Source: Bacteroidales bacterium (GTDB taxonomy: Bacteria; Bacteroidota; Bacteroidia; Bacteroidales; WCHB1-69). Taken from it: 64,000 bases of DNA. The stretch is from the NCBI GenBank assembly GCA_017633255.1, contig JAGBPS010000026.1:62001-126000 (forward strand), given 5' to 3'. The notes beneath the pieces were generated by a model, which saw only the letters and a list, made by a program, of their open reading frames with translations, had not been told where the DNA came from and did not search any database. The translations under genes were made by a program, and so were the position numbers. Within the stretch, counting starts at the first letter, position 1; each line of letters begins with the position of its first letter. Shown here one piece after another: positions 1 to 64,000 of the stretch.

Positions 1-80
1 TGCGTTTAACAGATTCAATTACTGTTCATCTACATTGTATTTAGTAGGTTTTTCTGCGACGCAGGGTGGGGTGCCTCTGT

Positions 81-542
81 TTATCGGCACAGTCGCTCGA
101 AGAGGTCGGCGTGCTGGGGAAATTGGCTTTGCAGTTCGCTTTTGTTGCCCAGTTCGAAGTTCTCGAAGCTGAAGGCGGGGGCTACAGCGCAGCCCACCAA
201 GCAGAAACCAGTTTTCGATGGGATGTCGGCGGCAAACCACTGGCCGGGCTGTATTACCACTTGCATCTCGTTGTTGGCGAACAGGTGATGCACGGTCAGA
301 CTGCCGTCAGGATCAATAACATAAATGTTGAGTCGTTCGCCGGCATGGTAGTACCAGATTTCCGTCATGTTGTGCAGGCGATGAAAGGCTGAGAAGTCGC
401 TGCCCGTCAGCATATAATATATGGTGGAGATGGGCTTGTTGCCGCTGTCGTCGTTGCCATATACCTGCCGGAAGTACCCGCCTTCGGGGTGGGGTTCCAA
501 TTGAAGGGTCTCGATGTATTTCTTTGCGTCCATATAAGACAT
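81..542 (-). CDS. Cupin superfamily protein, DUF985 (Cupin_5) type
   Basis: A 153-residue single-domain cupin. The N-terminal LxxHPEGGYFR pattern (about residues 15-25), the central HRL...EIWYYHAG stretch and the closing GQWFAAD segment are typical of the DUF985 family, whose members are small beta-barrels without an agreed enzymatic role; sugar or nucleotide-sugar binding has been suggested for relatives. No signal peptide or membrane segment is present, so it should be cytoplasmic. Its ATG overlaps the TGA of the small upstream gene (TGATG), so the two are probably translationally coupled and share a promoter. Length is normal for the family. Family assignment is fairly sure; function is unknown. 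Confidence 0.85.
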   Translation of the reverse strand: MSYMDAKKYIETLQLEPHPEGGYFRQVYGNDDSGNKPISTIYYMLTGSDFSAFHRLHNMTEIWYYHAGERLNIYVIDPDGSLTVHHLFANNEMQVVIQPGQWFAADIPSKTGFCLVGCAVAPAFSFENFELGNKSELQSQFPQHADLFERLCR

Positions 543-745
543 CAGATTTTATCAGCAAATATTCGGGCCATATTTGTCTTAGAGGTGCAGAGGAAAGCCT
601 CACGTTCTTCTTTTGTGGTCCACTCGCGTTCATCTTCTTCTTTCGGGCTAGAGATGTGGAACACATCCAAAGAACGTATAAGTGCCACCACGCTCTGTGC
701 CACTTTACTACGTCCGTCGTATGTAATAGTTATTGTTGCCGTAAT
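542..745 (-). CDS. Small antitoxin-like protein with apparent ATT start
   Basis: An open frame of 67 codons begins right after an in-frame TGA and contains no ATG, GTG or TTG in its first third. The best start is ATT at 743-745, six bases after AAAGGA (752-757 on the plus strand, reverse complement), which gives a protein beginning M-TATITITYDGRS. Such short proteins with a beta-strand start, an RSxVAxxxxxLIRSL helix and a charged tail occur in Bacteroidota, often as presumed antitoxins. Here no toxin adjoins it; the next gene is a cupin, coupled through TGATG. A TAACTTTG -7 element lies just upstream. Coding nature is supported by promoter, ribosome site and stop/start overlap; function is inferred only weakly. 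Confidence 0.6.
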   Translation of the reverse strand: MTATITITYDGRSKVAQSVVALIRSLDVFHISSPKEEDEREWTTKEEREAFLCTSKTNMARIFADKI

Positions 746-771
746 TCTTTTTCCTTTGTTCTTTCAACTTG

Positions 772-779
772 CAAAGTTA
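772..779 (-). promoter_or_regulatory. Bacteroidota -7 element TAACTTTG
   Basis: TAACTTTG read on the minus strand fits TAnnTTTG. It would start a leader of roughly 25 bases before the ATT-initiated small gene and the cupin. Confidence 0.6.
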
Positions 780-896
780 CATAAAATTCTCGAATTGCAC
801 ACAGCCGAATAAATTTTTTGTAGAAACGTGGGATACTGCGTTTTCCATGGTGTACACGAAAAATAAAGAGGAAAGATATAAAAAGAGGGAAGATAT

Positions 897-1469
897 TTAT
901 TCTTCTTTTAGCAACTCTTCGATTTCCTCGTCCAGTTCATCGTAGCGTTTCTTCACCCGCTTGCCTGTCAATCGTCCGATGGGAATGAATATAAGACTAG
1001 TGATAAGCAGGGTAAAGAACATAAATCGGTCGTGGAAGAAGAGGTAAACATATATCATCACTGATCCTATGATGCCAATAACTTGTATTAAGATGCGCTT
1101 GCGTTTTGAGTAGGTGGTGCTTTTGTGTACACTCTCCCGTAATGAGAGTAGTCCTTCGCGACTTTGCACGTCGGCCTTCCGGAGGCCGTTGGTGGCGATA
1201 AGGCTGTCCACCACAATCATACTAACGAGCAGGTCAACGGGGAGTAAGAGCCACCAAGGCCATTCTTCAAGAAGGATAAGGTTACTGGCGGTTATAATGA
1301 CTACCAGAATTATTACACAAGTCACGTTCTGCCAATAGAGTTGGCGGCTATACCGTTTTACCGACCGCTGCCACACATCGCTATGGAAGGTGCTGTGTTG
1401 CTCCACATTCTGCTGCAGGTCATGCAGTTCCTGCTGCAGTTCGCTTTTGATGTCTTCGTACTGTTCCAT
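897..1469 (-). CDS. Membrane protein paired with ECF sigma factor
   Basis: A 190-residue protein I do not recognise as a named family. It begins with a charged, probably coiled-coil cytoplasmic segment (about residues 1-45, with repeated Q/E and QQNVEQ), followed by four hydrophobic helices at about 49-68, 72-92, 125-145 and 148-166, and ends in an acidic/basic helix (KKRYDELDEEIEELLKEE). It starts 14 bases after the sigma factor stop codon, so the two form an operon. Position and topology suggest an anti-sigma or sigma-modulating role, but no zinc anti-sigma motif (HxxxCxxC) is visible, so this is inference from context only. Confidence 0.6.
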   Translation of the reverse strand: MEQYEDIKSELQQELHDLQQNVEQHSTFHSDVWQRSVKRYSRQLYWQNVTCVIILVVIITASNLILLEEWPWWLLLPVDLLVSMIVVDSLIATNGLRKADVQSREGLLSLRESVHKSTTYSKRKRILIQVIGIIGSVMIYVYLFFHDRFMFFTLLITSLIFIPIGRLTGKRVKKRYDELDEEIEELLKEE

Positions 1470-1483
1470 ATCTGTTTTGAGGT

Positions 1484-1969
1484 TTAGTCGGTGAATGATT
1501 TTAGTTTTTGGCGTATGCGTACCAGGCGTACGCTGACGTTATCGACTGTGATGCCAAGGATGGCGGCAATTTCGTCGTAGGGCAGGTCTTCGAGCCAGAG
1601 TAGTATCAGTGCTCGGTCGAAGGGGTGTAGCTTTGCTATGCGTTTGTGCAGGCGACTGGCGGCGGGACAGGCTTCCTCGTCGGCAAAGAGGTCAATATCC
1701 ACTTCCAAGGGCATACAATCGGGGCGACGATTATGGCGTTTGTCAAGGGTTACGCAGGTGTTTAGCGCCACACGATAGACCCATGTTTTAGCCGAGCTGA
1801 GTTTCTTGAAGCCATCAAAGCCATTCCATAGGCGAATCAGCACCTCTTGTACCAGGTCATCCGCCTCCTGACGGTCGTTGGCGAAAAGGTAGCACACCGA
1901 GTAGATGGTCTGCTTTTGCTCCTTCACCAGCTGCTCGAAGTCGCTCTCTTTCTGTTCTTTTTGTTTCAT
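1484..1969 (-). CDS. ECF-type sigma-70 family RNA polymerase sigma factor
   Basis: A 161-residue ECF sigma factor. Region 2 is visible as the FEQLVKEQKQTIYSVCYL helix, the QEADDLVQEVLIRLW segment (DxxQEVxxR) and KTWVYRVALNTC; region 4 as the helix-turn-helix DLPYDEIAAILGITVDNVSVRLVRIRQKLK at the C-terminus. The frame stays open 18 codons further upstream, but that extension (VVFFRFCSLKENN) is not sigma-like, so the ATG at 1967-1969 giving MKQKEQKES is preferred. It is followed 14 bases later by a membrane protein that may be its regulator. Target genes cannot be read from the window. Confidence 0.88.
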   Translation of the reverse strand: MKQKEQKESDFEQLVKEQKQTIYSVCYLFANDRQEADDLVQEVLIRLWNGFDGFKKLSSAKTWVYRVALNTCVTLDKRHNRRPDCMPLEVDIDLFADEEACPAASRLHKRIAKLHPFDRALILLWLEDLPYDEIAAILGITVDNVSVRLVRIRQKLKSFTD

Positions 1970-2039
1970 CTTTTGGGTGTTGTTTTCTTTTAGACTACAA
2001 AAGCGAAAAAAAACTACGGACAATTTAAATTTAAAAAAG

Positions 2040-2060
2040 GTCCCACCATGCTGGCGGGAC
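2040..2060 (-). terminator. Rho-independent terminator of serC-serA
   Basis: An 8-bp stem (GTCCCGCC / GGTGGGAC on the minus strand) with a 5-base loop is followed by CTTTTTT. One stem position is a G-U pair on the minus strand but an A-C mismatch on the plus strand, which points to use on the minus strand. Confidence 0.8.
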
Positions 2061-2090
2061 TTTTTTGACAGACATATAATAAGGTGTTGA

Positions 2091-3008
2091 TTATTTGTTC
2101 ACCTGGAATTTCTTGTCGCCATTGACGAAGAAGTTCACGATCTGGCGAGCAGCGGCCAAACCAGCGTTGATGTTGGCTTCGGCGGTCTCTGCGCCCTGTT
2201 TTTTCGGGGTGGCGAAGAAACGTTTCTCGAAGTTCTCGAACAGACCCATTTCTACTGGAGCGATGTCGGTGCAGTATTTCAGGTCTTCGCGTTCGGTCAT
2301 CAGCTGAGCCAGCTCTTCCTCGTTGATAACTTCCTTACGGGCGGTGTTGATCACGCAACCGCCTTTGGGCATACGGCCAACGAGGTTCTTGCCGATAGAC
2401 TTCTTGGTCTGGTCATTGGCGGGGATATGCAGAGAGATGTAGTTGCAGTTGCTGTACAGCTCTTCCAAAGTAGCGGGAACGGTAACGCCTTCGGCTTCCA
2501 TTTTGTCTTTCGGGACGAAGGGGTCGAAAGCCCAGACTTCCATGCCCAGAGCTTTGGCTTTCTGAGCCACGAGGCGACCCACATTGCCGTAAGCCTGGAT
2601 ACCCACTCTCTTGCCTTTCAACTCGGCACCGGTGCCAGGTTTGAAAGTGTTGCGGGCCATGTAAATCATCATGCCGATAGCCAGTTCGGCCACAGCGTTT
2701 GAGTTCTGGCCGGGGGTGTTCATCGCCACAATGTTGTTGGCGGTGCAAGCCTCCAGGTTGAGGTTGTCGAAGCCGGCGCCAGCGCGAACCACAATCTTCA
2801 GGTTTTTGGCAGCGTCAATAACTTCGGCAGTCACTTTGTCGGAGCGGACGATCAGGGCGTCAACATCAGCCACTGCATCGTACAACTGCTGTACGTCAGT
2901 ATATTTCTCTAATAAGCAAAGTTCATAACCTGCTTTTTCAACGATTTCGCGAATGCCGTCAACAGCAGCTTTTGCGAAAGGCTTTTCAGTAGCGATTAAT
3001 ACTTTCAT
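2091..3008 (-). CDS. serA: D-3-phosphoglycerate dehydrogenase, short ACT-less type
   Basis: First enzyme of serine synthesis, oxidising 3-phosphoglycerate with NAD. At 305 residues it is the short form: substrate and Rossmann domains are present (nucleotide-binding AYGNVGRLVAQKA at about 136-148) but the C-terminal ACT/regulatory domain is absent. In the family the catalytic triad is Arg/Glu/His; here NTARKEV supplies the Arg and the DIAPVEMG stretch the acid, but the usual TPHIGxST reads TPKKQGAET, so Lys replaces the catalytic His. I recall the same substitution in Bacteroides and Entamoeba enzymes, so this is probably a subtype, not a defect. It lies 34 bases after serC in one operon closed by a strong terminator. 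Confidence 0.93.
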   Translation of the reverse strand: MKVLIATEKPFAKAAVDGIREIVEKAGYELCLLEKYTDVQQLYDAVADVDALIVRSDKVTAEVIDAAKNLKIVVRAGAGFDNLNLEACTANNIVAMNTPGQNSNAVAELAIGMMIYMARNTFKPGTGAELKGKRVGIQAYGNVGRLVAQKAKALGMEVWAFDPFVPKDKMEAEGVTVPATLEELYSNCNYISLHIPANDQTKKSIGKNLVGRMPKGGCVINTARKEVINEEELAQLMTEREDLKYCTDIAPVEMGLFENFEKRFFATPKKQGAETAEANINAGLAAARQIVNFFVNGDKKFQVNK

Positions 3009-3042
3009 GTCAACTTATTAATTAGCAATTGTTATTTATCGA

Positions 3043-4161
3043 TTATTTGTTTGCTTTTTCAAACTTCTGCATGCAATCTACGAGAGCTTCAACGTCTTCG
3101 ATGGTGCAAGCGTTGTAGAGGGAAGCGCGGAAGCCGCCCACGGAACGGTGACCCTTGATGCCCACCATGCCGCATTCTTTGGCAAAGGCCATGAAAGCGT
3201 CCTGCTTGTCCTCGTAACCGGGAGCCATCACCCAGCAGTGGTTCATGATGGAACGGTCGGCCTTGTCGGCGACGGTGCCCACAAACATGCTGTTGCGGTC
3301 AATTTCTTCGTACAGGAGGTTGGATTTCTTGGTGTTGATCTTGTTCATCTCGGCTACGCCACCGATGGTGTTCTTCAGCCAGTTGAGGGTTTCGTGCATG
3401 AGGAAGATGGCGCCTACGGGCGGGGTGTTGAACATGGAGATGTTCTTGGCTTCTTCAGCAGCGTGGGTTCTGTAGTCCACCATGGTCGGCAGTGGGTTCA
3501 TATAGGCGCGGTCGCCGATATTGCCAAGGATGGATTTCTTGACGATGACGAAGGTGACACCGGCAGGACCAACATTCTTCTGGGCACCACCGTAGATGAG
3601 ACCGTACTTGGTCACGTCAACGGGACGGCTCATGATGTCGGAGGACATGTCAGCGACGAGCATTACGTTGTTGCACTTCTCAGCGGTGAAGTCCTCGCGG
3701 ATTTCGGTGCCATAAATGGTGTTGTTGGTAGTGATATGGAAGTAGTCGGCGTCAGCGGGAACGGTCCAACCCTTCGGAATGTAGTTGTAAGTTTTGTCTT
3801 CGGAGGAGGCGATAATGTCAACCTTACCGAACAACTTGGCTTCCTTGGCAGCTTTCTTGGCCCAAACACCAGTCTGAAGGTAAGCGGCTTTGCTACGCAT
3901 TAAGTTAGCGGGCACGCAGAAGAACTGGGTGCTGGCACCGCCACCGAGGAACAGGATTTCGTATTCTTCGGGGATGTTGAGAAGGTCGCGCCAGAGTTGA
4001 CGGGTTTCTGCCATAATGCGTTCCCAACCCGGAGTACGATGGGAGATTTCCATAATGCCGACACCAGTGTTGTCGAAATCGCGCATGGCGTTAATGGTGG
4101 ACTCAATCGCTTCTTTGGGAAGGACGCAAGGTCCTGCGTTGAAATTGTGAACAACTTTCAT
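3043..4161 (-). CDS. serC: Phosphoserine aminotransferase
   Basis: A 372-residue class V aminotransferase that converts 3-phosphohydroxypyruvate and glutamate to phosphoserine; it also serves pyridoxal phosphate synthesis. Family signatures are NFNAGPCVLP at the N-terminus, MEISHRTPGW, LFLGGGASTQF in the cofactor site, and YGGAQKNVGPAG with the Schiff-base lysine at about residue 195. The C-terminus has GIKGHRSVGGFRASLYNA, the substrate-binding arginine region. Full length. It is first in the serC-serA operon, under a TACTTTTG -7 element about 50 bases upstream. Confidence 0.96.
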   Translation of the reverse strand: MKVVHNFNAGPCVLPKEAIESTINAMRDFDNTGVGIMEISHRTPGWERIMAETRQLWRDLLNIPEEYEILFLGGGASTQFFCVPANLMRSKAAYLQTGVWAKKAAKEAKLFGKVDIIASSEDKTYNYIPKGWTVPADADYFHITTNNTIYGTEIREDFTAEKCNNVMLVADMSSDIMSRPVDVTKYGLIYGGAQKNVGPAGVTFVIVKKSILGNIGDRAYMNPLPTMVDYRTHAAEEAKNISMFNTPPVGAIFLMHETLNWLKNTIGGVAEMNKINTKKSNLLYEEIDRNSMFVGTVADKADRSIMNHCWVMAPGYEDKQDAFMAFAKECGMVGIKGHRSVGGFRASLYNACTIEDVEALVDCMQKFEKANK

Positions 4162-4207
4162 AGTACTATGTTTTTATGTTATTATAATATGTGTTTTAAA
4201 TTTTCTG

Positions 4208-4215
4208 CAAAAGTA
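4208..4215 (-). promoter_or_regulatory. -7 element TACTTTTG of serC-serA
   Basis: TACTTTTG on the minus strand, 47 bases before the serC ATG, with a TTGTTT stretch about 20 bases further upstream as a possible -33 box. Confidence 0.65.
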
Positions 4216-4266
4216 CTGATTTATTCTGAATAAACAACATCTTTAAGAAAATAATTTTTGGGCGGA

Positions 4267-7200
4267 TTAATAGCGGTCATCCATTATCGGTTCGCCGTAA
4301 TAATCAATCACTTTGTGAATGAGTTTACCCTCTTTGTCGAAGACCTTGAACTCTCCGTGTGCAATATCGTTATAATAGTGCCCTTCGTATTTGATCTGTC
4401 CGTTGGGATAGTAATAGATTTCCTCTCCATGTTGTTGATTTTCTTTATATTCTGTTTTGGAATACATTTGGCCGTTCGCATAATAATATATGGCTGGACC
4501 TTCAATAAGGTCGTCGGCAAATGTTATGGTCTGATAGGCCTGTCCGTTGGGGTAATAAACAGACTTGGTGCCATTGTATATGCCGTTGCGGAAGGGCACT
4601 ACAGCACCGAGAGCTCCGTTGGGATAATAGGCTTTGAAAGTCTGCTCATCCTTTCCAATCATAACGAAATCAGACATTTTGCCTCCTTTTTGGGCGCAGG
4701 AAATTGAAACCTGCAGGCCATTTTCGTAGAGAATTTCATACAGCAGTGTCTTGCCGTCGGGAGCAAAGTATTGGGTTATCCCTGTGCGGTTGCCATTTGT
4801 GTAAGTGATGTCGTAAAAGAGCTTGCCTTCCATGGTATAATGGCGGGCATGAGTGATGTCGCCATATTCGAAGGTGTTATCTATTATCACTTGTCCGTCA
4901 GGTGAGTATTGTTTGTATAATCCATGATAGTTGCCTTGGATTGTTTTCACTTCTTCGCGAAGCTCTCCTGTCGGGTAAAATCTTCTCATCATTCCGTTGT
5001 TATACCCTGACATAAAGCTGGTGGAATCAATCATTTGTCCGTGAAGATTGTAAAAGAATGCCGTTCCCTCAGCTGCTCCGCCCACGTAGGGAATGGTTGA
5101 TTTAAGCTGACCTTCGGGATAATAATTTTTAAGGATGCCGTTTCCGTTGACCAGGGTGTCGCGGGCAATCACCTCGTTGTTACGGTTGTAGGTGATGAAA
5201 AAACAAGGAGCCTCATGATAATAATATACCTCTTGGATTTTGGTCTTATCAGGGTTGTACGAGCATGTGTAAATCAGCTTTCCTGATTCATCGTATCGGC
5301 TTGCGAGTTGCATGCTTCCATCGAAATAGTAATTGTAAGCGGCCCCTTTGATGGTGTCGTTTTCCACATAATATTCGGTGGCGATGCTATTCTCCTTGTT
5401 GTCAAAATATTCCACATAAGAACCGTAGGCACTGTCGTCTATGTAATTGCCATGTGCTTTCAAACGGCCGTTTTCATAGTATTCTTTTTTCTCGCCGTTC
5501 AATTGATCGTTTTTATAGGTGCATTCTTGTATAACTTGTCCATTGGCAGCATATACAGTATTGAGTCCTCGCCAGTTGAAGTCCGCGTCCAAGGTTCCGC
5601 TTAATTTCTTGTAGCCAAGTTCGGAATATAGGTCGAAGCTGACCTTGTTGCTTTTGACGGAGTGTTTTTCCCTGACCGTGCCATCGGGCATGTAGTTGGT
5701 CACACTGGTCAATTTGCCATTGTCAAAAAGATAGGTGCAAGTGGGAAATCCCGTAATCATTCCATAACCTTCGTATTTGACGTTCTTGCCATGGTTGTGG
5801 GTGATTTTGATGTCGATTTTTCCATTGGAGAAATATTGGATGCTCTCGCCATCGGTCTCGCCGTTGTCATCATATTGTTTTGTGGATGAGATTTCCCCGG
5901 AGGGCTGATAAGAGGTCCATTGACCTACTCTTTTGTCATCTTTGATGAAACCGTCTTGTTTTTTGGTGCCGTCAATGTAATATTCATGATATTCGGTTTG
6001 TTCGTCTTTGTTTCCCGCCCGGTATTCTGTTTGCAATTGTCCGCTTGGATAAAATGTTTTTTGTTGTCCGTATGGCTTTCCGTTGTCCAAGTTCTCAATC
6101 ATGGTAAGGTGACCTTGTAAGTCATAGTATTTCACTTGGCCGTCGAATTCTGATTTGACCATAACTCCTTCTTTTTGAAGGACACCCTGGTTGGATTCAG
6201 AACGGTATTGGCCCATGTATTCGCCGTCTTTGATGTCGAATTCCTCATTGATGATTTTCTGGTGAAAAATGGGGTCGGCAGTGTACAGATACACACGGCC
6301 TTCGGGCTTTCCGTCTTTCCAAGTCGCCTCTTGTATCATCTCTCCATCCTGGTATAAACGGGCTAAACCATGCCTTTTGTCCATCATATAGTTCCCGATT
6401 TCGTCGATTTGGCCGTTGTCGTTAATGGTAGTCCATTCACCTTCTTGCAGCTGCTTGTCTTTGAAAAGGGTGTTCAGCGGTCCCCATGCGTTCAGTTTGA
6501 GCTTGTTGGAATAGAGGTAGTAGGTGTTGTCTTTGTTCTCCACACCCAGACCGAGCTCCGCTTGGGTTCTGATATGGTCGACGATGTCTTCTATCAGCAC
6601 ATTGAATTCTTTTTTCATTTTCGCGGCTTTTTTGGCCACTTTGTCATTGTCCACGTCAGTTTCCGAGAATTGGTAATAGCACAGGGTGTTGTATTGTTTC
6701 TTGTCAAGAACCTGCTTGAAGTAGGGAACATATAACATGTCTTCAATAGCCCGTGAGTCAGGACGGACTTTTACATTGGAAAATACCAGCTGGTTGTATT
6801 TCGCAATATCATGGTTGACTTTGGTCAGGCTGTGGAATTTCTGGGTAACAACGGCCTTGGTGTTCAGCAGTTGGTGAATCTCCTTGTAAAAAAGATTCAG
6901 CTCTTCATACTCGTCACTGATGTCAATATCGTTTTCTTTGTTGAAGTCGGGTATTCCGTTTTCATATAGATTCTCCAGAATCTGCAATGCTTGGAGACAA
7001 TATTTTGAAGAGGTGTTCATCAGGGTGGAGTAGTTCAGTGCAAGGATGCCGGGTACGGTGTAGCCTAACTTCATGCAGCAGAGTCCATAGCGGAAATGGC
7101 TTCCTTGGTGGGCCGGTGCGATGAAAATCGATTTCTTGAAACACTCCATTGCTTCCTCATATTTATCATTGTGCATGAGTGCCACCCCCTTGTTGAAGAG

Positions 7201-7611
7201 GGTGAGGTAGTCGTAAGGAGCAATTTGTAAGGCTTGGTCGTAGGCTTCCACCGATTTGTCATATTGTTCGAGATAGTCGTAGCAGTCGCCCAAAACCATG
7301 AACACTTTGTTCCTCTTGACTTGGCAGGAAGGGTTTTCCGCCAGTTCGCTGATGCTTTGGATGGCACCGCGGTAATCTTCCATCATCTCCTGGGTTAAAG
7401 CCTTTTCATAGACTGCCAGGTCGTAGTTGGCGTCTCCGAAAGGCACTTTGGCATACTCGGCAAGGGCTTCCTTGTATTTGCCCTCATCGTGGTATTGTAT
7501 GCCTTTCTTGATGATTTCTATGGAGTTTACCCGTTGCAGATTCTGTGTCCGCTGGGCAAAACTTGTGCCCATAATCAGGGCGCACAGGGTGAGATAGATG
7601 AATCTTTTCAT
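4267..7611 (-). CDS. Large secreted TPR plus MORN-type repeat protein
   Basis: A 1114-residue exported protein. The ATG at 7609-7611 gives a clean signal peptide (MKRFIYLTLCALIMGTSFAQ); a start ten codons earlier would spoil it. Residues about 25-230 carry tetratricopeptide repeats (YAVYEKALTQ, YDQALQIAPYDYLTLFNKGVAL, AMECFKKSIFIAP). From about 385 to the end run more than twenty MORN_2-type repeats of the pattern GxxxxYYxNGQxxxExxYxxGxxxG, the family often labelled YwqK antitoxin without functional proof. Tyr-, Asn- and Gly-rich beta-hairpins suggest a long surface or periplasmic scaffold. It stands alone, with its own -7 element. No catalytic motif is visible. Confidence 0.8.
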   Translation of the reverse strand: MKRFIYLTLCALIMGTSFAQRTQNLQRVNSIEIIKKGIQYHDEGKYKEALAEYAKVPFGDANYDLAVYEKALTQEMMEDYRGAIQSISELAENPSCQVKRNKVFMVLGDCYDYLEQYDKSVEAYDQALQIAPYDYLTLFNKGVALMHNDKYEEAMECFKKSIFIAPAHQGSHFRYGLCCMKLGYTVPGILALNYSTLMNTSSKYCLQALQILENLYENGIPDFNKENDIDISDEYEELNLFYKEIHQLLNTKAVVTQKFHSLTKVNHDIAKYNQLVFSNVKVRPDSRAIEDMLYVPYFKQVLDKKQYNTLCYYQFSETDVDNDKVAKKAAKMKKEFNVLIEDIVDHIRTQAELGLGVENKDNTYYLYSNKLKLNAWGPLNTLFKDKQLQEGEWTTINDNGQIDEIGNYMMDKRHGLARLYQDGEMIQEATWKDGKPEGRVYLYTADPIFHQKIINEEFDIKDGEYMGQYRSESNQGVLQKEGVMVKSEFDGQVKYYDLQGHLTMIENLDNGKPYGQQKTFYPSGQLQTEYRAGNKDEQTEYHEYYIDGTKKQDGFIKDDKRVGQWTSYQPSGEISSTKQYDDNGETDGESIQYFSNGKIDIKITHNHGKNVKYEGYGMITGFPTCTYLFDNGKLTSVTNYMPDGTVREKHSVKSNKVSFDLYSELGYKKLSGTLDADFNWRGLNTVYAANGQVIQECTYKNDQLNGEKKEYYENGRLKAHGNYIDDSAYGSYVEYFDNKENSIATEYYVENDTIKGAAYNYYFDGSMQLASRYDESGKLIYTCSYNPDKTKIQEVYYYHEAPCFFITYNRNNEVIARDTLVNGNGILKNYYPEGQLKSTIPYVGGAAEGTAFFYNLHGQMIDSTSFMSGYNNGMMRRFYPTGELREEVKTIQGNYHGLYKQYSPDGQVIIDNTFEYGDITHARHYTMEGKLFYDITYTNGNRTGITQYFAPDGKTLLYEILYENGLQVSISCAQKGGKMSDFVMIGKDEQTFKAYYPNGALGAVVPFRNGIYNGTKSVYYPNGQAYQTITFADDLIEGPAIYYYANGQMYSKTEYKENQQHGEEIYYYPNGQIKYEGHYYNDIAHGEFKVFDKEGKLIHKVIDYYGEPIMDDRY

Positions 7612-7651
7612 ATAATTTGGTATTAAATGATTAATTGACAATATGATTTTG

Positions 7652-7659
7652 CAAAGTTA
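7652..7659 (-). promoter_or_regulatory. -7 element TAACTTTG of the TPR/MORN gene
   Basis: TAACTTTG on the minus strand, 40 bases before the chosen ATG; the same octamer as at 772-779. Confidence 0.6.
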
Positions 7660-7713
7660 CATAAAATAATTTAATTGGCGAGGGTGCTTTTAATTAATTC
7701 GTGGAGGCGTGCT

Positions 7714-7812
7714 GCGTGCTGGAAGCACGCTATTCTATTAACTGTTCCCGTTACCCCACACTGTGCGCTATCGCGCTTGTGCGGGGTTAATAGGATATTG
7801 TGCCTTCGGCAC
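7714..7812. repeat. REP-like hairpin element, paired inverted copies
   Basis: A short hairpin CGTGCTGGAAGCACG followed by CTATTCTATTAAC is the inverted partner of a full core at 7754-7812: CCCC, a stem-loop with GCGC/GCGC arms, GGGGTTAATAGGATA, then the hairpin TGTGCCTTCGGCACA. This is one member of the dispersed family described at 21581-23325. It lies between divergent genes. Confidence 0.75.
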
Positions 7813-7875
7813 ATTCTCTTATGATTCAAATCAAAATTTTTCGTATTTTTACACTTTCAAATCAAAAAATATAAC

Positions 7876-8820
7876 ATGCTGAATAAGAATAAGTTAAAAA
7901 CAGAGATTTACGCATATTTCCTCTTGGTTATCGGAAGTTTGCTTTTCGCCGTGGGCGATGTGATGTTTGTGAACCCTTATTTGCTGGCTCCTGGTGGCAC
8001 TTACGGTCTGGCCAACGTCTTCAATACGGTTTGGCCCTGGAAGATCAGCTACTATGCCATCTGCATGGATGTCCCTTTGCTGATTGTCGGCACCCTGGTG
8101 CTTGGACCGCGTTTTGGCGTGAAAACGGTGGTGTCAACGATTTTGATTTTTGTTTTCACCTGGCTGATAGAGACCTTATGGGGTTATAATCCGGTGATTC
8201 ATGGCGGCATTGACGAGATGGCTACGGATGTGCACAACTATGTGCAGATTCCGCATAGCGACTTGTTCTTTGTACCCGATTATTTCCTGAATACGGTGGT
8301 GGCAGGTGTGATTTATGGCGTAGCTATTGGCCTGATTTTCAAGTCGGGAGCGACTTCCGGTGGTAGCGACATCATCTCTATGATTATCCACAAATACACA
8401 AAAATCTCTTTGGGTACGTTGGTGCTGATTGTGGACTCCTGTATCACGCTGACTACATTGATTGCTTTCAAGCAGATCCGTTTGCCGATCTATTCCATCA
8501 TATTGATTGCTATCGAAAGCAAGGTAATTGACTTGATTGTGGATGGTATTAAATCTTACAAGACTGCGTTTATTGTTACGGATAAGGTGGAAGAGGTGCG
8601 CGAATTCATCATTAATGATATGAAACGCGGTGGTACCATTTTTGCCGGTACCGGCATGTATCAGGGTGCGGAGCGCAAGATGATTTATGTGACTCTTGAC
8701 CGTAGCGACTTGGTGAAACTGAAATCCAATCTGCGTTTCTTGGATCCTCAGGCTTTCGTCAACGTCATTGAGAGCTCCGAGATTATGGGCTTGGGCTTCA
8801 AGGCGTTGCCGGAAGAATAG
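7876..8820 (+). CDS. YitT family membrane protein
   Basis: A 314-residue integral membrane protein with about five or six transmembrane helices in its first two thirds (ETYAYFLLVIGSLLFAVGDVMF, then segments near 50-70, 78-98, 135-160 and 178-205) and a soluble C-terminal DUF2179 domain (about 220-310, KTAFIVTDK...GGTIFAGTGMY). The motif GATSGGSDI near residue 160 is characteristic of the YitT/DUF161 family. The transported substrate, if any, is unknown. A TATTTTTA sequence at 7844-7851 resembles a -7 element. Heptamer repeats begin directly after the stop codon. Confidence 0.88.
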   Translation: MLNKNKLKTEIYAYFLLVIGSLLFAVGDVMFVNPYLLAPGGTYGLANVFNTVWPWKISYYAICMDVPLLIVGTLVLGPRFGVKTVVSTILIFVFTWLIETLWGYNPVIHGGIDEMATDVHNYVQIPHSDLFFVPDYFLNTVVAGVIYGVAIGLIFKSGATSGGSDIISMIIHKYTKISLGTLVLIVDSCITLTTLIAFKQIRLPIYSIILIAIESKVIDLIVDGIKSYKTAFIVTDKVEEVREFIINDMKRGGTIFAGTGMYQGAERKMIYVTLDRSDLVKLKSNLRFLDPQAFVNVIESSEIMGLGFKALPEE

Positions 8821-8821
8821 T

Positions 8822-8856
8822 TGAAAACTGAAAACTGAAAACTGAAAGTTGAAAGT
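8822..8856. repeat. Five tandem heptamers TGAAAAC/TGAAAGT
   Basis: Three exact TGAAAAC units are followed by two TGAAAGT units, starting one base after the stop codon of the YitT gene. A similar run occurs at 37793-37827, and a different heptamer (GTCAACT) occurs inside the NRPS gene. Confidence 0.85.
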
Positions 8857-8945
8857 TAGGGGTTATTGTATTTGGGAATTCAGAATTCAAAAAATTGAAT
8901 TTTGAGCTTTGAATTCTATATGCCCCACTATTATTCATACGTGAG

Positions 8946-9043
8946 ACTCCCCCTCTGGACGCAGTCCAGCTCCCCTCGAGCGTAGCGAGACTCCCCTGAT
9001 GCAAAGCATCACTCCCCTTGAGCACGCAGTGCGAAACTCCCCC
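8946..9043. repeat. Array of variable hairpins between ACTCCCC spacers
   Basis: Five near-identical (A)CTCCCC(C/T) spacers at about 8946, 8970, 8990, 9011 and 9036 enclose four different inverted repeats: CTGGAC-GCA-GTCCAG, TCG-AGCGTAG-CGA, GATGC-AAA-GCATC and GCAC-GCA-GTGC. The hairpin sequence differs each time although each can fold. It lies between the YitT gene and the convergent phosphatase gene, with no U-run, so it is not a plain terminator. Confidence 0.8.
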
Positions 9044-9055
9044 TAATTCTCTTGA

Positions 9056-9505
9056 TTAAGCAAGCTCATTCAGAAGGCAAGTGCACCCCTCCAGCACGTC
9101 TTGCCAAGTGGCTTCGAAATCGCCTGTGTACCAAGGGTCGGCCACATCGCCGGGACGGGAGGTGTAGTCCATCAGCAGCGAAATTTTGTGTTGTGTGTCA
9201 TCACCCAGCATGCGGTGCAGGTTCCGCAGGTTGTTGTGGTCCATGGCGATGATATAATCGTAGTATTCATAGTCTTTCCGGGTGATTTGTCGGGCAGTTT
9301 TGCCGGCGCAGCCTATGTTGTGCTCCGCCAGTTTCCGCTTGGCGGGTGGATAGACGGGGTTGCCGATTTCCTCGGTGCTGGTCGCTGCCGAGGCAATCTC
9401 GAACTCAGCTTCTCTTCTTGCGTCTTTGACCAGTTTTTTCATTACAAACTCTGCCATCGGGCTGCGGCATATATTTCCGTGACAAATAAAAAGGATCTTG
9501 TGCAT
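9056..9505 (-). CDS. Low-molecular-weight protein-tyrosine phosphatase
   Basis: A 149-residue LMW-PTP. The P-loop CHGNICRS (Cys8 nucleophile to Arg14) opens the protein directly after the first beta strand, as in the family, and the general-acid aspartate lies in the DVADPWY segment near the C-terminus. The pair of tyrosines in KDYEYYDYIIAMD is the usual D/E-Y-D region. It hydrolyses phosphotyrosine in the cytoplasm; in Gram-negative bacteria such enzymes often act on exopolysaccharide kinases, but no such kinase is nearby. Transcribed alone from a TATCTTTG -7 element. Confidence 0.93.
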   Translation of the reverse strand: MHKILFICHGNICRSPMAEFVMKKLVKDARREAEFEIASAATSTEEIGNPVYPPAKRKLAEHNIGCAGKTARQITRKDYEYYDYIIAMDHNNLRNLHRMLGDDTQHKISLLMDYTSRPGDVADPWYTGDFEATWQDVLEGCTCLLNELA

Positions 9506-9549
9506 GATTGGTATGATTTCTATAAAATGATTGCGGTTAATTTATTTTA

Positions 9550-9557
9550 CAAAGATA
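9550..9557 (-). promoter_or_regulatory. -7 element TATCTTTG of the LMW phosphatase
   Basis: TATCTTTG on the minus strand, 44 bases before the ATG. Confidence 0.65.
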
Positions 9558-9639
9558 CAAAATATTTGCTTCGGAAACAATTTGTTTTGACATGATTCTC
9601 TGTAGTCTTGTTGAATTATAAATTTATGGCGAGAGATTT

Positions 9640-9967
9640 ATAGCATCAGCTATAGCTTTTCCCTTTCGCGTCAGTCAGATGGTGTGCTTCGGTGCATGCG
9701 ACCCTCGCGACGCGAACAAATACACGGAATGTTCTCATCCTCGGGGTGGCGGTGCTCGTACCTCGCACCTTACCCCGGGCTATGCTCCTTGTAGGCTTAC
9801 AGCCTGCGACATCATAGTCTCGAAGAGACGACATCTTAGTAACCCCAGATGAGCGTAGCGTAATCTGGGGTAGTGAATGCATACGTCATCCTCTGCCGCG
9901 GTGCGTTCTGAACATGCAACGTAGCACTGAACATGCACACCGCGGAAGTGATACCTCTCAGCAGAGG
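9640..9967. repeat. Hairpin-rich intergenic repeat region
   Basis: This gene-free stretch (9558-10065) holds several inverted repeats and no convincing reading frame. At 9817-9875 is a REP-like core in inverted orientation: hairpin GTCTCGAAGAGAC, ATCTTAGTAA, then CCCCAGAT...ATCTGGGG and TAGTG. At 9896-9945 arms CCGCGGTG/CACCGCGG enclose about 34 bases, themselves bracketed by CCTCTGC (9890-9896) and GCAGAGG (9961-9967). The core and the CCGCGGTG repeat recur together and in the same order at 15084-15208, so they form one composite unit. Confidence 0.75.
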
Positions 9968-10065
9968 CAAAAAAACATGAGGTAGCTGTGATTAAATACA
10001 AGACCAAATGGGATAATTCCGGTTCTTTTTAACGCACCAATGGAGAAATGAAAAAAATGACAAAC

Positions 10066-10098
10066 TTTGTTTACCGAACAAAATTTTTTGTATTTTTG
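10066..10098 (+). promoter_or_regulatory. Promoter of the SPFH operon (TTTG / TATTTTTG)
   Basis: TTTG at 10066-10069 and TATTTTTG at 10091-10098 with a 21-base spacer match the Bacteroidota -33/-7 consensus well. The leader of about 50 bases is A-rich and repeats ATATCA and AAAATAAT. Confidence 0.75.
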
Positions 10099-10154
10099 CC
10101 GTCAAAATAATATCAAAATAATATCATATCAACATCAACAAAAATCAATAAAAA

Positions 10155-11156
10155 ATGGAAACAATGGAAACAAAAGAGTATGTAAAAAAGATGAGTTTTA
10201 TCAACAATGGTTTTCTGCATCTTTTGATTAATCTGGGAATTTTGGTGGGTTCTATTGCTCTGATGGTCAATTCGGTAATCAACGACAAAGATGGAATGAT
10301 TGCTCTGTCGCTTTTCCTTATTTGTGTGGTGTATATGCTGCACTGTATAGGCTTTACCATCATCCAGCCGAACCAGTCGCGGGTACTGACTTTCTTTGGA
10401 AAATACAGCGGTACCGTATGCGAAAACGGTTTCTTCTGGCTGAATCCTTTCTATGGAAAACGCAGACTGTCGCTGCGTGCCCGCAATATGGATGTGCCGC
10501 CCATCAAGGTGAACGACAAAAACGGCAATCCTATTATGATTGGTCTGGTATTGGTGTGGAAAATCAAAGACACCTATAAGGCTAGTTTCAACATCGACAT
10601 CAGCAAAGAAAGCACTATGGCGAAGGTGATTGCCATCAACGCCCAGATGAAGGGTGCTGCCTCAAGCGAAGCGGTTGCTTCCAACCAGAACCTGCTGAGC
10701 GGCTACGACAGTTTTGTGAATGTGCAGAGCGACGCTGCTTTGCGTAAAGTGGCGGGTATGTACGCCTACGATAATATGGATAAGGAAAGCAACGAGATTA
10801 CCTTGCGCAGCGGGGGTGAGGAAATCAACGAGCGTCTGGAAGAGGAACTCCGCAGCCGCTTGGATATTGCTGGTATCGAGGTGATTGAGGCTCGCATCAA
10901 CTATTTGGCCTACGCTGCCGAAATTGCCAGCGTGATGCTGCGCCGTCAGCAGGCCGATGCCATTATCTCTGCCCGTGAGAAGATTGTGGAAGGTGCTGTT
11001 TCGATGGTGGATTTGGCCCTTAAGAAACTCAGTGCCGACCATATTGTGGAATTGGACGAGGAAAAGAAAGCTACCATGGTCAGCAATCTGTTGGTGGTGC
11101 TGTGTGCCGATGAGAGCGCCAGTCCGGTAATCAATACTGGAACGCTGTATAATTAA
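10155..11156 (+). CDS. SPFH/Band 7 domain membrane protein
   Basis: A 333-residue stomatin/prohibitin-type protein. Two hydrophobic segments lie at about 18-40 and 47-68; the SPFH domain follows (QPNQSRVLTFFGKYSGTV, then LVLVWKIKDTYKASFNID) and continues to a helical region rich in Glu, Ala and Arg (EERLEEELRSRLDIAGIEVIEARINYLAYA) that resembles the flotillin-type coiled coil. Such proteins oligomerise on the membrane. It heads a cluster with a thioredoxin-like lipoprotein (11-base gap) and a small ribbon-helix-helix protein, and it has a strong promoter. The chosen start is the first ATG; a second Met lies three codons on. Confidence 0.9.
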   Translation: METMETKEYVKKMSFINNGFLHLLINLGILVGSIALMVNSVINDKDGMIALSLFLICVVYMLHCIGFTIIQPNQSRVLTFFGKYSGTVCENGFFWLNPFYGKRRLSLRARNMDVPPIKVNDKNGNPIMIGLVLVWKIKDTYKASFNIDISKESTMAKVIAINAQMKGAASSEAVASNQNLLSGYDSFVNVQSDAALRKVAGMYAYDNMDKESNEITLRSGGEEINERLEEELRSRLDIAGIEVIEARINYLAYAAEIASVMLRRQQADAIISAREKIVEGAVSMVDLALKKLSADHIVELDEEKKATMVSNLLVVLCADESASPVINTGTLYN

Positions 11157-11167
11157 AATTGTTCGTT

Positions 11168-11911
11168 ATGAATCGTACAATTGTGTTTTTTGCTGTTACC
11201 ATTATGTCGCTAATGCTGTTGTGCAGCTGTGGCGGTCGAGGCCATGAGGAGGAGGAGCATGGCGATGTACTGACGATGGAACAGGCCAGGCAACAGGAAC
11301 CCCAGTTGATGACGACTGACGAGATAGTAGAACTGGTCAAAGGCGACACCACACACAAGAAGGTGGTATATTGGTTCGATATCTTATGCAAGCCCTGCCG
11401 CCAACATCTGCAAAACGAGATTGCAAGCTTCTATGCCAAGCATGATGCCAGCGAGTGGCGCATCTATCTGGTGGCAGGCTTTAACGGGCTGCATAGATAT
11501 GGGCCCGATGCGGATGGCAATTTGGTAGAAGATACCAATTGTATCAGCTATTATTCCGCAGAATACCGTAAACTGCTGCCCTCATTGGGATTTGACATGA
11601 AGGATGTGTATATGCACTACGATCCGGTGTGGGAGAGTTCTGAGATGGTGAAAGAGGTATATCCTGATGGAATCTTTACCTGTTTAGCCAACAAGATGTT
11701 TTATTCTGATGTGCCGTTCCGTTTCGATTATGATGGAATGCCTAGGGTCTTTGTTTCTGACTGCGATAACCAGTTGCTGGTTGACTACTGTATCTTAACC
11801 AACAAAGACAAGGATACGCTGAACAGATTTTATACACCTCACGATTATTACAATTTCGAGATTAATGACTTCACTCACCACGACACACTTATCGTTACAT
11901 ATACAAACTAA
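11168..11911 (+). CDS. Thioredoxin-like lipoprotein with CKPC motif
   Basis: A 247-residue putative lipoprotein. The ATG at 11168 gives a signal peptide ending in a lipobox-like LLCSC; a TTG three codons upstream is less likely. Residues about 60-90 (KKVVYWFDILCKPCRQHLQ) place a CxxC motif after a beta strand, as in thioredoxin-fold proteins such as TlpA and DsbA, so redox work in the periplasm is plausible. The rest (AEYRKLLPSLGFDMKD, RVFVSDCDNQLLVDY) fits a divergent thioredoxin domain. It sits between the SPFH gene and the ribbon-helix-helix gene, four bases before the latter, so all three are probably co-transcribed. Family level assignment only. Confidence 0.65.
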   Translation: MNRTIVFFAVTIMSLMLLCSCGGRGHEEEEHGDVLTMEQARQQEPQLMTTDEIVELVKGDTTHKKVVYWFDILCKPCRQHLQNEIASFYAKHDASEWRIYLVAGFNGLHRYGPDADGNLVEDTNCISYYSAEYRKLLPSLGFDMKDVYMHYDPVWESSEMVKEVYPDGIFTCLANKMFYSDVPFRFDYDGMPRVFVSDCDNQLLVDYCILTNKDKDTLNRFYTPHDYYNFEINDFTHHDTLIVTYTN

Positions 11912-11914
11912 GAT

Positions 11915-12109
11915 ATGAAGAAAAGTTTCGCTTTGAGAGTTGATGAGGAGGTTTATGAGGCCTTGGAGAAGTGGGCTGCCAGTGAGTTTCGCAGCATCAA
12001 CGGGCAGATAGAGTGGATATTGGCCGATGCTCTTAAACGTGCCCGTCGCTATCCGAAACCCCCAAAGGGGAAAGGGCTGAAGCCACAGTATGGAGACGAT
12101 TTGAAATAA
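11915..12109 (+). CDS. Small Arc/ribbon-helix-helix-type protein
   Basis: A 64-residue basic protein. The start KKSFALRVDEEVYEALEKWA followed by FRSINGQIEWILADAL matches Arc/MetJ-type ribbon-helix-helix DNA-binding proteins: one beta strand, then two helices with the NGQIEW turn. The C-terminal tail (RRYPKPPKGKGLKP) is Lys/Pro-rich. It ends the SPFH cluster. In Bacteroidota I have seen this type of gene placed beside SPFH genes, but its target is unknown to me; autoregulation of the cluster is a guess. Confidence 0.75.
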   Translation: MKKSFALRVDEEVYEALEKWAASEFRSINGQIEWILADALKRARRYPKPPKGKGLKPQYGDDLK

Positions 12110-12152
12110 GTAATTGAATATCAAAATAACTAATTTAAACACTACATTTATT

Positions 12153-13292
12153 ATGGTAATTTTAGAAAGACCTTTTGCGTCAGATTTAATGGTTGAGACA
12201 CTGGAAAAAAACCGTATTCCTGTGCTGAAAAACGAAATGTCGGAAAAACGCGTTTCCAACGGCGTGGTGCTTTCGGATGCTGAATTTGCCGCTGAGTATA
12301 AAAAGACTGGTAAGTTATATACGGTGTCTGAAAACGCTTTGGGCTGGATTTATGAGCATATTGAGGATAAACGCTTTCTGGATAGCATTTCCATCGTGAA
12401 AGATAAAAATGCGTTCAGAAAAATTTGCCGTGACATCTATCCGGACTTCTTTTTTAAGGAATTGAATATTAATGAGATGGAACAGTTGGATACGGATAGT
12501 ATCGTGTTCCCATGTGTTATCAAGCCGTCGGTGGGTTTCCTGAGCAAGGGTGTGTTTGTGGTGCATGATCCGAAGGAATATAAAGCGGCTGTTGCAATGC
12601 TGGTGAGTGACTTTGCGAAAGCTGGCGCTGATTTTCCGGAATTTGTGGTGGGTAAAAGCCGCTTCCTGATTGAGGAATACATTCATGGTGAGGAATATGC
12701 GGTGGATGCTTATTATGATGAAAACGAGAACCCAGTGATACTGAATATCTTCCATCACAAATTTATGGATGAGTCTGACACTTCCGACCGCTTGTATATG
12801 ACCAACAAAGGATTGTTCGACAAGTATGAGACTCCCTTTACCACTTTTCTTACGAACCTCAATGCGACATTGCATTTGAAAAATTTCCCTATGCATATTG
12901 AGTTCCGTTACGATGGAAAGAAGGCGGTGCCGATTGAGATTAATCCGTTGCGCTTCACCGGTTTCTGCCTGAATGAGTTGCAGGTGTTTATCAGCGGCCA
13001 GCATCCGATGCTCTCGTTCTTGAAGGGCCGGCGTGTTTCCAAAGAGGAGATGTGGAAGGATAAGGAAAATCTCACATACGCTTTTACCGTACTTGACCTG
13101 CCGTCGGGCTGTGAGGATAAGGCTTTTAATGCTGAGAAATTCAGCGCCGACTTCCATGATGTCATCGATGTGCGCTTGGTGCCCGACAAAACCTCTGGCG
13201 TGGCAGCTACCGTTTTCCTGAAGATTGAGACGGAAAATTTACAGGCTTTTGACCGTATCATGAGTTTGGATATGAGGGAGTATATGATTTAG
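12153..13292 (+). CDS. ATP-grasp domain enzyme
   Basis: A 379-residue protein. The ATP-grasp fold is marked by IVFPCVIKPSVGFLSKGVFVV (nucleotide lysine, about 115-135), FLIEEYIHGEEYAVDAYYD (about 170-190) and PIEINPLRFTGFCLNE (metal-binding Glu/Asn, about 260-275). Such enzymes join a carboxylate to an amine or thiol through an acyl-phosphate. The acceptor cannot be predicted. The ATG at 12153 starts MVILERPFASDLM, a plausible first beta strand; an ATG 13 codons earlier is less likely. The DMT exporter that follows 73 bases later has its own likely start region, so functional linkage is unproven. Confidence 0.82.
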   Translation: MVILERPFASDLMVETLEKNRIPVLKNEMSEKRVSNGVVLSDAEFAAEYKKTGKLYTVSENALGWIYEHIEDKRFLDSISIVKDKNAFRKICRDIYPDFFFKELNINEMEQLDTDSIVFPCVIKPSVGFLSKGVFVVHDPKEYKAAVAMLVSDFAKAGADFPEFVVGKSRFLIEEYIHGEEYAVDAYYDENENPVILNIFHHKFMDESDTSDRLYMTNKGLFDKYETPFTTFLTNLNATLHLKNFPMHIEFRYDGKKAVPIEINPLRFTGFCLNELQVFISGQHPMLSFLKGRRVSKEEMWKDKENLTYAFTVLDLPSGCEDKAFNAEKFSADFHDVIDVRLVPDKTSGVAATVFLKIETENLQAFDRIMSLDMREYMI

Positions 13293-13365
13293 TCCATTAA
13301 AATTAATGACTCAATAATTGCGGGAAATATTCTGGTTAATACGATAATAATCATTTGTAGATTTC

Positions 13366-14283
13366 GTGGAGACAATATCTATCAGTAAAAACAAAAAGTT
13401 TTTTGGCACTTTATGCGGGATTGGTGCTGCGGTTTGCTACGGTACCAATCCTTTGGGTGCGCGCCTGTACGAAGAGGGCATGACCCCGAACAATGTGCTT
13501 TTGTGGCGCTTTGGTTTGGCATGGATCATCATTGCTTTGGTGATGCTGTTTCGGAAGGAGAAACTGGCTGTTAGCAAGAAGGAGTTTGCCACCTTAAGTG
13601 CTTTGGGTTTGCTATTCTGGGCCTCGTCAATCACGCTCTATGTCAGTTTCCAGTTGATGGCGGTCGGTGTGGCTTCCACTCTGCTTTTTGTGTATCCGGT
13701 GTTGACCGCGGTCATTATGGCTGTTTTCTTCAAAGAAAAGCTCACATGGTCCACGGTGTCAGCGATTGTGCTGTCGTTTGTCGGGGTCATGCTGCTGTAC
13801 TGGAGTCCCGATGGTGGGAGGCTGTCGGCACTGGGTGTGCTGCTGGTGCTGATTTCCGCGCTTACTTACGCCATCTATATTATTGTGATGAACCGTGCCC
13901 ACTTGGAGATGTCGTCTTTCAAGATTAATTTTTATGTGTTGATATACTGTGCCCTGGGCAATCTGCTGATGTCGTTGTGTACCGGACAGGGACTGCAAGT
14001 GCCTGCCAATGCTACCAGCTGGTTTTATGTGGGCTGGTTGGCGGTGGTGCCTGCCATTCTCGCCTTGGTGATGATGGTGTATGCGGCCAAGTACATCGGC
14101 TCTACACCCACTGCCATCATGGGGGCGCTGGAGCCGCTCACTGCGGTGCTCATCGGGGTGTTCCTGTTCGGAGAGGTGTTCACCGTCCGTTTGGCTTTCG
14201 GAATCGTCTTGATATTCAGTGCGGTGATTATCGTCGCACTATACAGTAACCGAAAGGAGCCGACGGCCGAGATAGGGAAGTAA
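13366..14283 (+). CDS. EamA/DMT family transporter
   Basis: A 305-residue inner-membrane protein of ten predicted helices with two EamA halves (first from about residue 13, CGIGAAVCYGTNPLGARLY; second from about 155, LGVLLVLISALTYAIYIIVMN). DMT proteins usually export amino acids or metabolites. The only sensible start is GTG at 13366; no ATG occurs in frame nearby. A second EamA gene lies at 50706, with modest resemblance. The substrate is unknown; export of the upstream ATP-grasp product is possible but not shown. Confidence 0.88.
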   Translation: METISISKNKKFFGTLCGIGAAVCYGTNPLGARLYEEGMTPNNVLLWRFGLAWIIIALVMLFRKEKLAVSKKEFATLSALGLLFWASSITLYVSFQLMAVGVASTLLFVYPVLTAVIMAVFFKEKLTWSTVSAIVLSFVGVMLLYWSPDGGRLSALGVLLVLISALTYAIYIIVMNRAHLEMSSFKINFYVLIYCALGNLLMSLCTGQGLQVPANATSWFYVGWLAVVPAILALVMMVYAAKYIGSTPTAIMGALEPLTAVLIGVFLFGEVFTVRLAFGIVLIFSAVIIVALYSNRKEPTAEIGK

Positions 14284-14381
14284 TGGATGAAGAGGTCGCA
14301 AATGTGATGCATACGATACGATAATTATGTATTTAATAATAAATAATTTGTGTTCTTTGATAAAAAAATCAAGGAGTTTTG

Positions 14382-14411
14382 TTTGTTATCCAAAAAAATT
14401 ATGTATTTTTG
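14382..14411 (+). promoter_or_regulatory. Promoter of the toxin-antitoxin pair
   Basis: TTTG at 14382-14385 and TATTTTTG at 14404-14411 (18-base spacer) lie 22 bases before the antitoxin ATG. Confidence 0.7.
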
Positions 14412-14433
14412 CAGTGGAAGAAAACAGAATGTT

Positions 14434-14622
14434 ATGGCACAAGATTACCCTATAAAATATACTGAAATACAGGAGGTTAATGAACCTCGTGCATCATATG
14501 ATGCTTCTGCACAAAAGTCTTTGAGAACAATTACTGATGAGGAATTGGAACGAAGTATGACGCTGGACGAACTTGACACCCATCTGACAGAACTCATCCA
14601 TGATCATTTTCACGGTAAGTAA
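14434..14622 (+). CDS. Putative antitoxin of ParE/RelE-like pair
   Basis: A 62-residue acidic protein (MAQDYPIKYTEIQEV...) ending in the helix LERSMTLDELDTHLTELIHDHF. Its TAA overlaps the ATG of the next gene (TAATG), the usual layout of a toxin-antitoxin operon with the antitoxin first. The start is set by the -7 element at 14404-14411; a longer frame begins upstream of that promoter and is rejected. The SMTLDxFxxxL helix is shared with the orphan gene at 18155. No DNA-binding fold is obvious. Confidence 0.65.
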   Translation: MAQDYPIKYTEIQEVNEPRASYDASAQKSLRTITDEELERSMTLDELDTHLTELIHDHFHGK

Positions 14623-14933
14623 TGAAAGTAATTGTTGATGATACAGTTGTAAATGCGATAGATAATTTCTATCTTGTTGCTATGAACAGGCATATTACAT
14701 TGTCAGAGGAAACTGTCATGGCCAAAAAGAAGAGACTAATAGCCTCACTTAATTCTTTGGGTGATTACTATTTCATTTACCCCAAGGCACGGTGGAAACG
14801 CGAGTGGATAACAAACAACTGGCAGGATTTTCTCTGCGAGGATTTTCATTTCGCCTACGAAGAGGTTCTTGATAAAAGCAGCCAAAAAATCATTTTCGTT
14901 TGTGATGCGGTGCATAGTTTGTTATACCACTAA
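14622..14933 (+). CDS. Putative ParE/RelE-like toxin
   Basis: A 103-residue protein (KVIVDDTVVNAIDNFYLVAM...) with the helix-helix-beta order of the ParE/RelE superfamily: an N-terminal beta strand, two helices, then beta strands ending in FHFAYEEV and IIFVCDAVHSLLYH. Similar short proteins in Bacteroidota are partnered with the same kind of antitoxin. If active it would either cleave ribosome-bound mRNA or inhibit gyrase; catalytic residues are too divergent to tell. Overlaps the antitoxin by one base. Assignment rests on layout, size and general fold. Confidence 0.65.
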   Translation: MKVIVDDTVVNAIDNFYLVAMNRHITLSEETVMAKKKRLIASLNSLGDYYFIYPKARWKREWITNNWQDFLCEDFHFAYEEVLDKSSQKIIFVCDAVHSLLYH

Positions 14934-14955
14934 ATTCCTTATTTTACCTATGTAG

Positions 14956-15208
14956 CGTGTCTTCGACACGCAGGGCAGTGAGGGTTGCTACATACCCCAC
15001 ACAAGCGACTGCGTCGCTTGTGTGATTGTCGTGCTGTATGATTGCGTGGCATGCGCGCTTACTACACTGCGCTTCGCTCGTTGCCTCGAAGAGGCAAAAT
15101 CTTATTAACCCCAGATGAGCGTAGCGTAATCTGGGGTAGTGAAAGCCTGTGCTCTCCTCCGCGGTGCGCTATAAACTTGCCCCGAAGCACTAAACCAAAC
15201 CACCGCGG
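14956..15208. repeat. Composite REP-like hairpin region
   Basis: In the gene-free stretch 14934-15326. It has hairpin CGTGTCTTCGACACG (14956-14970); a perfect 11-bp stem ACACAAGCGAC/GTCGCTTGTGT with loop TGC (14999-15023); GCCTCGAAGAGGC, ATCTTATTAA, CCCCAGAT...ATCTGGGG (15084-15137); and arms CCGCGGTG (15160-15167) / CACCGCGG (15201-15208). The last two parts repeat the order found at 9817-9945 with divergent loop sequences. No protein-coding frame is credible here. Confidence 0.75.
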
Positions 15209-15326
15209 AACGAACTCATCTTAGCCGATGCGGAAAACCATCCTGTATCCGTATAATGTCAACAAAACTATAAGAAATAGTTCCAAAAAAAAGAAGTGTC
15301 TATATGTGTGATATTGAAATGTTTTG

Positions 15327-15334
15327 TATCTTTG
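15327..15334 (+). promoter_or_regulatory. -7 element TATCTTTG of the fic gene
   Basis: TATCTTTG about 225 bases before the fic ATG; this predicts an unusually long, A-rich leader. Confidence 0.6.
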
Positions 15335-15342
15335 CAACGTCA

Positions 15343-15541
15343 AAAACTAATAATACTAAAACGTTAAAAACTAATAATAGTAATACAATAAAAACTAATA
15401 AAAGAAAAATATTGTCCGATAATTACAAGAAAATATCAACCAATAGCCTTTGGAAAGCACAAGCCAATAGTTACAAAATAATATAAACTAATCATTACAA
15501 AACAGCACAAACTAATAAAAAAGGACAACATAAACTAATAG
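15343..15541 (+). repeat. AAACTAATA repeats in the fic leader
   Basis: Within the predicted 5' leader the motif AAACTAATA occurs five times (near 15345, 15368, 15391, 15509 and 15531), with looser versions such as AACCAATAG, AGCCAATAG and AAACTAATC between. The tract is over 70 percent A+T, nearly free of G on the coding strand in its first half, and has no reading frame of note. Confidence 0.65.
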
Positions 15542-15558
15542 AAAGAGTAGGATATATC

Positions 15559-17067
15559 ATGGCAACAATACAGGAGAAATTAGCAGAGTCGCTGGAGGCA
15601 CTGAAGGAGTATCAGGATGCCCATGGGGACAATTTGGTGATTCATGGAGCGGATACATTAGGACGGACACACACGGAGCGGTTGGTGAACAATGGGTATC
15701 TGCAAATGGTCATCAAAGGATGGTATATTCCGTCGTCGCCTGGGAGTGAGGGTGATTCTACAGTATGGTATGTGTCGTACTGGAGCTTCATTACGGCTTA
15801 TTTAGACAATAGGTTCAATGGTAAATGGTGTCTTTCTCCAGAACTGTCACTTTATTTTTACAGTGGAAATACGGTGATCCCCAAGCAGTTGATAGTGCGT
15901 AGCGAGTTGGGGACAAACAACATCCTGCAAATGCCCTTTGGAACTTCACTTGTGGACATCAAGGCATCTTTGCCGCCGGAAGTGGAACGAGAACCTCGCT
16001 ATGGGGTGCGTTTGTATCCGATGGAATATGCTTTGTTGATGGTGGGTCCCGATTATTATCGGCATGAAGCGTTGGAGGCGCGAACCTGTCTGGCAAGTCT
16101 GAGGGAAATTTCGCCACTTGTATCGGCGGCCATTGACGGAGGGCACACTACCCGGTCGGGACGTGTGGCAGGTGCGTTGCGCTCCATCGGCCGGGAGGAG
16201 AAGGCAGACGAGCTGTTGCGAATGATGCGCCAGGTGGGGCATACGGTGACGGAAGAGAATCCGTTTGAGGAAAATGTGCGGTTGGAGACTTTTGCGGTTT
16301 CGCCGTATGCATCGCGTATCCGCCTGATGTGGATGCAGATGCGGAAGGTGGTGCTGAAGAAAATGAAAGTGAAACCTGTTCAACAGGATGCGGCATCAGT
16401 ATTGGCGATGATGGATGCGACTTATGTGAAAGACAGTTACAACTCTTTGTCGATAGAGGGATATAAGATTACGGAAGGACTATTGGAACGAGTTCGGAGT
16501 GGAAACTGGGATCCTGAGAAAGACGAGGCAGATAAGGAGCGCAGAAATGCGTTAGCCGCCCGTGGATATTATCAGGCATACGAGCTGTTGAAGCAGGGTG
16601 TGGCCGACTGCTTTTCTGGGCAGGCACCCGCACAATTGTACGTAAAAGGACATCAAGACTGGCACTTCCAGCTGTTTGAGCCGTGCATCCGTGCGGGCAT
16701 TGTGAAGGCTTCGGATTTGGTAGGGTACCGCAGACATCAGGTGTACATCAAGAATTCCAAGCATACTCCGTTGAATCCGGATGCTTTGTTGGATGCGATG
16801 AGTGCTTTGTCGGATTTGATGATGGAAGAAGAAAATGCGTTAGTGCGTGCGATTTTAGGGCATTTCTTCTTTGTCTATATCCACCCCTACATGGATGGCA
16901 ACGGCCGCACCGCACGATTCGTGATGAACAGCCAATTAGTGACAGCCGGCTACCCCTGGGTCGTAATCCCAGTGGAGCGTCGGCAAGAATATATGTCGGC
17001 ATTAGAGCAGGCCAGTGTGGAGGGAAATATTGAGGGGTTTGTTGGGTTTATTGGGAGTTTGATGTAA
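15559..17067 (+). CDS. Fic domain protein with AbiEi-like N-terminus
   Basis: A 502-residue Fic protein, predicted to transfer AMP (or another nucleotide) to target proteins. The active-site loop HPYMDGNGRTAR starts at residue 442. About 150 residues earlier, SLSIEG (about 294-299) matches the inhibitory helix pattern (S/T)xxxE(G/N), so the enzyme should be self-inhibited (class II type). The first 110 residues (HTERLVNNGYLQMVIKGWYI) resemble the winged-helix N-terminus of AbiEi-type antitoxins, an architecture I associate with Bacteroidota Fic proteins. It is a single gene under a TATCTTTG element with a long leader. The target is unknown. Confidence 0.9.
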   Translation: MATIQEKLAESLEALKEYQDAHGDNLVIHGADTLGRTHTERLVNNGYLQMVIKGWYIPSSPGSEGDSTVWYVSYWSFITAYLDNRFNGKWCLSPELSLYFYSGNTVIPKQLIVRSELGTNNILQMPFGTSLVDIKASLPPEVEREPRYGVRLYPMEYALLMVGPDYYRHEALEARTCLASLREISPLVSAAIDGGHTTRSGRVAGALRSIGREEKADELLRMMRQVGHTVTEENPFEENVRLETFAVSPYASRIRLMWMQMRKVVLKKMKVKPVQQDAASVLAMMDATYVKDSYNSLSIEGYKITEGLLERVRSGNWDPEKDEADKERRNALAARGYYQAYELLKQGVADCFSGQAPAQLYVKGHQDWHFQLFEPCIRAGIVKASDLVGYRRHQVYIKNSKHTPLNPDALLDAMSALSDLMMEEENALVRAILGHFFFVYIHPYMDGNGRTARFVMNSQLVTAGYPWVVIPVERRQEYMSALEQASVEGNIEGFVGFIGSLM

Positions 17068-17103
17068 TATTGAAGGTGAAATTTAGGATATTGATTTATT
17101 TTG

Positions 17104-17111
17104 TAATTTTG
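17104..17111 (+). promoter_or_regulatory. -7 element TAATTTTG of the small lipoprotein
   Basis: TAATTTTG ends 21 bases before the ATG at 17133. Confidence 0.65.
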
Positions 17112-17132
17112 CGAAGCAAAAAATAGTGTTAT

Positions 17133-17507
17133 ATGAAAAATAAAATTGCCCTTTTTGCAACCATAATAGTTGCATTATTTATGGTATCATGTGAAAAAGA
17201 TAACAGTAAAGACTATAACAATCCTTCTGATAATTCAGAATATTATGTCAGATATACTGTATCAGCCACATATCCTTATATTTTTAGCGATGTTAAATAT
17301 GCAGATGTAAATGGAACAGGAAGTTTTATGAATTACCAAACTCGCCACTGGACAGAAACAATTGGACCAGTTAAAAAAGGTTTTAATGCATATGTAAAAA
17401 ATGAAAAAGGAACTGCGACTGATAAAATTGAAGTTTCAAAAAACGGTGGTCCATTTGCAATAAAAGCAAGCGGAAATAACAGCGCATCATATAGTATCGA
17501 TTTTTGA
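17133..17507 (+). CDS. Small hypothetical lipoprotein
   Basis: A 124-residue protein with a signal peptide and lipobox (LFMVSC, Cys at about residue 20), followed by an Asn/Ser/Asp-rich linker and a compact domain with predicted beta strands (YYVRYTVSATYPY, ETIGPVKKGFNAYVKNE, GGPFAIKASG). The serine/aspartate after the Cys is compatible with outer-membrane sorting. I do not recognise a family. Base composition is more A+T-rich than the neighbouring fic gene, and the gene sits among toxin-antitoxin relics, so recent acquisition is possible. Confidence 0.75.
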   Translation: MKNKIALFATIIVALFMVSCEKDNSKDYNNPSDNSEYYVRYTVSATYPYIFSDVKYADVNGTGSFMNYQTRHWTETIGPVKKGFNAYVKNEKGTATDKIEVSKNGGPFAIKASGNNSASYSIDF

Positions 17508-17578
17508 AATTAATATATATTCTCCCAATTTCATAATGCAGTACCTATCCATAAAATAAAACTACTGCTTTTTTATGC

Positions 17579-17761
17579 TCACGCCCAATAGAATATATCC
17601 CCCTTGTTAACAAGAGAGTGAATTTTCCATCGAATTGTTGAAGTTGGAATGCTAGGAGAGTAGCTCCGATAGAAATCCGCAATCTAATTGGATGTTATTT
17701 GTACCCTATCAAACAATGTGTTATATAACTTGTCTATATGTAATGTGTCATACATATTCAT
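17579..17761 (-). pseudogene. Remnant of an AbiEi-like antitoxin gene
   Basis: Reading the minus strand from ATG at 17759-17761 (or 17755 with AAGG in front) gives one frame interrupted by TAG at 17684-17686 and closed by TGA at 17579-17581. The part after the TAG, IADFYRSYSPSIP then TSTIRWKIHSLVNKGDIF, matches the winged-helix start of AbiEi/DUF6577-type antitoxins (the pattern STxxWRIxxLVxxGxI). Full relatives are about 200 residues, so the rest is lost. About 100 bases upstream lie two GCACTTT palindromes that may be its former operator. The gene is beyond repair by a single change. Confidence 0.55.
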
Positions 17762-17858
17762 CCTTTTTTTGTGGGTGCCCAAGACACACAAATTTTCGTC
17801 AATAAATCAAAATAATTGCCGATAATTTGTTTTTGTAAACAACAATAACATTTTCAAT

Positions 17859-17910
17859 ATTGCACTTTTAGAAGTGCAATAAAATAATAAAAGAGCACTT
17901 TCCAAAGTGC
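17859..17910. promoter_or_regulatory. Two tandem GCACTTT palindromes, likely operator
   Basis: ATTGCACTT-TTAG-AAGTGCAAT (17859-17880) and GCACTTT-CC-AAAGTGC (17895-17910) share the half-site GCACTT at a 35-base centre spacing. They precede the AbiEi-like remnant on the minus strand. Binding by an AbiEi-type autorepressor is inference. The remaining gene-free sequence between 17911 and 18124 shows nothing I can name. Confidence 0.6.
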
Positions 17911-18124
17911 AATTAATTCAAATCGTGTTATGCCAAAATCGCCACGCCTCCGACACCCGTATCGGTCTGATGGATAGCACGGTGCCCATTGAGGCATTGG
18001 TGAGCGTGTAGTAGGAGATTGCCTTTATCGAGAGCATGGTCCGTCCTATAGAATGATTAAAAAACAAACAGAATGTTCTTTGTAATTTTAGGAGAAAAAC
18101 TTGCAAGGTTTAAAAGAAGATGTG

Positions 18125-18132
18125 TATCTTTG
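18125..18132 (+). promoter_or_regulatory. -7 element TATCTTTG of the orphan antitoxin-like gene
   Basis: TATCTTTG ends 22 bases before the ATG at 18155, the same spacing as in front of the related gene at 14434. Confidence 0.6.
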
Positions 18133-18154
18133 CAAAAGAAATTATTAGACTGTC

Positions 18155-18334
18155 ATGGAACATAAATATTCACAAGAAGAACCTGAAATCCAAAAAGTTA
18201 GCGATTCTGTTGGCCCTCGTGTGTGTTCTATCAAAGAGGCCCAGCGAAGAAGCATGACTCTTGACCAGTTTACTGGCAAACTATATGCAATGGTGGATGC
18301 GTTTTACAAAGCAAAGGGTAGCCTGTATCATTAA
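18155..18334 (+). CDS. Orphan antitoxin-like small protein
   Basis: A 59-residue protein (MEHKYSQEEPEIQKVSD...). Its C-terminal half RRSMTLDQFTGKLYAMVDAFY lines up with ERSMTLDELDTHLTELIHDHF of the antitoxin at 14434: both have SMTLD, a following amphipathic helix and an aromatic end. The promoter and spacing also match. No toxin follows; hairpin repeats begin directly after the stop. It may be a solitary antitoxin or the remains of a pair. The call rests on the shared helix and promoter only. Confidence 0.55.
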   Translation: MEHKYSQEEPEIQKVSDSVGPRVCSIKEAQRRSMTLDQFTGKLYAMVDAFYKAKGSLYH

Positions 18335-18720
18335 TATTAAGCTTCGTTGGCCTATACGGCTTGTGTGCTCACCACACTGTGTGGTATTGCCCATGTGTAT
18401 TGCGACAGGAGGTATTCTTGCAGTCCTGAAGGACTGCAAGGCTTGGTAGAAAAGGAATGTCGCATTAATATTTTCGCAGGCCTTTAGGTCTGCGGGCAGA
18501 AGGGTTCCGCAATTTACCATTATTTTGCCCGCACACCTCTGGCGTGCGAATGGGGTGTATGGTCAACGCAATTCTACCAAGCCCTGCACTCCTGACTGAG
18601 TGCATTCGTCATTGCCTGAATGATTACGGCATCAAAGATGCAACATGTCAGTAATCCCAGTTGTTTGTAGGGTGTTAATTGCACCTAACGGTGCGTGAAG
18701 TGTCTACGACACTTTTAAGG
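18335..18720. repeat. Nested palindromic intergenic element
   Basis: A gene-free stretch with stacked inverted repeats. CTTGCAGTCC-TGAA-GGACTGCAAG (18417-18440) is perfect. Its right edge starts the outer arm GGCTTGGTAGAA (18440-18451), whose complement TTCTACCAAGCC is at 18572-18583; between them lie GCAGGCC..GGTCTGC and GCACACCTCTGGCGTGC hairpins. Later come GCACCTAACGGTGC and AGTGTCTACGACACT. The element differs in sequence from the GGGGTTAATAGGAT family but has the same style. Confidence 0.65.
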
Positions 18721-18731
18721 TATAAAAAAAG

Positions 18732-18751
18732 GGAGGTTGAAACCAACCTCC
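18732..18751 (-). terminator. Terminator of rpsO-pnp
   Basis: An 8-bp stem GGAGGTTG/CAACCTCC with a 4-base loop is flanked by seven A and seven T residues, so it can work on both strands; it lies 16 bases past the pnp stop codon. Confidence 0.85.
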
Positions 18752-18766
18752 TTTTTTTATTGAGAA

Positions 18767-21004
18767 TTATTTGTTTTCGGCTTTTCTCGGACCTCTGGGA
18801 TGGTTGCCACGGGGACCACCATTGTGGTTACCACCGTTGCCATTGCCGCTGGGTCTCGGCTTGCGTTCGGGCTCCACATAACCTTCCGGCTTGGGAAGCA
18901 GGGCCTTGTGAGACAGCTTGTACTTGCCGGTCTTTTCGTCGATGGCGATCAACTTCACCTCGATTTCGTCACCAACGGAAAGAATGCCGTCGAAGCTTTC
19001 CAAACGGCGGTATTCCATCTCGGAGATGTGCATCATACCGTCCTGGCCAGGCAGGAATTCAATGAATGCGCCAAAGGGCAGGATGCTCTTCACCACACCT
19101 TTGTATGTTTCGCCCACCTCAGGAACCTGGGTAATAGCCTTGATCTTGGCAACAGCTGCGTTGATGTCATCGACATTGGCGGCGGCGATATCCACCACGC
19201 CAAATTCGCCCACTTCCTCGATATTGATAGTGGTGTTGGTCTCACGCTGCATTTCCTGGATAATCTTGCCACCAGGGCCAATGATAGCGCCGATGAATTC
19301 TTTCGGAACCTTCATCTGGACGATACGCGGCACGAAAGGCTTGTAATCCTCTCTCGGAGCGGGCATGGCCTCTTTGATTTTGTTCAGGATGAACAGACGG
19401 CCTCTCTTGGCCTGTTCCAATGCCTCGGCCATTCTTTCGGAGGAAAGACCGTTGATCTTGATATCCATCTGGCAGGCGGTGATACCGTCTTCGGTGCCGC
19501 AAACCTTGAAGTCCATGTCGCCGAGGTGGTCTTCATCACCCAGAATATCGGAGAGGATGGCGTATTTGCCAGTTTCTTCGTCGGTAATCAGACCCATAGC
19601 GATACCTGAAACGGGTTTCTTCATCTTCACACCGCAATCCAGCAGGGCCAGTGTGCCGGCGCAAACTGTAGCCATGGAGGAGCTACCGTTGGATTCCAGA
19701 ATGTCGGAAACGATACGCACGGTATAGGGGAAATCGGGGTCGTCAAACGGAATCATCGGCTTCAGGGCGCGGTTGGCCAGGTTGCCGTGACCGATTTCGC
19801 GACGGCCGGTGCTACGGATGGGCTTCACTTCACCCACTGAGAACGGCGGGAAGTTATAGTGGAGCAAAAAGCGGTTAGTGCCTTCAATGATGGCGCCGTC
19901 AATCACCTGCTCATCTAACTTGGTACCGAGGGTACAGGTAGCCAGTGACTGGGTTTCACCACGGGTGAAGATGGCTGAACCATGGGCTGAGGGCAGGTAG
20001 TCGGTCTCAATCCAGATAGGACGGATTTCATCCATCTTACGGCCATCGAGACGTACGCGGTCATTCAGAATCATATTACGCATGGCGTGATACTGAACAT
20101 CGTGGTAGTAACGCTGCACCATGGGTTCTTTCTCTTCGCGTTCCTCTTCGGGAATGGTTTCCAGAAATTCGGCATAAACAGCGTCGAAAGCATCGTTGCG
20201 TTCGTGTTTGCCCATGAAAGATTTGGCGATGGCATAAACCTTGTCGTAGGTTTCTTTATTTACGCGTTCGCGTAATTCCTCATCGTTGTGCTCATGGCAG
20301 TACTCGCGTTTTGGATTGGCTTTTTCTACCTTAGCTGCCAGATCCAACTGGGCTTGGCATTGGATTTTGATAGCCTGGTGGGCGAAATTCAGCGCATCCA
20401 CCATATCCTGTTCGGAGATTTCCTTCATCTCGCCTTCTACCATCATGATGTTGTCCATGGAAGCGGCTACAATCATGTCGATGTCAGAGTTCTCCATCTG
20501 CTCCACGGTGGGGTTAATCAGCATCTGACCATTCACGCGACCCACTCTCACTTCGGAGATAGGACCTTCGAAGGGAATGTTGGAAACTGCCAATGCGGAA
20601 GAGGCTGCCAAGCAGGCCAAGGCATCGGGCAGGTTGTTGGTGTCACCGGAAATCAGGGTAACCAACACTTGTGTTTCAGCGTGGAAATTGCTGGGGAACA
20701 AAGGTCTGAGGGCGCGGTCAACGAGACGGGCAATCAGAATTTCATATTCAGAGGGACGGGCCTCACGTTTGAAGAAACCGCCGGGGAAACGACCAACGGC
20801 TCCGTATTTTTCTTGATATTCGACTTGCAGTGGCATGAAGTCCACATTCTCGGCGGCGTCTTTCTTGCAGCAAACGGTAGCCAGCAGCATGGTGTTGCCC
20901 ATTTTCACGACAGCGGAGCCGTCGGCCTGCTTGGCTAACTTGCCGGTCTCAATCGTCACCTGACGGCCGTCACCCAAGTCAAAAGTTGTATTTATTCCTA
21001 ACAT
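18767..21004 (-). CDS. pnp: Polyribonucleotide nucleotidyltransferase (PNPase)
   Basis: A 745-residue PNPase, the 3'-5' phosphorolytic exoribonuclease and component of RNA degradation. Order: first RNase PH domain ([25 protein letters not shown] at the start), helical domain (about 230-320), second RNase PH domain with [20 protein letters not shown] and the [13 protein letters not shown] metal site (about 500), KH domain with [11 protein letters not shown] (about 575), S1 domain from about 635. The tail after the S1 domain is Gly/Asn/Pro/Arg-rich ([14 protein letters not shown]), typical of RNA-binding extensions in Bacteroidota proteins. Downstream of rpsO, the classical arrangement. Confidence 0.97.
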
Positions 21005-21051
21005 TGTTTTCTTTCTTTAAAATGATAAAACTGAGCATAAAATAATAGCAA

Positions 21052-21080
21052 GAAAGGCAATTTGGAAGAAATTGCCTTTC
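21052..21080 (-). terminator. Hairpin between rpsO and pnp
   Basis: A perfect 12-bp inverted repeat GAAAGGCAATTT/AAATTGCCTTTC with a 5-base loop stands 24 bases after the rpsO stop. The T-tract after it on the minus strand is broken, so partial termination or RNase III-type processing, as known for rpsO-pnp elsewhere, is more likely than full termination. Confidence 0.6.
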
Positions 21081-21103
21081 ATTTTTACATTATGCGGTGC
21101 AAA

Positions 21104-21373
21104 TTATTTTCTTAAACCTAACTTCTTGATGATAGCTCTGTAGCGTTCGATGTCTTGTTCCTTCAAGTATTCGAGCATTCTTTTTCTCTTACCCACGAGA
21201 GCGATCAAGGAACGTTTTGTAACAAGGTCTTTCTTGTTGGTTTTCATGTGTTCCGTAAGGTGTTTGATACGGTGGGTGAAAAGAGCGATCTGGCTTTCAG
21301 GTGAGCCGGTATCAACTTGGCTTTGTCCGTAATCTGCGAAAATCTTCTGTTTAACTTCTGTTGATAAGTACAT
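21104..21373 (-). CDS. rpsO: 30S ribosomal protein S15
   Basis: An 89-residue S15, a primary 16S rRNA-binding protein of the small-subunit platform. Signatures DTGSPESQIALFTHRI and LVGKRKRMLEYLK are intact, and length is exactly usual. It precedes pnp with a 99-base gap that holds a long hairpin. Transcribed from a TACTTTTG -7 element 50 bases upstream. Confidence 0.98.
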   Translation of the reverse strand: MYLSTEVKQKIFADYGQSQVDTGSPESQIALFTHRIKHLTEHMKTNKKDLVTKRSLIALVGKRKRMLEYLKEQDIERYRAIIKKLGLRK

Positions 21374-21422
21374 AATAAATTTCTCTTTTTAAACTTTTTT
21401 GTTACAATTCTTTTTCGGGGTG

Positions 21423-21430
21423 CAAAAGTA
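21423..21430 (-). promoter_or_regulatory. -7 element TACTTTTG of rpsO
   Basis: TACTTTTG on the minus strand, 50 bases before the rpsO ATG; same octamer as for serC and the initiator tRNA. Confidence 0.65.
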
Positions 21431-21580
21431 CAATTTTTTTCGTTATCATCAACATATATTTATAAGAAATTTTTTTTGAGGAAAAAACTGATGAAAAGGG
21501 TATTAATATCATCTTGTTTATAGACGGGAAATGCGATGTGGTTTAATTCGAATTTTTAAGTTTTACTTTGTGATTGTAGC

Positions 21581-22042
21581 GTGCCTTTGGCACGCAGGGT
21601 TAGGGTTGATTGCCGTGTGCCCCACACTGCGCAACTTCGTTGCTTGTGAGGGGTTAATAGGATGTCGTGTCTTCGACACGTATGTGTTGCTTGCACATCC
21701 TCGTGCCTTGGATTTGCACTATCGTGTCTTCGGCACGCGTGTGTTGCTTGCACATCTTCGTACCTAGGACTTGCACTATCGTGCTTGTGCGGATGTCGTG
21801 CCTTCGGCACGCAGGACTAGTGTCGCTTGTCGTGTGCCCCACACTGCGCAACTTCGTTGCTTGTGAGGGGTTAATAGGATATCGTGTCGAAGACACGTAT
21901 GTGTTGCTTGCACATCCTCGTGCCTTGGACATGCACTATCATGCATGTGCGGATGTTGTGTCTTCGACACGAGGAGGGTGTGCGTCTCTACGTATCTTAC
22001 AAAGGCGCTGTCGTGTTTGTGCGGATGTCGTGCCTTCGGCAC
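21581..22042. repeat. Left block of 217-bp REP-like tandem repeats
   Basis: A 217-bp unit (21581-21797) is followed by a second, rearranged unit from 21798. Each holds hairpin GTGCCTTYGGCAC, a CCCCACAC...GTGAGGGG stem enclosing GCNAC/GTNGC arms, GGGGTTAATAGGAT, hairpin CGTGTCTTCGACACG and one or two copies of a 57-bp sub-repeat (TATGTGTTGCTTGCACATC). The homology with the right block starts about 24 bases before the first unit (TAAGTTTTA). Apparent reading frames here are repeat artefacts. Confidence 0.85.
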
Positions 22043-22136
22043 TCAATTGATACAAGCTGGATTTCTTGTGTTTAGGGTCTTTGATGTGCGGTGAGACATA
22101 TGCTGCGATGTCTGCTGTGTGATATCTACTTTGATG

Positions 22137-22195
22137 CGTGCTGAAAGCACGATATCCTATTAACCCTCACAAGCGCGTCAGCGCGTAGTGTGGGG
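22137..22195. repeat. Inverted REP-like copy at the 3' end of the transposase gene
   Basis: Read on the minus strand this is CCCCACACT, a GCGC-rich stem-loop, GAGGGTTAATAGGAT and hairpin CGTGCTTTCAGCACG. It is the same core as in the blocks but in opposite orientation, 44 bases from the transposase stop codon. A further small hairpin CGTGCCGAAGGTACG lies at 22221-22235. Confidence 0.8.
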
Positions 22196-22238
22196 TAGAG
22201 TGGTGTGTGTGGAAAACCAGCGTGCCGAAGGTACGCTA

Positions 22239-22691
22239 CTACTTGTCTTGCAGGAAGTAGCGTTTGTCGATAGGTATTCCATTGCTCTCTATGAAAGCTC
22301 TATATTCTTCTGCAAAGGAAAATCGTTGATGGTGCTCTTTTTGTCGAATGATATAGTTTACTATTTTGTCTTTGTCATGAAGATTATAGCTGAAGCCAGC
22401 ATATTCGTGACCCCAGCCGCGAAAGTTTGGAAAGTGAGCGTTGGCTTTCATCCATTTGGAACTGTCGGTCTTCACTCGCTGTACAAAAGATGCCAACGAC
22501 AATGTAGACGGTAGTGATACGAAAAGATGAATATGGTCGGGCATACCGCCTATACGGTAGGTTTGGCAGTGGAGATTTTTGGCAATGCCATATATGTAGG
22601 CATATAGCTCTCGCTCATACTCTGCTGAGATTGTCATTTCGCTGCGAAAGGTGCGGAAGACGATGTGATAATAAGATGTTGTGTAACTCAT
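22239..22691 (-). CDS. Y1 (HUH) transposase, REP-associated/IS200-IS605 type
   Basis: A 150-residue single-strand transposase. The HUH pair is HIH in MPDHIHLFVSLP (about residues 62-66) and the catalytic tyrosine with its partner Gln is in VNYIIRQKEHH (YxxxQ, as in IS608 TnpA). SSKWMK, GWGHEYAGFSY and the ending SFAEEYRAFIESNGI are typical of this family. The ATG at 22689-22691 starts MSYTTSYYHIV; an earlier in-frame start would translate the neighbouring repeat. It appears intact. Direct repeats on one side and an inverted copy on the other make a REP-associated (RAYT-like) role more likely than an ordinary IS, and no tnpB accompanies it. Confidence 0.88.
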   Translation of the reverse strand: MSYTTSYYHIVFRTFRSEMTISAEYERELYAYIYGIAKNLHCQTYRIGGMPDHIHLFVSLPSTLSLASFVQRVKTDSSKWMKANAHFPNFRGWGHEYAGFSYNLHDKDKIVNYIIRQKEHHQRFSFAEEYRAFIESNGIPIDKRYFLQDK

Positions 22692-22720
22692 AAGTTTAAG
22701 TTTTATGTTGTGATTGTAGC

Positions 22721-23325
22721 GTGCCTTTGGCACGCAGGGTTAGGGTTGATTGCCGTGTGCCCCACACTGCGCGACTTCGTCGCTTGTGAGGGGTTAATAG
22801 GATGTCGTGTCTTCGACACGTATGTGTTGCTTGCACTTCCTCGTGCCTTGGACATGCACTGTCGTGCCTTCGGCACGTATGTGTTGCTTGCACATCTTCG
22901 TACCTAGGACTTGCACTATCGTGCTTGTGCGGATGTCGTGCCTTTGGCACGCAGGACTAGTGTCGCTTGTCGTGTGCCCCACACTGCGCGACTTCGTCGC
23001 TTGTGAGGGGTTAATAGGATGCCGTGTCTTCGACACGTATGTGTTGCTTGCACATCCTCGTGCCTTGGACATGCACTGTCGTGCCTTCGGCATGCGTGTG
23101 TTGCTTGCACATCTTCGTACCTAGGACTTGCACTATCGTGCATGTGCGGATGTCGTGCCTTCGGCACGCGGGATTGGGGTTGCTTGTCGTGTGCCCCACA
23201 CTGCGCGACTTCGTCGCTTGTGAGGGGTTAATAGGATATCGTGTCTTCGACACGGGGAGGGTATGCGTCTCTACGTATCTTACAAAGGCACTATCGTGCT
23301 TGTGCGGATGTCGTGCCTTCGGCAC
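22721..23325. repeat. Right block of 217-bp REP-like tandem repeats
   Basis: Three units start at 22721, 22938 and 23155, each 217 bases apart; the third is cut short and ends in the same CTACGTATCTTACAAAGGC tail as the left block. The block is upstream of the transposase gene on its strand and begins 30 bases before its ATG. Unit-to-unit differences fall in paired stem positions (GCAAC/GTTGC on the left, GCGAC/GTCGC on the right). Confidence 0.85.
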
Positions 23326-23451
23326 ATCTTTCGTGCATGTTATATTAAACGATTTTATAAATATAATATTATACAACATAAAATAAAAATATTATAAACT
23401 ATATAAATTTGTTTTTCGCTATTCGTCATTAGGTGATTTCAAAAAATGTGT

Positions 23452-23459
23452 TATTTTTG
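23452..23459 (+). promoter_or_regulatory. Possible -7 element TATTTTTG of the ygiQ-like gene
   Basis: TATTTTTG ends one base before the ATGATG start, which would make the transcript leaderless. No good -33 TTTG is seen at the right distance, so chance is possible. Confidence 0.35.
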
Positions 23460-23460
23460 C

Positions 23461-25200
23461 ATGATGAAACATTTTTTGCCGATAACGAAGAAAGAACTGG
23501 ACTATCTCGGCTGGGACGAGGTGGATGTGGTCCTGATTTCAGGGGATGCCTACGTGGACCATCCCTCGTTCGCTGCTGCGGTCATAGGACGTACGTTGGA
23601 GGCCCGGGGTTATCGGGTGGCCATTCTGCCGCAACCGAACTGGCAGGACGACCTTCGCGATTTCAAGAAACTGGGTAAACCGCGGCTTTTCTTCGGCATC
23701 ACTGCCGGCAACATGGACTCGATGGTCAACCATTACACCGCCTTCAAGCGTTTGCGCAGCGATGACGCCTATACACCTGGCGGACAGGCGGGCTTTCGGC
23801 CTGATTATGCGACCATTGTGTATTCGAAGATTGTGCGGCAGTTGTTCCCCGATGTGCCCATCGTCATCGGTGGGGTAGAGGCTTCGATGCGCCGTCTGGC
23901 CCATTACGATTATTGGAGCGACAGTTTCAAACCGTCTATCTTGCAGGAGAGTGGGGCGGATATATTAATATATGGTATGGGAGAAAGGCCGATTATGGCG
24001 GTGGCAAAGGCGATAGAGCAGGGCGACTGGCGTTCGCGACTGCTCGATATTCCGCAAATCGGCTATATGAGATCCGAGGTGGAGGCTTATCGGGGAAGTG
24101 CGGAAACTGTTTTTCTGCATTCTTTTGAAGAAGAAAAAAAAGACAAACGGAAATACGCCGAGGATTTTGTGCTGTTCGAAAAAGAAAGCAACAAGCGTCG
24201 GCAGCGGACGCTGATTCAACCTTGCGAAAATAATTTCTTGGTGATTAATCCGCCATACGATACGCCCACAGAGGAGGAAATGGACCAATTTTCCTTTTTC
24301 GACCGGATGATGAACGCTCCGCATCCCAAATATCTGAAGCGTGGAGCGATTCCGGCTTTTGAGATGATCAAGAACTCCATCAATATCCATCGGGGTTGCT
24401 TTGGAGGTTGCAGTTTCTGCGCCATCGCTGCTCATCAGGGCAAGTATGTGGCCTCACGCTCTGAAAAGTCTATTTTAGCTGAGGTGGAGGACTTGGCACA
24501 GCGGGACTATTTCAAAGGGCACATCTCCGATTTGGGAGGTCCGTCGGCCAACATGTACCGTATGCGGGGCAAGAATCCCGAACTGTGCGAGCGTTGTCCG
24601 CGTCCTTCCTGTATCTTTCCGAAGGTATGTAAAAATCTGAATATCAATCATAAACCGGTTATAGAACTCTATCGGAAAGCGGCTAAAGTCAAGGGAGTGA
24701 AACACATCACTATTGGTAGCGGTATCCGTTACGACATGCTTTTGAGCGATGCGCAGACCGACAAGGAAAATGGCTTGAGCGACTATATCCGCGAGGTGGT
24801 GAACCATCATGTATCAGGGCGACTGAAGGTGGCACCGGAGCATACCGCCTCCCATGTGCTGCAGAAGATGCGCAAACCCGAGTTTGAGCAATTCCATCGT
24901 TTTCTGGAGAAATTCAACCAAGCCAATCGACAGTCGGGCAAGAACCAGCAGCTGATACCGTATTTTATTTCCTCACATCCGGGGTGTACCATGCAGGATA
25001 TGAAGGAGTTGTCAAAGTTATCGCATCAGAATCATCTGATGACGGAGCAAGTACAGGATTTCACACCCACGCCCATGACTTATTCCACTGCCATGTATTA
25101 TTTGGGCTTCGACCCCTACACCGGCGAGAAGGTACACGTAGCCCGTGACCTGCGGGAAAAAAGAGAGCAGAATGGATGGTTCTTTACGAAGAAGAAGTAA
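23461..25200 (+). CDS. ygiQ: YgiQ family radical SAM protein
   Basis: A 579-residue protein of the YgiQ/UPF0313 family. The N-terminal B12-binding-like region (KKELDYLGWDEVDVVLISGDAYVDHPSF) is followed by the radical SAM core with the cluster motif CFGGCSFC at about residue 315, and the family stretches HQGKYVASRSE, GSGIRYDM and KVAPEHT. The reaction is unknown; the cluster motif predicts SAM cleavage to a 5'-deoxyadenosyl radical. Two adjacent ATG codons can start it. Full length, single gene, with the repeat block ending about 135 bases upstream. Confidence 0.93.
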   Translation: MMKHFLPITKKELDYLGWDEVDVVLISGDAYVDHPSFAAAVIGRTLEARGYRVAILPQPNWQDDLRDFKKLGKPRLFFGITAGNMDSMVNHYTAFKRLRSDDAYTPGGQAGFRPDYATIVYSKIVRQLFPDVPIVIGGVEASMRRLAHYDYWSDSFKPSILQESGADILIYGMGERPIMAVAKAIEQGDWRSRLLDIPQIGYMRSEVEAYRGSAETVFLHSFEEEKKDKRKYAEDFVLFEKESNKRRQRTLIQPCENNFLVINPPYDTPTEEEMDQFSFFDRMMNAPHPKYLKRGAIPAFEMIKNSINIHRGCFGGCSFCAIAAHQGKYVASRSEKSILAEVEDLAQRDYFKGHISDLGGPSANMYRMRGKNPELCERCPRPSCIFPKVCKNLNINHKPVIELYRKAAKVKGVKHITIGSGIRYDMLLSDAQTDKENGLSDYIREVVNHHVSGRLKVAPEHTASHVLQKMRKPEFEQFHRFLEKFNQANRQSGKNQQLIPYFISSHPGCTMQDMKELSKLSHQNHLMTEQVQDFTPTPMTYSTAMYYLGFDPYTGEKVHVARDLREKREQNGWFFTKKK

Positions 25201-25266
25201 ATAATCATTGTTGATCAGTGTAAGGTAATCATTTTTTTCAAAAAAAAATAAAAAAAAAACGACAGA

Positions 25267-25300
25267 TTTGATTGTCATATCAAATAATTTCATAATTTTG
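25267..25300 (+). promoter_or_regulatory. Promoter of the lipoprotein/barrel pair
   Basis: TTTG at 25267-25270 and TAATTTTG at 25293-25300. The start codon is about 200 bases away at 25502, so the leader is long; CGCCC (25476-25480) and GGGCG (25492-25496) can pair just before the ATG. The rest of 25201-25501 shows nothing else. Confidence 0.55.
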
Positions 25301-25501
25301 CACTGTTGTTTCATGGGAATTTTTTTCTAAAAGTACTTCCATCACTCTGATATTATAGTATAAAAGTGGGAAAACGGGGTGTTTCCTAATGGTTATATAA
25401 TGTCTAATACAGCTATTGCATTGTGGGATTTCGTGTAATGCTGGGTTGAGTGAACTAGAAATCCTATTGAAGTTGCGCCCGACACGAATCAGGGCGGAAA
25501 T

Positions 25502-26107
25502 ATGAGAAAAATTCTACTATTGGTGCTTATTAGCGCGCTGTTTGTGTCGTGTAAAACCACTTCACATTACGTAAAGTACAATGAAAGCATGTCTTATTAT
25601 TTGAGTCCGCAGGGCAAGAGTTTTACAACTCCATTGATGACGGATATTACAGTGGATAATGAGCGTATTACTTATCAGCAAGTATTCGTTAACAATTTGA
25701 GTGAAGAAGATGTTAAATCACCCATTTCGTCAGAGGCGATTCAGTACATGAAGAAATATACTCTTACACAGGCTGCTTTTGCTAACAATGCGGATATTAT
25801 TGTTTGTCCGTTGATTGATATCAAGACATCTGAAGACTTTACCCTGATTACGGTGAAATTGACCGGATATCCTGGAAGTTTTTCGAATTTCCGCAAGGCT
25901 AATAAGGAAGATTTCGATCTTATTAGAATGAGTGAAAATGAGTTGAATTTACAAGAATTGGCAAAGCAGGGTATCTTGCTCCCCCCATGCATGCAGAATG
26001 GCGTTTGTTCAGATGAGGAGTGTCCGATGGTTGAACACAAGCATAAAAGAGTCAAAGAAGTGACTCCTGTTAATCTTAAGGAAGCAAAATTTACCATTGA
26101 AAAATAG
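25502..26107 (+). CDS. Hypothetical lipoprotein
   Basis: A 201-residue lipoprotein: signal peptide and lipobox LFVSC (Cys at 17), then a domain I do not recognise. Around 85-120 (AAFANNADIIVCPLIDIKTSEDFTLITVKLTGYPGSF) it resembles DUF6567-like outer-membrane lipoproteins in which a conserved ADxIxxP stretch precedes GYP. The C-terminus has four Cys/acidic positions (PCMQNGVCSDEECP). It ends five bases before the barrel gene and is surely co-transcribed with it, so the two may act together at the outer membrane. Confidence 0.75.
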   Translation: MRKILLLVLISALFVSCKTTSHYVKYNESMSYYLSPQGKSFTTPLMTDITVDNERITYQQVFVNNLSEEDVKSPISSEAIQYMKKYTLTQAAFANNADIIVCPLIDIKTSEDFTLITVKLTGYPGSFSNFRKANKEDFDLIRMSENELNLQELAKQGILLPPCMQNGVCSDEECPMVEHKHKRVKEVTPVNLKEAKFTIEK

Positions 26108-26112
26108 AAGTT

Positions 26113-27033
26113 ATGAAAAGAATATTTAATACTATAGTCATTATCATTGCTTTGTCCTTGATAAGTAGCAGCGTGTTTTCACAGAATGTTCAACTGCAGG
26201 TGGCCCAAAAAGGAGAAGTTGTTGAGGCCGTGAAGAAGAAACCTGAAAAGCCAAAAAAAGAAAAAATCAAAACAGATTTCACTCGCGAGAAAGGTTTCTA
26301 TTTGCGCCCTGAAATTGGTGTCGGAGGTATGTTGGGAAATCGCAATGGTAACATTTACTCTCCGGGGGTTGTGGGCATGATTGGTTTGAATTTTGGCTAC
26401 CAAGTTAATCATTCACTTGCTGTTGGTATTGGTTTGGGATACCATATGGCTATGGGACAGTACTCCTATTGGACTTATGAGTATAATAACGACATGAATA
26501 TGACCAGAAAGACGACTGTCACGAAACCATTCCAATCACTTCCAATATACGCTAACCTCCGTTGGTACATAACAGATACAAAAGTGCAGCCGTATTTGGA
26601 TATCAGATTGGGATACCTTATTGGCATAAAGAGAGCTCTTGTAGATGTCTCACGTACGTATTTGGAAACTGGAATGCCGTATTCAGGTGGTACGGGAACA
26701 AGTTACTACAGCGGAGTGTGGGATTCATGGAACCAATATGATGATTATGCAAAAATGCAAGGATTTCATGGAACCTTGGCTATCGGTTTCTCAGTGAAAA
26801 ATGGATTTGGCATGTGTTTGGAAGCAAGTTTGGTTCGGATTGTTTTTGAATCAGAAAAGGTTTACCATAAAGAAATCCGTACCAATGGTATGCCAGACTG
26901 GGAATACGAAGACCTTTTAAGTAACAAAAATCAAACCAAATCTTTGTCAACTTCGGCTCCCTATGCCAAATTGAACGGTATGGTATCCCTCAAGTTAGAA
27001 TATAATATTCCTATCACCAAGAAAAAACAATAA
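26113..27033 (+). CDS. Outer-membrane beta-barrel protein
   Basis: A 306-residue protein with a signal peptide (SLISSSVFSQ), a Lys/Pro-rich periplasmic linker (VKKKPEKPKKEK, about 35-50) and an eight-strand-like barrel (YLRPEIGVGGMLG, LNFGYQVNHSLAVGIGLGYHM, LPIYANLRWYITD, VQPYLDIRLGYLIG, GTLAIGFSVKNGFGMCLEASL, VSLKLEYNIPI). This is the porin-family/OmpW-like barrel type common in Bacteroidota. Second in the operon with the lipoprotein at 25502; the two may form a complex. A bidirectional terminator follows. Confidence 0.82.
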   Translation: MKRIFNTIVIIIALSLISSSVFSQNVQLQVAQKGEVVEAVKKKPEKPKKEKIKTDFTREKGFYLRPEIGVGGMLGNRNGNIYSPGVVGMIGLNFGYQVNHSLAVGIGLGYHMAMGQYSYWTYEYNNDMNMTRKTTVTKPFQSLPIYANLRWYITDTKVQPYLDIRLGYLIGIKRALVDVSRTYLETGMPYSGGTGTSYYSGVWDSWNQYDDYAKMQGFHGTLAIGFSVKNGFGMCLEASLVRIVFESEKVYHKEIRTNGMPDWEYEDLLSNKNQTKSLSTSAPYAKLNGMVSLKLEYNIPITKKKQ

Positions 27034-27050
27034 AAATTTGTAGTAAAAAA

Positions 27051-27074
27051 AAGGTGTGTTTCAAAACACACCTT
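27051..27074. terminator. Bidirectional terminator between barrel gene and adk
   Basis: An 11-bp stem AAGGTGTGTTT/AAACACACCTT with A-run before and T-run after serves the two convergent transcription units. Confidence 0.88.
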
Positions 27075-27078
27075 TTTT

Positions 27079-27654
27079 TTATTTGTCCAGGGCTTTGCAA
27101 ATATCGGCAAACACTTCGTCGATAGTCTGCATGCCGTTGATCTCGATTAGCTTGCCCTGTTTCTGATAGTATTCAATCAGCGGGTGGGTGAGCTTGAAGT
27201 ACTGGGCGGTACGGTTTTTGGCCACCTCGGGGGTGTCGTCGGTACGGCCCAGCTCAGCGGCGCGTTTCAGGATGCGCTTGATGATTTCCTCTTCTTCAAT
27301 CTTGATGTAAATAACCTTCGAAATGCTGACGGGCTTGTCGTAGTTGATGCCGTCCATCATGTGGGCCTGTTCGATGGTGCGGGGCACGCCGTCGAGGATA
27401 TAGCCCTTGCATTCGCCCAGCTTGGACAGGAAGCTGTTCAGCATGTCCAGCGTAACGTCATCGGGGCAGAGCTCGCCGCGTTCGATGATGCCCTTGGCTT
27501 TGAGGCCGATGGGTGATTGAGATGCGATTTCCTTACGGAACATGTCACCGGTGGAGATGTGGAAAAGTCCGTATTTCTCCATGATTTTCGGGGCTTGGGT
27601 GCCCTTGCCGCTGCCAGGTGCGCCCAGCAGCACGATGTTGAATTGATTGTTCAT
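27079..27654 (-). CDS. adk: Adenylate kinase
   Basis: A 191-residue short-type adenylate kinase (ATP + AMP to 2 ADP). P-loop GAPGSGKGT at residues 11-19, AMP site STGDMFR and GYILDGVPRT (the usual P at GFPRT is here VP), and the LID region without the zinc-binding insertion, which explains the length. It lies 12 bases after hpt on the same strand, so the pair forms a purine-salvage operon. Confidence 0.96.
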   Translation of the reverse strand: MNNQFNIVLLGAPGSGKGTQAPKIMEKYGLFHISTGDMFRKEIASQSPIGLKAKGIIERGELCPDDVTLDMLNSFLSKLGECKGYILDGVPRTIEQAHMMDGINYDKPVSISKVIYIKIEEEEIIKRILKRAAELGRTDDTPEVAKNRTAQYFKLTHPLIEYYQKQGKLIEINGMQTIDEVFADICKALDK

Positions 27655-27666
27655 ATTACTTGTATT

Positions 27667-28203
27667 TTATTCGCTCAATTGATAAATATCGGTATAATTT
27701 CGTCCCCAGCCGTCGTAGTCGAGGCCATGGCCCACCACGAATTTGTTGGGGATATTCATCGCCACATAATGCACAGGCAAATCTTTTTTGTATGCGTCTG
27801 GTTTGAAGGACATGGTCGCTATGCGCACCTCCTTGGCATGGGCGTCCATCAGCATTTTGTACATGTGCTCGTAAGTAACGCCCGTATCCACAATGTCCTC
27901 GATAATCAGCACACGCTGTCCGGTCAGGTCTTCGTTCAGCCCAATTAATTCCTTCACTTGGTTGGTGGATGTGGTGCCGCTATAGGAGGAGAGCTTGACG
28001 CAGCTCATACGGCAGGGTATGGTCAGCCTTTTCATCAACTCGACAGCAAAAAAGATGGCACCGTTCAGAGTGACGATCAAATAGGGAATGTCATTTTTGT
28101 AGTCTTCGTTAATTTGTTGGGCTACACGATCAGTGGCCTCATCTATTTCCTTTTTAGAAATATACTTGACAAAAGTCTTGTCTAACAAAGTGATTTTATC
28201 CAT
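27667..28203 (-). CDS. hpt: Hypoxanthine phosphoribosyltransferase
   Basis: A 178-residue type I phosphoribosyltransferase that makes IMP/GMP from hypoxanthine/guanine and PRPP. The PRPP loop VLIIEDIVDTGVT (about 100-112) is canonical, and KLSSYSGTTS is the mobile-loop segment of hypoxanthine enzymes. The ATG at 28201-28203 (MDKITLLDK) is preferred over one 19 codons upstream, which would lie at the promoter. First gene of hpt-adk; the -7 element is CAAAGATA/TATCTTTG at 28227-28234. Confidence 0.94.
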   Translation of the reverse strand: MDKITLLDKTFVKYISKKEIDEATDRVAQQINEDYKNDIPYLIVTLNGAIFFAVELMKRLTIPCRMSCVKLSSYSGTTSTNQVKELIGLNEDLTGQRVLIIEDIVDTGVTYEHMYKMLMDAHAKEVRIATMSFKPDAYKKDLPVHYVAMNIPNKFVVGHGLDYDGWGRNYTDIYQLSE

Positions 28204-28226
28204 AGTTGGCAATGCATAAAGACGTG

Positions 28227-28234
28227 CAAAGATA
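28227..28234 (-). promoter_or_regulatory. -7 element TATCTTTG of hpt-adk
   Basis: TATCTTTG on the minus strand, 23 bases before the ATG. A TTTG 14 bases upstream comes from an 8-bp repeat (28244-28275). Confidence 0.7.
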
Positions 28235-28243
28235 CGAAAAATA

Positions 28244-28275
28244 ATTAGCAAATTAGTCAATTAGTTAATTAGCAA
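28244..28275. repeat. Four 8-bp repeats at the hpt promoter
   Basis: ATTAGCAA, ATTAGTCA, ATTAGTTA and ATTAGCAA in tandem; on the minus strand these read TTGCTAAT and supply a TTTG upstream of the hpt -7 box. Confidence 0.8.
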
Positions 28276-28344
28276 ATGAATTTTAAATTTAGTACAAGAA
28301 ACTCACAAATTACGGCCCATAAAAACAATTGGCACATTTACCAA

Positions 28345-28381
28345 TTTGCTAATTTGCTAATTGAAAAATTCACTATCTTTG
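28345..28381 (+). promoter_or_regulatory. Promoter with TTTGCTAA repeats before the lipocalin-like gene
   Basis: Two TTTGCTAA units (28345-28360) precede TATCTTTG (28374-28381) by 17 bases from the second TTTG. The ATG follows at 28398. Confidence 0.65.
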
Positions 28382-28397
28382 CAAAAAAAATGGAACA

Positions 28398-28844
28398 ATG
28401 AAAAGGATAATTGTTTTATTGGCTTTGGCAGTGGTTTGCTGCACGTCTTGCCGTTATAAGGAGGGGCCGGGTATCAGTTTTGTGGCCCCGGAATACCGCA
28501 TCTCAGGAAACTGGAATCTAGAGCGGGTGTTTCTGAACGGGACACAGATTACAGAGTCCAATTATTTGGCTAATATCCCCGGTACCTATTATATATTTGA
28601 GATGGATGGTATTGTGGATGTGCTGTTTTGGTACGAAAATGCCATGCAGTCGGCGGTTTATGGCAATTGGCATTTCCAGAATAACTGCAAACAGCTGGTG
28701 ATGGATTTCAAACTGAAAACTCAGCGGTATTATTATGTGGCCGATATCAAAAAGTTGAGTAAGAAGGAACTGTTTTATGAGTATGATGATGATTACGGCA
28801 ATCACTGGCGATTGGAGCTGGCCTGTATTTCCCGTACCAATTGA
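28398..28844 (+). CDS. Lipocalin-like small lipoprotein
   Basis: A 148-residue lipoprotein: signal peptide with lipobox CCTSC (Cys at about 18), then a beta-rich domain starting ISGNWNLERVFLNGTQI and continuing YYIFEMDGIVDVLFWY, VYGNWHFQNNCKQLVMDFK and YYVADIKKLSKKELFYEYD. The GxWxLxxxxxNG start and the alternating strands fit the lipocalin-like/DUF5004 lipoproteins of Bacteroidota, which probably sit in the outer membrane and bind an unknown ligand. Monocistronic, bounded by a terminator. Confidence 0.72.
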   Translation: MKRIIVLLALAVVCCTSCRYKEGPGISFVAPEYRISGNWNLERVFLNGTQITESNYLANIPGTYYIFEMDGIVDVLFWYENAMQSAVYGNWHFQNNCKQLVMDFKLKTQRYYYVADIKKLSKKELFYEYDDDYGNHWRLELACISRTN

Positions 28845-28867
28845 TATTAGTAGATTTCATGATAGGA

Positions 28868-28898
28868 AAAAGGGCTGTGGTTTTGCCACAGCCCTTTT
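28868..28898. terminator. Bidirectional terminator between lipoprotein and pfkA
   Basis: A 13-bp perfect stem AAAAGGGCTGTGG/CCACAGCCCTTTT with a 5-base loop. Confidence 0.85.
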
Positions 28899-28928
28899 CG
28901 CATATTTAATTCTGATGATTTGTCATTG

Positions 28929-30029
28929 TCAGTCCCCTAAGCATACGCCGATGCGGCGTGCGGTGTGAACCAAAAAGTCTTTGTTGGGATTTACCAGATG
29001 AGGTTTCTTCAAGGCTTCTTCAAGAGGCACATATAAGATGTTCGGATGACGGTAGGTTACCATGTTGCCGAATTTGCCTTCCTTCACCAATTCGAAGGCT
29101 TTTACGCCAAATTCGGTGGCCAGAATGCGGTCGAAGGCGATAGGCGTGCCGCCGCGTTGCAAGTGTCCCAATACGGTTACGCGGATGTCGTGTTCTATGC
29201 CAAGGTCCGCCAGTTCCTGTTTCAGTTTGTCACCTACGCCACCCAATTTGATATGGCGGTCACCGATAGCGGTGGGGTTGGTGCCGGTCACTTTGCCGTC
29301 GAGAGCTTTGGCTCCTTCGGCAATCACGATATTGCAAAAGCCCTTCCCTTCGCGGTAGCAGCTTTCTATTTTCTCATTGATTTTGTATGGATCGTAAGGT
29401 ATTTCGGGAATGATACACACGTCGGCCCCACCGGCAATAGCGGTATGCAGGGCAATCCATCCGGCATCGCGGCCCATCACTTCCATGATGAACACGCGGC
29501 TGTGGCTCTCGGCGGTGGTCACAATCTTGTCGAAGCACTCGGTGGCGATTTGCACAGCAGTTTGGAAACCGAAGGTGAAGTCGGTGGACGACAGATCGTT
29601 GTCGATGGTTTTAGGTACGCCTACCACATTGATTCCTATCTTGCTTAATTCCAAAGAGATGGCTTGTGAACCGTCACCGCCGATATTGATAACCGCGTCG
29701 ATGCCCATGTTTTTCAGCCTTTTTTTCATCAGCTCCGAGCGGTCTTCGGTCACCCAGGTGCCATCGTCTTTTTTGACGGGGAAATAGAATGGGCCGCCTT
29801 TGTTGGTGGTTTTGATGATGGTGCCGCCTTTCACATGTAGGCCACTCACGCTCTTCTCCGTCAGTTCCACCACTTCCACGTTGTCTTTCAGGATGCCGTT
29901 GAAGGACTCAATGCTTCCGTACACGTGCCAGTCTTCTTCGCGTGCGGCGCTTTTCACAACGCCTCTGATGACGGCGTTCAATCCGGGGCAGTCGCCCCCG
30001 CCCGTGGCTATCAATATTCTCTTTGACAT
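28929..30029 (-). CDS. pfkA: 6-phosphofructokinase
   Basis: A 366-residue PFK, phosphorylating fructose 6-phosphate. GGGDCPGLNAVIRG opens the protein (residues 10-23), GGDGSQ is at 117-122 and PKTIDNDL at 139-146. In this family Gly versus Asp after GGD separates ATP from pyrophosphate enzymes; here it is Gly, which favours ATP, while Lys at the second determinant (PKTIDND, not PGTIDND) is found in pyrophosphate and mixed groups. ATP use is more likely. The start at 30027-30029 (MSKRILIATGG) lies 21 bases after the -7 element; an earlier in-frame ATG falls upstream of the promoter. Confidence 0.92.
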   Translation of the reverse strand: MSKRILIATGGGDCPGLNAVIRGVVKSAAREEDWHVYGSIESFNGILKDNVEVVELTEKSVSGLHVKGGTIIKTTNKGGPFYFPVKKDDGTWVTEDRSELMKKRLKNMGIDAVINIGGDGSQAISLELSKIGINVVGVPKTIDNDLSSTDFTFGFQTAVQIATECFDKIVTTAESHSRVFIMEVMGRDAGWIALHTAIAGGADVCIIPEIPYDPYKINEKIESCYREGKGFCNIVIAEGAKALDGKVTGTNPTAIGDRHIKLGGVGDKLKQELADLGIEHDIRVTVLGHLQRGGTPIAFDRILATEFGVKAFELVKEGKFGNMVTYRHPNILYVPLEEALKKPHLVNPNKDFLVHTARRIGVCLGD

Positions 30030-30050
30030 AGTTTTTTCGTTTTGAATTGG

Positions 30051-30058
30051 CAAAGATA
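30051..30058 (-). promoter_or_regulatory. -7 element TATCTTTG of pfkA
   Basis: TATCTTTG on the minus strand, 21 bases before the ATG. Confidence 0.65.
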
Positions 30059-30111
30059 CAAAATTTTTCTTGTTACTTTTTGCTATGATCAAAAAGTTAC
30101 CAAAAAATCAA

Positions 30112-30159
30112 GCCGACGGTAAGTGCAGCCGCACAAGCCTGTTTCCCCCAACCGTCGGC
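30112..30159. repeat. Inverted repeat GCCGACGGT/ACCGTCGGC
   Basis: Nine-base perfect arms at 30112-30120 and 30151-30159 enclose 30 bases, next to CAAAAAGTTACCAAAAAATC. G+C content is well above the flanks. It lies between the pfkA promoter and the end of the adhesin gene; role unknown. Confidence 0.55.
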
Positions 30160-30222
30160 CTTGCCTTCGCACGCGTCGTCAGGGCGATATATTTTCCATC
30201 AGATTCGCAGGACAAAAAAAAA

Positions 30223-30248
30223 GAGGATGACTATTTCTAGTCACCCTC
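30223..30248 (-). terminator. Terminator of the T9SS adhesin gene
   Basis: On the minus strand GAGGGTGACTA/TAGTCATCCTC with a 4-base loop is followed by nine T residues; one pair is G-U on this strand. Confidence 0.85.
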
Positions 30249-30272
30249 TTACATTATAAGGTATTAATGGTA

Positions 30273-33200
30273 TTACTTCACGATAACCACTTTCTTGAAG
30301 ATGGCATTGTCGATTCTTACCATATAGACACCTGCGCTTGACATACTGATAGTTTCAGTCTCGTTGACGTCGGCATGCTGATATATGCAACGGCCGTTCA
30401 TGTCGTAAACGAATACGTCGTGGCCTTCTGCACCGCGAACGTAGATTGTGCTGTTGTTAGCGTAGATGAGGACATTGGAAGCGTCAACATCGTTGATACC
30501 GATACAAACTTGGAAGTTGGCAATGAGAGTGATGTCTTCGGTTACTGTGAAGGTGTAGGGGTTAGAGGCGTTGACAATGTTACCTTCACCATCAAGCCAG
30601 TTTGCAAATTCGTAACCTGTAGCGGGAGTGGCGGTGACGGTCACTACGGTGTTTTCAGCCACCTGTCCGAGAGGAACATCGCTGCTTACAGTACCCATTT
30701 CTTCGTTGGAGCTGGTGACGCTGACATTGTAATAAGTCACCTCGTTAGCTTCGAAGTAAGCTGTAAGGCTTAAAGTCATATTGGCCATCATTTGGGTGAT
30801 AGCGCAGTAGACTGTATCGGCAGAGAGTGTGTCTCTCATTACCACCGTACCAGCTATATATAGGCTCTCAATCCAGTAAAGGAAGTGATAGTTGTCGTTA
30901 GGGATAGCTGCAACGTAAGATGTGTCACCCACAGCATATTTATAGGTGCCGGGAGTGGGGTTGGTAGTACCCATGGTGGCATCATCAGTATTGACGATGA
31001 GGGTCAAGCTGTCGGGAGCGCCAGTTCCATCAGAGAACATAGCCATGACGGTGATCTCGCCAAGTTGAATCAAAGCTGAAGAGACAGTACATGGGAAAGG
31101 ATTGGCTTCTGCGGGGATATTGGTTAATATTACACCATTCCATAACACTCTATAGCCTTGGAAGCTGATTCCATCATTAGGCGTAGCGGTAATCATCAAA
31201 GTCTCATTCTCAGCTACAATATAGGTGCCTGGGTTGGGAGTGACGCTACCAAGATTTGAATCGTTGACAGTGAGATTGATAATCAGAGAGTCAGGTGTGA
31301 GGGGTTCATAGCTACTCTCAAACAGTTCAATGTCATCGATGAGCAAGAAGTCCTCATTGTAACTGTCGTGATGGTGGAAAGCGATATAGATTTCTTGGCC
31401 GGCGTATGCCGTGATGTCAACCATTTTCTGAACATAGATACCGACACTATCCGGAGAAACAGAAAGCAATGTCGTGGTGAAACTGGCGGTATCATTGGTG
31501 GTAGTGGAAATCATCACATCGTAGAGTTCAGAGGGATAATATGGATCTACTCTGTGCCACCAGCTGAGTGAAAGACTGTCGTCGATTACTGTGGGCAGGA
31601 CAAACTTAGGCGAAATCAGCCAGTTATTGGCATGTATAGCATCGTAATTATAGTAGCTGAAGGAAATGGCTGCTCCATTACCGGTATGGGCATAGGTGTT
31701 GTCGTCCAGGAAGTACCAAGGCAAACCATCGGCGCTGGCGTTAATAGTGCTCCAACAAGCTAAACCATTGTCAAAGCTTTCATGGTAAGGCAGGGTCGTA
31801 ATGTCTTCACATTCGGTCATAGTGGAGATGGTGGTTATGGCAGCACTGTCATCGACTGAGCAGATGGCTTGTACACTGAACACATAAGAGGTAGCGGGGG
31901 TGAGGCCATTGAAAGTATAAGTGGTATTGGTGATGTTAGCCACAAAGACTTCACCATTATAAATATCATAGCTTGCAGCAGTGCCAGTCCAACTGATGGT
32001 GATGCTGTTTACAGTGGCAGCGTCAACAGTCAGTTCGGCAGCGGGCATACAGCTTGGACATGCATCGTTCAAAGTGAAGAATATGATGTCTTCAACCAAA
32101 TCGTCACCATTGCCAGTGTAAACAACAGTGTTTCCACCGTCACGTATTTCGAAGTTGGCTTCGTCAGCGTATGAGCCTTCAACCCAGCTGAAGTTTACGG
32201 GAACACCGGTGCAGACGGAATAAGTCTCGGTGTTATTAAAACCACTTGCAACGGTGAAAGTGCCAATTGTAACACCGTCCTGTATAATATTGATGGCGTT
32301 GCCACTCCAACCGTCACCGTATGAGTCAGCACCCACGATGGTGATATTGCACTGGTTTTCAGGCATGCAGGCATCAGTGGTGAAGCTGGTGGGGTTGGTC
32401 CATGCACTGGTAGAGGAAGCGTCGCAAACAGCCTGTACGGACACTGTATAGTTGGTGTTGAGGTCAAGACCGGTCAGAGTGTAGGGACTGGTGACGTTGT
32501 TAGTCACGACGTCGTTCACACTGATATTGAAAGAAGGAGCATCAGAAGTCCAACTCACTTCGGCGGTTAATCCACCCGTATAGCTGATGATAACGCCAGC
32601 AGGTTTCATGCAATCGATAAGGTCGCCTTTGGCTATACGGATCTGGTTTTTGATATCCATTACAGTGCCATTATAAGCAGGAGCAGTCACATCGTAGTTG
32701 GTGTTGTCGCTGTGTATACTGAGAGCTTGGTTATTGGCGTCGAAAGTCAGGAATTGTGTGCTACTTGAATAGGATCCCGAGTTATCATCAATAATAATGG
32801 CTACATTGCTCAAGCCATCGTATGCGAAACCATCAAGAGTAATGGTGGTCCAAGCCTTAGGAGCGAAAGTGACGTTGCCGCTATACTGGAGGTTGGCAGG
32901 AGTAACGCTAATCCAGTCGGTGGCACTTGCGAAAGTGTCTTTTGCTGTGCTGACCATATAGATGGACAAGTTACGGGTGCGAGCAGTGTTGCTGTTATTA
33001 TAAAAATCAACGCTCTCTATGAGACCGGCATTACCTAATTCGGCGACAGTGTATATCTGCTGATTCAAGGAATAACTGTAGTAGCAGGAGGTGGGCAAGA
33101 AGTTGTTGGTGCCATTGCCCGAGCCGATAACGGTTTTGCTGGTGGGCTCAAAGCTTGTTGAGCTGCTCCATGTACTTTGATCATCAACATCACAGATAGC

Positions 33201-35030
33201 ACGCATTTTGACGGTATAGATAGAGTCGGGGACAAGATTAGTGAGGGTGTAAGGTTTTTGATTTACATCAATGATATTGGTCTCGTCACCGTTGAGAACA
33301 ATCTGCCAGTTGGTAGCGGTGCCGTTCTCGGTCCAGTTCAGGGTCACTTCTGTGGGGACATTGGAGTTGTATGTCACATTAAGTTCAGTGGGGGCAGGAC
33401 AGGAAATCAGGGTGTATAAATTTACGATAACCATGTTGCTGGTGCCACTAGTACAGTTGGCAACCACTCCAAAGCTGTATTGGGTGTTGGATGTGAGATT
33501 TGTGAGGGTGTAAGTGGTATCGTTAACAGTGGCTACAATTGAAGAAGTGTCGGCCATGTTATAAATGGTGTAGTTGTTGGCATTGCCCGACCATGTCAAT
33601 GTTGCTTCGTGAGCGGTGACATTGTTGGCGGTTAGGTTGTTGACAGGGAAGCAGTAGTCTGAGGTAATTTCGGTGATTTCCACATTGTCAATCCATGCAT
33701 TATATTGATAATCGCCGTAGTAATGAACAGCCAACTGGGTAGCAGTGGTAGGAATGACGAAAGTATGAATTGCCCAGTCATATGTTGAGAAAGAACTGTT
33801 GGTGTTATATGGAGTGGGATCCCATATGGTATCGGTGGGGGTAATATAACCAAAATAGAGATTGTCAGAGGGGCGAGTGCCGTAGACAACGCTTACTTGG
33901 AGATTGATTGCACTGCTGCTGACATTCAATATGGGTGAGAAGGCATATTGGTTGTAATCGGAGGCAGTGTTATAAGAACTGAATTGCAATACTTCGCGAC
34001 CATCAACGGTCAAGTAACCCATGCCATTTACACCACCAACGTTCGCTGTATTATTGCTGACTAATGTCCAGCAGTCAAGGGCGCTACTGGTGGTGGCAAA
34101 TGTTTCAGTATATGGCAGGGCGATATTGCAGTTGTGAGCTGTGCCGGTCAGCGTGATGTTGGCATTGGTAGTGCCGCTGGTCAGCGTAATTGTTCCATTG
34201 TCGGTTCCTTCAGTGGTGGGGGAGTATTGCACATATAAAGTGCCACCAATTTGGGCAAGAGAAGCGGTTGTGCCATAGTTGATGCCATCAGTGGAAACTC
34301 CAAAGGGAATAGAGGTGGAGACAGTGATAGTGCTGGTAAGATTGTATCCGTCAACCTGCACGGTTGTATAGACAGGGATTCCAACCATGGCGGACATTGT
34401 AACAGTTGATGGGTTGGCTAAAATGGCGGGTGAGGAGGGTACAAGGGAAACTTCCACATCATCCAAATTTAAAAGGAACTCGTCTGAGCAGTTGAAGTGT
34501 CGGAAAGCAATATATACTGTCTCGCCATTATAAGCGGACAGGTTGATAGTATGGTTTTCCCATGCTGTTTGCTCACGGGTCTGACCAATAGTGGCTTCAT
34601 AAAGTAAGGTGAATGCAGAGGTGTCGGTGTTTGTGGTGGTGGAAATATACACACCATAGTGTTCTGCGGAAAAACTGGCATCCTGACCACATACCCAGAA
34701 CGACAAGGAGGCTATTCCTGTCAGGTTGATGGCAGGTGTGATCAGCCAGTTGTCAGGAGTAATAGCTGTACTGGTTACGTTACTATAAGATCCTGAAAGG
34801 ATAAAACCAGTAGATCCATTATGACCATTGCCAGCAAGGATAACATCTGAGGGAAAGTAGGATACGGGAGATGAGCTGTGTTCCCACATTAGATTGTCGT
34901 TGTTGGCATCAATCTGGGTCCATCCGGAAGGCATCCCGTTGTCGAAATTCTCCGTGAAAATTGGTGTTTGCGCTTTCGCGAAGAAAGCCATCGCAAACAA
35001 AGCGAAGAACATAAGTAGAAATTTTTTCAT
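30273..35030 (-). CDS. T9SS-secreted adhesin with anchor-J and Fn3 domains
   Basis: A 1585-residue surface protein. A signal peptide (FFALFAMAFFAKAQ) is followed by three choice-of-anchor J/cleaved-adhesin jelly-roll domains (about 22-195, 300-455 and 1072-1235, each with ENFDNG or ESFDNG and NWLITP or NWLISP), and fibronectin type III modules between (CPAPTELNVTY, AEVSWTSDAPSF). From about 1247 come beta repeats SLGSVTPNPGTY-like and an InlB B-type repeat (TATPATGYEFANWLDGEG). The end is a type A T9SS sorting domain (about 1517-1585: YVRGAEGHDVFVYDMNGR, then VYMVRID and KKVVIVK). It needs PorU-type processing elsewhere in the genome. Ligand unknown. Confidence 0.92.
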   Translation of the reverse strand: MKKFLLMFFALFAMAFFAKAQTPIFTENFDNGMPSGWTQIDANNDNLMWEHSSSPVSYFPSDVILAGNGHNGSTGFILSGSYSNVTSTAITPDNWLITPAINLTGIASLSFWVCGQDASFSAEHYGVYISTTTNTDTSAFTLLYEATIGQTREQTAWENHTINLSAYNGETVYIAFRHFNCSDEFLLNLDDVEVSLVPSSPAILANPSTVTMSAMVGIPVYTTVQVDGYNLTSTITVSTSIPFGVSTDGINYGTTASLAQIGGTLYVQYSPTTEGTDNGTITLTSGTTNANITLTGTAHNCNIALPYTETFATTSSALDCWTLVSNNTANVGGVNGMGYLTVDGREVLQFSSYNTASDYNQYAFSPILNVSSSAINLQVSVVYGTRPSDNLYFGYITPTDTIWDPTPYNTNSSFSTYDWAIHTFVIPTTATQLAVHYYGDYQYNAWIDNVEITEITSDYCFPVNNLTANNVTAHEATLTWSGNANNYTIYNMADTSSIVATVNDTTYTLTNLTSNTQYSFGVVANCTSGTSNMVIVNLYTLISCPAPTELNVTYNSNVPTEVTLNWTENGTATNWQIVLNGDETNIIDVNQKPYTLTNLVPDSIYTVKMRAICDVDDQSTWSSSTSFEPTSKTVIGSGNGTNNFLPTSCYYSYSLNQQIYTVAELGNAGLIESVDFYNNSNTARTRNLSIYMVSTAKDTFASATDWISVTPANLQYSGNVTFAPKAWTTITLDGFAYDGLSNVAIIIDDNSGSYSSSTQFLTFDANNQALSIHSDNTNYDVTAPAYNGTVMDIKNQIRIAKGDLIDCMKPAGVIISYTGGLTAEVSWTSDAPSFNISVNDVVTNNVTSPYTLTGLDLNTNYTVSVQAVCDASSTSAWTNPTSFTTDACMPENQCNITIVGADSYGDGWSGNAINIIQDGVTIGTFTVASGFNNTETYSVCTGVPVNFSWVEGSYADEANFEIRDGGNTVVYTGNGDDLVEDIIFFTLNDACPSCMPAAELTVDAATVNSITISWTGTAASYDIYNGEVFVANITNTTYTFNGLTPATSYVFSVQAICSVDDSAAITTISTMTECEDITTLPYHESFDNGLACWSTINASADGLPWYFLDDNTYAHTGNGAAISFSYYNYDAIHANNWLISPKFVLPTVIDDSLSLSWWHRVDPYYPSELYDVMISTTTNDTASFTTTLLSVSPDSVGIYVQKMVDITAYAGQEIYIAFHHHDSYNEDFLLIDDIELFESSYEPLTPDSLIINLTVNDSNLGSVTPNPGTYIVAENETLMITATPNDGISFQGYRVLWNGVILTNIPAEANPFPCTVSSALIQLGEITVMAMFSDGTGAPDSLTLIVNTDDATMGTTNPTPGTYKYAVGDTSYVAAIPNDNYHFLYWIESLYIAGTVVMRDTLSADTVYCAITQMMANMTLSLTAYFEANEVTYYNVSVTSSNEEMGTVSSDVPLGQVAENTVVTVTATPATGYEFANWLDGEGNIVNASNPYTFTVTEDITLIANFQVCIGINDVDASNVLIYANNSTIYVRGAEGHDVFVYDMNGRCIYQHADVNETETISMSSAGVYMVRIDNAIFKKVVIVK

Positions 35031-35102
35031 AGTGTTTTAATTTAGTTTGTAATAAATGAATTTAGTTGATATTTATGTTTTTTTATTATCAATAATAAGA
35101 TG

Positions 35103-35110
35103 CAAATATA
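35103..35110 (-). promoter_or_regulatory. -7 element TATATTTG of the adhesin gene
   Basis: TATATTTG on the minus strand, 73 bases before the ATG, with TTTG (35127-35130) 16 bases upstream. Confidence 0.55.
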
Positions 35111-35164
35111 CAATATTTTTAAATGTCAAAATCATTGTCAGTCGAAAATTCTGTTAAATTTTCG

Positions 35165-35172
35165 TATTTTTG
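35165..35172 (+). promoter_or_regulatory. -7 element TATTTTTG of the MscS-type gene
   Basis: TATTTTTG, 39 bases before the ATG at 35211. Confidence 0.6.
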
Positions 35173-35210
35173 CCAACTCATTTTAAATCCAATAGATAAA
35201 AATCAAAGGT

Positions 35211-37802
35211 ATGAAAAAGATATTAGTTTTTGCTCTGCTGTGTGTGCTGACGGTGTTTCAGGCCCATGCGGTGCTGAAGGAGAAGGATTTACCCCAGACT
35301 TTGGGTGTGTTGCGCGCTGAGCTGGAACATGCCTATAATCAGCAACAGATTTTGATGGGTATGATTGAGAAACGCAATGTGGAACAGCATGCCAACTTGA
35401 TTAGGATGATGCAGAGCAGCAATCAGATAGCCCTGATGTTGTATTCGCAGAATGCCGATTTTACCTTCGACATGGCCTACGCTTGTCAAGCGGCCACCGA
35501 GCAGTATCACCAGCTGAAACAGCGCAATATGCCTTATAACAAGATGATTGAGCGCCTTCAGTCTGAGATAGAACGCTACGATGCTCTGATTCAGACCTTG
35601 CAGAACTTGCCCCCGCGCATGTTGCCCAACGGAGAGCTGGCCGGCTTACCCGATTCGATTCGGAATTCTATGCCCAAAATGTTGCTTGACACCGCCAAAA
35701 ACCTGCTGTATATTCTGGACCAGCAGGGACTGGAAGACCGCCAGGCCTGCGTGGATTATGCCACCGCCCTGCGCGACAACTACGTGAAGATGCTTGAAAA
35801 CTTGGAACGAGACCAGGAACACTATGAAAAGGTGAGCAATAGGGTGAAGACATTGTACAATTATGCCCAGTCGAAATACGAGAATATCCAGAAAAACATT
35901 TTTACGAATGGCGGCCAGAATTATTTTCAAACCTTGAAAAGACTGAAGATCAACATGGCTATAGCCAAACAGGATGTGGACGGCAGATACAAGCCTTTCG
36001 GTACGCGTTCGGAATGGCGAGGCCCTGTGGTCTTGGGTATTAGCATATTCATGCTGTTTTATATTTTGGTGGCCAGTCTGCTCAGTTATGTCATCGTGCG
36101 CTGGTTGCTGCCAAAAAAATGGCGCAATTATTTCAAGGAAAACAACAAACGTCCTTTCGTGATGCTGGCTTTCGGATTCGTGATTTTTGCCATTTCCATC
36201 ACCATCGCCATGTTCTTTGTGAAACAGAATTTCGTGAGAATGGCCATCAACCTGATGATTTTCTTCTCGTGGCTGGTGGAAGTGATTTTGATATCGCTGC
36301 TGATCAGGTTGGACGACAAACAAATACGTGCCGGTATGCGCTCGTACACTCCGTTTGTGATTATGGCTTTTGTGGTGATTGTCTTCCGTATGATCTTGAT
36401 TCCCAACAATCTGGTCAACCTGATTTATCCGCCTATCCTGTTGCTGTTCACCATTTGGCAGCTCAGGGTGATGCGAAAAAAAGTGGCCAAGCTGCCCGAC
36501 AGCGATTTGATCTACACGGTGGTGTCGTGCATCGTGATGGTAGTGTCGTGTGTGGCTTCATGGTTGGGTTATGTGTTGCTGGCGGTTCAGATTATGTTAT
36601 GGTGGATGATACAGCTGGCGGCTATCCAAACCCTTACCTGTTTGTATGATTTGGCCAAAATGTACGAGTCTCGTCGTCTGGTTCGCAAGATTGCCACGGA
36701 GAAGGGTGAGAAAATCAGAAATGACGCTGACTTGCAAAGGTTTTTCAGAAAAATCCAGCCCAAGATGAACAAGGGAGAGTATATCGGGCAGACCTGGTTC
36801 TATGATTTTCTTTTCAAGGCTTTGTTGCCGGTAATGGCGGTGCTGTCGATCCCGTTTGGTGTTTATTGGGCCTCCACCATTTTTGAGATGACCTCTGTTT
36901 GCCGCAAGATTTTCTTCTATGTATTCCTCGACAAACCTGGTTTTATCCAGCTTTCCCTGTATAAGATATGTTTGGTACTGGAGCTGTTTTTCATTTTCCG
37001 CTACTTGAGTTATGCCATCAAGTCGTTCTACCGGATGTTGAAAAAACGTAGCAACAAAGACGACAAAACGAAAAGCAATTTCACGCTGGCCAACAATATC
37101 ATCGCCATTCTGGTATGGGGCTTGTACGCAGTGGCCACACTGATGATTTTGCAGGTGCCGAGCAGTGGTATCTCTATTGTGATGGCAGGTTTGGCTACCG
37201 GTCTTGGTTTCGCCATGAAGGACTTGCTGGAGAACTTTGTCTATGGTATCTCGCTCATGACCGGACGTCTGCGGGTAGGCGACTACATCGAGTGTGACGG
37301 CATACAGGGTAGGGTGGACAGCATCAATTACCAGAGTACGCAGATTGTGACCCTTGATGGAAGTATTATGGCTTTCCAGAATTCGGCTCTGTTCAGCAAG
37401 AATTTCAAAAACCTGACCCGTAATCATGGCTATGTGATGGTGAAAATACCAGTGGGAGTAGCTTACGGTGTGAATGTGGAGAAGGTCCGCAATGTGATGA
37501 TAAAAAGCTTGGATGCCATGTCCATCAAGAACGATGCGGGCAAGAATGTAGTGGATCCCAAACAGGGCTTCAAGGTGATCTTCAACGATTTTGGCGATAG
37601 TAGCGTGGATTTGTTTGTGACATGCTGGGTGCTGGTGGAAGAGAAAGCGGGTGTTGTGGCCAAAATCAAAGAGGTGATTTATAATACATTGAACAAGAAT
37701 AAGATTGAAATCCCCTTCCCGCAGCGGGATGTTTATATACGGCAGATGCCGAAATACGAGGCGACAGGTGATAGTGGACAGGGGTCAGAAGTTAAGAACT
37801 GA
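35211..37802 (+). CDS. Large MscS-family mechanosensitive channel
   Basis: An 863-residue channel of the large MscS/MscK-like class. A signal peptide (VFALLCVLTVFQAHA) leads into a 240-residue helical, Gln/Glu-rich periplasmic region with coiled coils. Membrane helices begin at about 270 (VVLGISIFMLFYILVASLLSYV) and about ten follow. The pore helix and MscS beta domain are at about 627-790: GISIVMAGLATGLGFAMKDLLENF, then GRLRVGDYIECDG and NYQSTQIVTLDGSIMAFQNS. The C-terminal alpha/beta domain follows. It should release solutes under membrane tension. Its stop codon is part of a heptamer repeat. Confidence 0.92.
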   Translation: MKKILVFALLCVLTVFQAHAVLKEKDLPQTLGVLRAELEHAYNQQQILMGMIEKRNVEQHANLIRMMQSSNQIALMLYSQNADFTFDMAYACQAATEQYHQLKQRNMPYNKMIERLQSEIERYDALIQTLQNLPPRMLPNGELAGLPDSIRNSMPKMLLDTAKNLLYILDQQGLEDRQACVDYATALRDNYVKMLENLERDQEHYEKVSNRVKTLYNYAQSKYENIQKNIFTNGGQNYFQTLKRLKINMAIAKQDVDGRYKPFGTRSEWRGPVVLGISIFMLFYILVASLLSYVIVRWLLPKKWRNYFKENNKRPFVMLAFGFVIFAISITIAMFFVKQNFVRMAINLMIFFSWLVEVILISLLIRLDDKQIRAGMRSYTPFVIMAFVVIVFRMILIPNNLVNLIYPPILLLFTIWQLRVMRKKVAKLPDSDLIYTVVSCIVMVVSCVASWLGYVLLAVQIMLWWMIQLAAIQTLTCLYDLAKMYESRRLVRKIATEKGEKIRNDADLQRFFRKIQPKMNKGEYIGQTWFYDFLFKALLPVMAVLSIPFGVYWASTIFEMTSVCRKIFFYVFLDKPGFIQLSLYKICLVLELFFIFRYLSYAIKSFYRMLKKRSNKDDKTKSNFTLANNIIAILVWGLYAVATLMILQVPSSGISIVMAGLATGLGFAMKDLLENFVYGISLMTGRLRVGDYIECDGIQGRVDSINYQSTQIVTLDGSIMAFQNSALFSKNFKNLTRNHGYVMVKIPVGVAYGVNVEKVRNVMIKSLDAMSIKNDAGKNVVDPKQGFKVIFNDFGDSSVDLFVTCWVLVEEKAGVVAKIKEVIYNTLNKNKIEIPFPQRDVYIRQMPKYEATGDSGQGSEVKN

Positions 37803-37827
37803 AAACTGAAAACTGAAACCTGAAAAT
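37793..37827. repeat. Heptamer repeats TGAAAAC across the stop codon
   Basis: TAAGAAC, TGAAAAC, TGAAAAC, TGAAACC and TGAAAAT in tandem; the TGA at 37800-37802 is the stop codon of the MscS-type gene. Confidence 0.8.
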
Positions 37828-37866
37828 TAAGAACTTGGAATTGTTCCATTAGCACCTTAAAAATCA

Positions 37867-37918
37867 TTTGCTAATTTGCTAATTAACTAATTTGCTAATT
37901 GAAATTTTCGTATCTTTG
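37867..37918 (+). promoter_or_regulatory. TTTGCTAA repeats and -7 element before the BadF-type gene
   Basis: TTTGCTAA, TTTGCTAA, TTAACTAA and TTTGCTAA (37867-37898), then TATCTTTG at 37911-37918, 16 bases after the last TTTG; ATG at 37941. Confidence 0.7.
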
Positions 37919-37940
37919 CAAAGTACATTATTTTGAATAG

Positions 37941-38810
37941 ATGAAAGAGAAAAATTCGGATATACATATCATAATAGACGCGGGGGCTACCAAAACCGAA
38001 TTTGCGGTGATGCAGGGGAAGGAGCTGGCGCATCAGTTTTTCGCTACGGGCATCAATGCCAATTATTCCACCGATGAGCAAATCGACAAGGTGTTCGTGC
38101 ATTTTGTGCAGTCGCTTCCGAAGGATTATTCCCAGCCGGCGCAAATCACCTACTATGGGGCGGGCTGTGCCGGCGAGCAGAATGCTATGCGTATTGCGGC
38201 GGTCATCGCCAAATATTTCACTTCCGCGTCGTTCAAAATTTATTCCGATCTGATGGAGGCATGCCACGCATTGTGCGGCAAGCAGCCGGGATTAGTGGCC
38301 ATTTTGGGTACTGGCTCGAGCTCTTGTCTGTACGATGGTGAGAAAATTGTGAAACGCGCTCCTTCGTTGGGTTATTTGATAGGAGATGAGGGCAGCGGTA
38401 CGCATCTTGGCAAGAAGCTGGTGTCCGCTTACATGATGGAAAAACTGCCAATGTACATGCTGGATGAGATTGAGAAAACTTTTGATATCAATCCTCCGAA
38501 AGTGATTCAGCGCATCTATCGCAAGGCCAGTCCGAATAAGTTTTTCGCCTCTTTTTCGCCTTTTATCCAGAAGTATGCCGAAGATCCGGTTATCAGGACT
38601 TTGTGCAAGGAGGCTTTTGCAGAATTCTTCGACAACCAGATTGGCTATTATGATAAAAACACTTACACTTCGGTGAGTTTGATGGGCTCTGTGGCCTTCC
38701 ATTTCAAAGATATCATCTCTGAAGTGGCAGCGGAGAAGGAGGTTGTATTGGGTACCATTATCGGTTCCCCGATGCCGAAATTGATGGAATATCATACACA
38801 ATATGTTTAA
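37941..38810 (+). CDS. BadF/BadG/BcrA/BcrD-type ATPase, N-acetylglucosamine kinase-like
   Basis: A 289-residue member of the sugar kinase/ASKHA superfamily. The phosphate-1 loop IIIDAGATKTEFAVM starts at about residue 9, phosphate-2 VAILGTGSSSCLY is at about 118, and GYLIGDEGSGTHLGKKL follows at about 140, the typical NAGK/BadF pattern. Phosphorylation of N-acetylglucosamine from cell-wall turnover is the likeliest role, by family resemblance only. No neighbouring sugar gene supports it. Length is near the lower end of the family but all motifs are present. Confidence 0.87.
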   Translation: MKEKNSDIHIIIDAGATKTEFAVMQGKELAHQFFATGINANYSTDEQIDKVFVHFVQSLPKDYSQPAQITYYGAGCAGEQNAMRIAAVIAKYFTSASFKIYSDLMEACHALCGKQPGLVAILGTGSSSCLYDGEKIVKRAPSLGYLIGDEGSGTHLGKKLVSAYMMEKLPMYMLDEIEKTFDINPPKVIQRIYRKASPNKFFASFSPFIQKYAEDPVIRTLCKEAFAEFFDNQIGYYDKNTYTSVSLMGSVAFHFKDIISEVAAEKEVVLGTIIGSPMPKLMEYHTQYV

Positions 38811-38858
38811 TGGTTTGTGCGTTTAATTTTTATTGAGAAGCACGGATAAAACTACCCC

Positions 38859-38891
38859 GCCCTTCGGGCACCCGTTGAAGACTTCGTCTTC
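38859..38891. repeat. Two small hairpins after the kinase gene
   Basis: GCCCTTCGGGC (38859-38869) and GAAGAC-TTC-GTCTTC (38877-38891), preceded by CCCC. No T-run follows, so they resemble the repeat hairpins elsewhere in the window more than a terminator. Confidence 0.5.
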
Positions 38892-38999
38892 TTTTCCTCT
38901 TCGCTCGGCATACTCAAAGTAAACTATGAATCTGCACTCGCTCATTCGTCAAATCTAAAAGAATGGGAATTAAAACTTCAACAATACAACAAAAATACC

Positions 39000-39404
39000 A
39001 TGGTAATCAATAGTCAGAACGAATTATCAGCAGTGGCGGAAGACCTGCTGCGGAAACATGCGGATGAGCGTGTCTTCGGCTTCTATGGTGAAATGGGGGC
39101 AGGCAAGACCACGCTGATCAAAGAAATCTGCCGTCAGCTGGGCGTTACCGCTACCACTTCCAGTCCCACTTTTGCCATTGTGAACGAGTATTTCACGGAA
39201 GAAGGGGAGCCTGTTTATCATTTTGACTTTTACAGAATAGATTCGATTGACGAGGCAGTGAAAATCGGTTTTGACGATTATTTGTACAGCGGAAATTATT
39301 GTTTTATCGAATGGACGGAAAAGGTGGAGGAGATGTTGCCCGACGATTATGTGAGGGTACAGATCGACGTTTTGGAAAACGGAAAAAGAGAATTTAAATA
39401 CTAG
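39000..39404 (+). CDS. tsaE: tRNA threonylcarbamoyladenosine biosynthesis ATPase
   Basis: A 134-residue TsaE, the ATPase that works with TsaB and TsaD to make the t6A modification at position 37 of ANN-decoding tRNAs. Walker A GEMGAGKTTLIKEI (about 31-44), the family stretch SSPTFAIVNEY (about 58-68), HFDFYRI and the closing CFIEWTEKVEEMLP are all present. Full length. It is followed four bases after its stop by an alanine dehydrogenase-domain gene and then a SEL1-repeat gene, so an operon is likely. Confidence 0.95.
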   Translation: MVINSQNELSAVAEDLLRKHADERVFGFYGEMGAGKTTLIKEICRQLGVTATTSSPTFAIVNEYFTEEGEPVYHFDFYRIDSIDEAVKIGFDDYLYSGNYCFIEWTEKVEEMLPDDYVRVQIDVLENGKREFKY

Positions 39405-39408
39405 GGAT

Positions 39409-40116
39409 ATGGACTTGGCGATGCACTATTTGCCGGAGGCGAAAACGCAGGAACAGACGTTTTATCTTGAAGAGATAGAGCAGCCTGTGACTTTGGGTTT
39501 GGTGCGGGGTGACCGGCCGATTCCCGATGTGGTGCTGTTTACACCGGAGGTGGTGGGAAAAATGACAGAGCAGGGAATCAAGGTTTACGTGCAGCGGGAC
39601 TATGCCTCCCATACTCGTTTCAGCAATATGGATTATGCCGATGCCGGCGCCGAAATTATCGATGATTTCTTTCCTTTGGTGGAAGTGTCGAAGGTGCTGG
39701 TGAAATTTTCCCCTTTTACCGAACAAGAGCTGGAATTGCTGAGAGATGGGCAGATTGTAGTCTCAAGAGTGATATTCAATGAGCTGACACACCGGTATAT
39801 CCAATTGCTCCAGCAGAAGCAGGCGTATGCGATAGCTATCAACCTGATTACGGGCAAGGATAATTGGAGTGAGCTGGACAATATCCTGATGTCTTCGGCG
39901 GATGCCGATATCATGAACAAGCGTCTGGGCATGTTTATCTTACCTTTGGTGGAAGCCATATTGTTTTCCAAGAATTTCAGGGTGGTGGTGCAGACCAATC
40001 CCGCCTTGTTGCAGAGCGTTTTTTGCTATAAAGGAATCCTTTGTAACCGTGTTATCGCCGAGCAACTGGACATGATGTGGAAGGATATTCTTTCGCTGTG
40101 TTTTGACTTGAATTAG
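39409..40116 (+). CDS. Stand-alone alanine dehydrogenase/PNT N-terminal domain protein
   Basis: A 235-residue protein that resembles only the N-terminal catalytic domain of alanine dehydrogenase and transhydrogenase alpha subunits: PDVVLFTPEVVGKMTEQGIKVYVQ, DYADAGAEI, VLVKFSPFTEQELELLRDGQIVVSR and the helix HRYIQLLQQKQAYAIAINLI. The NAD-binding Rossmann domain (GxGxxG, usually 130 residues) is absent; after residue 145 there is instead a short helical segment ending in MWKDILSLCFDLN. The start context is immediately after tsaE. It cannot work as a normal dehydrogenase; a regulatory or ligand-binding role is possible. There is no sign of a frameshift in the reading frame. Confidence 0.7.
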   Translation: MDLAMHYLPEAKTQEQTFYLEEIEQPVTLGLVRGDRPIPDVVLFTPEVVGKMTEQGIKVYVQRDYASHTRFSNMDYADAGAEIIDDFFPLVEVSKVLVKFSPFTEQELELLRDGQIVVSRVIFNELTHRYIQLLQQKQAYAIAINLITGKDNWSELDNILMSSADADIMNKRLGMFILPLVEAILFSKNFRVVVQTNPALLQSVFCYKGILCNRVIAEQLDMMWKDILSLCFDLN

Positions 40117-40150
40117 TGTAATGGAACCGATTGGTTCTCAGTTAAGTACT

Positions 40151-41725
40151 ATGACATCATATTGTTTTTTTCTGAGGAAATCCGTACTGATAGGATTGTT
40201 TATGCTGCTGTGCAACTTTATGACGGCGCAGGAATATAGCGATGACTTTTATACATTTGAGCAGAACATGGTCAAATGCAAGAAGGATGCCGAGGCTGTG
40301 CGGGCTGATTTGGATGCAGTGGTTCGTTCTTGTGAGGAAATTGTCCGCACACATCCGAGTGAGGGTCCCCGTGCGTTGCTCCTAGTGGGAGAATTATACA
40401 AAGATGCCGCCAATGAGGAACTTTGTGACAGCCGTCTTTCCCAAAAGTATTACCGCAGGGCATATGCCACATCAGCCCCCGATGACCACTTTACTCGTTC
40501 CAAAGCTCTGTATTGTCAGGGCTTGTTGTATTATTATAACCTTCAGGATTTTCCACAAGACTTTGATTCCGCCTATTACTATTTCAATCAGGCGGCACGA
40601 TATGAGGACTTGTATTTGGTGGGAGTGGCCACATTGTTACAATATGGTTTTGGAGTAGAGCAAGATGAAAAGTCCGCATTAGCCAATTATGCGGTCGCTA
40701 TTGCTGGTGGAAGCGACTGTTTCGCTGATTTCTACGCTACGGAATATACTCTTCGTGCCCGAACAAATGGCATTTTGAATACAGAGGCCTACGACAATTA
40801 CCGCAGGTATTTCGTAGAGAATAATCTGAATAGGAACTGGTCATCTGCTTTGCCTCTTTTGAAGGCGGCGGCGGAAGCGGGTTATCCTCCGGCAATGCTG
40901 GACTTGTCCATTTTTTATATGAATGGAAAAATTATCTCTGACCGGCAAGAAATAATTGATCAGGCTGACCGTGTATTACAGCAGGCCGTCAAGGCAGGTT
41001 ATGTGCCGGCAATGTACCAGTATGGTTTTCTGCAGGAGTGCCAGTTGACTTCTGCTGGGGATAAAAGGGCTAAAACCATGTTTGAATATTATAAGCGTTC
41101 CGCGGAAGCGGGGTATGCTCCAGGGCAATATGCCACGGGAATATGTTACCTGAAAGGCTATGGTGTCAAGCAGGATTTGGAAAAGGCGGGAGAGTGGGTG
41201 ACAGCTGCCGTAAACCAGGGCTATAAACGTGCCGTTGAAGGGCAGAATTCAGTGTTGGCACAGATTGAAAAAATCAATGCGGAGAAGGAGAATGCCCGGC
41301 AGGAACGTATTCGCAAATGGGCAATGGCTATGGAGATTATCGCAGGGGTGGCCAATGTCGCAAGTCAGGCCATGACGGTGAATGTGCCGACCTCCTCACA
41401 GCATTACGCTAACTCCTCACAGGTGTTGAACGGTACACCTGCCCAGACAAAATCCGAAGTGTCGTCACAAACAGCCTCCACGGAAGTCAGCAAAGGGTAT
41501 TTCCCAGTGGTGAAGATAGGAAAAGGCTTTGGTCAGACATGGTCGGATGCCAAGGGAACTGTGGAAGTTTGTGAAAATACCCGAAGCAAAATCAAAAGCA
41601 TCAAAATCGGTAATAGATACTTCACGCTGTCGGAAAACAGGAAAAATGAGTTTTTGGGTGTGTCTGTAGCAAGATATAACTATTTCACCATCATAAACGA
41701 TGTGTATTATTTTGTCGCTCTATAA
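40151..41725 (+). CDS. Secreted SEL1-like repeat protein
   Basis: A 524-residue exported protein. The ATG at 40151 gives the best signal peptide (SVLIGLFMLLCNFMTAQ); another in-frame ATG ten codons earlier is possible. Residues about 80-400 hold SEL1/TPR-type helical repeats (LVGVATLLQYGFGVEQDEKSALANYAVAIAGG, YPPAMLDLSIFYMNGK, YVPAMYQYGFLQE, YAPGQYATGICYLKGYGVKQDLEKAGEWVTAA), followed by a Lys/Glu-rich coiled coil, a Ser/Thr-rich linker and a C-terminal domain that I do not recognise. Such repeats mediate protein-protein contacts. It may be co-transcribed with tsaE. Confidence 0.75.
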   Translation: MTSYCFFLRKSVLIGLFMLLCNFMTAQEYSDDFYTFEQNMVKCKKDAEAVRADLDAVVRSCEEIVRTHPSEGPRALLLVGELYKDAANEELCDSRLSQKYYRRAYATSAPDDHFTRSKALYCQGLLYYYNLQDFPQDFDSAYYYFNQAARYEDLYLVGVATLLQYGFGVEQDEKSALANYAVAIAGGSDCFADFYATEYTLRARTNGILNTEAYDNYRRYFVENNLNRNWSSALPLLKAAAEAGYPPAMLDLSIFYMNGKIISDRQEIIDQADRVLQQAVKAGYVPAMYQYGFLQECQLTSAGDKRAKTMFEYYKRSAEAGYAPGQYATGICYLKGYGVKQDLEKAGEWVTAAVNQGYKRAVEGQNSVLAQIEKINAEKENARQERIRKWAMAMEIIAGVANVASQAMTVNVPTSSQHYANSSQVLNGTPAQTKSEVSSQTASTEVSKGYFPVVKIGKGFGQTWSDAKGTVEVCENTRSKIKSIKIGNRYFTLSENRKNEFLGVSVARYNYFTIINDVYYFVAL

Positions 41726-41821
41726 TACCATCATTTCTAATTAGATTCGAATAAAAGTAAAAGTCTGATATTTTTTTTCTTCAAAACAAAAATAATTCTT
41801 TTTTTGTACAGAAAAAATTAC

Positions 41822-41829
41822 TATCTTTG
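41822..41829 (+). promoter_or_regulatory. -7 element TATCTTTG of the large GTPase-like gene
   Basis: TATCTTTG, 59 bases before the ATG, with a T-rich TTTTTTTG run 15 bases upstream. Confidence 0.65.
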
Positions 41830-41888
41830 CACCGCTTTTTCTGAAAAACAATATCTTTTTTACATAATAACCTAAAACACAATTTTTT

Positions 41889-43355
41889 ATGAAAAAGAAT
41901 GTCATTATTATTGGTGCTGCAGGTAGAGACTTCCACAACTTCAACACCTATTTCCGTGGTAACAAAGATTACAATGTTGTAGCTTTCACGGCAGAACAAA
42001 TCCCCGGTATCGACGACCGTTTGTATCCGAAGGAATTGGCAGGTAAGGATCTCTATCCGAACGGAATCCGCATTTATCCCGAATCAAAACTGCCCGAACT
42101 GATCAAGAAGTTCAAAGTTGACGAATGCGTTTTCGCTTACAGCGACAAGCCTTACAACTATGTGATGGGTGTTAGCGCCATCGTTAATGCTGCTGGTGCC
42201 AACTTCGTTCTCATGGGACCCAAGGACACCATGGTGAAATCATCAAAACCCGTTATCGCTGTTGGTGCTACCCGTACAGGTTGCGGTAAATCACAGACTT
42301 CACGTCGTATCATTGAATATTTGGTAGGAATGGGCCTCAAGGTTGTTGCCGTTCGTCACCCCATGCCTTACGATCCTGATTTGAACAAACAGGCTATCCA
42401 GCGTTTCGCAGAAGTTGCTGACTTGAAAAAGCAGAACTGCACCATCGAAGAGATGGAAGAATACGAACCCCATGTAGTGACCAAGAGAAATGTGATCTAC
42501 GCCGGTGTTGACTACGAAGCTATCCTCAAGGGTGGTATGACCAAAGATCCTCAGACTGGCAAGTGGGTTAAAATGGCTGGTGCTGAAAACGATCCCGATG
42601 GTTGCGACATCGTGCTGTGGGATGGTGGTAACAACGACTTCCCCTTCTACGAACCCGACCTGTTCATCGGCGTTGCCGATCCATTGCGCCCCGGTGCAGA
42701 GGTTAGCTACTATCCTGGTGAAGTAGTTGCCCGTATGGCCGACGTTATTGTGATCAACAAGATTGACTCCGCTTCATTGGAGAACATCAACGCTGTTAGA
42801 GCTAACTTGGCTCGCATCAACCCGAAAGCCAAAATCATCGACGGCGCTTCTATCCTGACCGTTGACAAACCCGAATTGCTGAAAGGCAAGAGAGTTCTCG
42901 TTATCGAAGATGGTCCTACTTTGACCCACGGTGAAATGAAGATTGGTGCCGGTACTGTTGCCGCCATGAAATACGGTGCTGCCGAACTGATCGACCCGAG
43001 ACCTTACACTGTTGGTGAATTGACCACCACTTATGAAAGATATCCCAACATCGGTACTTTGCTTCCCGCTATGGGCTACGGCGAAAAACAGATGAAGGAC
43101 CTCGAGAAAACTATCGCCAAGACTCCTTGCGATGCCGTTGTTATCGGTACTCCTATCGACCTGCAGCGCTTTATCAAGATCAAACAGCCTTGCGTGAGAG
43201 TTGGTTATGAACTTCAGGAAATCGGTACTCCTACTTTGAAAGAAGTTTTGGACGAGTTCGTGAAGAAACACAAATTGTTGGACAAGAAAGCTGCCGCTAA
43301 AAAACCGGCTGCTAAGAAAGCTCCCGCAAAGAAAGCTGCTGCCAAGAAGAAATAA
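41889..43355 (+). CDS. Predicted GTPase, cyclic 2,3-diphosphoglycerate synthetase-like (COG2403)
   Basis: A 488-residue cytoplasmic protein. An N-terminal Rossmann-like part (VIIIGAAGRDFHNFNTYFR) precedes a P-loop domain with AVGATRTGCGKSQTSRRI (about 121-138), the region used for nucleotide binding in the cyclic 2,3-diphosphoglycerate synthetase-related family; VIVINKIDSA (about 283-292) is NKxD-like and EDGPTLTHGEMKIGAG is a family hallmark. Whether it makes cyclic diphosphoglycerate in Bacteroidota is unproven. The last 25 residues are a Lys/Ala/Pro-rich tail. Codon choice is strongly biased (GGT, CGT, AAC, ATC), suggesting high expression. Own promoter and terminator. Confidence 0.85.
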   Translation: MKKNVIIIGAAGRDFHNFNTYFRGNKDYNVVAFTAEQIPGIDDRLYPKELAGKDLYPNGIRIYPESKLPELIKKFKVDECVFAYSDKPYNYVMGVSAIVNAAGANFVLMGPKDTMVKSSKPVIAVGATRTGCGKSQTSRRIIEYLVGMGLKVVAVRHPMPYDPDLNKQAIQRFAEVADLKKQNCTIEEMEEYEPHVVTKRNVIYAGVDYEAILKGGMTKDPQTGKWVKMAGAENDPDGCDIVLWDGGNNDFPFYEPDLFIGVADPLRPGAEVSYYPGEVVARMADVIVINKIDSASLENINAVRANLARINPKAKIIDGASILTVDKPELLKGKRVLVIEDGPTLTHGEMKIGAGTVAAMKYGAAELIDPRPYTVGELTTTYERYPNIGTLLPAMGYGEKQMKDLEKTIAKTPCDAVVIGTPIDLQRFIKIKQPCVRVGYELQEIGTPTLKEVLDEFVKKHKLLDKKAAAKKPAAKKAPAKKAAAKKK

Positions 43356-43380
43356 TCATTCTTACAAGCATATTGAAAAA

Positions 43381-43402
43381 GAGGCTGTCATTCGATAGCC
43401 TC
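43381..43402 (+). terminator. Terminator between GTPase-like and NlpC/P60 genes
   Basis: Stem GAGGCTGTC/GATAGCCTC with a 4-base loop, five A before and nine T after; it can serve both convergent genes. Confidence 0.85.
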
Positions 43403-43418
43403 TTTTTTTTTGTTTGCT

Positions 43419-44219
43419 TTACTTGCTGACGATAATCTTTTGTCCCTCTCGGATAAAATCGGATTTGAGGTGATTCCACTTCTTCAGATTTGCCACGGTG
43501 GTGTGGTACTTCCGGGCGATGCTTGACAGTGTTTCGCCTTTTTTGATTTTATGGTATTTGACAGTGGATTGCTGAGGTACGGGAGCGGGTTTCTGGGGTG
43601 TGGTTGGAGTGCTAACCGCAGGTGCGGAGGGAATGCTGTCCGTAAGGGTGGTGTCGGAGGGCAGCACAATGGTTCTGCTGTCGATGCCCTCGCAACTGAT
43701 GATGCGGCGGGCCCCTTTGTAGCGATTGACATAGCCAGGACGGGAGGAGTTGTCCAACCTGACATTCGTTTTATAGGTGGAGGAGTGGATGAAACGGAAG
43801 TTGTGGGCCGAATCCACATTGGCTTCTACTACAATGCCCACATGGCCGATTTCCAGCTTTCCCCGGCTGAAGAACACCAGGTCGCCAGGAATCAGGTCCT
43901 CTTTGGCCACTTTTTGGCCCACCAGGAACATGTCGCGCGAGCTACGGGGCAGTTTGATGCCATGTTTCCCGAAGCAGTAATAGACGAAACCGGAGCAGTC
44001 GAAATGGTTGGGACCGGCGGCCCCGTATTTGTATATGGCAGTGGCTTTCTTGGCGAAGGCCAGCTGGATGATGGAGTCGATGGTGGGGCAGGTGATGGCC
44101 GACTCGTAATTGACCGAGACGGTGTCCTCGGCGAAAGAGTCGATGCTGTCGTCCACCTGGGCGAAGAGGGGGACGATGGAGAACATCACCGCTATGAAGA
44201 ACAGGAATCTTTTGAGCAT
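43419..44219 (-). CDS. NlpC/P60 peptidoglycan hydrolase with LysM domain
   Basis: A 266-residue exported cysteine peptidase. The ATG at 44217-44219 gives a signal peptide (FLFFIAVMFSIVPLFAQ). The NlpC/P60 domain spans about 45-175 with catalytic Cys in HFDCSGFVYYCF and His in IGHVGIVVEA; these enzymes cut D-Glu-to-diaminopimelate bonds in peptide stems. A Thr/Pro-rich linker leads to a C-terminal LysM domain (YHKIKKGETLSSIARKYHTT), which binds glycan. The order catalytic-LysM is normal for Bacteroidota. Single gene with a TATTTTTG element. Confidence 0.93.
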   Translation of the reverse strand: MLKRFLFFIAVMFSIVPLFAQVDDSIDSFAEDTVSVNYESAITCPTIDSIIQLAFAKKATAIYKYGAAGPNHFDCSGFVYYCFGKHGIKLPRSSRDMFLVGQKVAKEDLIPGDLVFFSRGKLEIGHVGIVVEANVDSAHNFRFIHSSTYKTNVRLDNSSRPGYVNRYKGARRIISCEGIDSRTIVLPSDTTLTDSIPSAPAVSTPTTPQKPAPVPQQSTVKYHKIKKGETLSSIARKYHTTVANLKKWNHLKSDFIREGQKIIVSK

Positions 44220-44238
44220 AAAATTGAGTTTTAGACTA

Positions 44239-44246
44239 CAAAAATA
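44239..44246 (-). promoter_or_regulatory. -7 element TATTTTTG of the NlpC/P60 gene
   Basis: TATTTTTG on the minus strand, 19 bases before the chosen ATG; an in-frame ATG further upstream would leave almost no leader. Confidence 0.65.
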
Positions 44247-44410
44247 CAACTATTTTGTAAAAAAACGTCTTTGTTCTTCCGAAAAATGGCGCATTTCATA
44301 TCATAAAAAAAGTGAAAATAAAACGATGGTTTGTATATAATTCTGATATTCAAATATTTAGTATGACATGCAAAATATTCTCGAAAATGTCAGTTTATCA
44401 AAAAAAATTG

Positions 44411-44418
44411 TACTTTTG
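44411..44418 (+). promoter_or_regulatory. -7 element TACTTTTG of the initiator tRNA
   Basis: TACTTTTG ends 11 bases before the mature tRNA 5' end. Confidence 0.65.
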
Positions 44419-44429
44419 CAAAACAATAT

Positions 44430-44501
<72 letters not shown>

Positions 44502-44510
44502 CTCAGAGCG

Positions 44511-44540
44511 AAGGTGTGATTTGTCAGCAAATTACACCTT
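44511..44540 (+). terminator. Terminator of the initiator tRNA
   Basis: AAGGTGTGATTTG/CAAATTACACCTT forms a stem with one G-U pair and a 4-base loop, followed by a T-run, nine bases after the tRNA. Confidence 0.85.
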
Positions 44541-44584
44541 TTTTTATTTTTGTTCAATCTGTGCCGCTATTTCATTTTTTTGAC

Positions 44585-44592
44585 TATCTTTG
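44585..44592 (+). promoter_or_regulatory. -7 element TATCTTTG of the alpha-2-macroglobulin gene
   Basis: TATCTTTG, 44 bases before the ATG. Confidence 0.65.
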
Positions 44593-44636
44593 CAGGGTAT
44601 AAGCAGAAGAATAATTAGTGTCTTAATCCAGAAAAA

Positions 44637-47600
44637 ATGAAACGGTGTGCTGTGCTTCTCGGACTCTTGTGGGTGTTGTTGTTAGCTGTGCCTTTGGAGC
44701 TGAGTGCGCAGCAGGAGTCGCACTTCGATAAGCTTTGGGCGGATTTTGACCGGGGCTCTTCCTACTGGTATAAGAACAAATCCCAAAAGTTGGATACGAT
44801 TGAGCAGTTGGCGATGAGCGAGCGGAACGCCTATCACCTCTTTCGCGCAAATTGGGAGAGGACATACCTTGACGAGATCAACGATCGTGCCACCCCTAAA
44901 ACCGCACTTTTACGTATAGATTCATTGATCAGAATGAATGTGGCTGCCCAATGGGGAGATCCTGATGCTGCTTTGTACACCAGTCTGTATCATTATCTGA
45001 TGGGGATGGTGATGGTGAACGTGCATACGGGTGCAACAACCATGGCGAATACACGAAACACGGATTTAAGGCGCTTGGAGGAGTGGACTGACGAAGATTT
45101 CCGGACTTCCGCAAAAGAGCATTTCCGCACTTGCTTTGACCAAATGCCCACTGATTCCAGTTTCGATATCGATAAGTGGGATTTCATGATGTTGAATACT
45201 TCTGGGAGTGTTTTTACCCCTTCTTTCTTTGAGATATTGGCCGGAAACTGCCTCAATTATTTTTTCAAGGACGAAGAAATGGTGGATTATCTGGTAACAA
45301 AGGCCATTAATAATCCCCATGCCCAGAATCATCCTTTTATTCAAATAGAGTTTGAGCTTCAGCGGTTGTCCCATATATACGAATTGCCCACTTATCCCGT
45401 GGAGCTTTCGGACTACTGGAAGGGGGTTGAGCGTTTGGAGGAAAAGTATGGCCCCAATGAGGCGTTTGATTATATCAGGGGAGGGCTGCTCTATTTTGCC
45501 AACCAGCAAACGGAATATACAACCGACTATGCGGCAAGGGCTTTGGATTTTTTCAAGAAGGTAAGCGATAATGGCGAGGTTGAATATTATCGTCAGAATG
45601 CCAGCTATTATGTGCAGCTGCTTACTTTGCCCCGAATGTCGCTTGGCCAGATGAATGCCTATTTTCCGTTAGACAAAAAATTACGGATTCCCATCAACTA
45701 TTCCAATATCGACACGCTGTATGTCAGCGTTTATAAATGTCCGAGACGAAATTTTGACTATCCTCAGGATGAACCTATTGAATACGAAAATGAATATTCC
45801 ACTCAATTTGAGGGTAAAGAGTTAGAACCTGTTTGTACTCAGCGATTTGTGTTGAATAATCACGGCAAAAATTGGGCTTATACCACGGAACTATGGCTTG
45901 ATTCATTGCCCATAGGCCATTACGACCTGTTCTTCCACCTGAATCCGGAACCGGATAGTTCGGGTGCCTTGATTAAAACAGAAATCAGCGTGAGCCGTAT
46001 GTGGATTTCGAAATGGAATGCGGGCAGCTATGACAATTTTGCGATTAATGATTACCAAACAGGAGAGCCCATCTCGCTGCGAAGTGTCAAAACACCCTTG
46101 AAATTCCCGAGTTTGACCAATCGCTTTGGGGAGGTTCATAGTCAGCGTCTTTTTACCTCTTATCGTGATTTTATGTGGGTTAAGGATAAAAACACGAAGT
46201 ATAAATTTTTGCATAGTTTTTATGGCGTGCGCTATGGGCAACATATGCACTATGGACGTTCCAACAGCAAATATTATGCTTCAGCGCAACTTATAACGGA
46301 TAGAAATTTATACAGGCCCGGACAGAACACTTATTTCAAGGTTGTTTTATATAAAAATGGGAAAGTACTGCCCAATAAGCCAGTGATGGCGGAATTACGG
46401 GACAGTAAGGATGTTGTTTTGGATACTATAAATCTGATTACCAATGAATTCGGTAGTGCAACAGGCGAATTTAAACTGCCTCAGAAAATAGGAAAATACA
46501 TACTTCGTGTCATTTATCCTGCCTCCATCAAACAAAAGCATTATGAATTTGCTAAATTGGAGGTGGCAGAATATAAGCTGCCTTCTTTCAAGGTGAAATT
46601 GATGAAGGATACAACGCAGGTGGCGGTGGGCGACACGCTGACCATCAGGGGCTGTGTGACTGCGCTCAGCGGTTATCCGCTTCGCGATGCGTCCGTGGCT
46701 TTGACGGTGAAATGCATGGGAACAGAACGCTTCGATTTGCTTACGGATGAGGATGGCTGTTTCACGTATAGGTATGCAATTCCGATTTCTCCTGTACCTC
46801 TCATTTTATCGACTGAGGCTATAGTGACCGATTTGAATGGTGAAACTCATCAGGACCAGATGGCTATGGAAATCCCTTGTGATTTCTTGAGACTGGAACT
46901 TTGTGTAAAAGAAGATGTGGATTTGTCGGAAAATGATACGATGCGGATGGTGATTCAGCCTGTCAATTTTAAATGGATTCCGCAGCCTGTGCCTTTGCGC
47001 GTGACGGTAATGCAATTGCAATCACCCGATGCCTACAAAATTCCTGTGTTGGACAAGGAACCGAAACACTGGAATCCGCTTTACAGTGAGGAAGAGTATG
47101 CCCGCCAGTTTCCGTATCTGACATGGAATTTCAAGGCAAATCAGCGTGAGTGTTGGCCAGTTGTTGATACGGTTTTTGTGACAGAGCGTTTGTTTGCCCC
47201 TGATTCCTTGCTGCAGATAGATGCCCGTCAATGGAAAACAGGAGATTATCGTATTCATGTTGAGGGTGTGGATAAACGGGGAGATACGGTTGCGGCTACT
47301 CGTTTCTTTACGGTGAACCGTTCGTTGTCAACAGAAATGAATGCTTTTATGCCAATTCGAGCAGCATTTGTTGATACTCCGACAAAGAAAGGCGAGAAAG
47401 TAAGCTTCAGTGTGGGTTCTTTTCTGATGGATGCGGTGATGATTTGTGATGTGTATCAAGGAGTCAAACGTTTGAAAACCCTTCGTGTCCCGCTTAACCA
47501 TGAGCAGAAGGTAGTGTCGGTGAAGACGCGCAAAGGGGGTGATCGCAGTATCACTGTGCTTGCCCGTATCGTGCAGCATGGAGAGCTTCATCAGACAACG

Positions 47601-50600
47601 ATTAATAGAGATGTCGCTGATCCCAAGACGATGCAGGCACTGATTCGTTATGCTCAAGACCATATTTTAAATGCTGAACTGACACATTACCATAATGTGG
47701 CGGAGCCTGGAGAAAGTGAAGAATGGGAAATCACTGTCACGGATGGTCATGAAAAAGGAGCGAAAGAAGTAGAGATGTTGGCTTGGATGATGGATTGTAG
47801 CCTGTATGAGTTAGGTATGAAAGAGCCAGGGTATAAACTAAAAAGTAAAAGGATTCCTCGCTCCTTATCCAGGAAGGTGTATTCTGTCAATCCATACATG
47901 CAATGTAATAATCTCACCAAGCGATACTGTGAATTTGTTCTGTTCCGAAAAGCTCCTAAACGTAACTTCCAATCAAAGCCTTATATCTCGATACGACCTT
48001 TCTCATCCACTATATGGTCTAAAAAATATTTCGGAAAGTATCAGTCAGGGCAGCTGGAGGCAGTGGCAGTAAAATACGAGCCCCCTCTTTTTGATGCCGA
48101 CAATACAGCATCCCGTGGAAGAAGTATTGAGGATGCGTTGAGCAATCTGAATGGTGTTTCATCTGAGGATGGCAGTATCACTTCCGTGCGGGGTAATCGT
48201 AGCGATGGGCAGCAGGTTATAGTGGATGGGGTACAAATGCGTGATGAGCGGAGGGCAGTGTTGATAAGAGAGAAGTCGTCAAAGATAGAAAAACCTGTAT
48301 TGTCGCCTGATATCCGTGTGCGTAGGAATTTCACAGAGACAGCCTTTTTTTATCCGCAGTTGTGCACCGATGAGCAAGGCCGGGTGAAGCTTCGTTTTAC
48401 TCTTCCGGACCAGTACACCAACTGGCAGCTTTTTGCCACTGCCCATAACAAACAGATGGCCACGTGCAGCCTTACGGCTTATTTGCAGAGTCGCCGCACG
48501 ATGATGCTCCAGAGCAATGCGCCTCGCTTCCTCCGCGAGGGAGACACGCTGCATCTGCAAGCCAAAATCACCAATCGCAGTGACACTGCCCTTTCCGGCA
48601 TTGCCGTGGCCCGCTTCTTCAATCCTGAAACGGAGGCTCCTGTGGCGTTGCTGATGCATGCTGCCGATAGTGTACAAACTTTCCGTTGCGAGCCTAACAG
48701 TGCGGTTGTGGTGTCTTGGCAATTGCTTGTTCCTGAAGGTGTTTCTGCAGTTGGCTATCGGCTGTTGGCGCAGAGCGGAAACTTCGGTGACGGAGAGGAG
48801 AATATCCTGCCAGTGCTGCCCAACCGGGTGTTGGTCACCGAGGCGAAGCACTTCGTTGTGCAGGCACATACCGATAAGGAGTTCACTTTCCATCGATATC
48901 GTGAAGCACAAACTGCTACCATGCGGCCATTGAGCTACACTGTTGAGTTGACGGCCAATCCTGTATGGATAGCTATCCAGTCGCTGCCCTCGCTGATGCG
49001 TTATCCCTATGAGTGTAACGAGCAATTATTTGGTAAATTATTTGCAGCCGCTGTGGTTCGTCATGCGTTGAAACAGAACCCCGAATTAAAGGACGTCGTT
49101 GAGCTTTGGCGCAACGATACCGTGAATGGCTCTGTGGAGTCACCTCTGCTGAAGAACGAGGCACTGCACAATATCCTTTTGGAAGAGACCCCGTGGCTTA
49201 GCACTGCCCAAAACGAATCGCAACAGCGGAGGGAGAATGCAGAGTTGTTCAGTGCTGATAACATAGACCGTCAGCTCACGCATAATCTCAACAAATTGAT
49301 GCGAAATCAATTGCCGGGAGGCGGCTGGAGTTGGTACGGACGTTACAATTATTCCCGTTATATTACCGATTATCTTATTGCTGGTTTTTACAAGCTTCAG
49401 CGACTGGGTATGGAGTTGCCCACCGATGCCGAAAGAATGCTCGCCAAGGCTATCCGGCAGTCCGACAAGGCGCAGGAGGAACGCTATCAGAAGTATTTGG
49501 AAGAACGGAAAGAACATCCCGAAACGGAGTTTTATTTCAGTGAGGAGGATGTGCATTACCTCTATGCCCGATCCTTTGCACCAATGGACACGGCTTGGGT
49601 GAAAAAGCCATACGTTAGGAATCTGCTCAATTTGTCCATTAATCAAATCTATGCGGCCCCCTATATGCATCAGGCTGAGGTGGCGTTGGTGATGTACCGT
49701 TTCGGTATGCCTGAGGCAGCTAAAGATATTGTGGCTTTCCTGCGAAATAATGCTTTTGCTGACGAAGAGTTGGGTATGTATTGGGGCGAGAAGCCCGGCA
49801 GCCGACAGAAAGACTGGCGGATAAGAGCTTACTATCCCTGGTACGAGGCACCTGTGGAGCGTCAGGCCATGCTTATCGAGGCGTTTGCGGAAATATCACC
49901 ACAAGAGGACGAGTTGTCCGCCATGAAACAATGGATATTGCTGCAGAAAGAAAGTCATAGCTGGAAGAGTACGAAGGCCTCGTCAGCGGCGGTATATGCT
50001 TTGTTGCTGGACGCTCCGAAAGATTTGCTTGTGCCCGCAAGAACCTGGGTGGAAGTGGGTGACGAGAGTTTTATGACTGCGCAGGAAAACAATGCGGAGG
50101 CATGTCCGGGCTATCTGAAGCATGTATGGACAGCGGAGGAAATGACCCCGCAATTGGCAAGTGTTTACGTTCATGCTGATCGTGTTCACCCTGTGTTTGG
50201 TGCGTGCTATTGGCAATATTTGGAGATTCCTGACAAAGTGACTGCTTCCGGTGACGGACTGACGATACGCCGCACCTTGTTCCATCGTCCTGGCGAAGGC
50301 GACGGTGCGCATGCGGAGCCCGTGACAGCGGAGAATCCTATGCGTTTGGGTGAGCGTGTCACGGTGAGGTTGGTCATTAGCAGCGACCGAGAACTGGAGT
50401 ATGTGCACGTGAAAGATCCCCGTGCGGCTGCTTTTGAGCCGGTGAATATCCACGAGCGACGCGGTGGTAACCAAGGAGTATGGTGGGTGGAAAGCCCCCG
50501 CGATGCGGCTGAGCATTTCTTCCTGAATCGCCTTCCACAGGGCACGGTTATTATCGAATATGATTTTTATGTTACGCAGACAGGAACCTTCTCACATGGT

Positions 50601-50690
50601 CCTGCCTCCATTGAGTGCATGTACGCACCGGATCACCGTGCACAGAGTAATGGTGAGAGGGTGACGATTAAACACCCATTGGATCATTAA
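44637..50690 (+). CDS. Alpha-2-macroglobulin family protein with plug-like insert
   Basis: A 2017-residue exported macroglobulin. The signal peptide ends LELSAQ without a lipobox. Residues about 560-680 carry the MG2-type domain (LITDRNLYRPGQNTYFKVVLY), the A2M domain starts at about 1230 (ETAFFYPQLCTDEQGRVKLRFTLPDQYTNWQL), and YPYECNEQ around residue 1460 is the CxEQ thioester motif, so it could trap proteases covalently. An alpha-alpha toroid follows (GGGWSWYGRYNYSRYITDY). Just before the A2M domain, about 1155-1205, SIEDALSNLNGVSSEDG, SVRGNRSDGQQ and IVDGVQMR look like a TonB-receptor plug. No penicillin-binding protein 1C gene adjoins it. Confidence 0.9.
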   Translation: MKRCAVLLGLLWVLLLAVPLELSAQQESHFDKLWADFDRGSSYWYKNKSQKLDTIEQLAMSERNAYHLFRANWERTYLDEINDRATPKTALLRIDSLIRMNVAAQWGDPDAALYTSLYHYLMGMVMVNVHTGATTMANTRNTDLRRLEEWTDEDFRTSAKEHFRTCFDQMPTDSSFDIDKWDFMMLNTSGSVFTPSFFEILAGNCLNYFFKDEEMVDYLVTKAINNPHAQNHPFIQIEFELQRLSHIYELPTYPVELSDYWKGVERLEEKYGPNEAFDYIRGGLLYFANQQTEYTTDYAARALDFFKKVSDNGEVEYYRQNASYYVQLLTLPRMSLGQMNAYFPLDKKLRIPINYSNIDTLYVSVYKCPRRNFDYPQDEPIEYENEYSTQFEGKELEPVCTQRFVLNNHGKNWAYTTELWLDSLPIGHYDLFFHLNPEPDSSGALIKTEISVSRMWISKWNAGSYDNFAINDYQTGEPISLRSVKTPLKFPSLTNRFGEVHSQRLFTSYRDFMWVKDKNTKYKFLHSFYGVRYGQHMHYGRSNSKYYASAQLITDRNLYRPGQNTYFKVVLYKNGKVLPNKPVMAELRDSKDVVLDTINLITNEFGSATGEFKLPQKIGKYILRVIYPASIKQKHYEFAKLEVAEYKLPSFKVKLMKDTTQVAVGDTLTIRGCVTALSGYPLRDASVALTVKCMGTERFDLLTDEDGCFTYRYAIPISPVPLILSTEAIVTDLNGETHQDQMAMEIPCDFLRLELCVKEDVDLSENDTMRMVIQPVNFKWIPQPVPLRVTVMQLQSPDAYKIPVLDKEPKHWNPLYSEEEYARQFPYLTWNFKANQRECWPVVDTVFVTERLFAPDSLLQIDARQWKTGDYRIHVEGVDKRGDTVAATRFFTVNRSLSTEMNAFMPIRAAFVDTPTKKGEKVSFSVGSFLMDAVMICDVYQGVKRLKTLRVPLNHEQKVVSVKTRKGGDRSITVLARIVQHGELHQTTINRDVADPKTMQALIRYAQDHILNAELTHYHNVAEPGESEEWEITVTDGHEKGAKEVEMLAWMMDCSLYELGMKEPGYKLKSKRIPRSLSRKVYSVNPYMQCNNLTKRYCEFVLFRKAPKRNFQSKPYISIRPFSSTIWSKKYFGKYQSGQLEAVAVKYEPPLFDADNTASRGRSIEDALSNLNGVSSEDGSITSVRGNRSDGQQVIVDGVQMRDERRAVLIREKSSKIEKPVLSPDIRVRRNFTETAFFYPQLCTDEQGRVKLRFTLPDQYTNWQLFATAHNKQMATCSLTAYLQSRRTMMLQSNAPRFLREGDTLHLQAKITNRSDTALSGIAVARFFNPETEAPVALLMHAADSVQTFRCEPNSAVVVSWQLLVPEGVSAVGYRLLAQSGNFGDGEENILPVLPNRVLVTEAKHFVVQAHTDKEFTFHRYREAQTATMRPLSYTVELTANPVWIAIQSLPSLMRYPYECNEQLFGKLFAAAVVRHALKQNPELKDVVELWRNDTVNGSVESPLLKNEALHNILLEETPWLSTAQNESQQRRENAELFSADNIDRQLTHNLNKLMRNQLPGGGWSWYGRYNYSRYITDYLIAGFYKLQRLGMELPTDAERMLAKAIRQSDKAQEERYQKYLEERKEHPETEFYFSEEDVHYLYARSFAPMDTAWVKKPYVRNLLNLSINQIYAAPYMHQAEVALVMYRFGMPEAAKDIVAFLRNNAFADEELGMYWGEKPGSRQKDWRIRAYYPWYEAPVERQAMLIEAFAEISPQEDELSAMKQWILLQKESHSWKSTKASSAAVYALLLDAPKDLLVPARTWVEVGDESFMTAQENNAEACPGYLKHVWTAEEMTPQLASVYVHADRVHPVFGACYWQYLEIPDKVTASGDGLTIRRTLFHRPGEGDGAHAEPVTAENPMRLGERVTVRLVISSDRELEYVHVKDPRAAAFEPVNIHERRGGNQGVWWVESPRDAAEHFFLNRLPQGTVIIEYDFYVTQTGTFSHGPASIECMYAPDHRAQSNGERVTIKHPLDH

Positions 50691-50705
50691 ACTATTGTTT
50701 TGAAA

Positions 50706-51647
50706 ATGACTTTGAATACTTCATCCTATACTCCCCCTAAATGGGTCGGCCACCTGGCGGCGCTGGCGGTGTACATCATTTTTGGCATCAACCCTAATTG
50801 CTCCAAAGCCATCATTCCGGAGTATATCCATCCGGAGGTGTTTACGGAAGTGCGTATGCTGTTCGGAGCAATGGGTTTCTGGCTGCTGTCATTGTTTTTC
50901 GAGCGTGAGAAAGTCGAGAAAAAAGATATGGGACTTTTTGTCTTCGGCGCTGTTGTGCTGGCGGGTACCCTCATCGCTTTTGCCGAGGCTTTCCGCTATA
51001 CTTCGCCCAGCTATGTGTCGCTGATTTCCGCTACCAGTCCGCTGGTGGTGATGATACTGGCAGCTATTTTTCTGAAGGAACCCATTTCCGTGCGCAAATC
51101 CGCCGGTGTGTTTGTGGGTATTAGCGGTGCTTTGATGATTGTGCTTTTCTCGTGGAAAATCGATGCGAATGCCCATCCGCTGGGCTTGTTTCTGTGTTTT
51201 GTCAATATCCTGTTTTATGCAGCTTATCTGCTGATTACACGTAGCGTTTCCAAGAAATACAGTCCCGTGACGATGATGAAGTGGATGTTTTTATTCGGCA
51301 GCATTATATGTGCTCCGCTGGCCATATACCACTTCTCGCGGGAGACTTGTCCTATCTTTTATGAAGCGGTGCCTGTCTCCGCTTGGCTCAGTCTGCTGAC
51401 CATTCTGATATTTGCCACGGTGGTGTCCTACTTCCTGCTGCCGCTATCTCTGCGGGTGTTGCGGCCCACCACGGTCAGTATGTACAGCAATTTGCAGCCC
51501 GTGGTGACTGCCTGTGTGGCCATCGCTTTAGGTCAGGATATATTTACCTGGAACAAGCCTGTGGCGCTGGTGCTGATTGCGGTGGGTGTCTATCTGGTGA
51601 CCACCAGCAGGGCCAAAGACGATGTAGTTGCAAATAAAAGTAAATAA
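50706..51647 (+). CDS. EamA/DMT family transporter
   Basis: A 313-residue membrane protein with ten predicted helices in two EamA halves (from about 16, VGHLAALAVYIIFGINPNCSK, and from about 160, HPLGLFLCFVNILFYAAYLLI). ATG at 50706 is preferred over TTG at 50700. It starts 15 bases after the macroglobulin gene and ends 7 bases before the SpoIIE-type gene, so all three may be co-transcribed. DMT proteins export small metabolites; a role in exporting the NRPS product made downstream is possible but rests on position alone. Confidence 0.87.
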   Translation: MTLNTSSYTPPKWVGHLAALAVYIIFGINPNCSKAIIPEYIHPEVFTEVRMLFGAMGFWLLSLFFEREKVEKKDMGLFVFGAVVLAGTLIAFAEAFRYTSPSYVSLISATSPLVVMILAAIFLKEPISVRKSAGVFVGISGALMIVLFSWKIDANAHPLGLFLCFVNILFYAAYLLITRSVSKKYSPVTMMKWMFLFGSIICAPLAIYHFSRETCPIFYEAVPVSAWLSLLTILIFATVVSYFLLPLSLRVLRPTTVSMYSNLQPVVTACVAIALGQDIFTWNKPVALVLIAVGVYLVTTSRAKDDVVANKSK

Positions 51648-51654
51648 ATGGCTT

Positions 51655-53721
51655 ATGTCAACAAACAATTTAAGAGACTCTTTTGCCAAACGGGAAATCA
51701 GAAAGGTACTCATTGCCGCCGTCTTGCTGATCGGGGTTTGTGCAGCGTATTATTTGCATTTGAGGTATAGAATCCGTATCGAAGCGGAACACCGTGCCCA
51801 TCATACCTTGGTGCAGACGGAACAGGCAATACGTTCCAAGATGGGAAGAGCAGAGACTATTGCGGATGCCATGTGCTTATTGGCAGAGCACTCTCTTGAT
51901 CATCCCGATGAAATGTATAACATTTCAAGCTACATAGTGGAATCCACCCTGCAGGTCACCAGTGCCGGTGTCGCATTCATCGAAAACTACTACCCTGAAA
52001 AGGGTCGCTGGTTTTTGGCATACGCGGGTTATCCATGGGATAGTGATACATTGGTTACGAAGCAGTTGGGAGGGGAAACCCATGACTATTTGACCATGGA
52101 GTGGTTTCAGCGGGGATTGGAGTCTGAAAAAGGCATTTGGACCAATCCTTATTTTGATGATGGCGGTGGATGTGGTAAGATGGTGACGTATGCACGGGCA
52201 ATAAAGGACTCTTCTGGCAGAAGGGTAGGGGTGGTTGGTGTTGATTTCACATTGGACTCGTTGGCAGCCATTGTCCAAAGCGTAAGGCCTTATCCCCATA
52301 GCTATAGCACGCTTGTTTCGGAATTGACAGGAGAGGTTGTTGTGGGGCCGCCTGATACGGACAAAGTAGGGGGGCGTTGCCGCACTTTTTCTCAGTCCAT
52401 TGAAGGAAAAAATCTGGTGTTGACGCTTACCATTACCAATGCCGACATGTATGGGCGTTTGCGTAAAGCTAGTTTGGCTTTCTTCCTGATGGCCATAGTG
52501 ATTTTTATATCCATCTCCATGATTGCGCATAGTTCGTTGAAGAATTTGTGGCTATTGGGAGAGGAACAGCATAAAAATCAGCGTATAGAAGATGAATTGG
52601 CTATCGCGAGAAAGATTCAGATGTCGTTGGTGCCTTCCAAAATAGAAGGGGAAGGGCTGATTTCACAATTGGATGTCAGTGGATTCCTGCAGCCGGCCAG
52701 ATTTGTGGGAGGTGACCTTTATGACTATTATGTGCGCGATAACAAACTGATTTTTTGTATTGGAGACATCTCCGGAAAAGGGGTGCCTGCCGCCATGCTG
52801 ATGTCTATCTCTCACAGCCTTTTCCGTGCTATCTCAGCCAATGTTGATGATCCCAGCCATATTGCAGAAACCCTTAACGACACTGTCAGCGATAACAATC
52901 CCGATTGCATGTTTTTAACGATGTTCCTTGGCGTCATTGATTTGGACTCAGGGATTCTGACTTATTGCAATGCCGGACATAATCCGCCGGTGTGGATTCA
53001 TAGTGGAGAGACAAAATTTATTGACTCCGAGCCAGACATGATTATGGGTATCGAAAAGGGAATCTCTTATACCACGCATCAACTGCAGCTGATGGCTGGT
53101 GATACCTTGTTCCTTTATACTGATGGTTTGTCAGAGGCTGAAAATGTGTGGAAAAAACTGTTCGGAGAACAAAGAATACTGGAGACCGCCGCTGGTTTTG
53201 ACAAAATATCGGCGGAGGAACAGATTGGCATGATGCAACATGCGGTGCGGGATTTTGTGGGCGAAGCGGAGCAGAGCGATGATTTGACCATGCTGGCCAT
53301 ACGTTTCCAGAGCTGCGACAATTGCTTGGTGCTGGAAAATGATATCCAGGAGATGGACAAGCTGGAGCCGTTCCTGAATGACTTTTTTGAAAGAAATAAA
53401 CTGGACATGTCGCTTCTGCCGCAAATGGACCTTGCCTTGGAGGAGGCGATTGCCAATGTCATCATGTATGCTTATCCGGAAGGGGAGAGGGGCACGGTGG
53501 AGATTTGTCTTGAGAAGAAGGAAAACCTTCTCCAAACACGCATCAGCGACGCAGGCATGCCGTTCAACCCGCTTCAGCAGCCGGAAGCCAAGCTCGCCAG
53601 CTCCATCGAAGAACGCCCCATCGGCGGACTGGGTATCCATTTGATAAAGGAAATCATGGACGAAGTGGAGTATCAGCATAAAGACGGGAAAAATATGTTG
53701 ACGATGATTAGAAAAATTTAA
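51655..53721 (+). CDS. Cache sensor with SpoIIE-type phosphatase and HATPase domain
   Basis: A 688-residue membrane signalling protein. A first helix (about 19-38) and a second (about 281-300) bracket an extracytoplasmic Cache-like sensor (GYPWDSDTLV, TNPYFDDGGGCGKMVTYARAI). Then comes a PP2C/SpoIIE domain (about 335-550) with GGDLYDYYV, GDISGKGVPAAMLMS, CNAGHNPPVW and QSDDLTMLAIRF, all metal-binding aspartates present, and a C-terminal RsbW-type HATPase (DLALEEAIANVIMYAY, GLGIHLIKEIMDEVEY). Phosphatase and kinase-like parts in one chain are the RsbU/RsbW arrangement of partner-switching. The STAS gene follows, the expected substrate. Start set at 51655 by family logic. Confidence 0.9.
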   Translation: MSTNNLRDSFAKREIRKVLIAAVLLIGVCAAYYLHLRYRIRIEAEHRAHHTLVQTEQAIRSKMGRAETIADAMCLLAEHSLDHPDEMYNISSYIVESTLQVTSAGVAFIENYYPEKGRWFLAYAGYPWDSDTLVTKQLGGETHDYLTMEWFQRGLESEKGIWTNPYFDDGGGCGKMVTYARAIKDSSGRRVGVVGVDFTLDSLAAIVQSVRPYPHSYSTLVSELTGEVVVGPPDTDKVGGRCRTFSQSIEGKNLVLTLTITNADMYGRLRKASLAFFLMAIVIFISISMIAHSSLKNLWLLGEEQHKNQRIEDELAIARKIQMSLVPSKIEGEGLISQLDVSGFLQPARFVGGDLYDYYVRDNKLIFCIGDISGKGVPAAMLMSISHSLFRAISANVDDPSHIAETLNDTVSDNNPDCMFLTMFLGVIDLDSGILTYCNAGHNPPVWIHSGETKFIDSEPDMIMGIEKGISYTTHQLQLMAGDTLFLYTDGLSEAENVWKKLFGEQRILETAAGFDKISAEEQIGMMQHAVRDFVGEAEQSDDLTMLAIRFQSCDNCLVLENDIQEMDKLEPFLNDFFERNKLDMSLLPQMDLALEEAIANVIMYAYPEGERGTVEICLEKKENLLQTRISDAGMPFNPLQQPEAKLASSIEERPIGGLGIHLIKEIMDEVEYQHKDGKNMLTMIRKI

Positions 53722-53754
53722 CTATTGCCCAAGTGTGGAGTTAAGATAATTTTT

Positions 53755-53762
53755 TATCTTTG
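53755..53762 (+). promoter_or_regulatory. -7 element TATCTTTG of the STAS gene
   Basis: TATCTTTG, 51 bases before the STAS ATG; it may drive STAS, barrel and NRPS genes together. Confidence 0.6.
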
Positions 53763-53813
53763 CAGCTTGTTTTTCAGCTTGTAATCAAAATCAGAACCAA
53801 AAAACAATAAACT

Positions 53814-54116
53814 ATGAATATTACTATTACAGAAGAAGGCAACCAGCTTATTGCCACATTCGATGGCCGTTTGGACACAGTGGCCGCACAACAGATTTCG
53901 GAAACTATTGAACCCCTGATGCAAAACGCGGACAAGACCCTTATTCTCGACTGCGAGAAAATGCCTTTTATCAGCAGTTCAGGACTCCGTATTTTTATAA
54001 AAATCCGCAAGGAAACGGTGGCTAAAGGCGGTAAGATGTGCCTTCGTAACGTCAATGATGACGTGAAACAGGTCTTCAAGATGACCAAACTGGATGATAT
54101 TTTCGAAATTATATAA
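53814..54116 (+). CDS. STAS domain anti-sigma factor antagonist
   Basis: A 100-residue single STAS domain (RsbV/SpoIIAA type). The phosphorylation site region LDCEKMPFISSSGLRIFIKI has the conserved Ser before GLR, and the N-terminal ITITEEGNQLIATFDGRLDT is the first beta hairpin. It should be phosphorylated by an HATPase kinase and dephosphorylated by the SpoIIE-type domain of the preceding gene. No anti-sigma or sigma target is encoded here, so the output is unknown. Followed 15 bases later by the barrel gene. Confidence 0.94.
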   Translation: MNITITEEGNQLIATFDGRLDTVAAQQISETIEPLMQNADKTLILDCEKMPFISSSGLRIFIKIRKETVAKGGKMCLRNVNDDVKQVFKMTKLDDIFEII

Positions 54117-54131
54117 ATAAAAATTGACTAC

Positions 54132-55529
54132 ATGAGTATTTTTACAAAACGGTTCCTCCTCGGAATCTGTTTGTTTGTTGGCTTGCTATTGCCCTTAAAC
54201 TTGCAGGCACAGAAGGCAAATGAAGAAAACGAGGAAAACAAAGAGACTAAAGGGAAAAACGAGTTTTCTATTGATGCCAAGTTGAATACCCGTTGGGAAC
54301 TTCGTATCGGAGGGTTCGACCCCAAGGCGGAAGAAGAAAAAGTGGGCAAGGCTCATTTCATCATGGGTCAATACCGGCTCAATTTGGGATATAAACGTGA
54401 CGACTGGTTGGAAATAAGACTTTCACCCCAATTCTCAGGGGTTTGGGGACAGGCCGGCGGCACCTTGAGCCTGTCGGAAGGCTGGTTGTGCATGAAACAC
54501 AAGTCCGGGGTCTTCGGTAAAATCGGCCGCCAGGTTTTTGAATACGATGATGAGCGTATTTTGGGTTATGATGACTGGTCAATGACAGCTCCCACCCATG
54601 ACGCATTGAAATTCGGCTATGAAGGACACGGTCATAAGTTACATGTTTTGCTTGCCTATAACCAAAATCCGGAAAACGTTGATGAAGGCACTACTTATTA
54701 TGACGGCGGATTACAGCCGTACAAGACTATGCAAACCCTGTGGTATCACTATGAAACACCGAAATCTGTGTTCGGTTTTTCTGTGATCGGCATGAATATT
54801 GGGGTGCAGAGCCAAAGAAGTGATCAGCCCAATAAAACTTTCTATCAGCAGTTGTTCGGAACATACGTGACGATAAAACCCAGCATAGTCTCTTTGGAAG
54901 GTTCTTTCTACTACCAGATGGGCAAAGAGGAGCACGGTATGAAGTTGAACGCATTCATGGGAAGTGCGAAGGTCAAAGTCACTCCCAGCGAAATCTACAA
55001 CCTCTATGCCGGCTATGATTATCTGAGTGGTGATAACTTCCCGGTTCCCGTTAAGGGCGGTTTGGGTCTTATTTACCATAAGGAAGCCAAAGGTTTTACC
55101 CCTTTGTTCGGCTCTCATCACGAATTTTATGGCGCCATGGAATTTTTCTACATGGACAGTTATGTGCACAATTTCTCTCCTGGTTTGCAGAACCTGTATG
55201 TTGGCGGTAACGTCATTCCGGTCCGGGGATTGAAAATCAATGCCGCTTACCACTTTTACGCCATTTCCGCTGATCTTAGCTATGGTAGAGAAGGGAAGCT
55301 GAAGAAAGCCCTGGGCCATGAGGCAGAACTCAATATTGGCTATACTTTCGCAAATTTTGTCACAGTGAGTGCCGGTTATACTTTTATGTATGGTACAAAG
55401 ACGATGGAGATACTCCAGCGTGTCTCCGATAAACGTATGCTTCACTGGGCTTGGGCGATGCTGACCGTCACCCCGACCTTTTTCACTACCACTTGGTATG
55501 ATAAGAAGAAAAACAAAAACAAGAATTAA
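54132..55529 (+). CDS. Outer-membrane beta-barrel, alginate-export-like
   Basis: A 465-residue barrel protein: signal peptide (LFVGLLLPLNLQAQ), a Glu/Lys/Asn-rich stretch (about 25-45), then about sixteen to eighteen alternating strands (YRLNLGYKRDDWLEIRLSPQFSGVWG, GKIGRQVFEYDDERILG, NIGYTFANFVTVSAGYTFMYG). LSEGWLCMKHKSGVFGKIGRQ resembles the alginate-export (AlgE-like) family. It ends in KKNKNKN, a basic rather than aromatic terminus, unusual for a barrel. The position between STAS and NRPS genes suggests an export or uptake role linked to them; not proven. Confidence 0.78.
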   Translation: MSIFTKRFLLGICLFVGLLLPLNLQAQKANEENEENKETKGKNEFSIDAKLNTRWELRIGGFDPKAEEEKVGKAHFIMGQYRLNLGYKRDDWLEIRLSPQFSGVWGQAGGTLSLSEGWLCMKHKSGVFGKIGRQVFEYDDERILGYDDWSMTAPTHDALKFGYEGHGHKLHVLLAYNQNPENVDEGTTYYDGGLQPYKTMQTLWYHYETPKSVFGFSVIGMNIGVQSQRSDQPNKTFYQQLFGTYVTIKPSIVSLEGSFYYQMGKEEHGMKLNAFMGSAKVKVTPSEIYNLYAGYDYLSGDNFPVPVKGGLGLIYHKEAKGFTPLFGSHHEFYGAMEFFYMDSYVHNFSPGLQNLYVGGNVIPVRGLKINAAYHFYAISADLSYGREGKLKKALGHEAELNIGYTFANFVTVSAGYTFMYGTKTMEILQRVSDKRMLHWAWAMLTVTPTFFTTTWYDKKKNKNKN

Positions 55530-55583
55530 AAGTTAAATTTTGACAACCAGTCAATTGATAAAAATCAAAATCATTATAAAAGT

Positions 55584-58500
55584 ATGAAAAAATCCGCTCC
55601 CTTGTCCCAATCGCAGCTTGGTATTTATGCCGAGTGTGTACATCACGAAAATGAAGTTTTTTATAACCTTCCTTTTCTCTATGTTTTTGACGGCGGTATT
55701 GATGCTGACCGTTTGTGTCGCGCCATAGAGGCGGTGGTACAGGCCCATCCCGTTTTTTTTACACGCATTGAGCTGAGTGATGAGGGAGAGCCTTTGCAGA
55801 CTATTGATTTGGAAAAAGAGGAATTCAGCCTTTCCGTTGAACAGGTTACGGACCTTGAGGCCGAGAAGAAAAAATTCATTGAGCCTTTCCAGCTCCATGG
55901 AGGCAGACTGTTTCATACCAAAGTGATGCGCGATGCGGAGCATGTCTATTGGCTCTTCGATATGCACCATATCATCAGCGATGGCTCCTCATATCATATT
56001 ATCGTTTGTGATGTGGAGACGGCTTACAACGGTGGCACGCTTGCTCCAGAGGAGATGTCGATGCAGGAATTTGCCCTTGCTGAAGCGGAGATGCGCAAAA
56101 CACCTGCTTTCGAGGAGGGCAAACAATGGTATGCCCAAAACTTCGACTGCGGCGACACTTTCACCCAGCTTATGCCCGATTTGGAGATTCCCGAACACGC
56201 GGATGCCCAAAAACTCCGCGTTCTCGGCATCGACATGGATCGGGTGGATGCCTTCTGCAAGACCAACGGCATCAAAAAAAGCACTTTCTTCACGTCGGCA
56301 TTTTCCTTCCTCTTGGCCAAGTACAACAATGATCAGGAATCGCTGTTCACCACAGTTTTTAACGGTCGCGTCGAGCCGAAATTTCAACATTCCGTCGGTA
56401 TGACGGTGAAGACGCTGCCTGTATACGCCAAGTTCACGGAAGAGACCACGGTGCTCGATTTTATGAAAGCTGGCGAGGAACAGATGATTGGCTGTCGCAA
56501 GCACGATCTTTATTCCTATACCGACATCATGACCGACCTTAACCTGCAAACCAACGCCATGTTTGCATGGCATGGGCTCATGCTTGATTTCACCGAACTA
56601 ATGGGCAAACCCATGGAGGCCATTCAGCTTCGCAAACATAACGAGGGAGTGTCGTTCTATCTGATGGCTTTTTACGTCGGAAAAAAATATCATATCAAAG
56701 CGGAATACAAATCCAACGAATATTCTGAGACATTTGTTGAGCAATTCATGGAGAGTTACGAGGCGGTTTTGGAGGGCTTCCTAAGCCAAACTCTCCTGCG
56801 CGACATCGATATCTGCACCGAGAGCCAACGCGCCTTGTTGGACAGTTTCAACCAGACCGACACGGAGTTGGATATGAGTCAGACCATCGTGTCCAAATTC
56901 CGTGCGCAGGTGGCAAAAGCCCCTGACAATATCGCAGTGGTCTATAAGGATAAACGTTTTACCTATAAAGAGTTGGATGAGATTTCCGACCGCATTGCCG
57001 CCTATGTCCATGGGAAAGGCCTTCATGAGGAGGATGTCGTCTCGGTGTTGATTCCTCGTTGCGAGTGGATGCCTATCGTCTCCTTGGGCGTGTTGAAGGC
57101 CGGCTGTGCCTATCAACCCCTTGACCCGACTTATCCATCGGAGCGCCTCAACTTCATGATGCAAGACGCCTCCGTGAAATTGCTCATCGCCGATGAATCG
57201 TTACGCGATATCGTGAACGAATATAAAGGCGACGTGCTGCTTACCAAGGATATAAATCAATTGTCAACTGTCAACTATCAACTATCAACTCCTGTAAAGC
57301 CCGAGTCGCTCTTCATCATGCTCTATACCTCAGGTACCACGGGAACGCCCAAAGGCTGTCAGTTGGAGCATCGCAACCTCGTTGCGTTTTGCGAGTGGTA
57401 CCAGCGCAGGTTTAATCTCACACCCGGTTGTAAAGTTACGGCATACGCCAGTTACGGCTTCGATGCCAATATGATGGAAACGTATCCATGTCTCACGGGT
57501 GGTGCCACGCTTTACATCATTCCTGAAGAACTGCGCTTGGACATGATAGCGTTGAACGAATATTTTGAGCAAGAGCAGATCACCCACGGATTCATGACCA
57601 CGCAGGTGGCTTATCAGTTTGCCACTTCCATCGAGAACCACTGTCTGTACTACCTGTTGACAGGTGGCGAGAAGTTGGCACCTCTGACCCCGCCCACGAA
57701 CTACACGTTGGTGAACCTCTATGGTCCTACCGAAAGTACTGTCTGTATCACCTCCTTTGACGTGACGAAGTCCATGAAGGATATTCCGATTGGCTCGGCG
57801 TTGGACAATGTCAAGCTTTATATCGTCGATAAAGCGTGTCACCGCCTGCCTGTGGGTGTGGCGGGTGAACTTTGGGTCGCAGGACCGCAAGTCACTCGTG
57901 GCTACCTCAACCGTCCCGAGAAAACTGCTGAGGTCTATATCGCCAACCCCTTTGAAACAAACGAGAAATATGCACACATCTACCGTACTGGCGACATCGT
58001 GCGTTACCTCCCCGACGGCAATATCCAATTTGTGGGACGTAAGGACGGACAGGTCAAGATTCGCGGTTTCCGTATCGAACTCAAGGAGGTGGAGAGCATC
58101 GTCCGTCAGTTCCCCGGCATTAAGGATGCCACCGTGCAAGCCTTCGACGAAGAGGGCGGCGGCAAGTTCATTGCTGCTTATATCGTGGCAGACGAGCAGA
58201 TTGACATCGAAGCCCTGAATAACTTCATCCTGGAGGAGAAACCGCCTTACATGGTGCCTGCCGTGACGATGCAGATCGATCGCATTCCGCTCAACCAAAA
58301 TCAGAAGGTGAACAAGAAAGCCCTTCCGAAACCTGAAAAGAAAGCGGCAGCGGCTGAGGTGGCGAGCAATGTGCCGATGAATGTGTTGGAGCAGGAAATC
58401 CATGACATCATTGCAAAGATTATCAATACCGAGGACTTTGGCGTAACAACAGTGTTGGGCTATGCCGGCTTGACCTCCATCATGGCTATCAAATTGGCTG

Positions 58501-61500
58501 TCCAGATCAACAAACGTTTCGGTGTCACCCTTGACTCGAAATCCCTGTCCAAAACGGGAACTTTGCAAAGCATCGAGAACGAAATTCTCAACTATATGCT
58601 CAATGCTCCCACTGTTACTCAAACCACTTCAAGTTCCGACAACTGTCAACTGTCAACTGTCAACTGTCAACTAAAAAATGCTCCGCTTTCCTACGCGCAG
58701 ATGGGCGTCTATGTGGATTGCATGAAACAGCCCACTTCCACGGTGTATAATATCCCATCGCTTATCCGTTTCCCGAAAGGTACCGACGAGCAGTTGCTTG
58801 CCAAGTCCATTGAGACCCTCATCAAGGCGCACCCGCAATTCTTTGTGCATTTTGATAGCGAAGGAGGTGAAATCGTACAGATTGTTGACGTCAATCAATC
58901 TCTTGCCCTCACAAAGAACCAGTTAAGCGAAACGGAATTGGAGAAATACAAGGTAGAGTTCGTGAAGCCGTTCAATTTGAGACAAGGACCCTTGTACCGC
59001 ATGGAAATCGTGACCACTGAGCAAAATGTATATCTCTTGGTCGATGTGCATCACTTGATTTTCGACGGAGGCTCCCTTGACCTGTTCCTGAACCAGTTGT
59101 GCGACTTGATGAACGGCAAGGAAATCGAGGCTGAGGCTATCAGCTATGCCAATTTCGTTGCCGACGAAAAAGCTGCCGAAAACACGCCGAGTTACATAGA
59201 GGCCAAAAACTTCTTCAACGAGCGTTTGGGCAAGGTGGAAGGAGTTACTGAAGTGCCTACCGACTTGACCAATCCTTTGGATCAAGGTACTGTCAGCGAA
59301 GTCTTCTGCAAGATGGATTTCAATGCGATGGAAGAATTCTGCAAGAAGAACAATCTCTCATCCTCACACCTCACCTTGGCGGCGGTGTTCTATGCGCTCT
59401 CTCGTTTCACCAACAACGAGCAAATCTGTATCACTACCATCAGTAACGGTCGCTCCGACTTACGCATAAGCAATACAACGGGCATGTTTGTCAACACCTT
59501 GGCCTTGAGTGCCCAGATTGGCGAGCAAAATGTAATGGATTTCCTGAAAGAGACCGGCAAGAACTTTGATGAGACATTGACTCACGAGAAGTATCCTTTC
59601 GCGCAGATAGCCGCCGATTACGATCTGTCGGCCGAAATCATGTTTGCCTATCAGATGGGAGTAATAGACAAATATATTATCAATGGTCAAAAACTTGAAA
59701 TAGAGTCTCTTGAGCTGAATACTCCGAAATTCCGTATCGCTTTCTACATCCAAGAGAAAGAGGGCGTGCCAGGTGTGATGGTCGAATACGACAATGGTCG
59801 TTACAGTCATAGTTTGATGCAAAGTCTGGCACAATCGGTATGTAATGCGGTCAAAGTATTTATCCACCATCCTGAGATGGCCTTGCAGCAGGTCTCTTTG
59901 CTGGATGCCGAACAAACCGCAGTGCTCGACGGTTTCAACCAGACGGATGTGCCCTACGACGACACGCAGACCATTGTTTCGCTGTTCCGCCGTCAAGCGC
60001 AACTGACCCCCGACAACATGGCTGTGGTCTATCACGACAACAAATACACCTATCGCGAGGTGGATGATATCACGGAGCGCATTGCATCGCTCATTGTCTC
60101 ACAAGGTCTTGGAAGAGAAGACGTTGTTTCTATTCTCATTCCGCGTTGCGAGTGGATGCCTATCGCCGCACTCGGTGTACTGAAAGCCGGTTGCGCATAC
60201 CAACCCCTCGACCCGAGCTATCCCGCCGAGCGTCTGAATTTCATGATTCAGGATGCTGCCGCCAAAATGCTCATCGCCGATGAATCGTTGCGCGATATCG
60301 TGAACGAATACCATGGCGAAGTGTTGCTGACGAAAGATATTTTTGATTTGCCGAAGGCTAGCCAGCCTGTCAATGTCACCGTCAATCCGGCAGACCTGTT
60401 CATCCTGCTATATACCTCCGGTTCCACGGGCACGCCTAAGGGCTGCCAGTTGGAGCATCGTAATTTGGTGGCTTTCTGTCATTGGTACCAACGTCGTTTC
60501 GAGCTCAAGGCCGAGCACCATGTGTCTTGCTACGCCAGCTATGGATTCGATTGTTGCATGATGGATATGTATCCGGCGCTGACCTGTGGTGCTTGCGTCT
60601 ATATCATTGGTGACGACATCCGTTTGACCTTGCCGGAAGTGAATGTTTACTTCGATGAGAATCATATTACCCACTCGTTCATGACCACGCAGGTGGCCTA
60701 CCAGTTTGCTACCAACATGGACAATCATTCACTGTTGCATTTGATTGCGGCGGGTGAAAAATTGGCTTCTCTGGTGCCTCCGAAGAATTTCAAAATGCAC
60801 AATGGTTACGGTCCCACGGAGGGCACTATCCTTATCACAGAGTATGAGGTTGACGAGGAACTCAAGGATATTCCGGTGGGCAAACCGCTCGATAATTCAC
60901 GTCTATATGTCGTCGACAAACAATTTAACCGTCTGCCGCAAGGCGCGTTAGGTGAGCTGTGGATCAGCGGTGCTCACGTCACCAGAAGTTACCTTAACCG
61001 TCCGGAGAAAACCGCTGAGGTTTATATTCAGAATCCGTTCAGCGATGATCCGAAATTCTCCCGTATCTATCGCACCGGCGACATTGTTCGTTATCTTCCT
61101 GATGGCAACATCCAGTTCGCGGGTCGTAAGGACGGTCAGGTAAAGATCCGCGGTTTCCGCATTGAACTGAAAGAGGTGGAGGCCGTGATTCGTCAGTTTC
61201 CGGGCATCAAAGATGTCACCGTGCAAGCCTTTGAGTATGAGAACGGTGGTAAATATATTGCCGCCTACATCGTCAGTGACCAGCAGGTGGACATCAAGGC
61301 CCTCAATGCCTTCATTGGTGAACGTAAGCCTCCGTACATGATTCCTGCCTCTACGATGCAGATCGACAGTATTCCGTTGAACCAGAATCAGAAGGTGAAT
61401 CGCAAGGCATTGCCTACGCCCGTTATGCAGGCCTCAGACCGCGAATATGTGGCACCGGCCAATGACACAGAAGCCCTGTTCTGCCGCATCTTCAGCGAGG

Positions 61501-62882
61501 TTCTCTCTATGGACAAGATTGGTGCTAACGACAGCTTCTTCGATTTGGGTGGCACCTCGCTCATGGTGACTCGTGTCATCATCGAAGCCGATAAGGCGGG
61601 AATGCACGTGGCCTACGGCGATGTTTTCGCCAACGCCACCCCGAGAAAGCTTGCCGCGCTTGTTACGGGTAGTACGGTTGTCGATACCGATGATGAAGAT
61701 ATCACAAAATTCGATTATTCTGGCATTAACAAATTGCTGAGCAACAACACTTTATATAGCTTTCGCAATGGAGAACGCCAATCCTTGGGCAATGTACTGC
61801 TCACCGGTGCCACAGGTTACCTTGGTATTCACGTACTGCAAGAATTGATTCAGTCGGATGCAGAGAACATCTACTGTTTGGTACGCGACAAGAATATGGA
61901 TGCCGCTGAACACAGATTAAAAACCCTGTTGTTCTACTATTTCGAATCCACTTACGATGAACTGTTCGGCAAACGTCTCCACATTGTGCTTGGGGATGTT
62001 ACCAACGACTTGACTACTCTTGTACAGGCAAAAATTGACACAGTGTTCAACTGTGCTGCGGTGGTGAAACACTTCAGCGAAGGTACTGAAATCGAAGACG
62101 TGAATGTGGGTGGTGCGCAACGTTGTGTTGATTTCTGTTTGAAGACTGGCGCACGCTTGGTGCACATTTCCACCTATAGTACCAGTGGTCTCAACGTCAA
62201 CGATACCATGGATTCCGACTATGTTTTCACCGAGCAGAGACTTTACGACGGACAATATCTCGGTAACCAATATGTTCACTCCAAGTTCTTGGCAGAACGC
62301 ATTGTGCTGCAGTCGATTGCCGAAAATGATTTGTCGGCCAAGGTAATCCGTGTCGGTAATTTGGCGGCGCGTACCAGCGATGGTGAGTTCCAGATCAATT
62401 TCTCCACGAACTCCTTTATGGGACGAATCAAAGTCTTTAACATGCTGGGCTGTTTCCCCTATTCCCTGTACGAAAGCAAAGTGGAATTTTCTCCCATTGA
62501 CGAAACGGCGCACGCCATCATCCTGCTCAGCTCCACCCCCAAGGAGTGCTGTCTGTTCCATTCTTACAACAGCCACACACAGTTCCTCGGCGACGTTCTC
62601 AGCGGATTCAACAAGCTGGGTACAGACATTCGTCTTGTGGAGGATGAGGAGTACAATGCTATTATGGAGAGTGCGGGCAACGACCCACAGAAGGCCAAGA
62701 CGCTTTCCAGTCTGCTCGCTTACCAGGATATGGCTCACGGCATGAAAGTCTCTGAAGTGCCCGTCAGCAATCCGTACACCACGCAAGTGCTCTATCGCTT
62801 AGGCTTCAAATGGTCTCCCACCACTTGGGACTATGTCGATCGTATGTTGAGTGCTATCAGCGGCTTGGGATTCTTTGATTAA
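55584..62882 (+). CDS. Two-module NRPS, C-A-T-C-A-T-reductase
   Basis: A 2432-residue nonribosomal peptide synthetase. C1 (HHIISDG at 128), A1 (LYTSGTTGTPKG at 580), carrier T1 (Ser about 965 in the atypical GLTSIMAIKL), C2 (HHLIFDG at 1156), A2 (LYTSGSTGTPKG at 1609), T2 (LGGTSL, Ser 1992) and a thioester reductase domain (TGATGYLG about 2074, YxxxK at 2230). A leading C domain suggests N-acylation of the first residue; the reductase should release a dipeptide aldehyde. By-eye specificity codes, D-A-M-F-L-G-L-V-C-K and D-C-M-F-I-A-G-I-L-K, suggest hydrophobic residues. No phosphopantetheinyl transferase or thioesterase is present. A1 and the T1-C2 linker contain in-frame heptamer repeats. 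Confidence 0.93.
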   Translation: MKKSAPLSQSQLGIYAECVHHENEVFYNLPFLYVFDGGIDADRLCRAIEAVVQAHPVFFTRIELSDEGEPLQTIDLEKEEFSLSVEQVTDLEAEKKKFIEPFQLHGGRLFHTKVMRDAEHVYWLFDMHHIISDGSSYHIIVCDVETAYNGGTLAPEEMSMQEFALAEAEMRKTPAFEEGKQWYAQNFDCGDTFTQLMPDLEIPEHADAQKLRVLGIDMDRVDAFCKTNGIKKSTFFTSAFSFLLAKYNNDQESLFTTVFNGRVEPKFQHSVGMTVKTLPVYAKFTEETTVLDFMKAGEEQMIGCRKHDLYSYTDIMTDLNLQTNAMFAWHGLMLDFTELMGKPMEAIQLRKHNEGVSFYLMAFYVGKKYHIKAEYKSNEYSETFVEQFMESYEAVLEGFLSQTLLRDIDICTESQRALLDSFNQTDTELDMSQTIVSKFRAQVAKAPDNIAVVYKDKRFTYKELDEISDRIAAYVHGKGLHEEDVVSVLIPRCEWMPIVSLGVLKAGCAYQPLDPTYPSERLNFMMQDASVKLLIADESLRDIVNEYKGDVLLTKDINQLSTVNYQLSTPVKPESLFIMLYTSGTTGTPKGCQLEHRNLVAFCEWYQRRFNLTPGCKVTAYASYGFDANMMETYPCLTGGATLYIIPEELRLDMIALNEYFEQEQITHGFMTTQVAYQFATSIENHCLYYLLTGGEKLAPLTPPTNYTLVNLYGPTESTVCITSFDVTKSMKDIPIGSALDNVKLYIVDKACHRLPVGVAGELWVAGPQVTRGYLNRPEKTAEVYIANPFETNEKYAHIYRTGDIVRYLPDGNIQFVGRKDGQVKIRGFRIELKEVESIVRQFPGIKDATVQAFDEEGGGKFIAAYIVADEQIDIEALNNFILEEKPPYMVPAVTMQIDRIPLNQNQKVNKKALPKPEKKAAAAEVASNVPMNVLEQEIHDIIAKIINTEDFGVTTVLGYAGLTSIMAIKLAVQINKRFGVTLDSKSLSKTGTLQSIENEILNYMLNAPTVTQTTSSSDNCQLSTVNCQLKNAPLSYAQMGVYVDCMKQPTSTVYNIPSLIRFPKGTDEQLLAKSIETLIKAHPQFFVHFDSEGGEIVQIVDVNQSLALTKNQLSETELEKYKVEFVKPFNLRQGPLYRMEIVTTEQNVYLLVDVHHLIFDGGSLDLFLNQLCDLMNGKEIEAEAISYANFVADEKAAENTPSYIEAKNFFNERLGKVEGVTEVPTDLTNPLDQGTVSEVFCKMDFNAMEEFCKKNNLSSSHLTLAAVFYALSRFTNNEQICITTISNGRSDLRISNTTGMFVNTLALSAQIGEQNVMDFLKETGKNFDETLTHEKYPFAQIAADYDLSAEIMFAYQMGVIDKYIINGQKLEIESLELNTPKFRIAFYIQEKEGVPGVMVEYDNGRYSHSLMQSLAQSVCNAVKVFIHHPEMALQQVSLLDAEQTAVLDGFNQTDVPYDDTQTIVSLFRRQAQLTPDNMAVVYHDNKYTYREVDDITERIASLIVSQGLGREDVVSILIPRCEWMPIAALGVLKAGCAYQPLDPSYPAERLNFMIQDAAAKMLIADESLRDIVNEYHGEVLLTKDIFDLPKASQPVNVTVNPADLFILLYTSGSTGTPKGCQLEHRNLVAFCHWYQRRFELKAEHHVSCYASYGFDCCMMDMYPALTCGACVYIIGDDIRLTLPEVNVYFDENHITHSFMTTQVAYQFATNMDNHSLLHLIAAGEKLASLVPPKNFKMHNGYGPTEGTILITEYEVDEELKDIPVGKPLDNSRLYVVDKQFNRLPQGALGELWISGAHVTRSYLNRPEKTAEVYIQNPFSDDPKFSRIYRTGDIVRYLPDGNIQFAGRKDGQVKIRGFRIELKEVEAVIRQFPGIKDVTVQAFEYENGGKYIAAYIVSDQQVDIKALNAFIGERKPPYMIPASTMQIDSIPLNQNQKVNRKALPTPVMQASDREYVAPANDTEALFCRIFSEVLSMDKIGANDSFFDLGGTSLMVTRVIIEADKAGMHVAYGDVFANATPRKLAALVTGSTVVDTDDEDITKFDYSGINKLLSNNTLYSFRNGERQSLGNVLLTGATGYLGIHVLQELIQSDAENIYCLVRDKNMDAAEHRLKTLLFYYFESTYDELFGKRLHIVLGDVTNDLTTLVQAKIDTVFNCAAVVKHFSEGTEIEDVNVGGAQRCVDFCLKTGARLVHISTYSTSGLNVNDTMDSDYVFTEQRLYDGQYLGNQYVHSKFLAERIVLQSIAENDLSAKVIRVGNLAARTSDGEFQINFSTNSFMGRIKVFNMLGCFPYSLYESKVEFSPIDETAHAIILLSSTPKECCLFHSYNSHTQFLGDVLSGFNKLGTDIRLVEDEEYNAIMESAGNDPQKAKTLSSLLAYQDMAHGMKVSEVPVSNPYTTQVLYRLGFKWSPTTWDYVDRMLSAISGLGFFD
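57256..57290 (+). repeat. Five heptamers (GTCAACT type) inside A1
   Basis: ATCAATT, GTCAACT, GTCAACT, ATCAACT and ATCAACT, in frame, encode QLSTVNYQLST between the VLLTKDI strand and the SGTTG loop of the first adenylation domain. Confidence 0.85.
58638..58672 (+). repeat. Five heptamers (GTCAACT type) in the T1-C2 linker
   Basis: GACAACT followed by four exact GTCAACT units encode NCQLSTVNCQL, joining the first carrier protein to the second condensation domain. Confidence 0.85.
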
Positions 62883-63037
62883 AGACATCTCTGAGCCGGC
62901 TCGGTGCAATTAATACAATGTTGTAAAGCTTCCTACCTGGATTATGCCATACTGTCTCACTTATAATGAATACTCTTCTGAAGTCCAATTTCAGCTGTTG
63001 ATGGATTGTCTATATTGGGGACGAGAATTAGTGCAGT
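62883..63037. other. Gene-free stretch after the NRPS
   Basis: No terminator-like hairpin with T-run and no credible gene were found between the NRPS stop and the remnant at 63038. A frame reading TWIMPYCLTYNEYSSEVQF occurs but has no start or family resemblance that I can name. Confidence 0.4.
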
Positions 63038-63184
63038 TTAGAATATAAAAAAATTACCGATTAGTGCATTTTGTTTTTGTAATTCATTGAAAATGTGTGT
63101 ATTGACTTGTGTCGTATAGCCAAGTATTTCTTTCAGTTTCAGGTTCTCTTCTTCAAGTTTCCGAACGCGATAAGCATCTTCTAA
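63038..63184 (-). pseudogene. Short coiled-coil coding remnant
   Basis: An in-frame stretch of 48 codons on the minus strand begins after TGA (63185-63187) with no start codon and reads LEDAYRVRKLEEENLKLKEI, then GYTTQVNTHIFNELQ, and a stop. The EEENLKLK coiled coil resembles ends of IS3-type OrfA transposases or similar helical tails. The codons before the TGA (EKDKEIF) continue in the same style, so a longer gene may have been interrupted. Low-confidence call. Confidence 0.35.
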
Positions 63185-63275
63185 TCAAAAAATTTCTTTA
63201 TCCTTTTCTTGTCAAACGACCGAAAACTTATCCTTAACAGACAGGCAACACATATATTATTTCAAGAAAATGCAT

Positions 63276-63283
63276 TAATTTTG
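63276..63283 (+). promoter_or_regulatory. -7 element TAATTTTG of the AlbA_2-type gene
   Basis: TAATTTTG, 20 bases before the ATG at 63304. Confidence 0.6.
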
Positions 63284-63303
63284 CAACCTGAAACTGTAAT
63301 CAT

Positions 63304-64000
63304 ATGGAAACGCATAATATTGAATACAAGGAGTCTTGGCGTGACGAGTATTTGAAATGGATTTGTGGCTTTGCTAACGCACAAGGCGGTACGCTTTACA
63401 TCGGCAAGAACGACAAAGGCGAGGTTGTTGGAGTGGATAATGCCAAACGCCTGCTGGAGGACATTCCGAACAAGGTTAAAAATGCCTTGGGCATCATCGT
63501 TGGTGTGGATTTGATGACGGAAGACGGAAAAAAATATATCAGAATTGAAACAGAGCCTTGCGGATTTCCCCTCAACTACAAGGGTGACTATTTTGTGCGG
63601 TCAGGTGCAACATTACAGATGTTGCAGGGTTCAGCCCTTACCCATTTTCTGCTCAAACGCACAGGAGTGAAATGGGATGCAGTCACCGTTGACAATCTCA
63701 CACCCCAAGACCTTGACATTGAGAGTTTCAATATCTTTCGCAGAGAAGCACTGAAAAGCAAGCGTATGACAGAAGACGATCTCGCTTGCTCCAATGAAGA
63801 ACTGCTTGAAAAGTTGAAACTTGTCGTTGATGGCAAGCCGAAAAGGGCGGCGGTACTATTGTTTTACCGTGAGCCAGAGGAAGTGGTCATGGGATGTTAC
63901 ACTAAAATCGCAATGTTCAATAAAGAAGCTGACATCTTGTATATGGATGAAGTGCACGGCTCCCTGATGATGCAGGCTGACCGCGTGCAGGATTTGCTAT
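63304..64000 (+). CDS. AlbA_2/Schlafen-type ATP-binding protein (partial)
   Basis: An open frame of 232 codons running off the window. The start, METHNIEYKES followed by WICGFANAQGGTLYIGKND and GEVVGVDNAKRLLEDIPN, is the AlbA_2 (divergent AAA-4) domain found in Schlafen-like and COG2865 proteins; NYKGDYFVRSGATLQMLQG continues it. Such proteins usually have about 400-550 residues with a C-terminal ATPase/HTH part, often described as transcriptional regulators or nucleic-acid enzymes, and are frequent in accessory DNA. The end of the gene is not in view. Confidence 0.85.
   Translation, partial: METHNIEYKESWRDEYLKWICGFANAQGGTLYIGKNDKGEVVGVDNAKRLLEDIPNKVKNALGIIVGVDLMTEDGKKYIRIETEPCGFPLNYKGDYFVRSGATLQMLQGSALTHFLLKRTGVKWDAVTVDNLTPQDLDIESFNIFRREALKSKRMTEDDLACSNEELLEKLKLVVDGKPKRAAVLLFYREPEEVVMGCYTKIAMFNKEADILYMDEVHGSLMMQADRVQDLL

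Follow-up and report, generated by a model that had tools for sequence, protein, structure and literature searches.

In the window (the whole 64,000-nt stretch of Bacteroidales DNA analysed here, from a rumen-type bacterium), we found a single-copy transposase gene flanked on both sides by three-hairpin units that are inverted relative to each other, together with gene-free pairs of the same units dispersed in the source genome and its congeners. The reading that we favour, at a probability of roughly 70%, is a REPIN/RAYT-like system driven by an IS200-type transposase (TnpA-Y1 subclass 1.2), which would cleave the repeats and mobilise them in trans. The anatomy and conservation of the units, the covariation of their stems, their lineage-specific cores, the occupied and unoccupied sites, and the gene's low copy number were observed directly. 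As the original prediction supposed, no published description of this repeat family was found in the open-access literature.

Transposase gene and flanking units

The transposase gene, predicted to be an intact HUH/YxxxQ gene, is indeed intact: it matches Pfam Y1_Tnp with an E value of 8e-20 and retains the DHIH motif and YIIRQ. Six residues (H53, H55, Y113, Q117, H120, and H121) were invariant in 31 aligned homologues. The predicted model had a mean pLDDT of 85, and the fold search with it gave the ISDra2 and IS608 transposases as the best matches and the E. coli REP transposase (4er8) lower, at E 2e-5. The protein has the HUH/Y1 catalytic core of RAYT (TnpA-REP) but carries YIIRQKEHH, with the invariant Q117, in place of the Y---NP motif of class 2 RAYT, and it scored 26 bits with NCBIfam REP_Tyr_transpos, below the cut-off of 80. 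Y---Q--HH, DH[IV]H, and low copy number, the features of subclass 1.2, are all present. We conclude that the protein is of IS200-type class 1 (TnpA-Y1 subclass 1.2) and not, as had been predicted, a RAYT of the gammaproteobacterial kind (class 2).

A Pfam search of the nine congeneric genomes returned 28 Y1_Tnp matches, all IS200-like. The tyrosine motif was read in all except two of these, including the truncated copy of G058, and was Y---Q--HH in every case and Y---NP in none; a classical RAYT as the true partner in the genus was rejected on this ground. The source genome (G000) contains three homologues, 100, 70, and 37% identical to the window gene, and no set of near-identical gene-bearing copies of the IS200/IS605 kind; no TnpB was seen next to the window gene. 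The 70%-identical transposase, at C30:203669–204115 (L020, L165), has its own core, GGGGTTATGAAGAT, and apparently occupies the same locus in G058, where it is internally deleted, and in G059. The 37%-identical one, at C21:14275–14694 (L170, ~4276–4700), is a Y---Q--HH transposase amid a different repeat family, with GCCCC...GGGGC hairpins and CAGGGGTTNCGCTNCGCT in inverted arrays.

The features of the window are as follows.

22239–22691, minus: HUH/Y1 transposase gene, 150 aa, DHIH...YIIRQKEHH (Pfam, alignment of 31 homologues, predicted fold)
22137–22238, minus: downstream flanking unit, from the gene outward, with GTAG foot and H1 22220–22238, H2 ~22163–22195, core 22153–22166, H3 22137–22151 (sequence, inverted repeats, folding)
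22716–22820, plus: upstream flanking unit, with GTAG 22716–22719, H1 22719–22735, H2 22760–22793, core TTAATAGGAT 22794–22803, H3 22806–22820 (sequence, repeats, folding)
22137–22820, no strand: putative minimal gene-bearing element (order in gene-free pairs and around homologues)
21576–21680, plus: unit 1 of the 462-bp block (direct-repeat comparison)
21793–21897, plus: unit 2 of the 462-bp block (direct-repeat comparison)
22933–23037, plus: tandem unit 2 of the 605-bp block, 217-nt period (direct-repeat comparison)
23150–23254, plus: tandem unit 3 of the 605-bp block (direct-repeat comparison)
7700–7813, plus: dispersed copy of the window family, partly decayed, right half intact and left half truncated
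18671–18684, plus: decayed copy of the second-lineage core GGTGTTAATTGCAC
9812–9896, minus: third-lineage unit with core GGGGTTACTAAGAT, related to 15078–15162
15078–15162, minus: third-lineage unit with core GGGGTTAATAAGAT

From the gene outward, each unit consists of a GT[AG]G foot, H1 (GCGTGCCTTCGGCACGC), a linker of ~20–25 nt, an imperfect H2 (CCCCACA...TGTGNGGGG), the core GTTAATAG(G/A)AT, and H3 (CGTGCCTTCGGCACG). On the 3' side of the gene, H1 (22220–22236) practically touches the stop codon. The original prediction had placed an inverted core 44 bases past the stop; the inverted copy of the core region exists (22134–22166), but it is the H2 arm that starts at 44 bases, and the TTAATAGGAT core lies at ~75 bases. 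The unit order outward is identical on both sides, so the gene is the centre of an inverted unit pair at 22137–22820. The minimal gene-bearing element would then be unit, gene, and inverted unit with the GT[AG]G feet toward the gene, because the dispersed gene-free pairs and the surroundings of the homologues show the same order.

The two predicted blocks of one repeat, 462 bp (21581–22042) and 605 bp (22721–23325), were confirmed on either side of the gene. A 147-nt direct repeat occurs in five copies in the window (starts 21580, 21797, 22720, 22937, and 23154), 69–96% identical to the reference copy, with a period of 217 nt within each block. These blocks are additional tandem units in one orientation, outside the inverted pair. 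The direct period in both blocks, and the absence of the left block at the same locus in G062 and G063, could be taken to mean that local tandem duplication and gene conversion alone made the blocks, without any specific part played by the transposase. We regard this as highly improbable, because it leaves the dispersed inverted pairs, the unoccupied sites, and the conserved flanking units unexplained; local duplication or conversion is likely behind the tandem expansion itself. Tandem units at 84- to 110-nt spacing were also seen in G058 C83 (L218), G063 C1 (L220), and G064 C3:15220–15453, standing alone or beside a gene as in the window, and local tandem growth of units seems to be recurrent.

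Two further sets of repeats were seen in the window. The third-lineage units at 9812–9896 and 15078–15162 have the hairpin-core-hairpin order of the window family, and their cognate transposase was not identified in the source genome. The segments 57030–57253 and 60117–60340 are two direct copies of 224 nt, 78% identical and unrelated to the finding.

The hairpins were supported by covariation in 56 aligned half-units: the three stems showed 91 two-sided changes, whereas shuffling gave 30 on average and sliding the partner gave no more than 10; 95.6% of the stem cells were paired. The strict three-hairpin detector gave no match in 20 shuffled-flank sets and none in 570 control windows at the same loci away from the gene. 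GC-rich, intergenic hairpins whose stems covary like those of structured RNA might also be host RNA or terminator-type elements that surround the gene by chance, with the transposase unrelated. Against this, the units are placed symmetrically around the gene family across phyla despite different stem sequences, the dispersed copies are fixed inverted pairs whose presence varies among orthologous sites, and no U tract follows H3. A search of the units against Rfam found no family at gathering score, and known RNA families were rejected as their identity. We give this explanation very little credence.

Dispersed pairs and their sites

We counted 18 occurrences of the exact core GGGGTTAATAGGAT in the 2.28-Mb source genome, versus 0 for the reversed control pattern, in agreement with the predicted genome-wide family, and the majority of the copies form inverted pairs. 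Across seven congeneric species, we read 67 dispersed inverted pairs. Within a pair, the cores lie at distances that cluster around 157 and 172 nt, and the pair consensus is ~220 nt (six hairpins), with conservation at background level just outside both H3; one end usually has TTAATAGGAT and the other TTAATAGAAT. The dispersed unit is therefore not the single REP hairpin of the original prediction; it is an inverted pair of three-hairpin units. Like REPINs, these are dispersed inverted doublets in intergenic DNA, a placement read from the seven sites compared with relatives, which lie between conserved flanks. Within one genome the copies are ~70% identical, which indicates that they are old and divergent. 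Elements s1, s2, s4, and s6 share a longer outer sequence, ~330 nt overall. Other lineages have cores of their own, such as GGTGTTAATTGC and GGGGTTAT(T/G)A(A/G)GAT. A plasmid origin was not supported, as no similar plasmid record was found.

Using the flanks of seven elements as queries, we located the orthologous sites in congeners and compared them. At s1, G059 carries the element and G057, G058, and G064 do not. The element is missing at s2 in G057, G058, and G059, at s5 in G058, and at s7 in G057 and G058. At these element-free sites the flanks are conserved. No exact target site or duplication was definable at the unoccupied sites, because the intergenic DNA there is too diverged and low in complexity.

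The gene lies between rpsO and ygiQ in the source genome, G062, G063, and G064. The rpsO-ygiQ spacer of G059 is 145 nt, verified to be without the gene, and loss in G059 is plausible because the gene is present in four species. A recent insertion of the window gene was rejected in view of the shared locus.

These observations bear on another explanation, namely, an ordinary IS200/IS605-type IS with unusual symmetrical ends and internally deleted, MITE- or PATE-like derivatives, in which the gene is selfish cargo and not domesticated. It would account for the gene-free pair as the gene-bearing element minus its gene, for the polymorphic element sites, for a class 1 protein with a fold closest to ISDra2 and IS608, and for the internally deleted gene copy of G058. 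What it accounts for poorly is a gene count of one per lineage in almost every genome, a locus conserved in four species, ends that are symmetrical and not asymmetric, and old and divergent copies with no recent multicopy burst. We consider it unlikely, although it is the strongest of the alternatives.

In the REPIN/RAYT-like reading, the transposase would bind the hairpins of the units and use Y113 to cut close to the linker that separates H2 from H3, the conserved GTTAATAG(G/A)AT. The pair would be rejoined or copied into intergenic DNA by way of single-stranded DNA, and the gene-free pairs would form a small dispersed population, most likely mobilised in trans by the protein. The binding, the cleavage position, the single-stranded route, and the action in trans are drawn from what is known of HUH/Y1 transposase chemistry.

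Distribution of repeats and homologues

The counts of GGGGTTAATRGRAT were 23 in G000, 27 in G057, 45 in G058, 26 in G059, 7 in G062, 39 in G063, 36 in G064, and 0 in G060 and G061; thus, seven of the nine congeneric species have cores, with 7–45 exact copies each. A homologue of at least 77% identity was found in G000, G057, G062, G063, and G064, and the coreless G060 and G061 have homologues of only 47 and 55%. These results uphold the predicted single-copy, vertically kept Y1 transposase between inverted hairpin units, with a genome-wide family of the same sequence, in Bacteroidales. The further claim that the gene maintains the family held in part: repeats track the gene in seven of nine congeneric species, but no intact cognate (group-A) gene was detected in G058 and G059, incomplete MAGs (87 and 74%). 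The closest homologue in these two genomes is 70% identical (internally deleted in G058), and the G058 assembly lacks both rpsO and ygiQ. G044, from another genus, has eight group-A cores, and its sole homologue is 60% identical with a different core; at its loci L261–L264, one pair is opposite in orientation, with 80-nt spacing. The repeats follow the cognate gene only roughly, and strict tracking was rejected for these three exceptions.

Beyond the genus, we fetched 80 named homologue loci, mainly from uncultured rumen and gut Bacteroidales, with single matches in a Spirochaetaceae MAG, Oligosphaera, and others; the sample is without cyanobacterial subclass 1.2 genes. As the core finder on GGGGTTA-type ends missed many lineages, the loci were also put through an inverted-repeat test and the sequence-free three-hairpin detector. 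In 95 of the 109 homologues with usable flanks, inverted repeats that bracket the gene scored above all 60 shuffles. Of 112 loci, 72 had a strict three-hairpin unit on one side or both and 33 on both, compared with 0 in shuffles. H2 and H3 are mostly 11 nt apart, and the start of H1 usually lies ~5–7 nt from the stop codon. Stem sequences differ wholly between lineages (e.g., L111 of Spirochaetaceae and L103 of Oligosphaera), whereas the H1-H2-core-H3 order is constant. The four bases after GTTA vary with the gene lineage, requiring 32 changes on the protein tree versus a mean of 44 and a minimum of 40 in shuffles; near the gene, this link is partly due to plain linkage. Outside the genus, most group-A cores adjoin the gene, so that the evidence for dispersal in trans comes mainly from one genus.

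These results suggest that a branch of IS200-type transposases thought to be free of such repeats maintains a population of miniature mobile DNA. We lean, by a little, towards the broader view that the whole of subclass 1.2 forms a third lineage, derived from class 1, alongside classes 2 and 3. In Bacteroidota and a few further phyla, it would run REPIN-like populations of inverted three-hairpin elements specific to each lineage, and its recognition and cleavage logic (H2-GTTA linker-H3) would be unlike that of IS608 and the E. coli REP. In the REPIN/RAYT-like reading, a class 1 lineage joins the REPIN/RAYT phenomenon, so that the domesticated or REP-associated lifestyle seems to have more than one origin among Y1 transposases. 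Such a system would account for one kind of intergenic repeat, rich in hairpins, in the genomes of rumen and gut Bacteroidales, and its many lineages, with the same architecture and fully different stems, offer a natural data set for the co-evolution of HUH proteins and hairpins.

Comparison with known systems

The window system shares the fold, the HUH/Y1 active site, and subterminal hairpins with IS200/IS605 elements (IS608, ISDra2) and differs from them in its symmetrical, inverted three-hairpin ends and in having no multicopy gene. The PATEs of Haloquadratum (PMC3119063) are likewise gene-free, with near-terminal palindromes, and related to IS200/IS605-type elements, but they lack inverted terminal repeats, whereas in the window family one half is the inverted copy of the other. 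In the account given by PMC6006769, the TIRYT genes of Di Nocera et al. (2013, PMC3733652) are also Y1 genes between inverted repeats, but they are mostly of subclass 2.1 with HTH domains, and their repeat consensus, GGGG[AT][CG]A[CG], differs from that of the window family. The class 3 REPtron-like genes (Quentin et al., 2018, PMC6006769) resemble the window system in a Y----Q-type motif and atypical hairpins copied through the genome, but they belong to another protein family, have a CnGA foot, and occur mainly in Planctomycetes and Acidobacteria.

The paper that defines TnpA-Y1 subclass 1.2 (Quentin et al., 2018, PMC6006769) lists 'no' REP for it and, in general, none of the terminal secondary structures typical of IS200. 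The window protein matches this subclass in Y---Q--HH, DH[IV]H, a length of ~150 aa, low copy number, and occurrence in Bacteroidetes, the absence of REPs being a property reported for the subclass and not a defining one. That absence does not hold for the homologues examined here: REPs and terminal hairpins are present in most of them, which corrects the literature (PMC6006769), where subclass 1.2 is said to be without cognate repeats.

The system also compares closely with REPIN/RAYT (TnpA-REP; Bertels and Rainey, 2011, PMC3116915; class 2 of Quentin et al., 2018, PMC6006769). The window protein is class 1 (Y---Q--HH) and RAYT is class 2 (Y---NP); the window units are three-hairpin units with a GTTAATAG(G/A)AT linker, the pair is ~220 nt, and the copies number tens, not hundreds. 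In both systems, hairpin repeats flank a Y1 transposase gene present in a single copy, inverted doublets are scattered through intergenic DNA, and the repeat sequence follows the gene lineage. Both also have the GT[AG]G foot on H1, which is GTAG or GTGG in 45 of 55 aligned units here, on hairpins that flank the gene and recur as dispersed copies.

Follow-up and report, generated by a model that had tools for sequence, protein, structure and literature searches.

Cleavage of a bait springs bacterial alpha-2-macroglobulins (A2Ms), and when a bacterial A2M is supplied with a chosen bait sequence, the protease cleaving that bait is captured (PMC9918453). Among the described members of the family, ECAM (E. 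coli YfhM) and the A2M of Salmonella, both of type I, share domain order, thioester and the place of a disordered bait with the protein reported here (PMC4498604). The ECAM bait comprises about 40 residues (923–963), with density missing at 923–942 and residues 947–963 ordered only after cleavage (PMC4498604). In A2Mcap, an engineered bacterial A2M, the sequence of the bait decides which protease is captured (PMC9918453); that bait is man-made, whereas baits of the type described below copy endogenous proteins. On the side of TonB-dependent import, two kinds of TBDT are relevant: SusC, whose TonB box reads VDEVVV (PMC7782687), and receptors that combine CarboxypepD_reg, Plug and barrel, an architecture named the Oar subclass (PMC6434023).

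The stretch of DNA that we analysed, hereafter the window, comprises 64,000 nucleotides of a Bacteroidales contig (GCA_017633255.1, JAGBPS010000026.1, positions 62,001 to 126,000). It encodes a type I bacterial A2M that has an ordinary architecture and an unusual bait (Table 1), about 160 residues long as against about 40 in ECAM (PMC4498604). The CNEQ thioester announced by an earlier note on this DNA is present at aa 1460, and a Pfam search of the whole protein finds no beta-barrel family, in agreement with the same note, and no A2M_BRD match. The protein is probably secreted and periplasmic; a crude pattern check, made with an inner-membrane anchor like that of ECAM in mind, gives no lipobox, a feature of two of the 81 aligned proteins. 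While the ECAM gene lies beside pbpC, none of the eight window neighbours of the A2M gene recurs beside 10 related A2M loci, several of them short, when sought at E up to 1e-3. On the minus strand of the window, positions 30273–35030 encode a 1585-aa protein with Cleaved_Adhesin, fn3, InlB-type repeat and DUF6383 domains, which is probably a surface protein.

Table 1. Features of the window A2M gene and of its bait region (window coordinates; aa, residues of the A2M)
Feature	Position	Strand	Basis
A2M gene, 2017 aa	44637..50690	+	MG2, A2M and bMG10 all above Pfam cut-offs
Probable signal peptide, about aa 1–25, ...LELSAQQ	44637..44711	+	Read from sequence
MG2 domain, aa 552–625	46290..46511	+	PF01835, E 9e-13
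Bait region, predicted disordered, aa 1070–1229	47844..48323	+	pLDDT <50; folded domains on either side; before PF00207
TonB-box position LEAVAV (degenerate), aa 1140–1145	48054..48071	+	Alignment to TBDT
Segment resembling the own-genome Oar-type TBDT, aa 1142–1209	48060..48263	+	68% identity, genome search, E 1.4e-18; 47/63 identical
EPPLFDADNTAS, aa 1148–1159, conserved with TBDT linker	48078..48113	+	Identity 0.50–0.72 to six relatives (aa 1143–1160)
Plug helix region GRSIEDALSNLNGVSSEDG, aa 1161–1179	48117..48173	+	Pfam Plug match; alignment to TBDT
Plug hairpin SVRGNRSDGQQVIVDGVQMR, aa 1183–1202	48183..48242	+	Identity 0.63–0.79 (aa 1186–1204)
A2M domain PF00207, aa 1235–1319	48339..48593	+	E 5e-16
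Thioester motif CNEQ, aa 1460–1463	49014..49025	+	CxEQ in 80/81 aligned proteins
bMG10 domain, aa 1874–1999	50256..50633	+	PF17973, E 1.6e-25

An AlphaFold2 model of residues 880–1330, run with 80 alignment rows, displays two well-folded flanks on either side of a stretch (fragment residues 191–350) in which pLDDT stays below 50, a low value that may partly come from the thin alignment there. The earlier note had looked to structure prediction for an unrelated fold as evidence against a plug; the model assigns the segment no fold, related or unrelated. ECAM (4ziq; Z 12.9, rmsd 9.7, 249 residues, model 26–451 on ECAM 756–1062) gives the best alignment to the flanks, together with the Salmonella A2M; counting in from the end points of the ECAM alignment, and from these only, the disordered stretch would correspond to about ECAM 921–961. 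An A2M_BRD match directly precedes the bait in 66 of the upstream segments of 80 relatives, and it exceeds the cut-off in a second A2M encoded by this genome; between this match and the IRxNLxETAFF strand, the sequence is hypervariable across the 80 relatives. Since the predicted disorder, the alignment with ECAM and the published position of the ECAM bait agree, the plug-like segment lies in the bait region, the loop at which a cut sets off the trap. This location opens a third reading of the segment, beyond the two offered initially, namely a module reused in a macroglobulin or a means of docking to a TonB partner.

The plug-like segment itself is real: the peptides quoted in the earlier note are in frame at the place it gave, and they are related to the plug of a TBDT. 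When a 57-aa piece of the insert was searched against the whole genome of origin (E up to 10), the single match other than itself was the plug of one TBDT (G000:C11; 74% over 46 aa, E 2e-16), so that the likeness is more than chance. The bait scores 213 against this receptor, the best of 500 shuffles reaching 43. The alignment, in which LEAVAVKYEPPLFDADNTAS..GRSIEDALSNLNGVSSEDGSITSVRGNRSDGQQVIVDGVQMR stands opposite LDVVEVVWEPPVFDADNTSS..GRSITAALSNLEGVSSVDGSMTAVRGNRSDGQQMIVDGVRMR (47 of 63 residues identical), extends from the TonB-box position across the linker as far as the plug hairpin and takes in the first half of the plug, and the similarity begins at about window position 48060, upstream of the start first assigned to the segment. 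The partner is a 1281-aa TBDT with an N-terminal CarboxypepD_reg domain (PF13620), a Plug and a barrel, in other words a receptor of the Oar type, of which the bait copies the part between the TonB box and the middle of the plug. Unlike this receptor, the bait has neither NTE nor barrel, its half plug falls below the cut-off and it is predicted to be disordered. The profile search suggested earlier gave a plug match, yet one under Pfam's own threshold: PF07715 weakly matches aa 1159–1203 (profile positions 20–69 of 107) with an E value of 0.015 in the whole protein, 0.0023 in a 167-aa fragment and 0.0019 (19.1 bits) in a 154-aa segment, scores in the window A2M being 16.2 to 19.1 bits and the curated cut-off 23.9 bits. 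Note that the Plug of the partner receptor itself reaches 24.1 bits, barely above that value.

The assignment of the segment to SusC-type receptors did not hold. The nearest family is the Oar-type TBDT, the strict TonB box [LVIM][DE]E[VI][VIA][VIT] does not occur in the window protein, and the NCBIfam SusC/RagA model TIGR04056 gives no match with the window bait at E up to 1; a SusC origin of the window insert is ruled out by this missing match together with the match to the Oar-type receptor. In the order as a whole, a 45-aa plug piece of the Oar-type TBDT (L083:6528–10373) has 49 matching places, spread over 46 of 119 genomes, and for 44 of these places the frame measures 1215–1323 aa; a PDB relative of this receptor was not found by sequence (best E 0.32). 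The genome of the window holds 12 plug places, including the A2M, the C11 receptor and a fragment on C14 (the three that were read), the remainder lying in frames of 274 to 860 aa.

Similar baits recur among relatives. We gathered 80 related loci by means of peptide patterns, none of which is located within the insert, and found at least one TonB-box, plug or TonB-linker motif in 39 of the 80 baits, compared with 0/80 upstream controls and at most two in 500 shuffles; the four motifs, which were composed after the sequences had been read, are distributed as SusC-type TonB box (16), plug alpha-1 (15), RG..DG hairpin (13) and TonB linker (4), and 41 baits have none of them. The SusC-type TonB box was scored in its strict form, with 0/80 in the upstream controls. 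At E up to 1, Pfam Plug matches 11/80 baits (best 5e-11) and the NCBIfam SusC/RagA model 16/80 (best 3e-35); in the controls, scanned on the upstream side only, Plug and SusC are not among the best 25 of 79 and 25 of 38 families, and the remaining families match at most one member each. Many of the related baits with SusC-type TonB boxes are from Flavobacteriaceae, and three baits (L045, L066 and L073) contain near-complete plugs above the Pfam cut-off, whereas the window bait has no SusC match. The model of the L045 bait is of low confidence (mean pLDDT 50, with 70–83 in part of the plug); its best seven matches in the PDB are all TonB-dependent receptors (E 0.05–0.56), and by sequence this bait matches SusC structures (5fq6, E 1e-17). 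One of the 80 baits gives an NCBIfam GldJ match (E 7e-10), although none of 10 baits tried singly proved to be its source.

A sample of the phylum gave a comparable picture. Of 99 genomes, 43 have an A2M, and 28 of 29 loci were usable (L209 was left out). Twelve loci are of the long-bait type: five match SusC/RagA at E up to 0.01, six have a motif and nine are of TonB type by reading. By contrast, TonB-type bait sequence was found in none of the 16 ECAM-like A2Ms of this sample. Three of the 12 long baits also match the NCBIfam BamP model (best E 2e-5), which a CarboxypepD_reg domain in these baits might explain. The baits of L013, L078, L211, L216 and L218 contain proline-rich runs that resemble the proline-rich linkers of TonB.

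The partner is not always a receptor. Searches of 15 genomes, 14 of which gave a match, yielded 30 A2M frames, of which 29 were examined (G024:C9 was left out): 19 baits are TBDT-like, seven TonB-linker-like and three neither (G012:C7, G019:C1 and G021:C46, for which another genome's TonB was used). Fourteen of the TBDT-like baits beat all 200 shuffles against the TBDT of their own genome, and the other five, missed by the patterns, were found by search at E 1e-13 or better. The seven TonB-linker-like baits beat 300 shuffles, three against the TonB of the same genome and four against that of another, two of these matches being narrow (60 vs 46–48 in shuffles). The second A2M of the window's genome (G000:C28, 1976 aa) belongs here: its bait has EEVVLNTVADNIKVNTDLNLDENLE, and the adjacent gene, transcribed divergently (L202:4580–11422), encodes a TonB (TonB_C, 70.4 bits) whose linker, QQEVVLNIVDDNIKVNTDFDFSQDFDENLE, the bait resembles. 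A bait from Cloacimonadota (L041) scores 242 against a TBDT of its own genome, distinct from the partner of the window bait, the next of 17 other receptors scoring 74; G024 likewise provides a clear match within its genome (236 vs 169), and the L006 bait fits its own TBDT best (136 vs 115) with the pieces in permuted order. In its own genome, the bait of a Fibrobacteria A2M (L014) weakly finds a 345-aa protein (E 0.008, 70% over 23 aa), which is a TonB (TonB_C 25.8 bits, cut-off 24.6) encoded next to ExbD. Searched in the same way, the baits of L039 and L051 found only themselves. Among 18 receptors, the TBDT from the own genome ranks strictly first for four of 23 mimics (one of the four a tie), with a median rank of 4 of 18; strict tracking of the own genome is therefore only partly borne out.

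If the similarity resulted from recent gene conversion by a TBDT gene, the synonymous codons should be more alike within genomes than between them. They are not: at residues identical between mimic and TBDT, the same codon is used in 275/780 cases within genomes and 3697/11558 (0.320) between genomes, with 14/46 for the window alone, while among TBDT orthologues the share reaches 0.52. Recent gene conversion is thereby ruled out, and the randomised synonymous codons indicate that there was no recent copying from the TBDT. Compared with six relatives, identity is 0.40–0.64 over aa 1161–1185 of the mimic, between the linker and hairpin parts listed in Table 1, and 0.47–0.61 over the whole protein, whereas the remaining bait reaches 0.16–0.21 (aa 1085–1142) and 0.13–0.43 (aa 1205–1227). 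Relative to L001, dN is 0.297 for the mimic, 0.303 for the protein and 0.898 for the remaining bait. In four close pairs, dN/dS of the mimic (0.099/0.249, 0.046/0.184, 0.074/0.295 and 0.108/0.364) is below 1 in every case, yet slightly above that of the whole protein (0.040/0.275, 0.038/0.232, 0.055/0.240 and 0.067/0.332), also in all four. At the protein level, the mimic is conserved within a bait that otherwise drifts.

These data establish that the sequences are related, that the likeness lies in the bait, that it has been conserved with no recent copying of DNA and that it recurs, in other lineages, with other partners from the TonB system. The explanation that we prefer, with a probability of roughly 0.45, is that the bait mimics a client and so traps proteases that attack the TonB machinery; it infers that the A2M resides in the periplasm, that a protease cuts the mimic, which protease this would be, and that trapping and protection follow. 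The window bait would act as a mimic of the TBDT of its own genome, covering the TonB-box position, the linker and the first half of the plug, and the bait of the second A2M would imitate TonB in its periplasmic linker. A protease able to cut the TonB machinery where it is flexible and periplasmic would instead cut the look-alike in the A2M, the cleavage would cause the A2M to change conformation, and the CNEQ thioester would then bind the protease covalently. A bait that copies flexible periplasmic parts of TonB or its receptors should thus catch the proteases that cut those parts. Several points count against this explanation: the plug piece also occurs in DUF4139, vWA/YfbK and TonB-like proteins, which have no trap; a trap needs no such similarity, since flexible sequence of any kind will do as bait; the L039 and L051 baits are unmatched; the own TBDT is best in only 4/23 cases; and dN/dS of the mimic slightly exceeds that of the protein. 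Extended to the A2Ms of Bacteroidota, Cloacimonadota and Fibrobacterota, the explanation becomes slightly more tentative: these proteins may guard TonB-dependent import with copies of its exposed periplasmic segments, be it the TonB box and plug of a receptor or the linker of TonB, such that any protease able to disable this import would arm the trap against itself.

The chief rival, which we regard as possible though doubtful, is that the TonB-box, plug and linker pieces form a docking module by which A2Ms, like several further envelope proteins, attach to TonB, ExbD or a TBDT, which would place the trap at the gate of the receptor or couple it to the force of TonB. It is favoured because proteins that are not traps carry such pieces. 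The plug piece of the window A2M recurs in three genomes within a DUF4139 protein (L127, L129 and L130) and, in one further genome, in a vWA/YfbK protein (L126:5459–7390, plus strand) and a 351-aa protein (L126:3513–4565, minus strand) about 0.9 kb apart, the latter having no Pfam match and being TonB-like by eye only. Among 15 DUF4139 proteins of the phylum, read out of 25 places (L135–L148 and L159), seven carry in the same loop, by reading, pieces of TBDT type, which in two proteins are near-complete plugs. The pieces in these loops include TonB box, NTE and near-complete plugs, and they fit the TBDTs of other genomes better than those of their own. With these loops in DUF4139, vWA/YfbK and TonB-like proteins, both suggestions of the earlier note, a reused module and docking to a TonB partner, are still tenable. 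Docking would also be consistent with the strict SusC-type TonB box in 16/80 baits and 0/80 controls, given that SusC function requires the TonB box (PMC7782687). On the other hand, the TonB box of the window bait is degenerate while hairpin and linker are conserved, and what paralogues retain is either DNTxSxxRLSGENIRTTPGRSV alone or the hairpin alone, with no TonB box, which disfavours docking; moreover, the second A2M mimics the linker of TonB and not a ligand of TonB. Client mimicry and docking may both hold.

It is unlikely that the pieces are mere filler, taken up from the abundant TBDT genes by repeated recombination into a bait that tolerates any flexible sequence and devoid of a specific role. 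The mosaic and permuted order of pieces, as in L006, the great variation of the bait between species and the only loosely own-genome result of the rank test would be expected of filler; saturated synonymous sites with the residues kept, dN/dS below 1 and, in three lineages, a partner that is another protein of the TonB system and not a random one would not. Far less probable still is that the plug mimic lets the A2M engage an Oar-type TBDT for its own secretion or display. The partner does have the Oar architecture (PF13620, Plug and barrel), and in Myxococcus, Oar is needed for secretion of the PopC protease and interacts with PopC, the secretion requiring the TonB box (PMC6434023), but PopC is not known to carry such a tag, and the TonB-linker mimic of the second A2M would be left unexplained. 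A chance or low-complexity resemblance, to which the Pfam score under the cut-off might point, is already contradicted by the own-genome E value of 2e-16, the score of 213 as against at most 43 in 500 shuffles and the motifs in 39/80 baits as against at most two in 500 shuffles, and it deserves practically no credence.

Should baits copy clients, as we propose, then the sequence of a bait would reveal what each A2M guards, the protease could be searched for by its substrate, and the plug and the TonB linker would be sites of proteolytic attack. Copying of a cell's own import machinery would, if true, mean that a complement-like protein of bacteria follows a guard-and-decoy logic. In the open-access literature (subscription papers lying outside it), a TonB-like sequence in an A2M bait was not found among the matches listed.

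Downstream of the A2M gene, the plus strand of the window (55584–62882) encodes a 2432-aa NRPS with two adenylation, two condensation and two carrier domains and a C-terminal reductase-type NAD_binding_4 domain. Gut NRPSs of such layout make protease-inhibiting dipeptide aldehydes. If the window NRPS makes such aldehydes, a distance of about 5 kb would separate two anti-protease systems.
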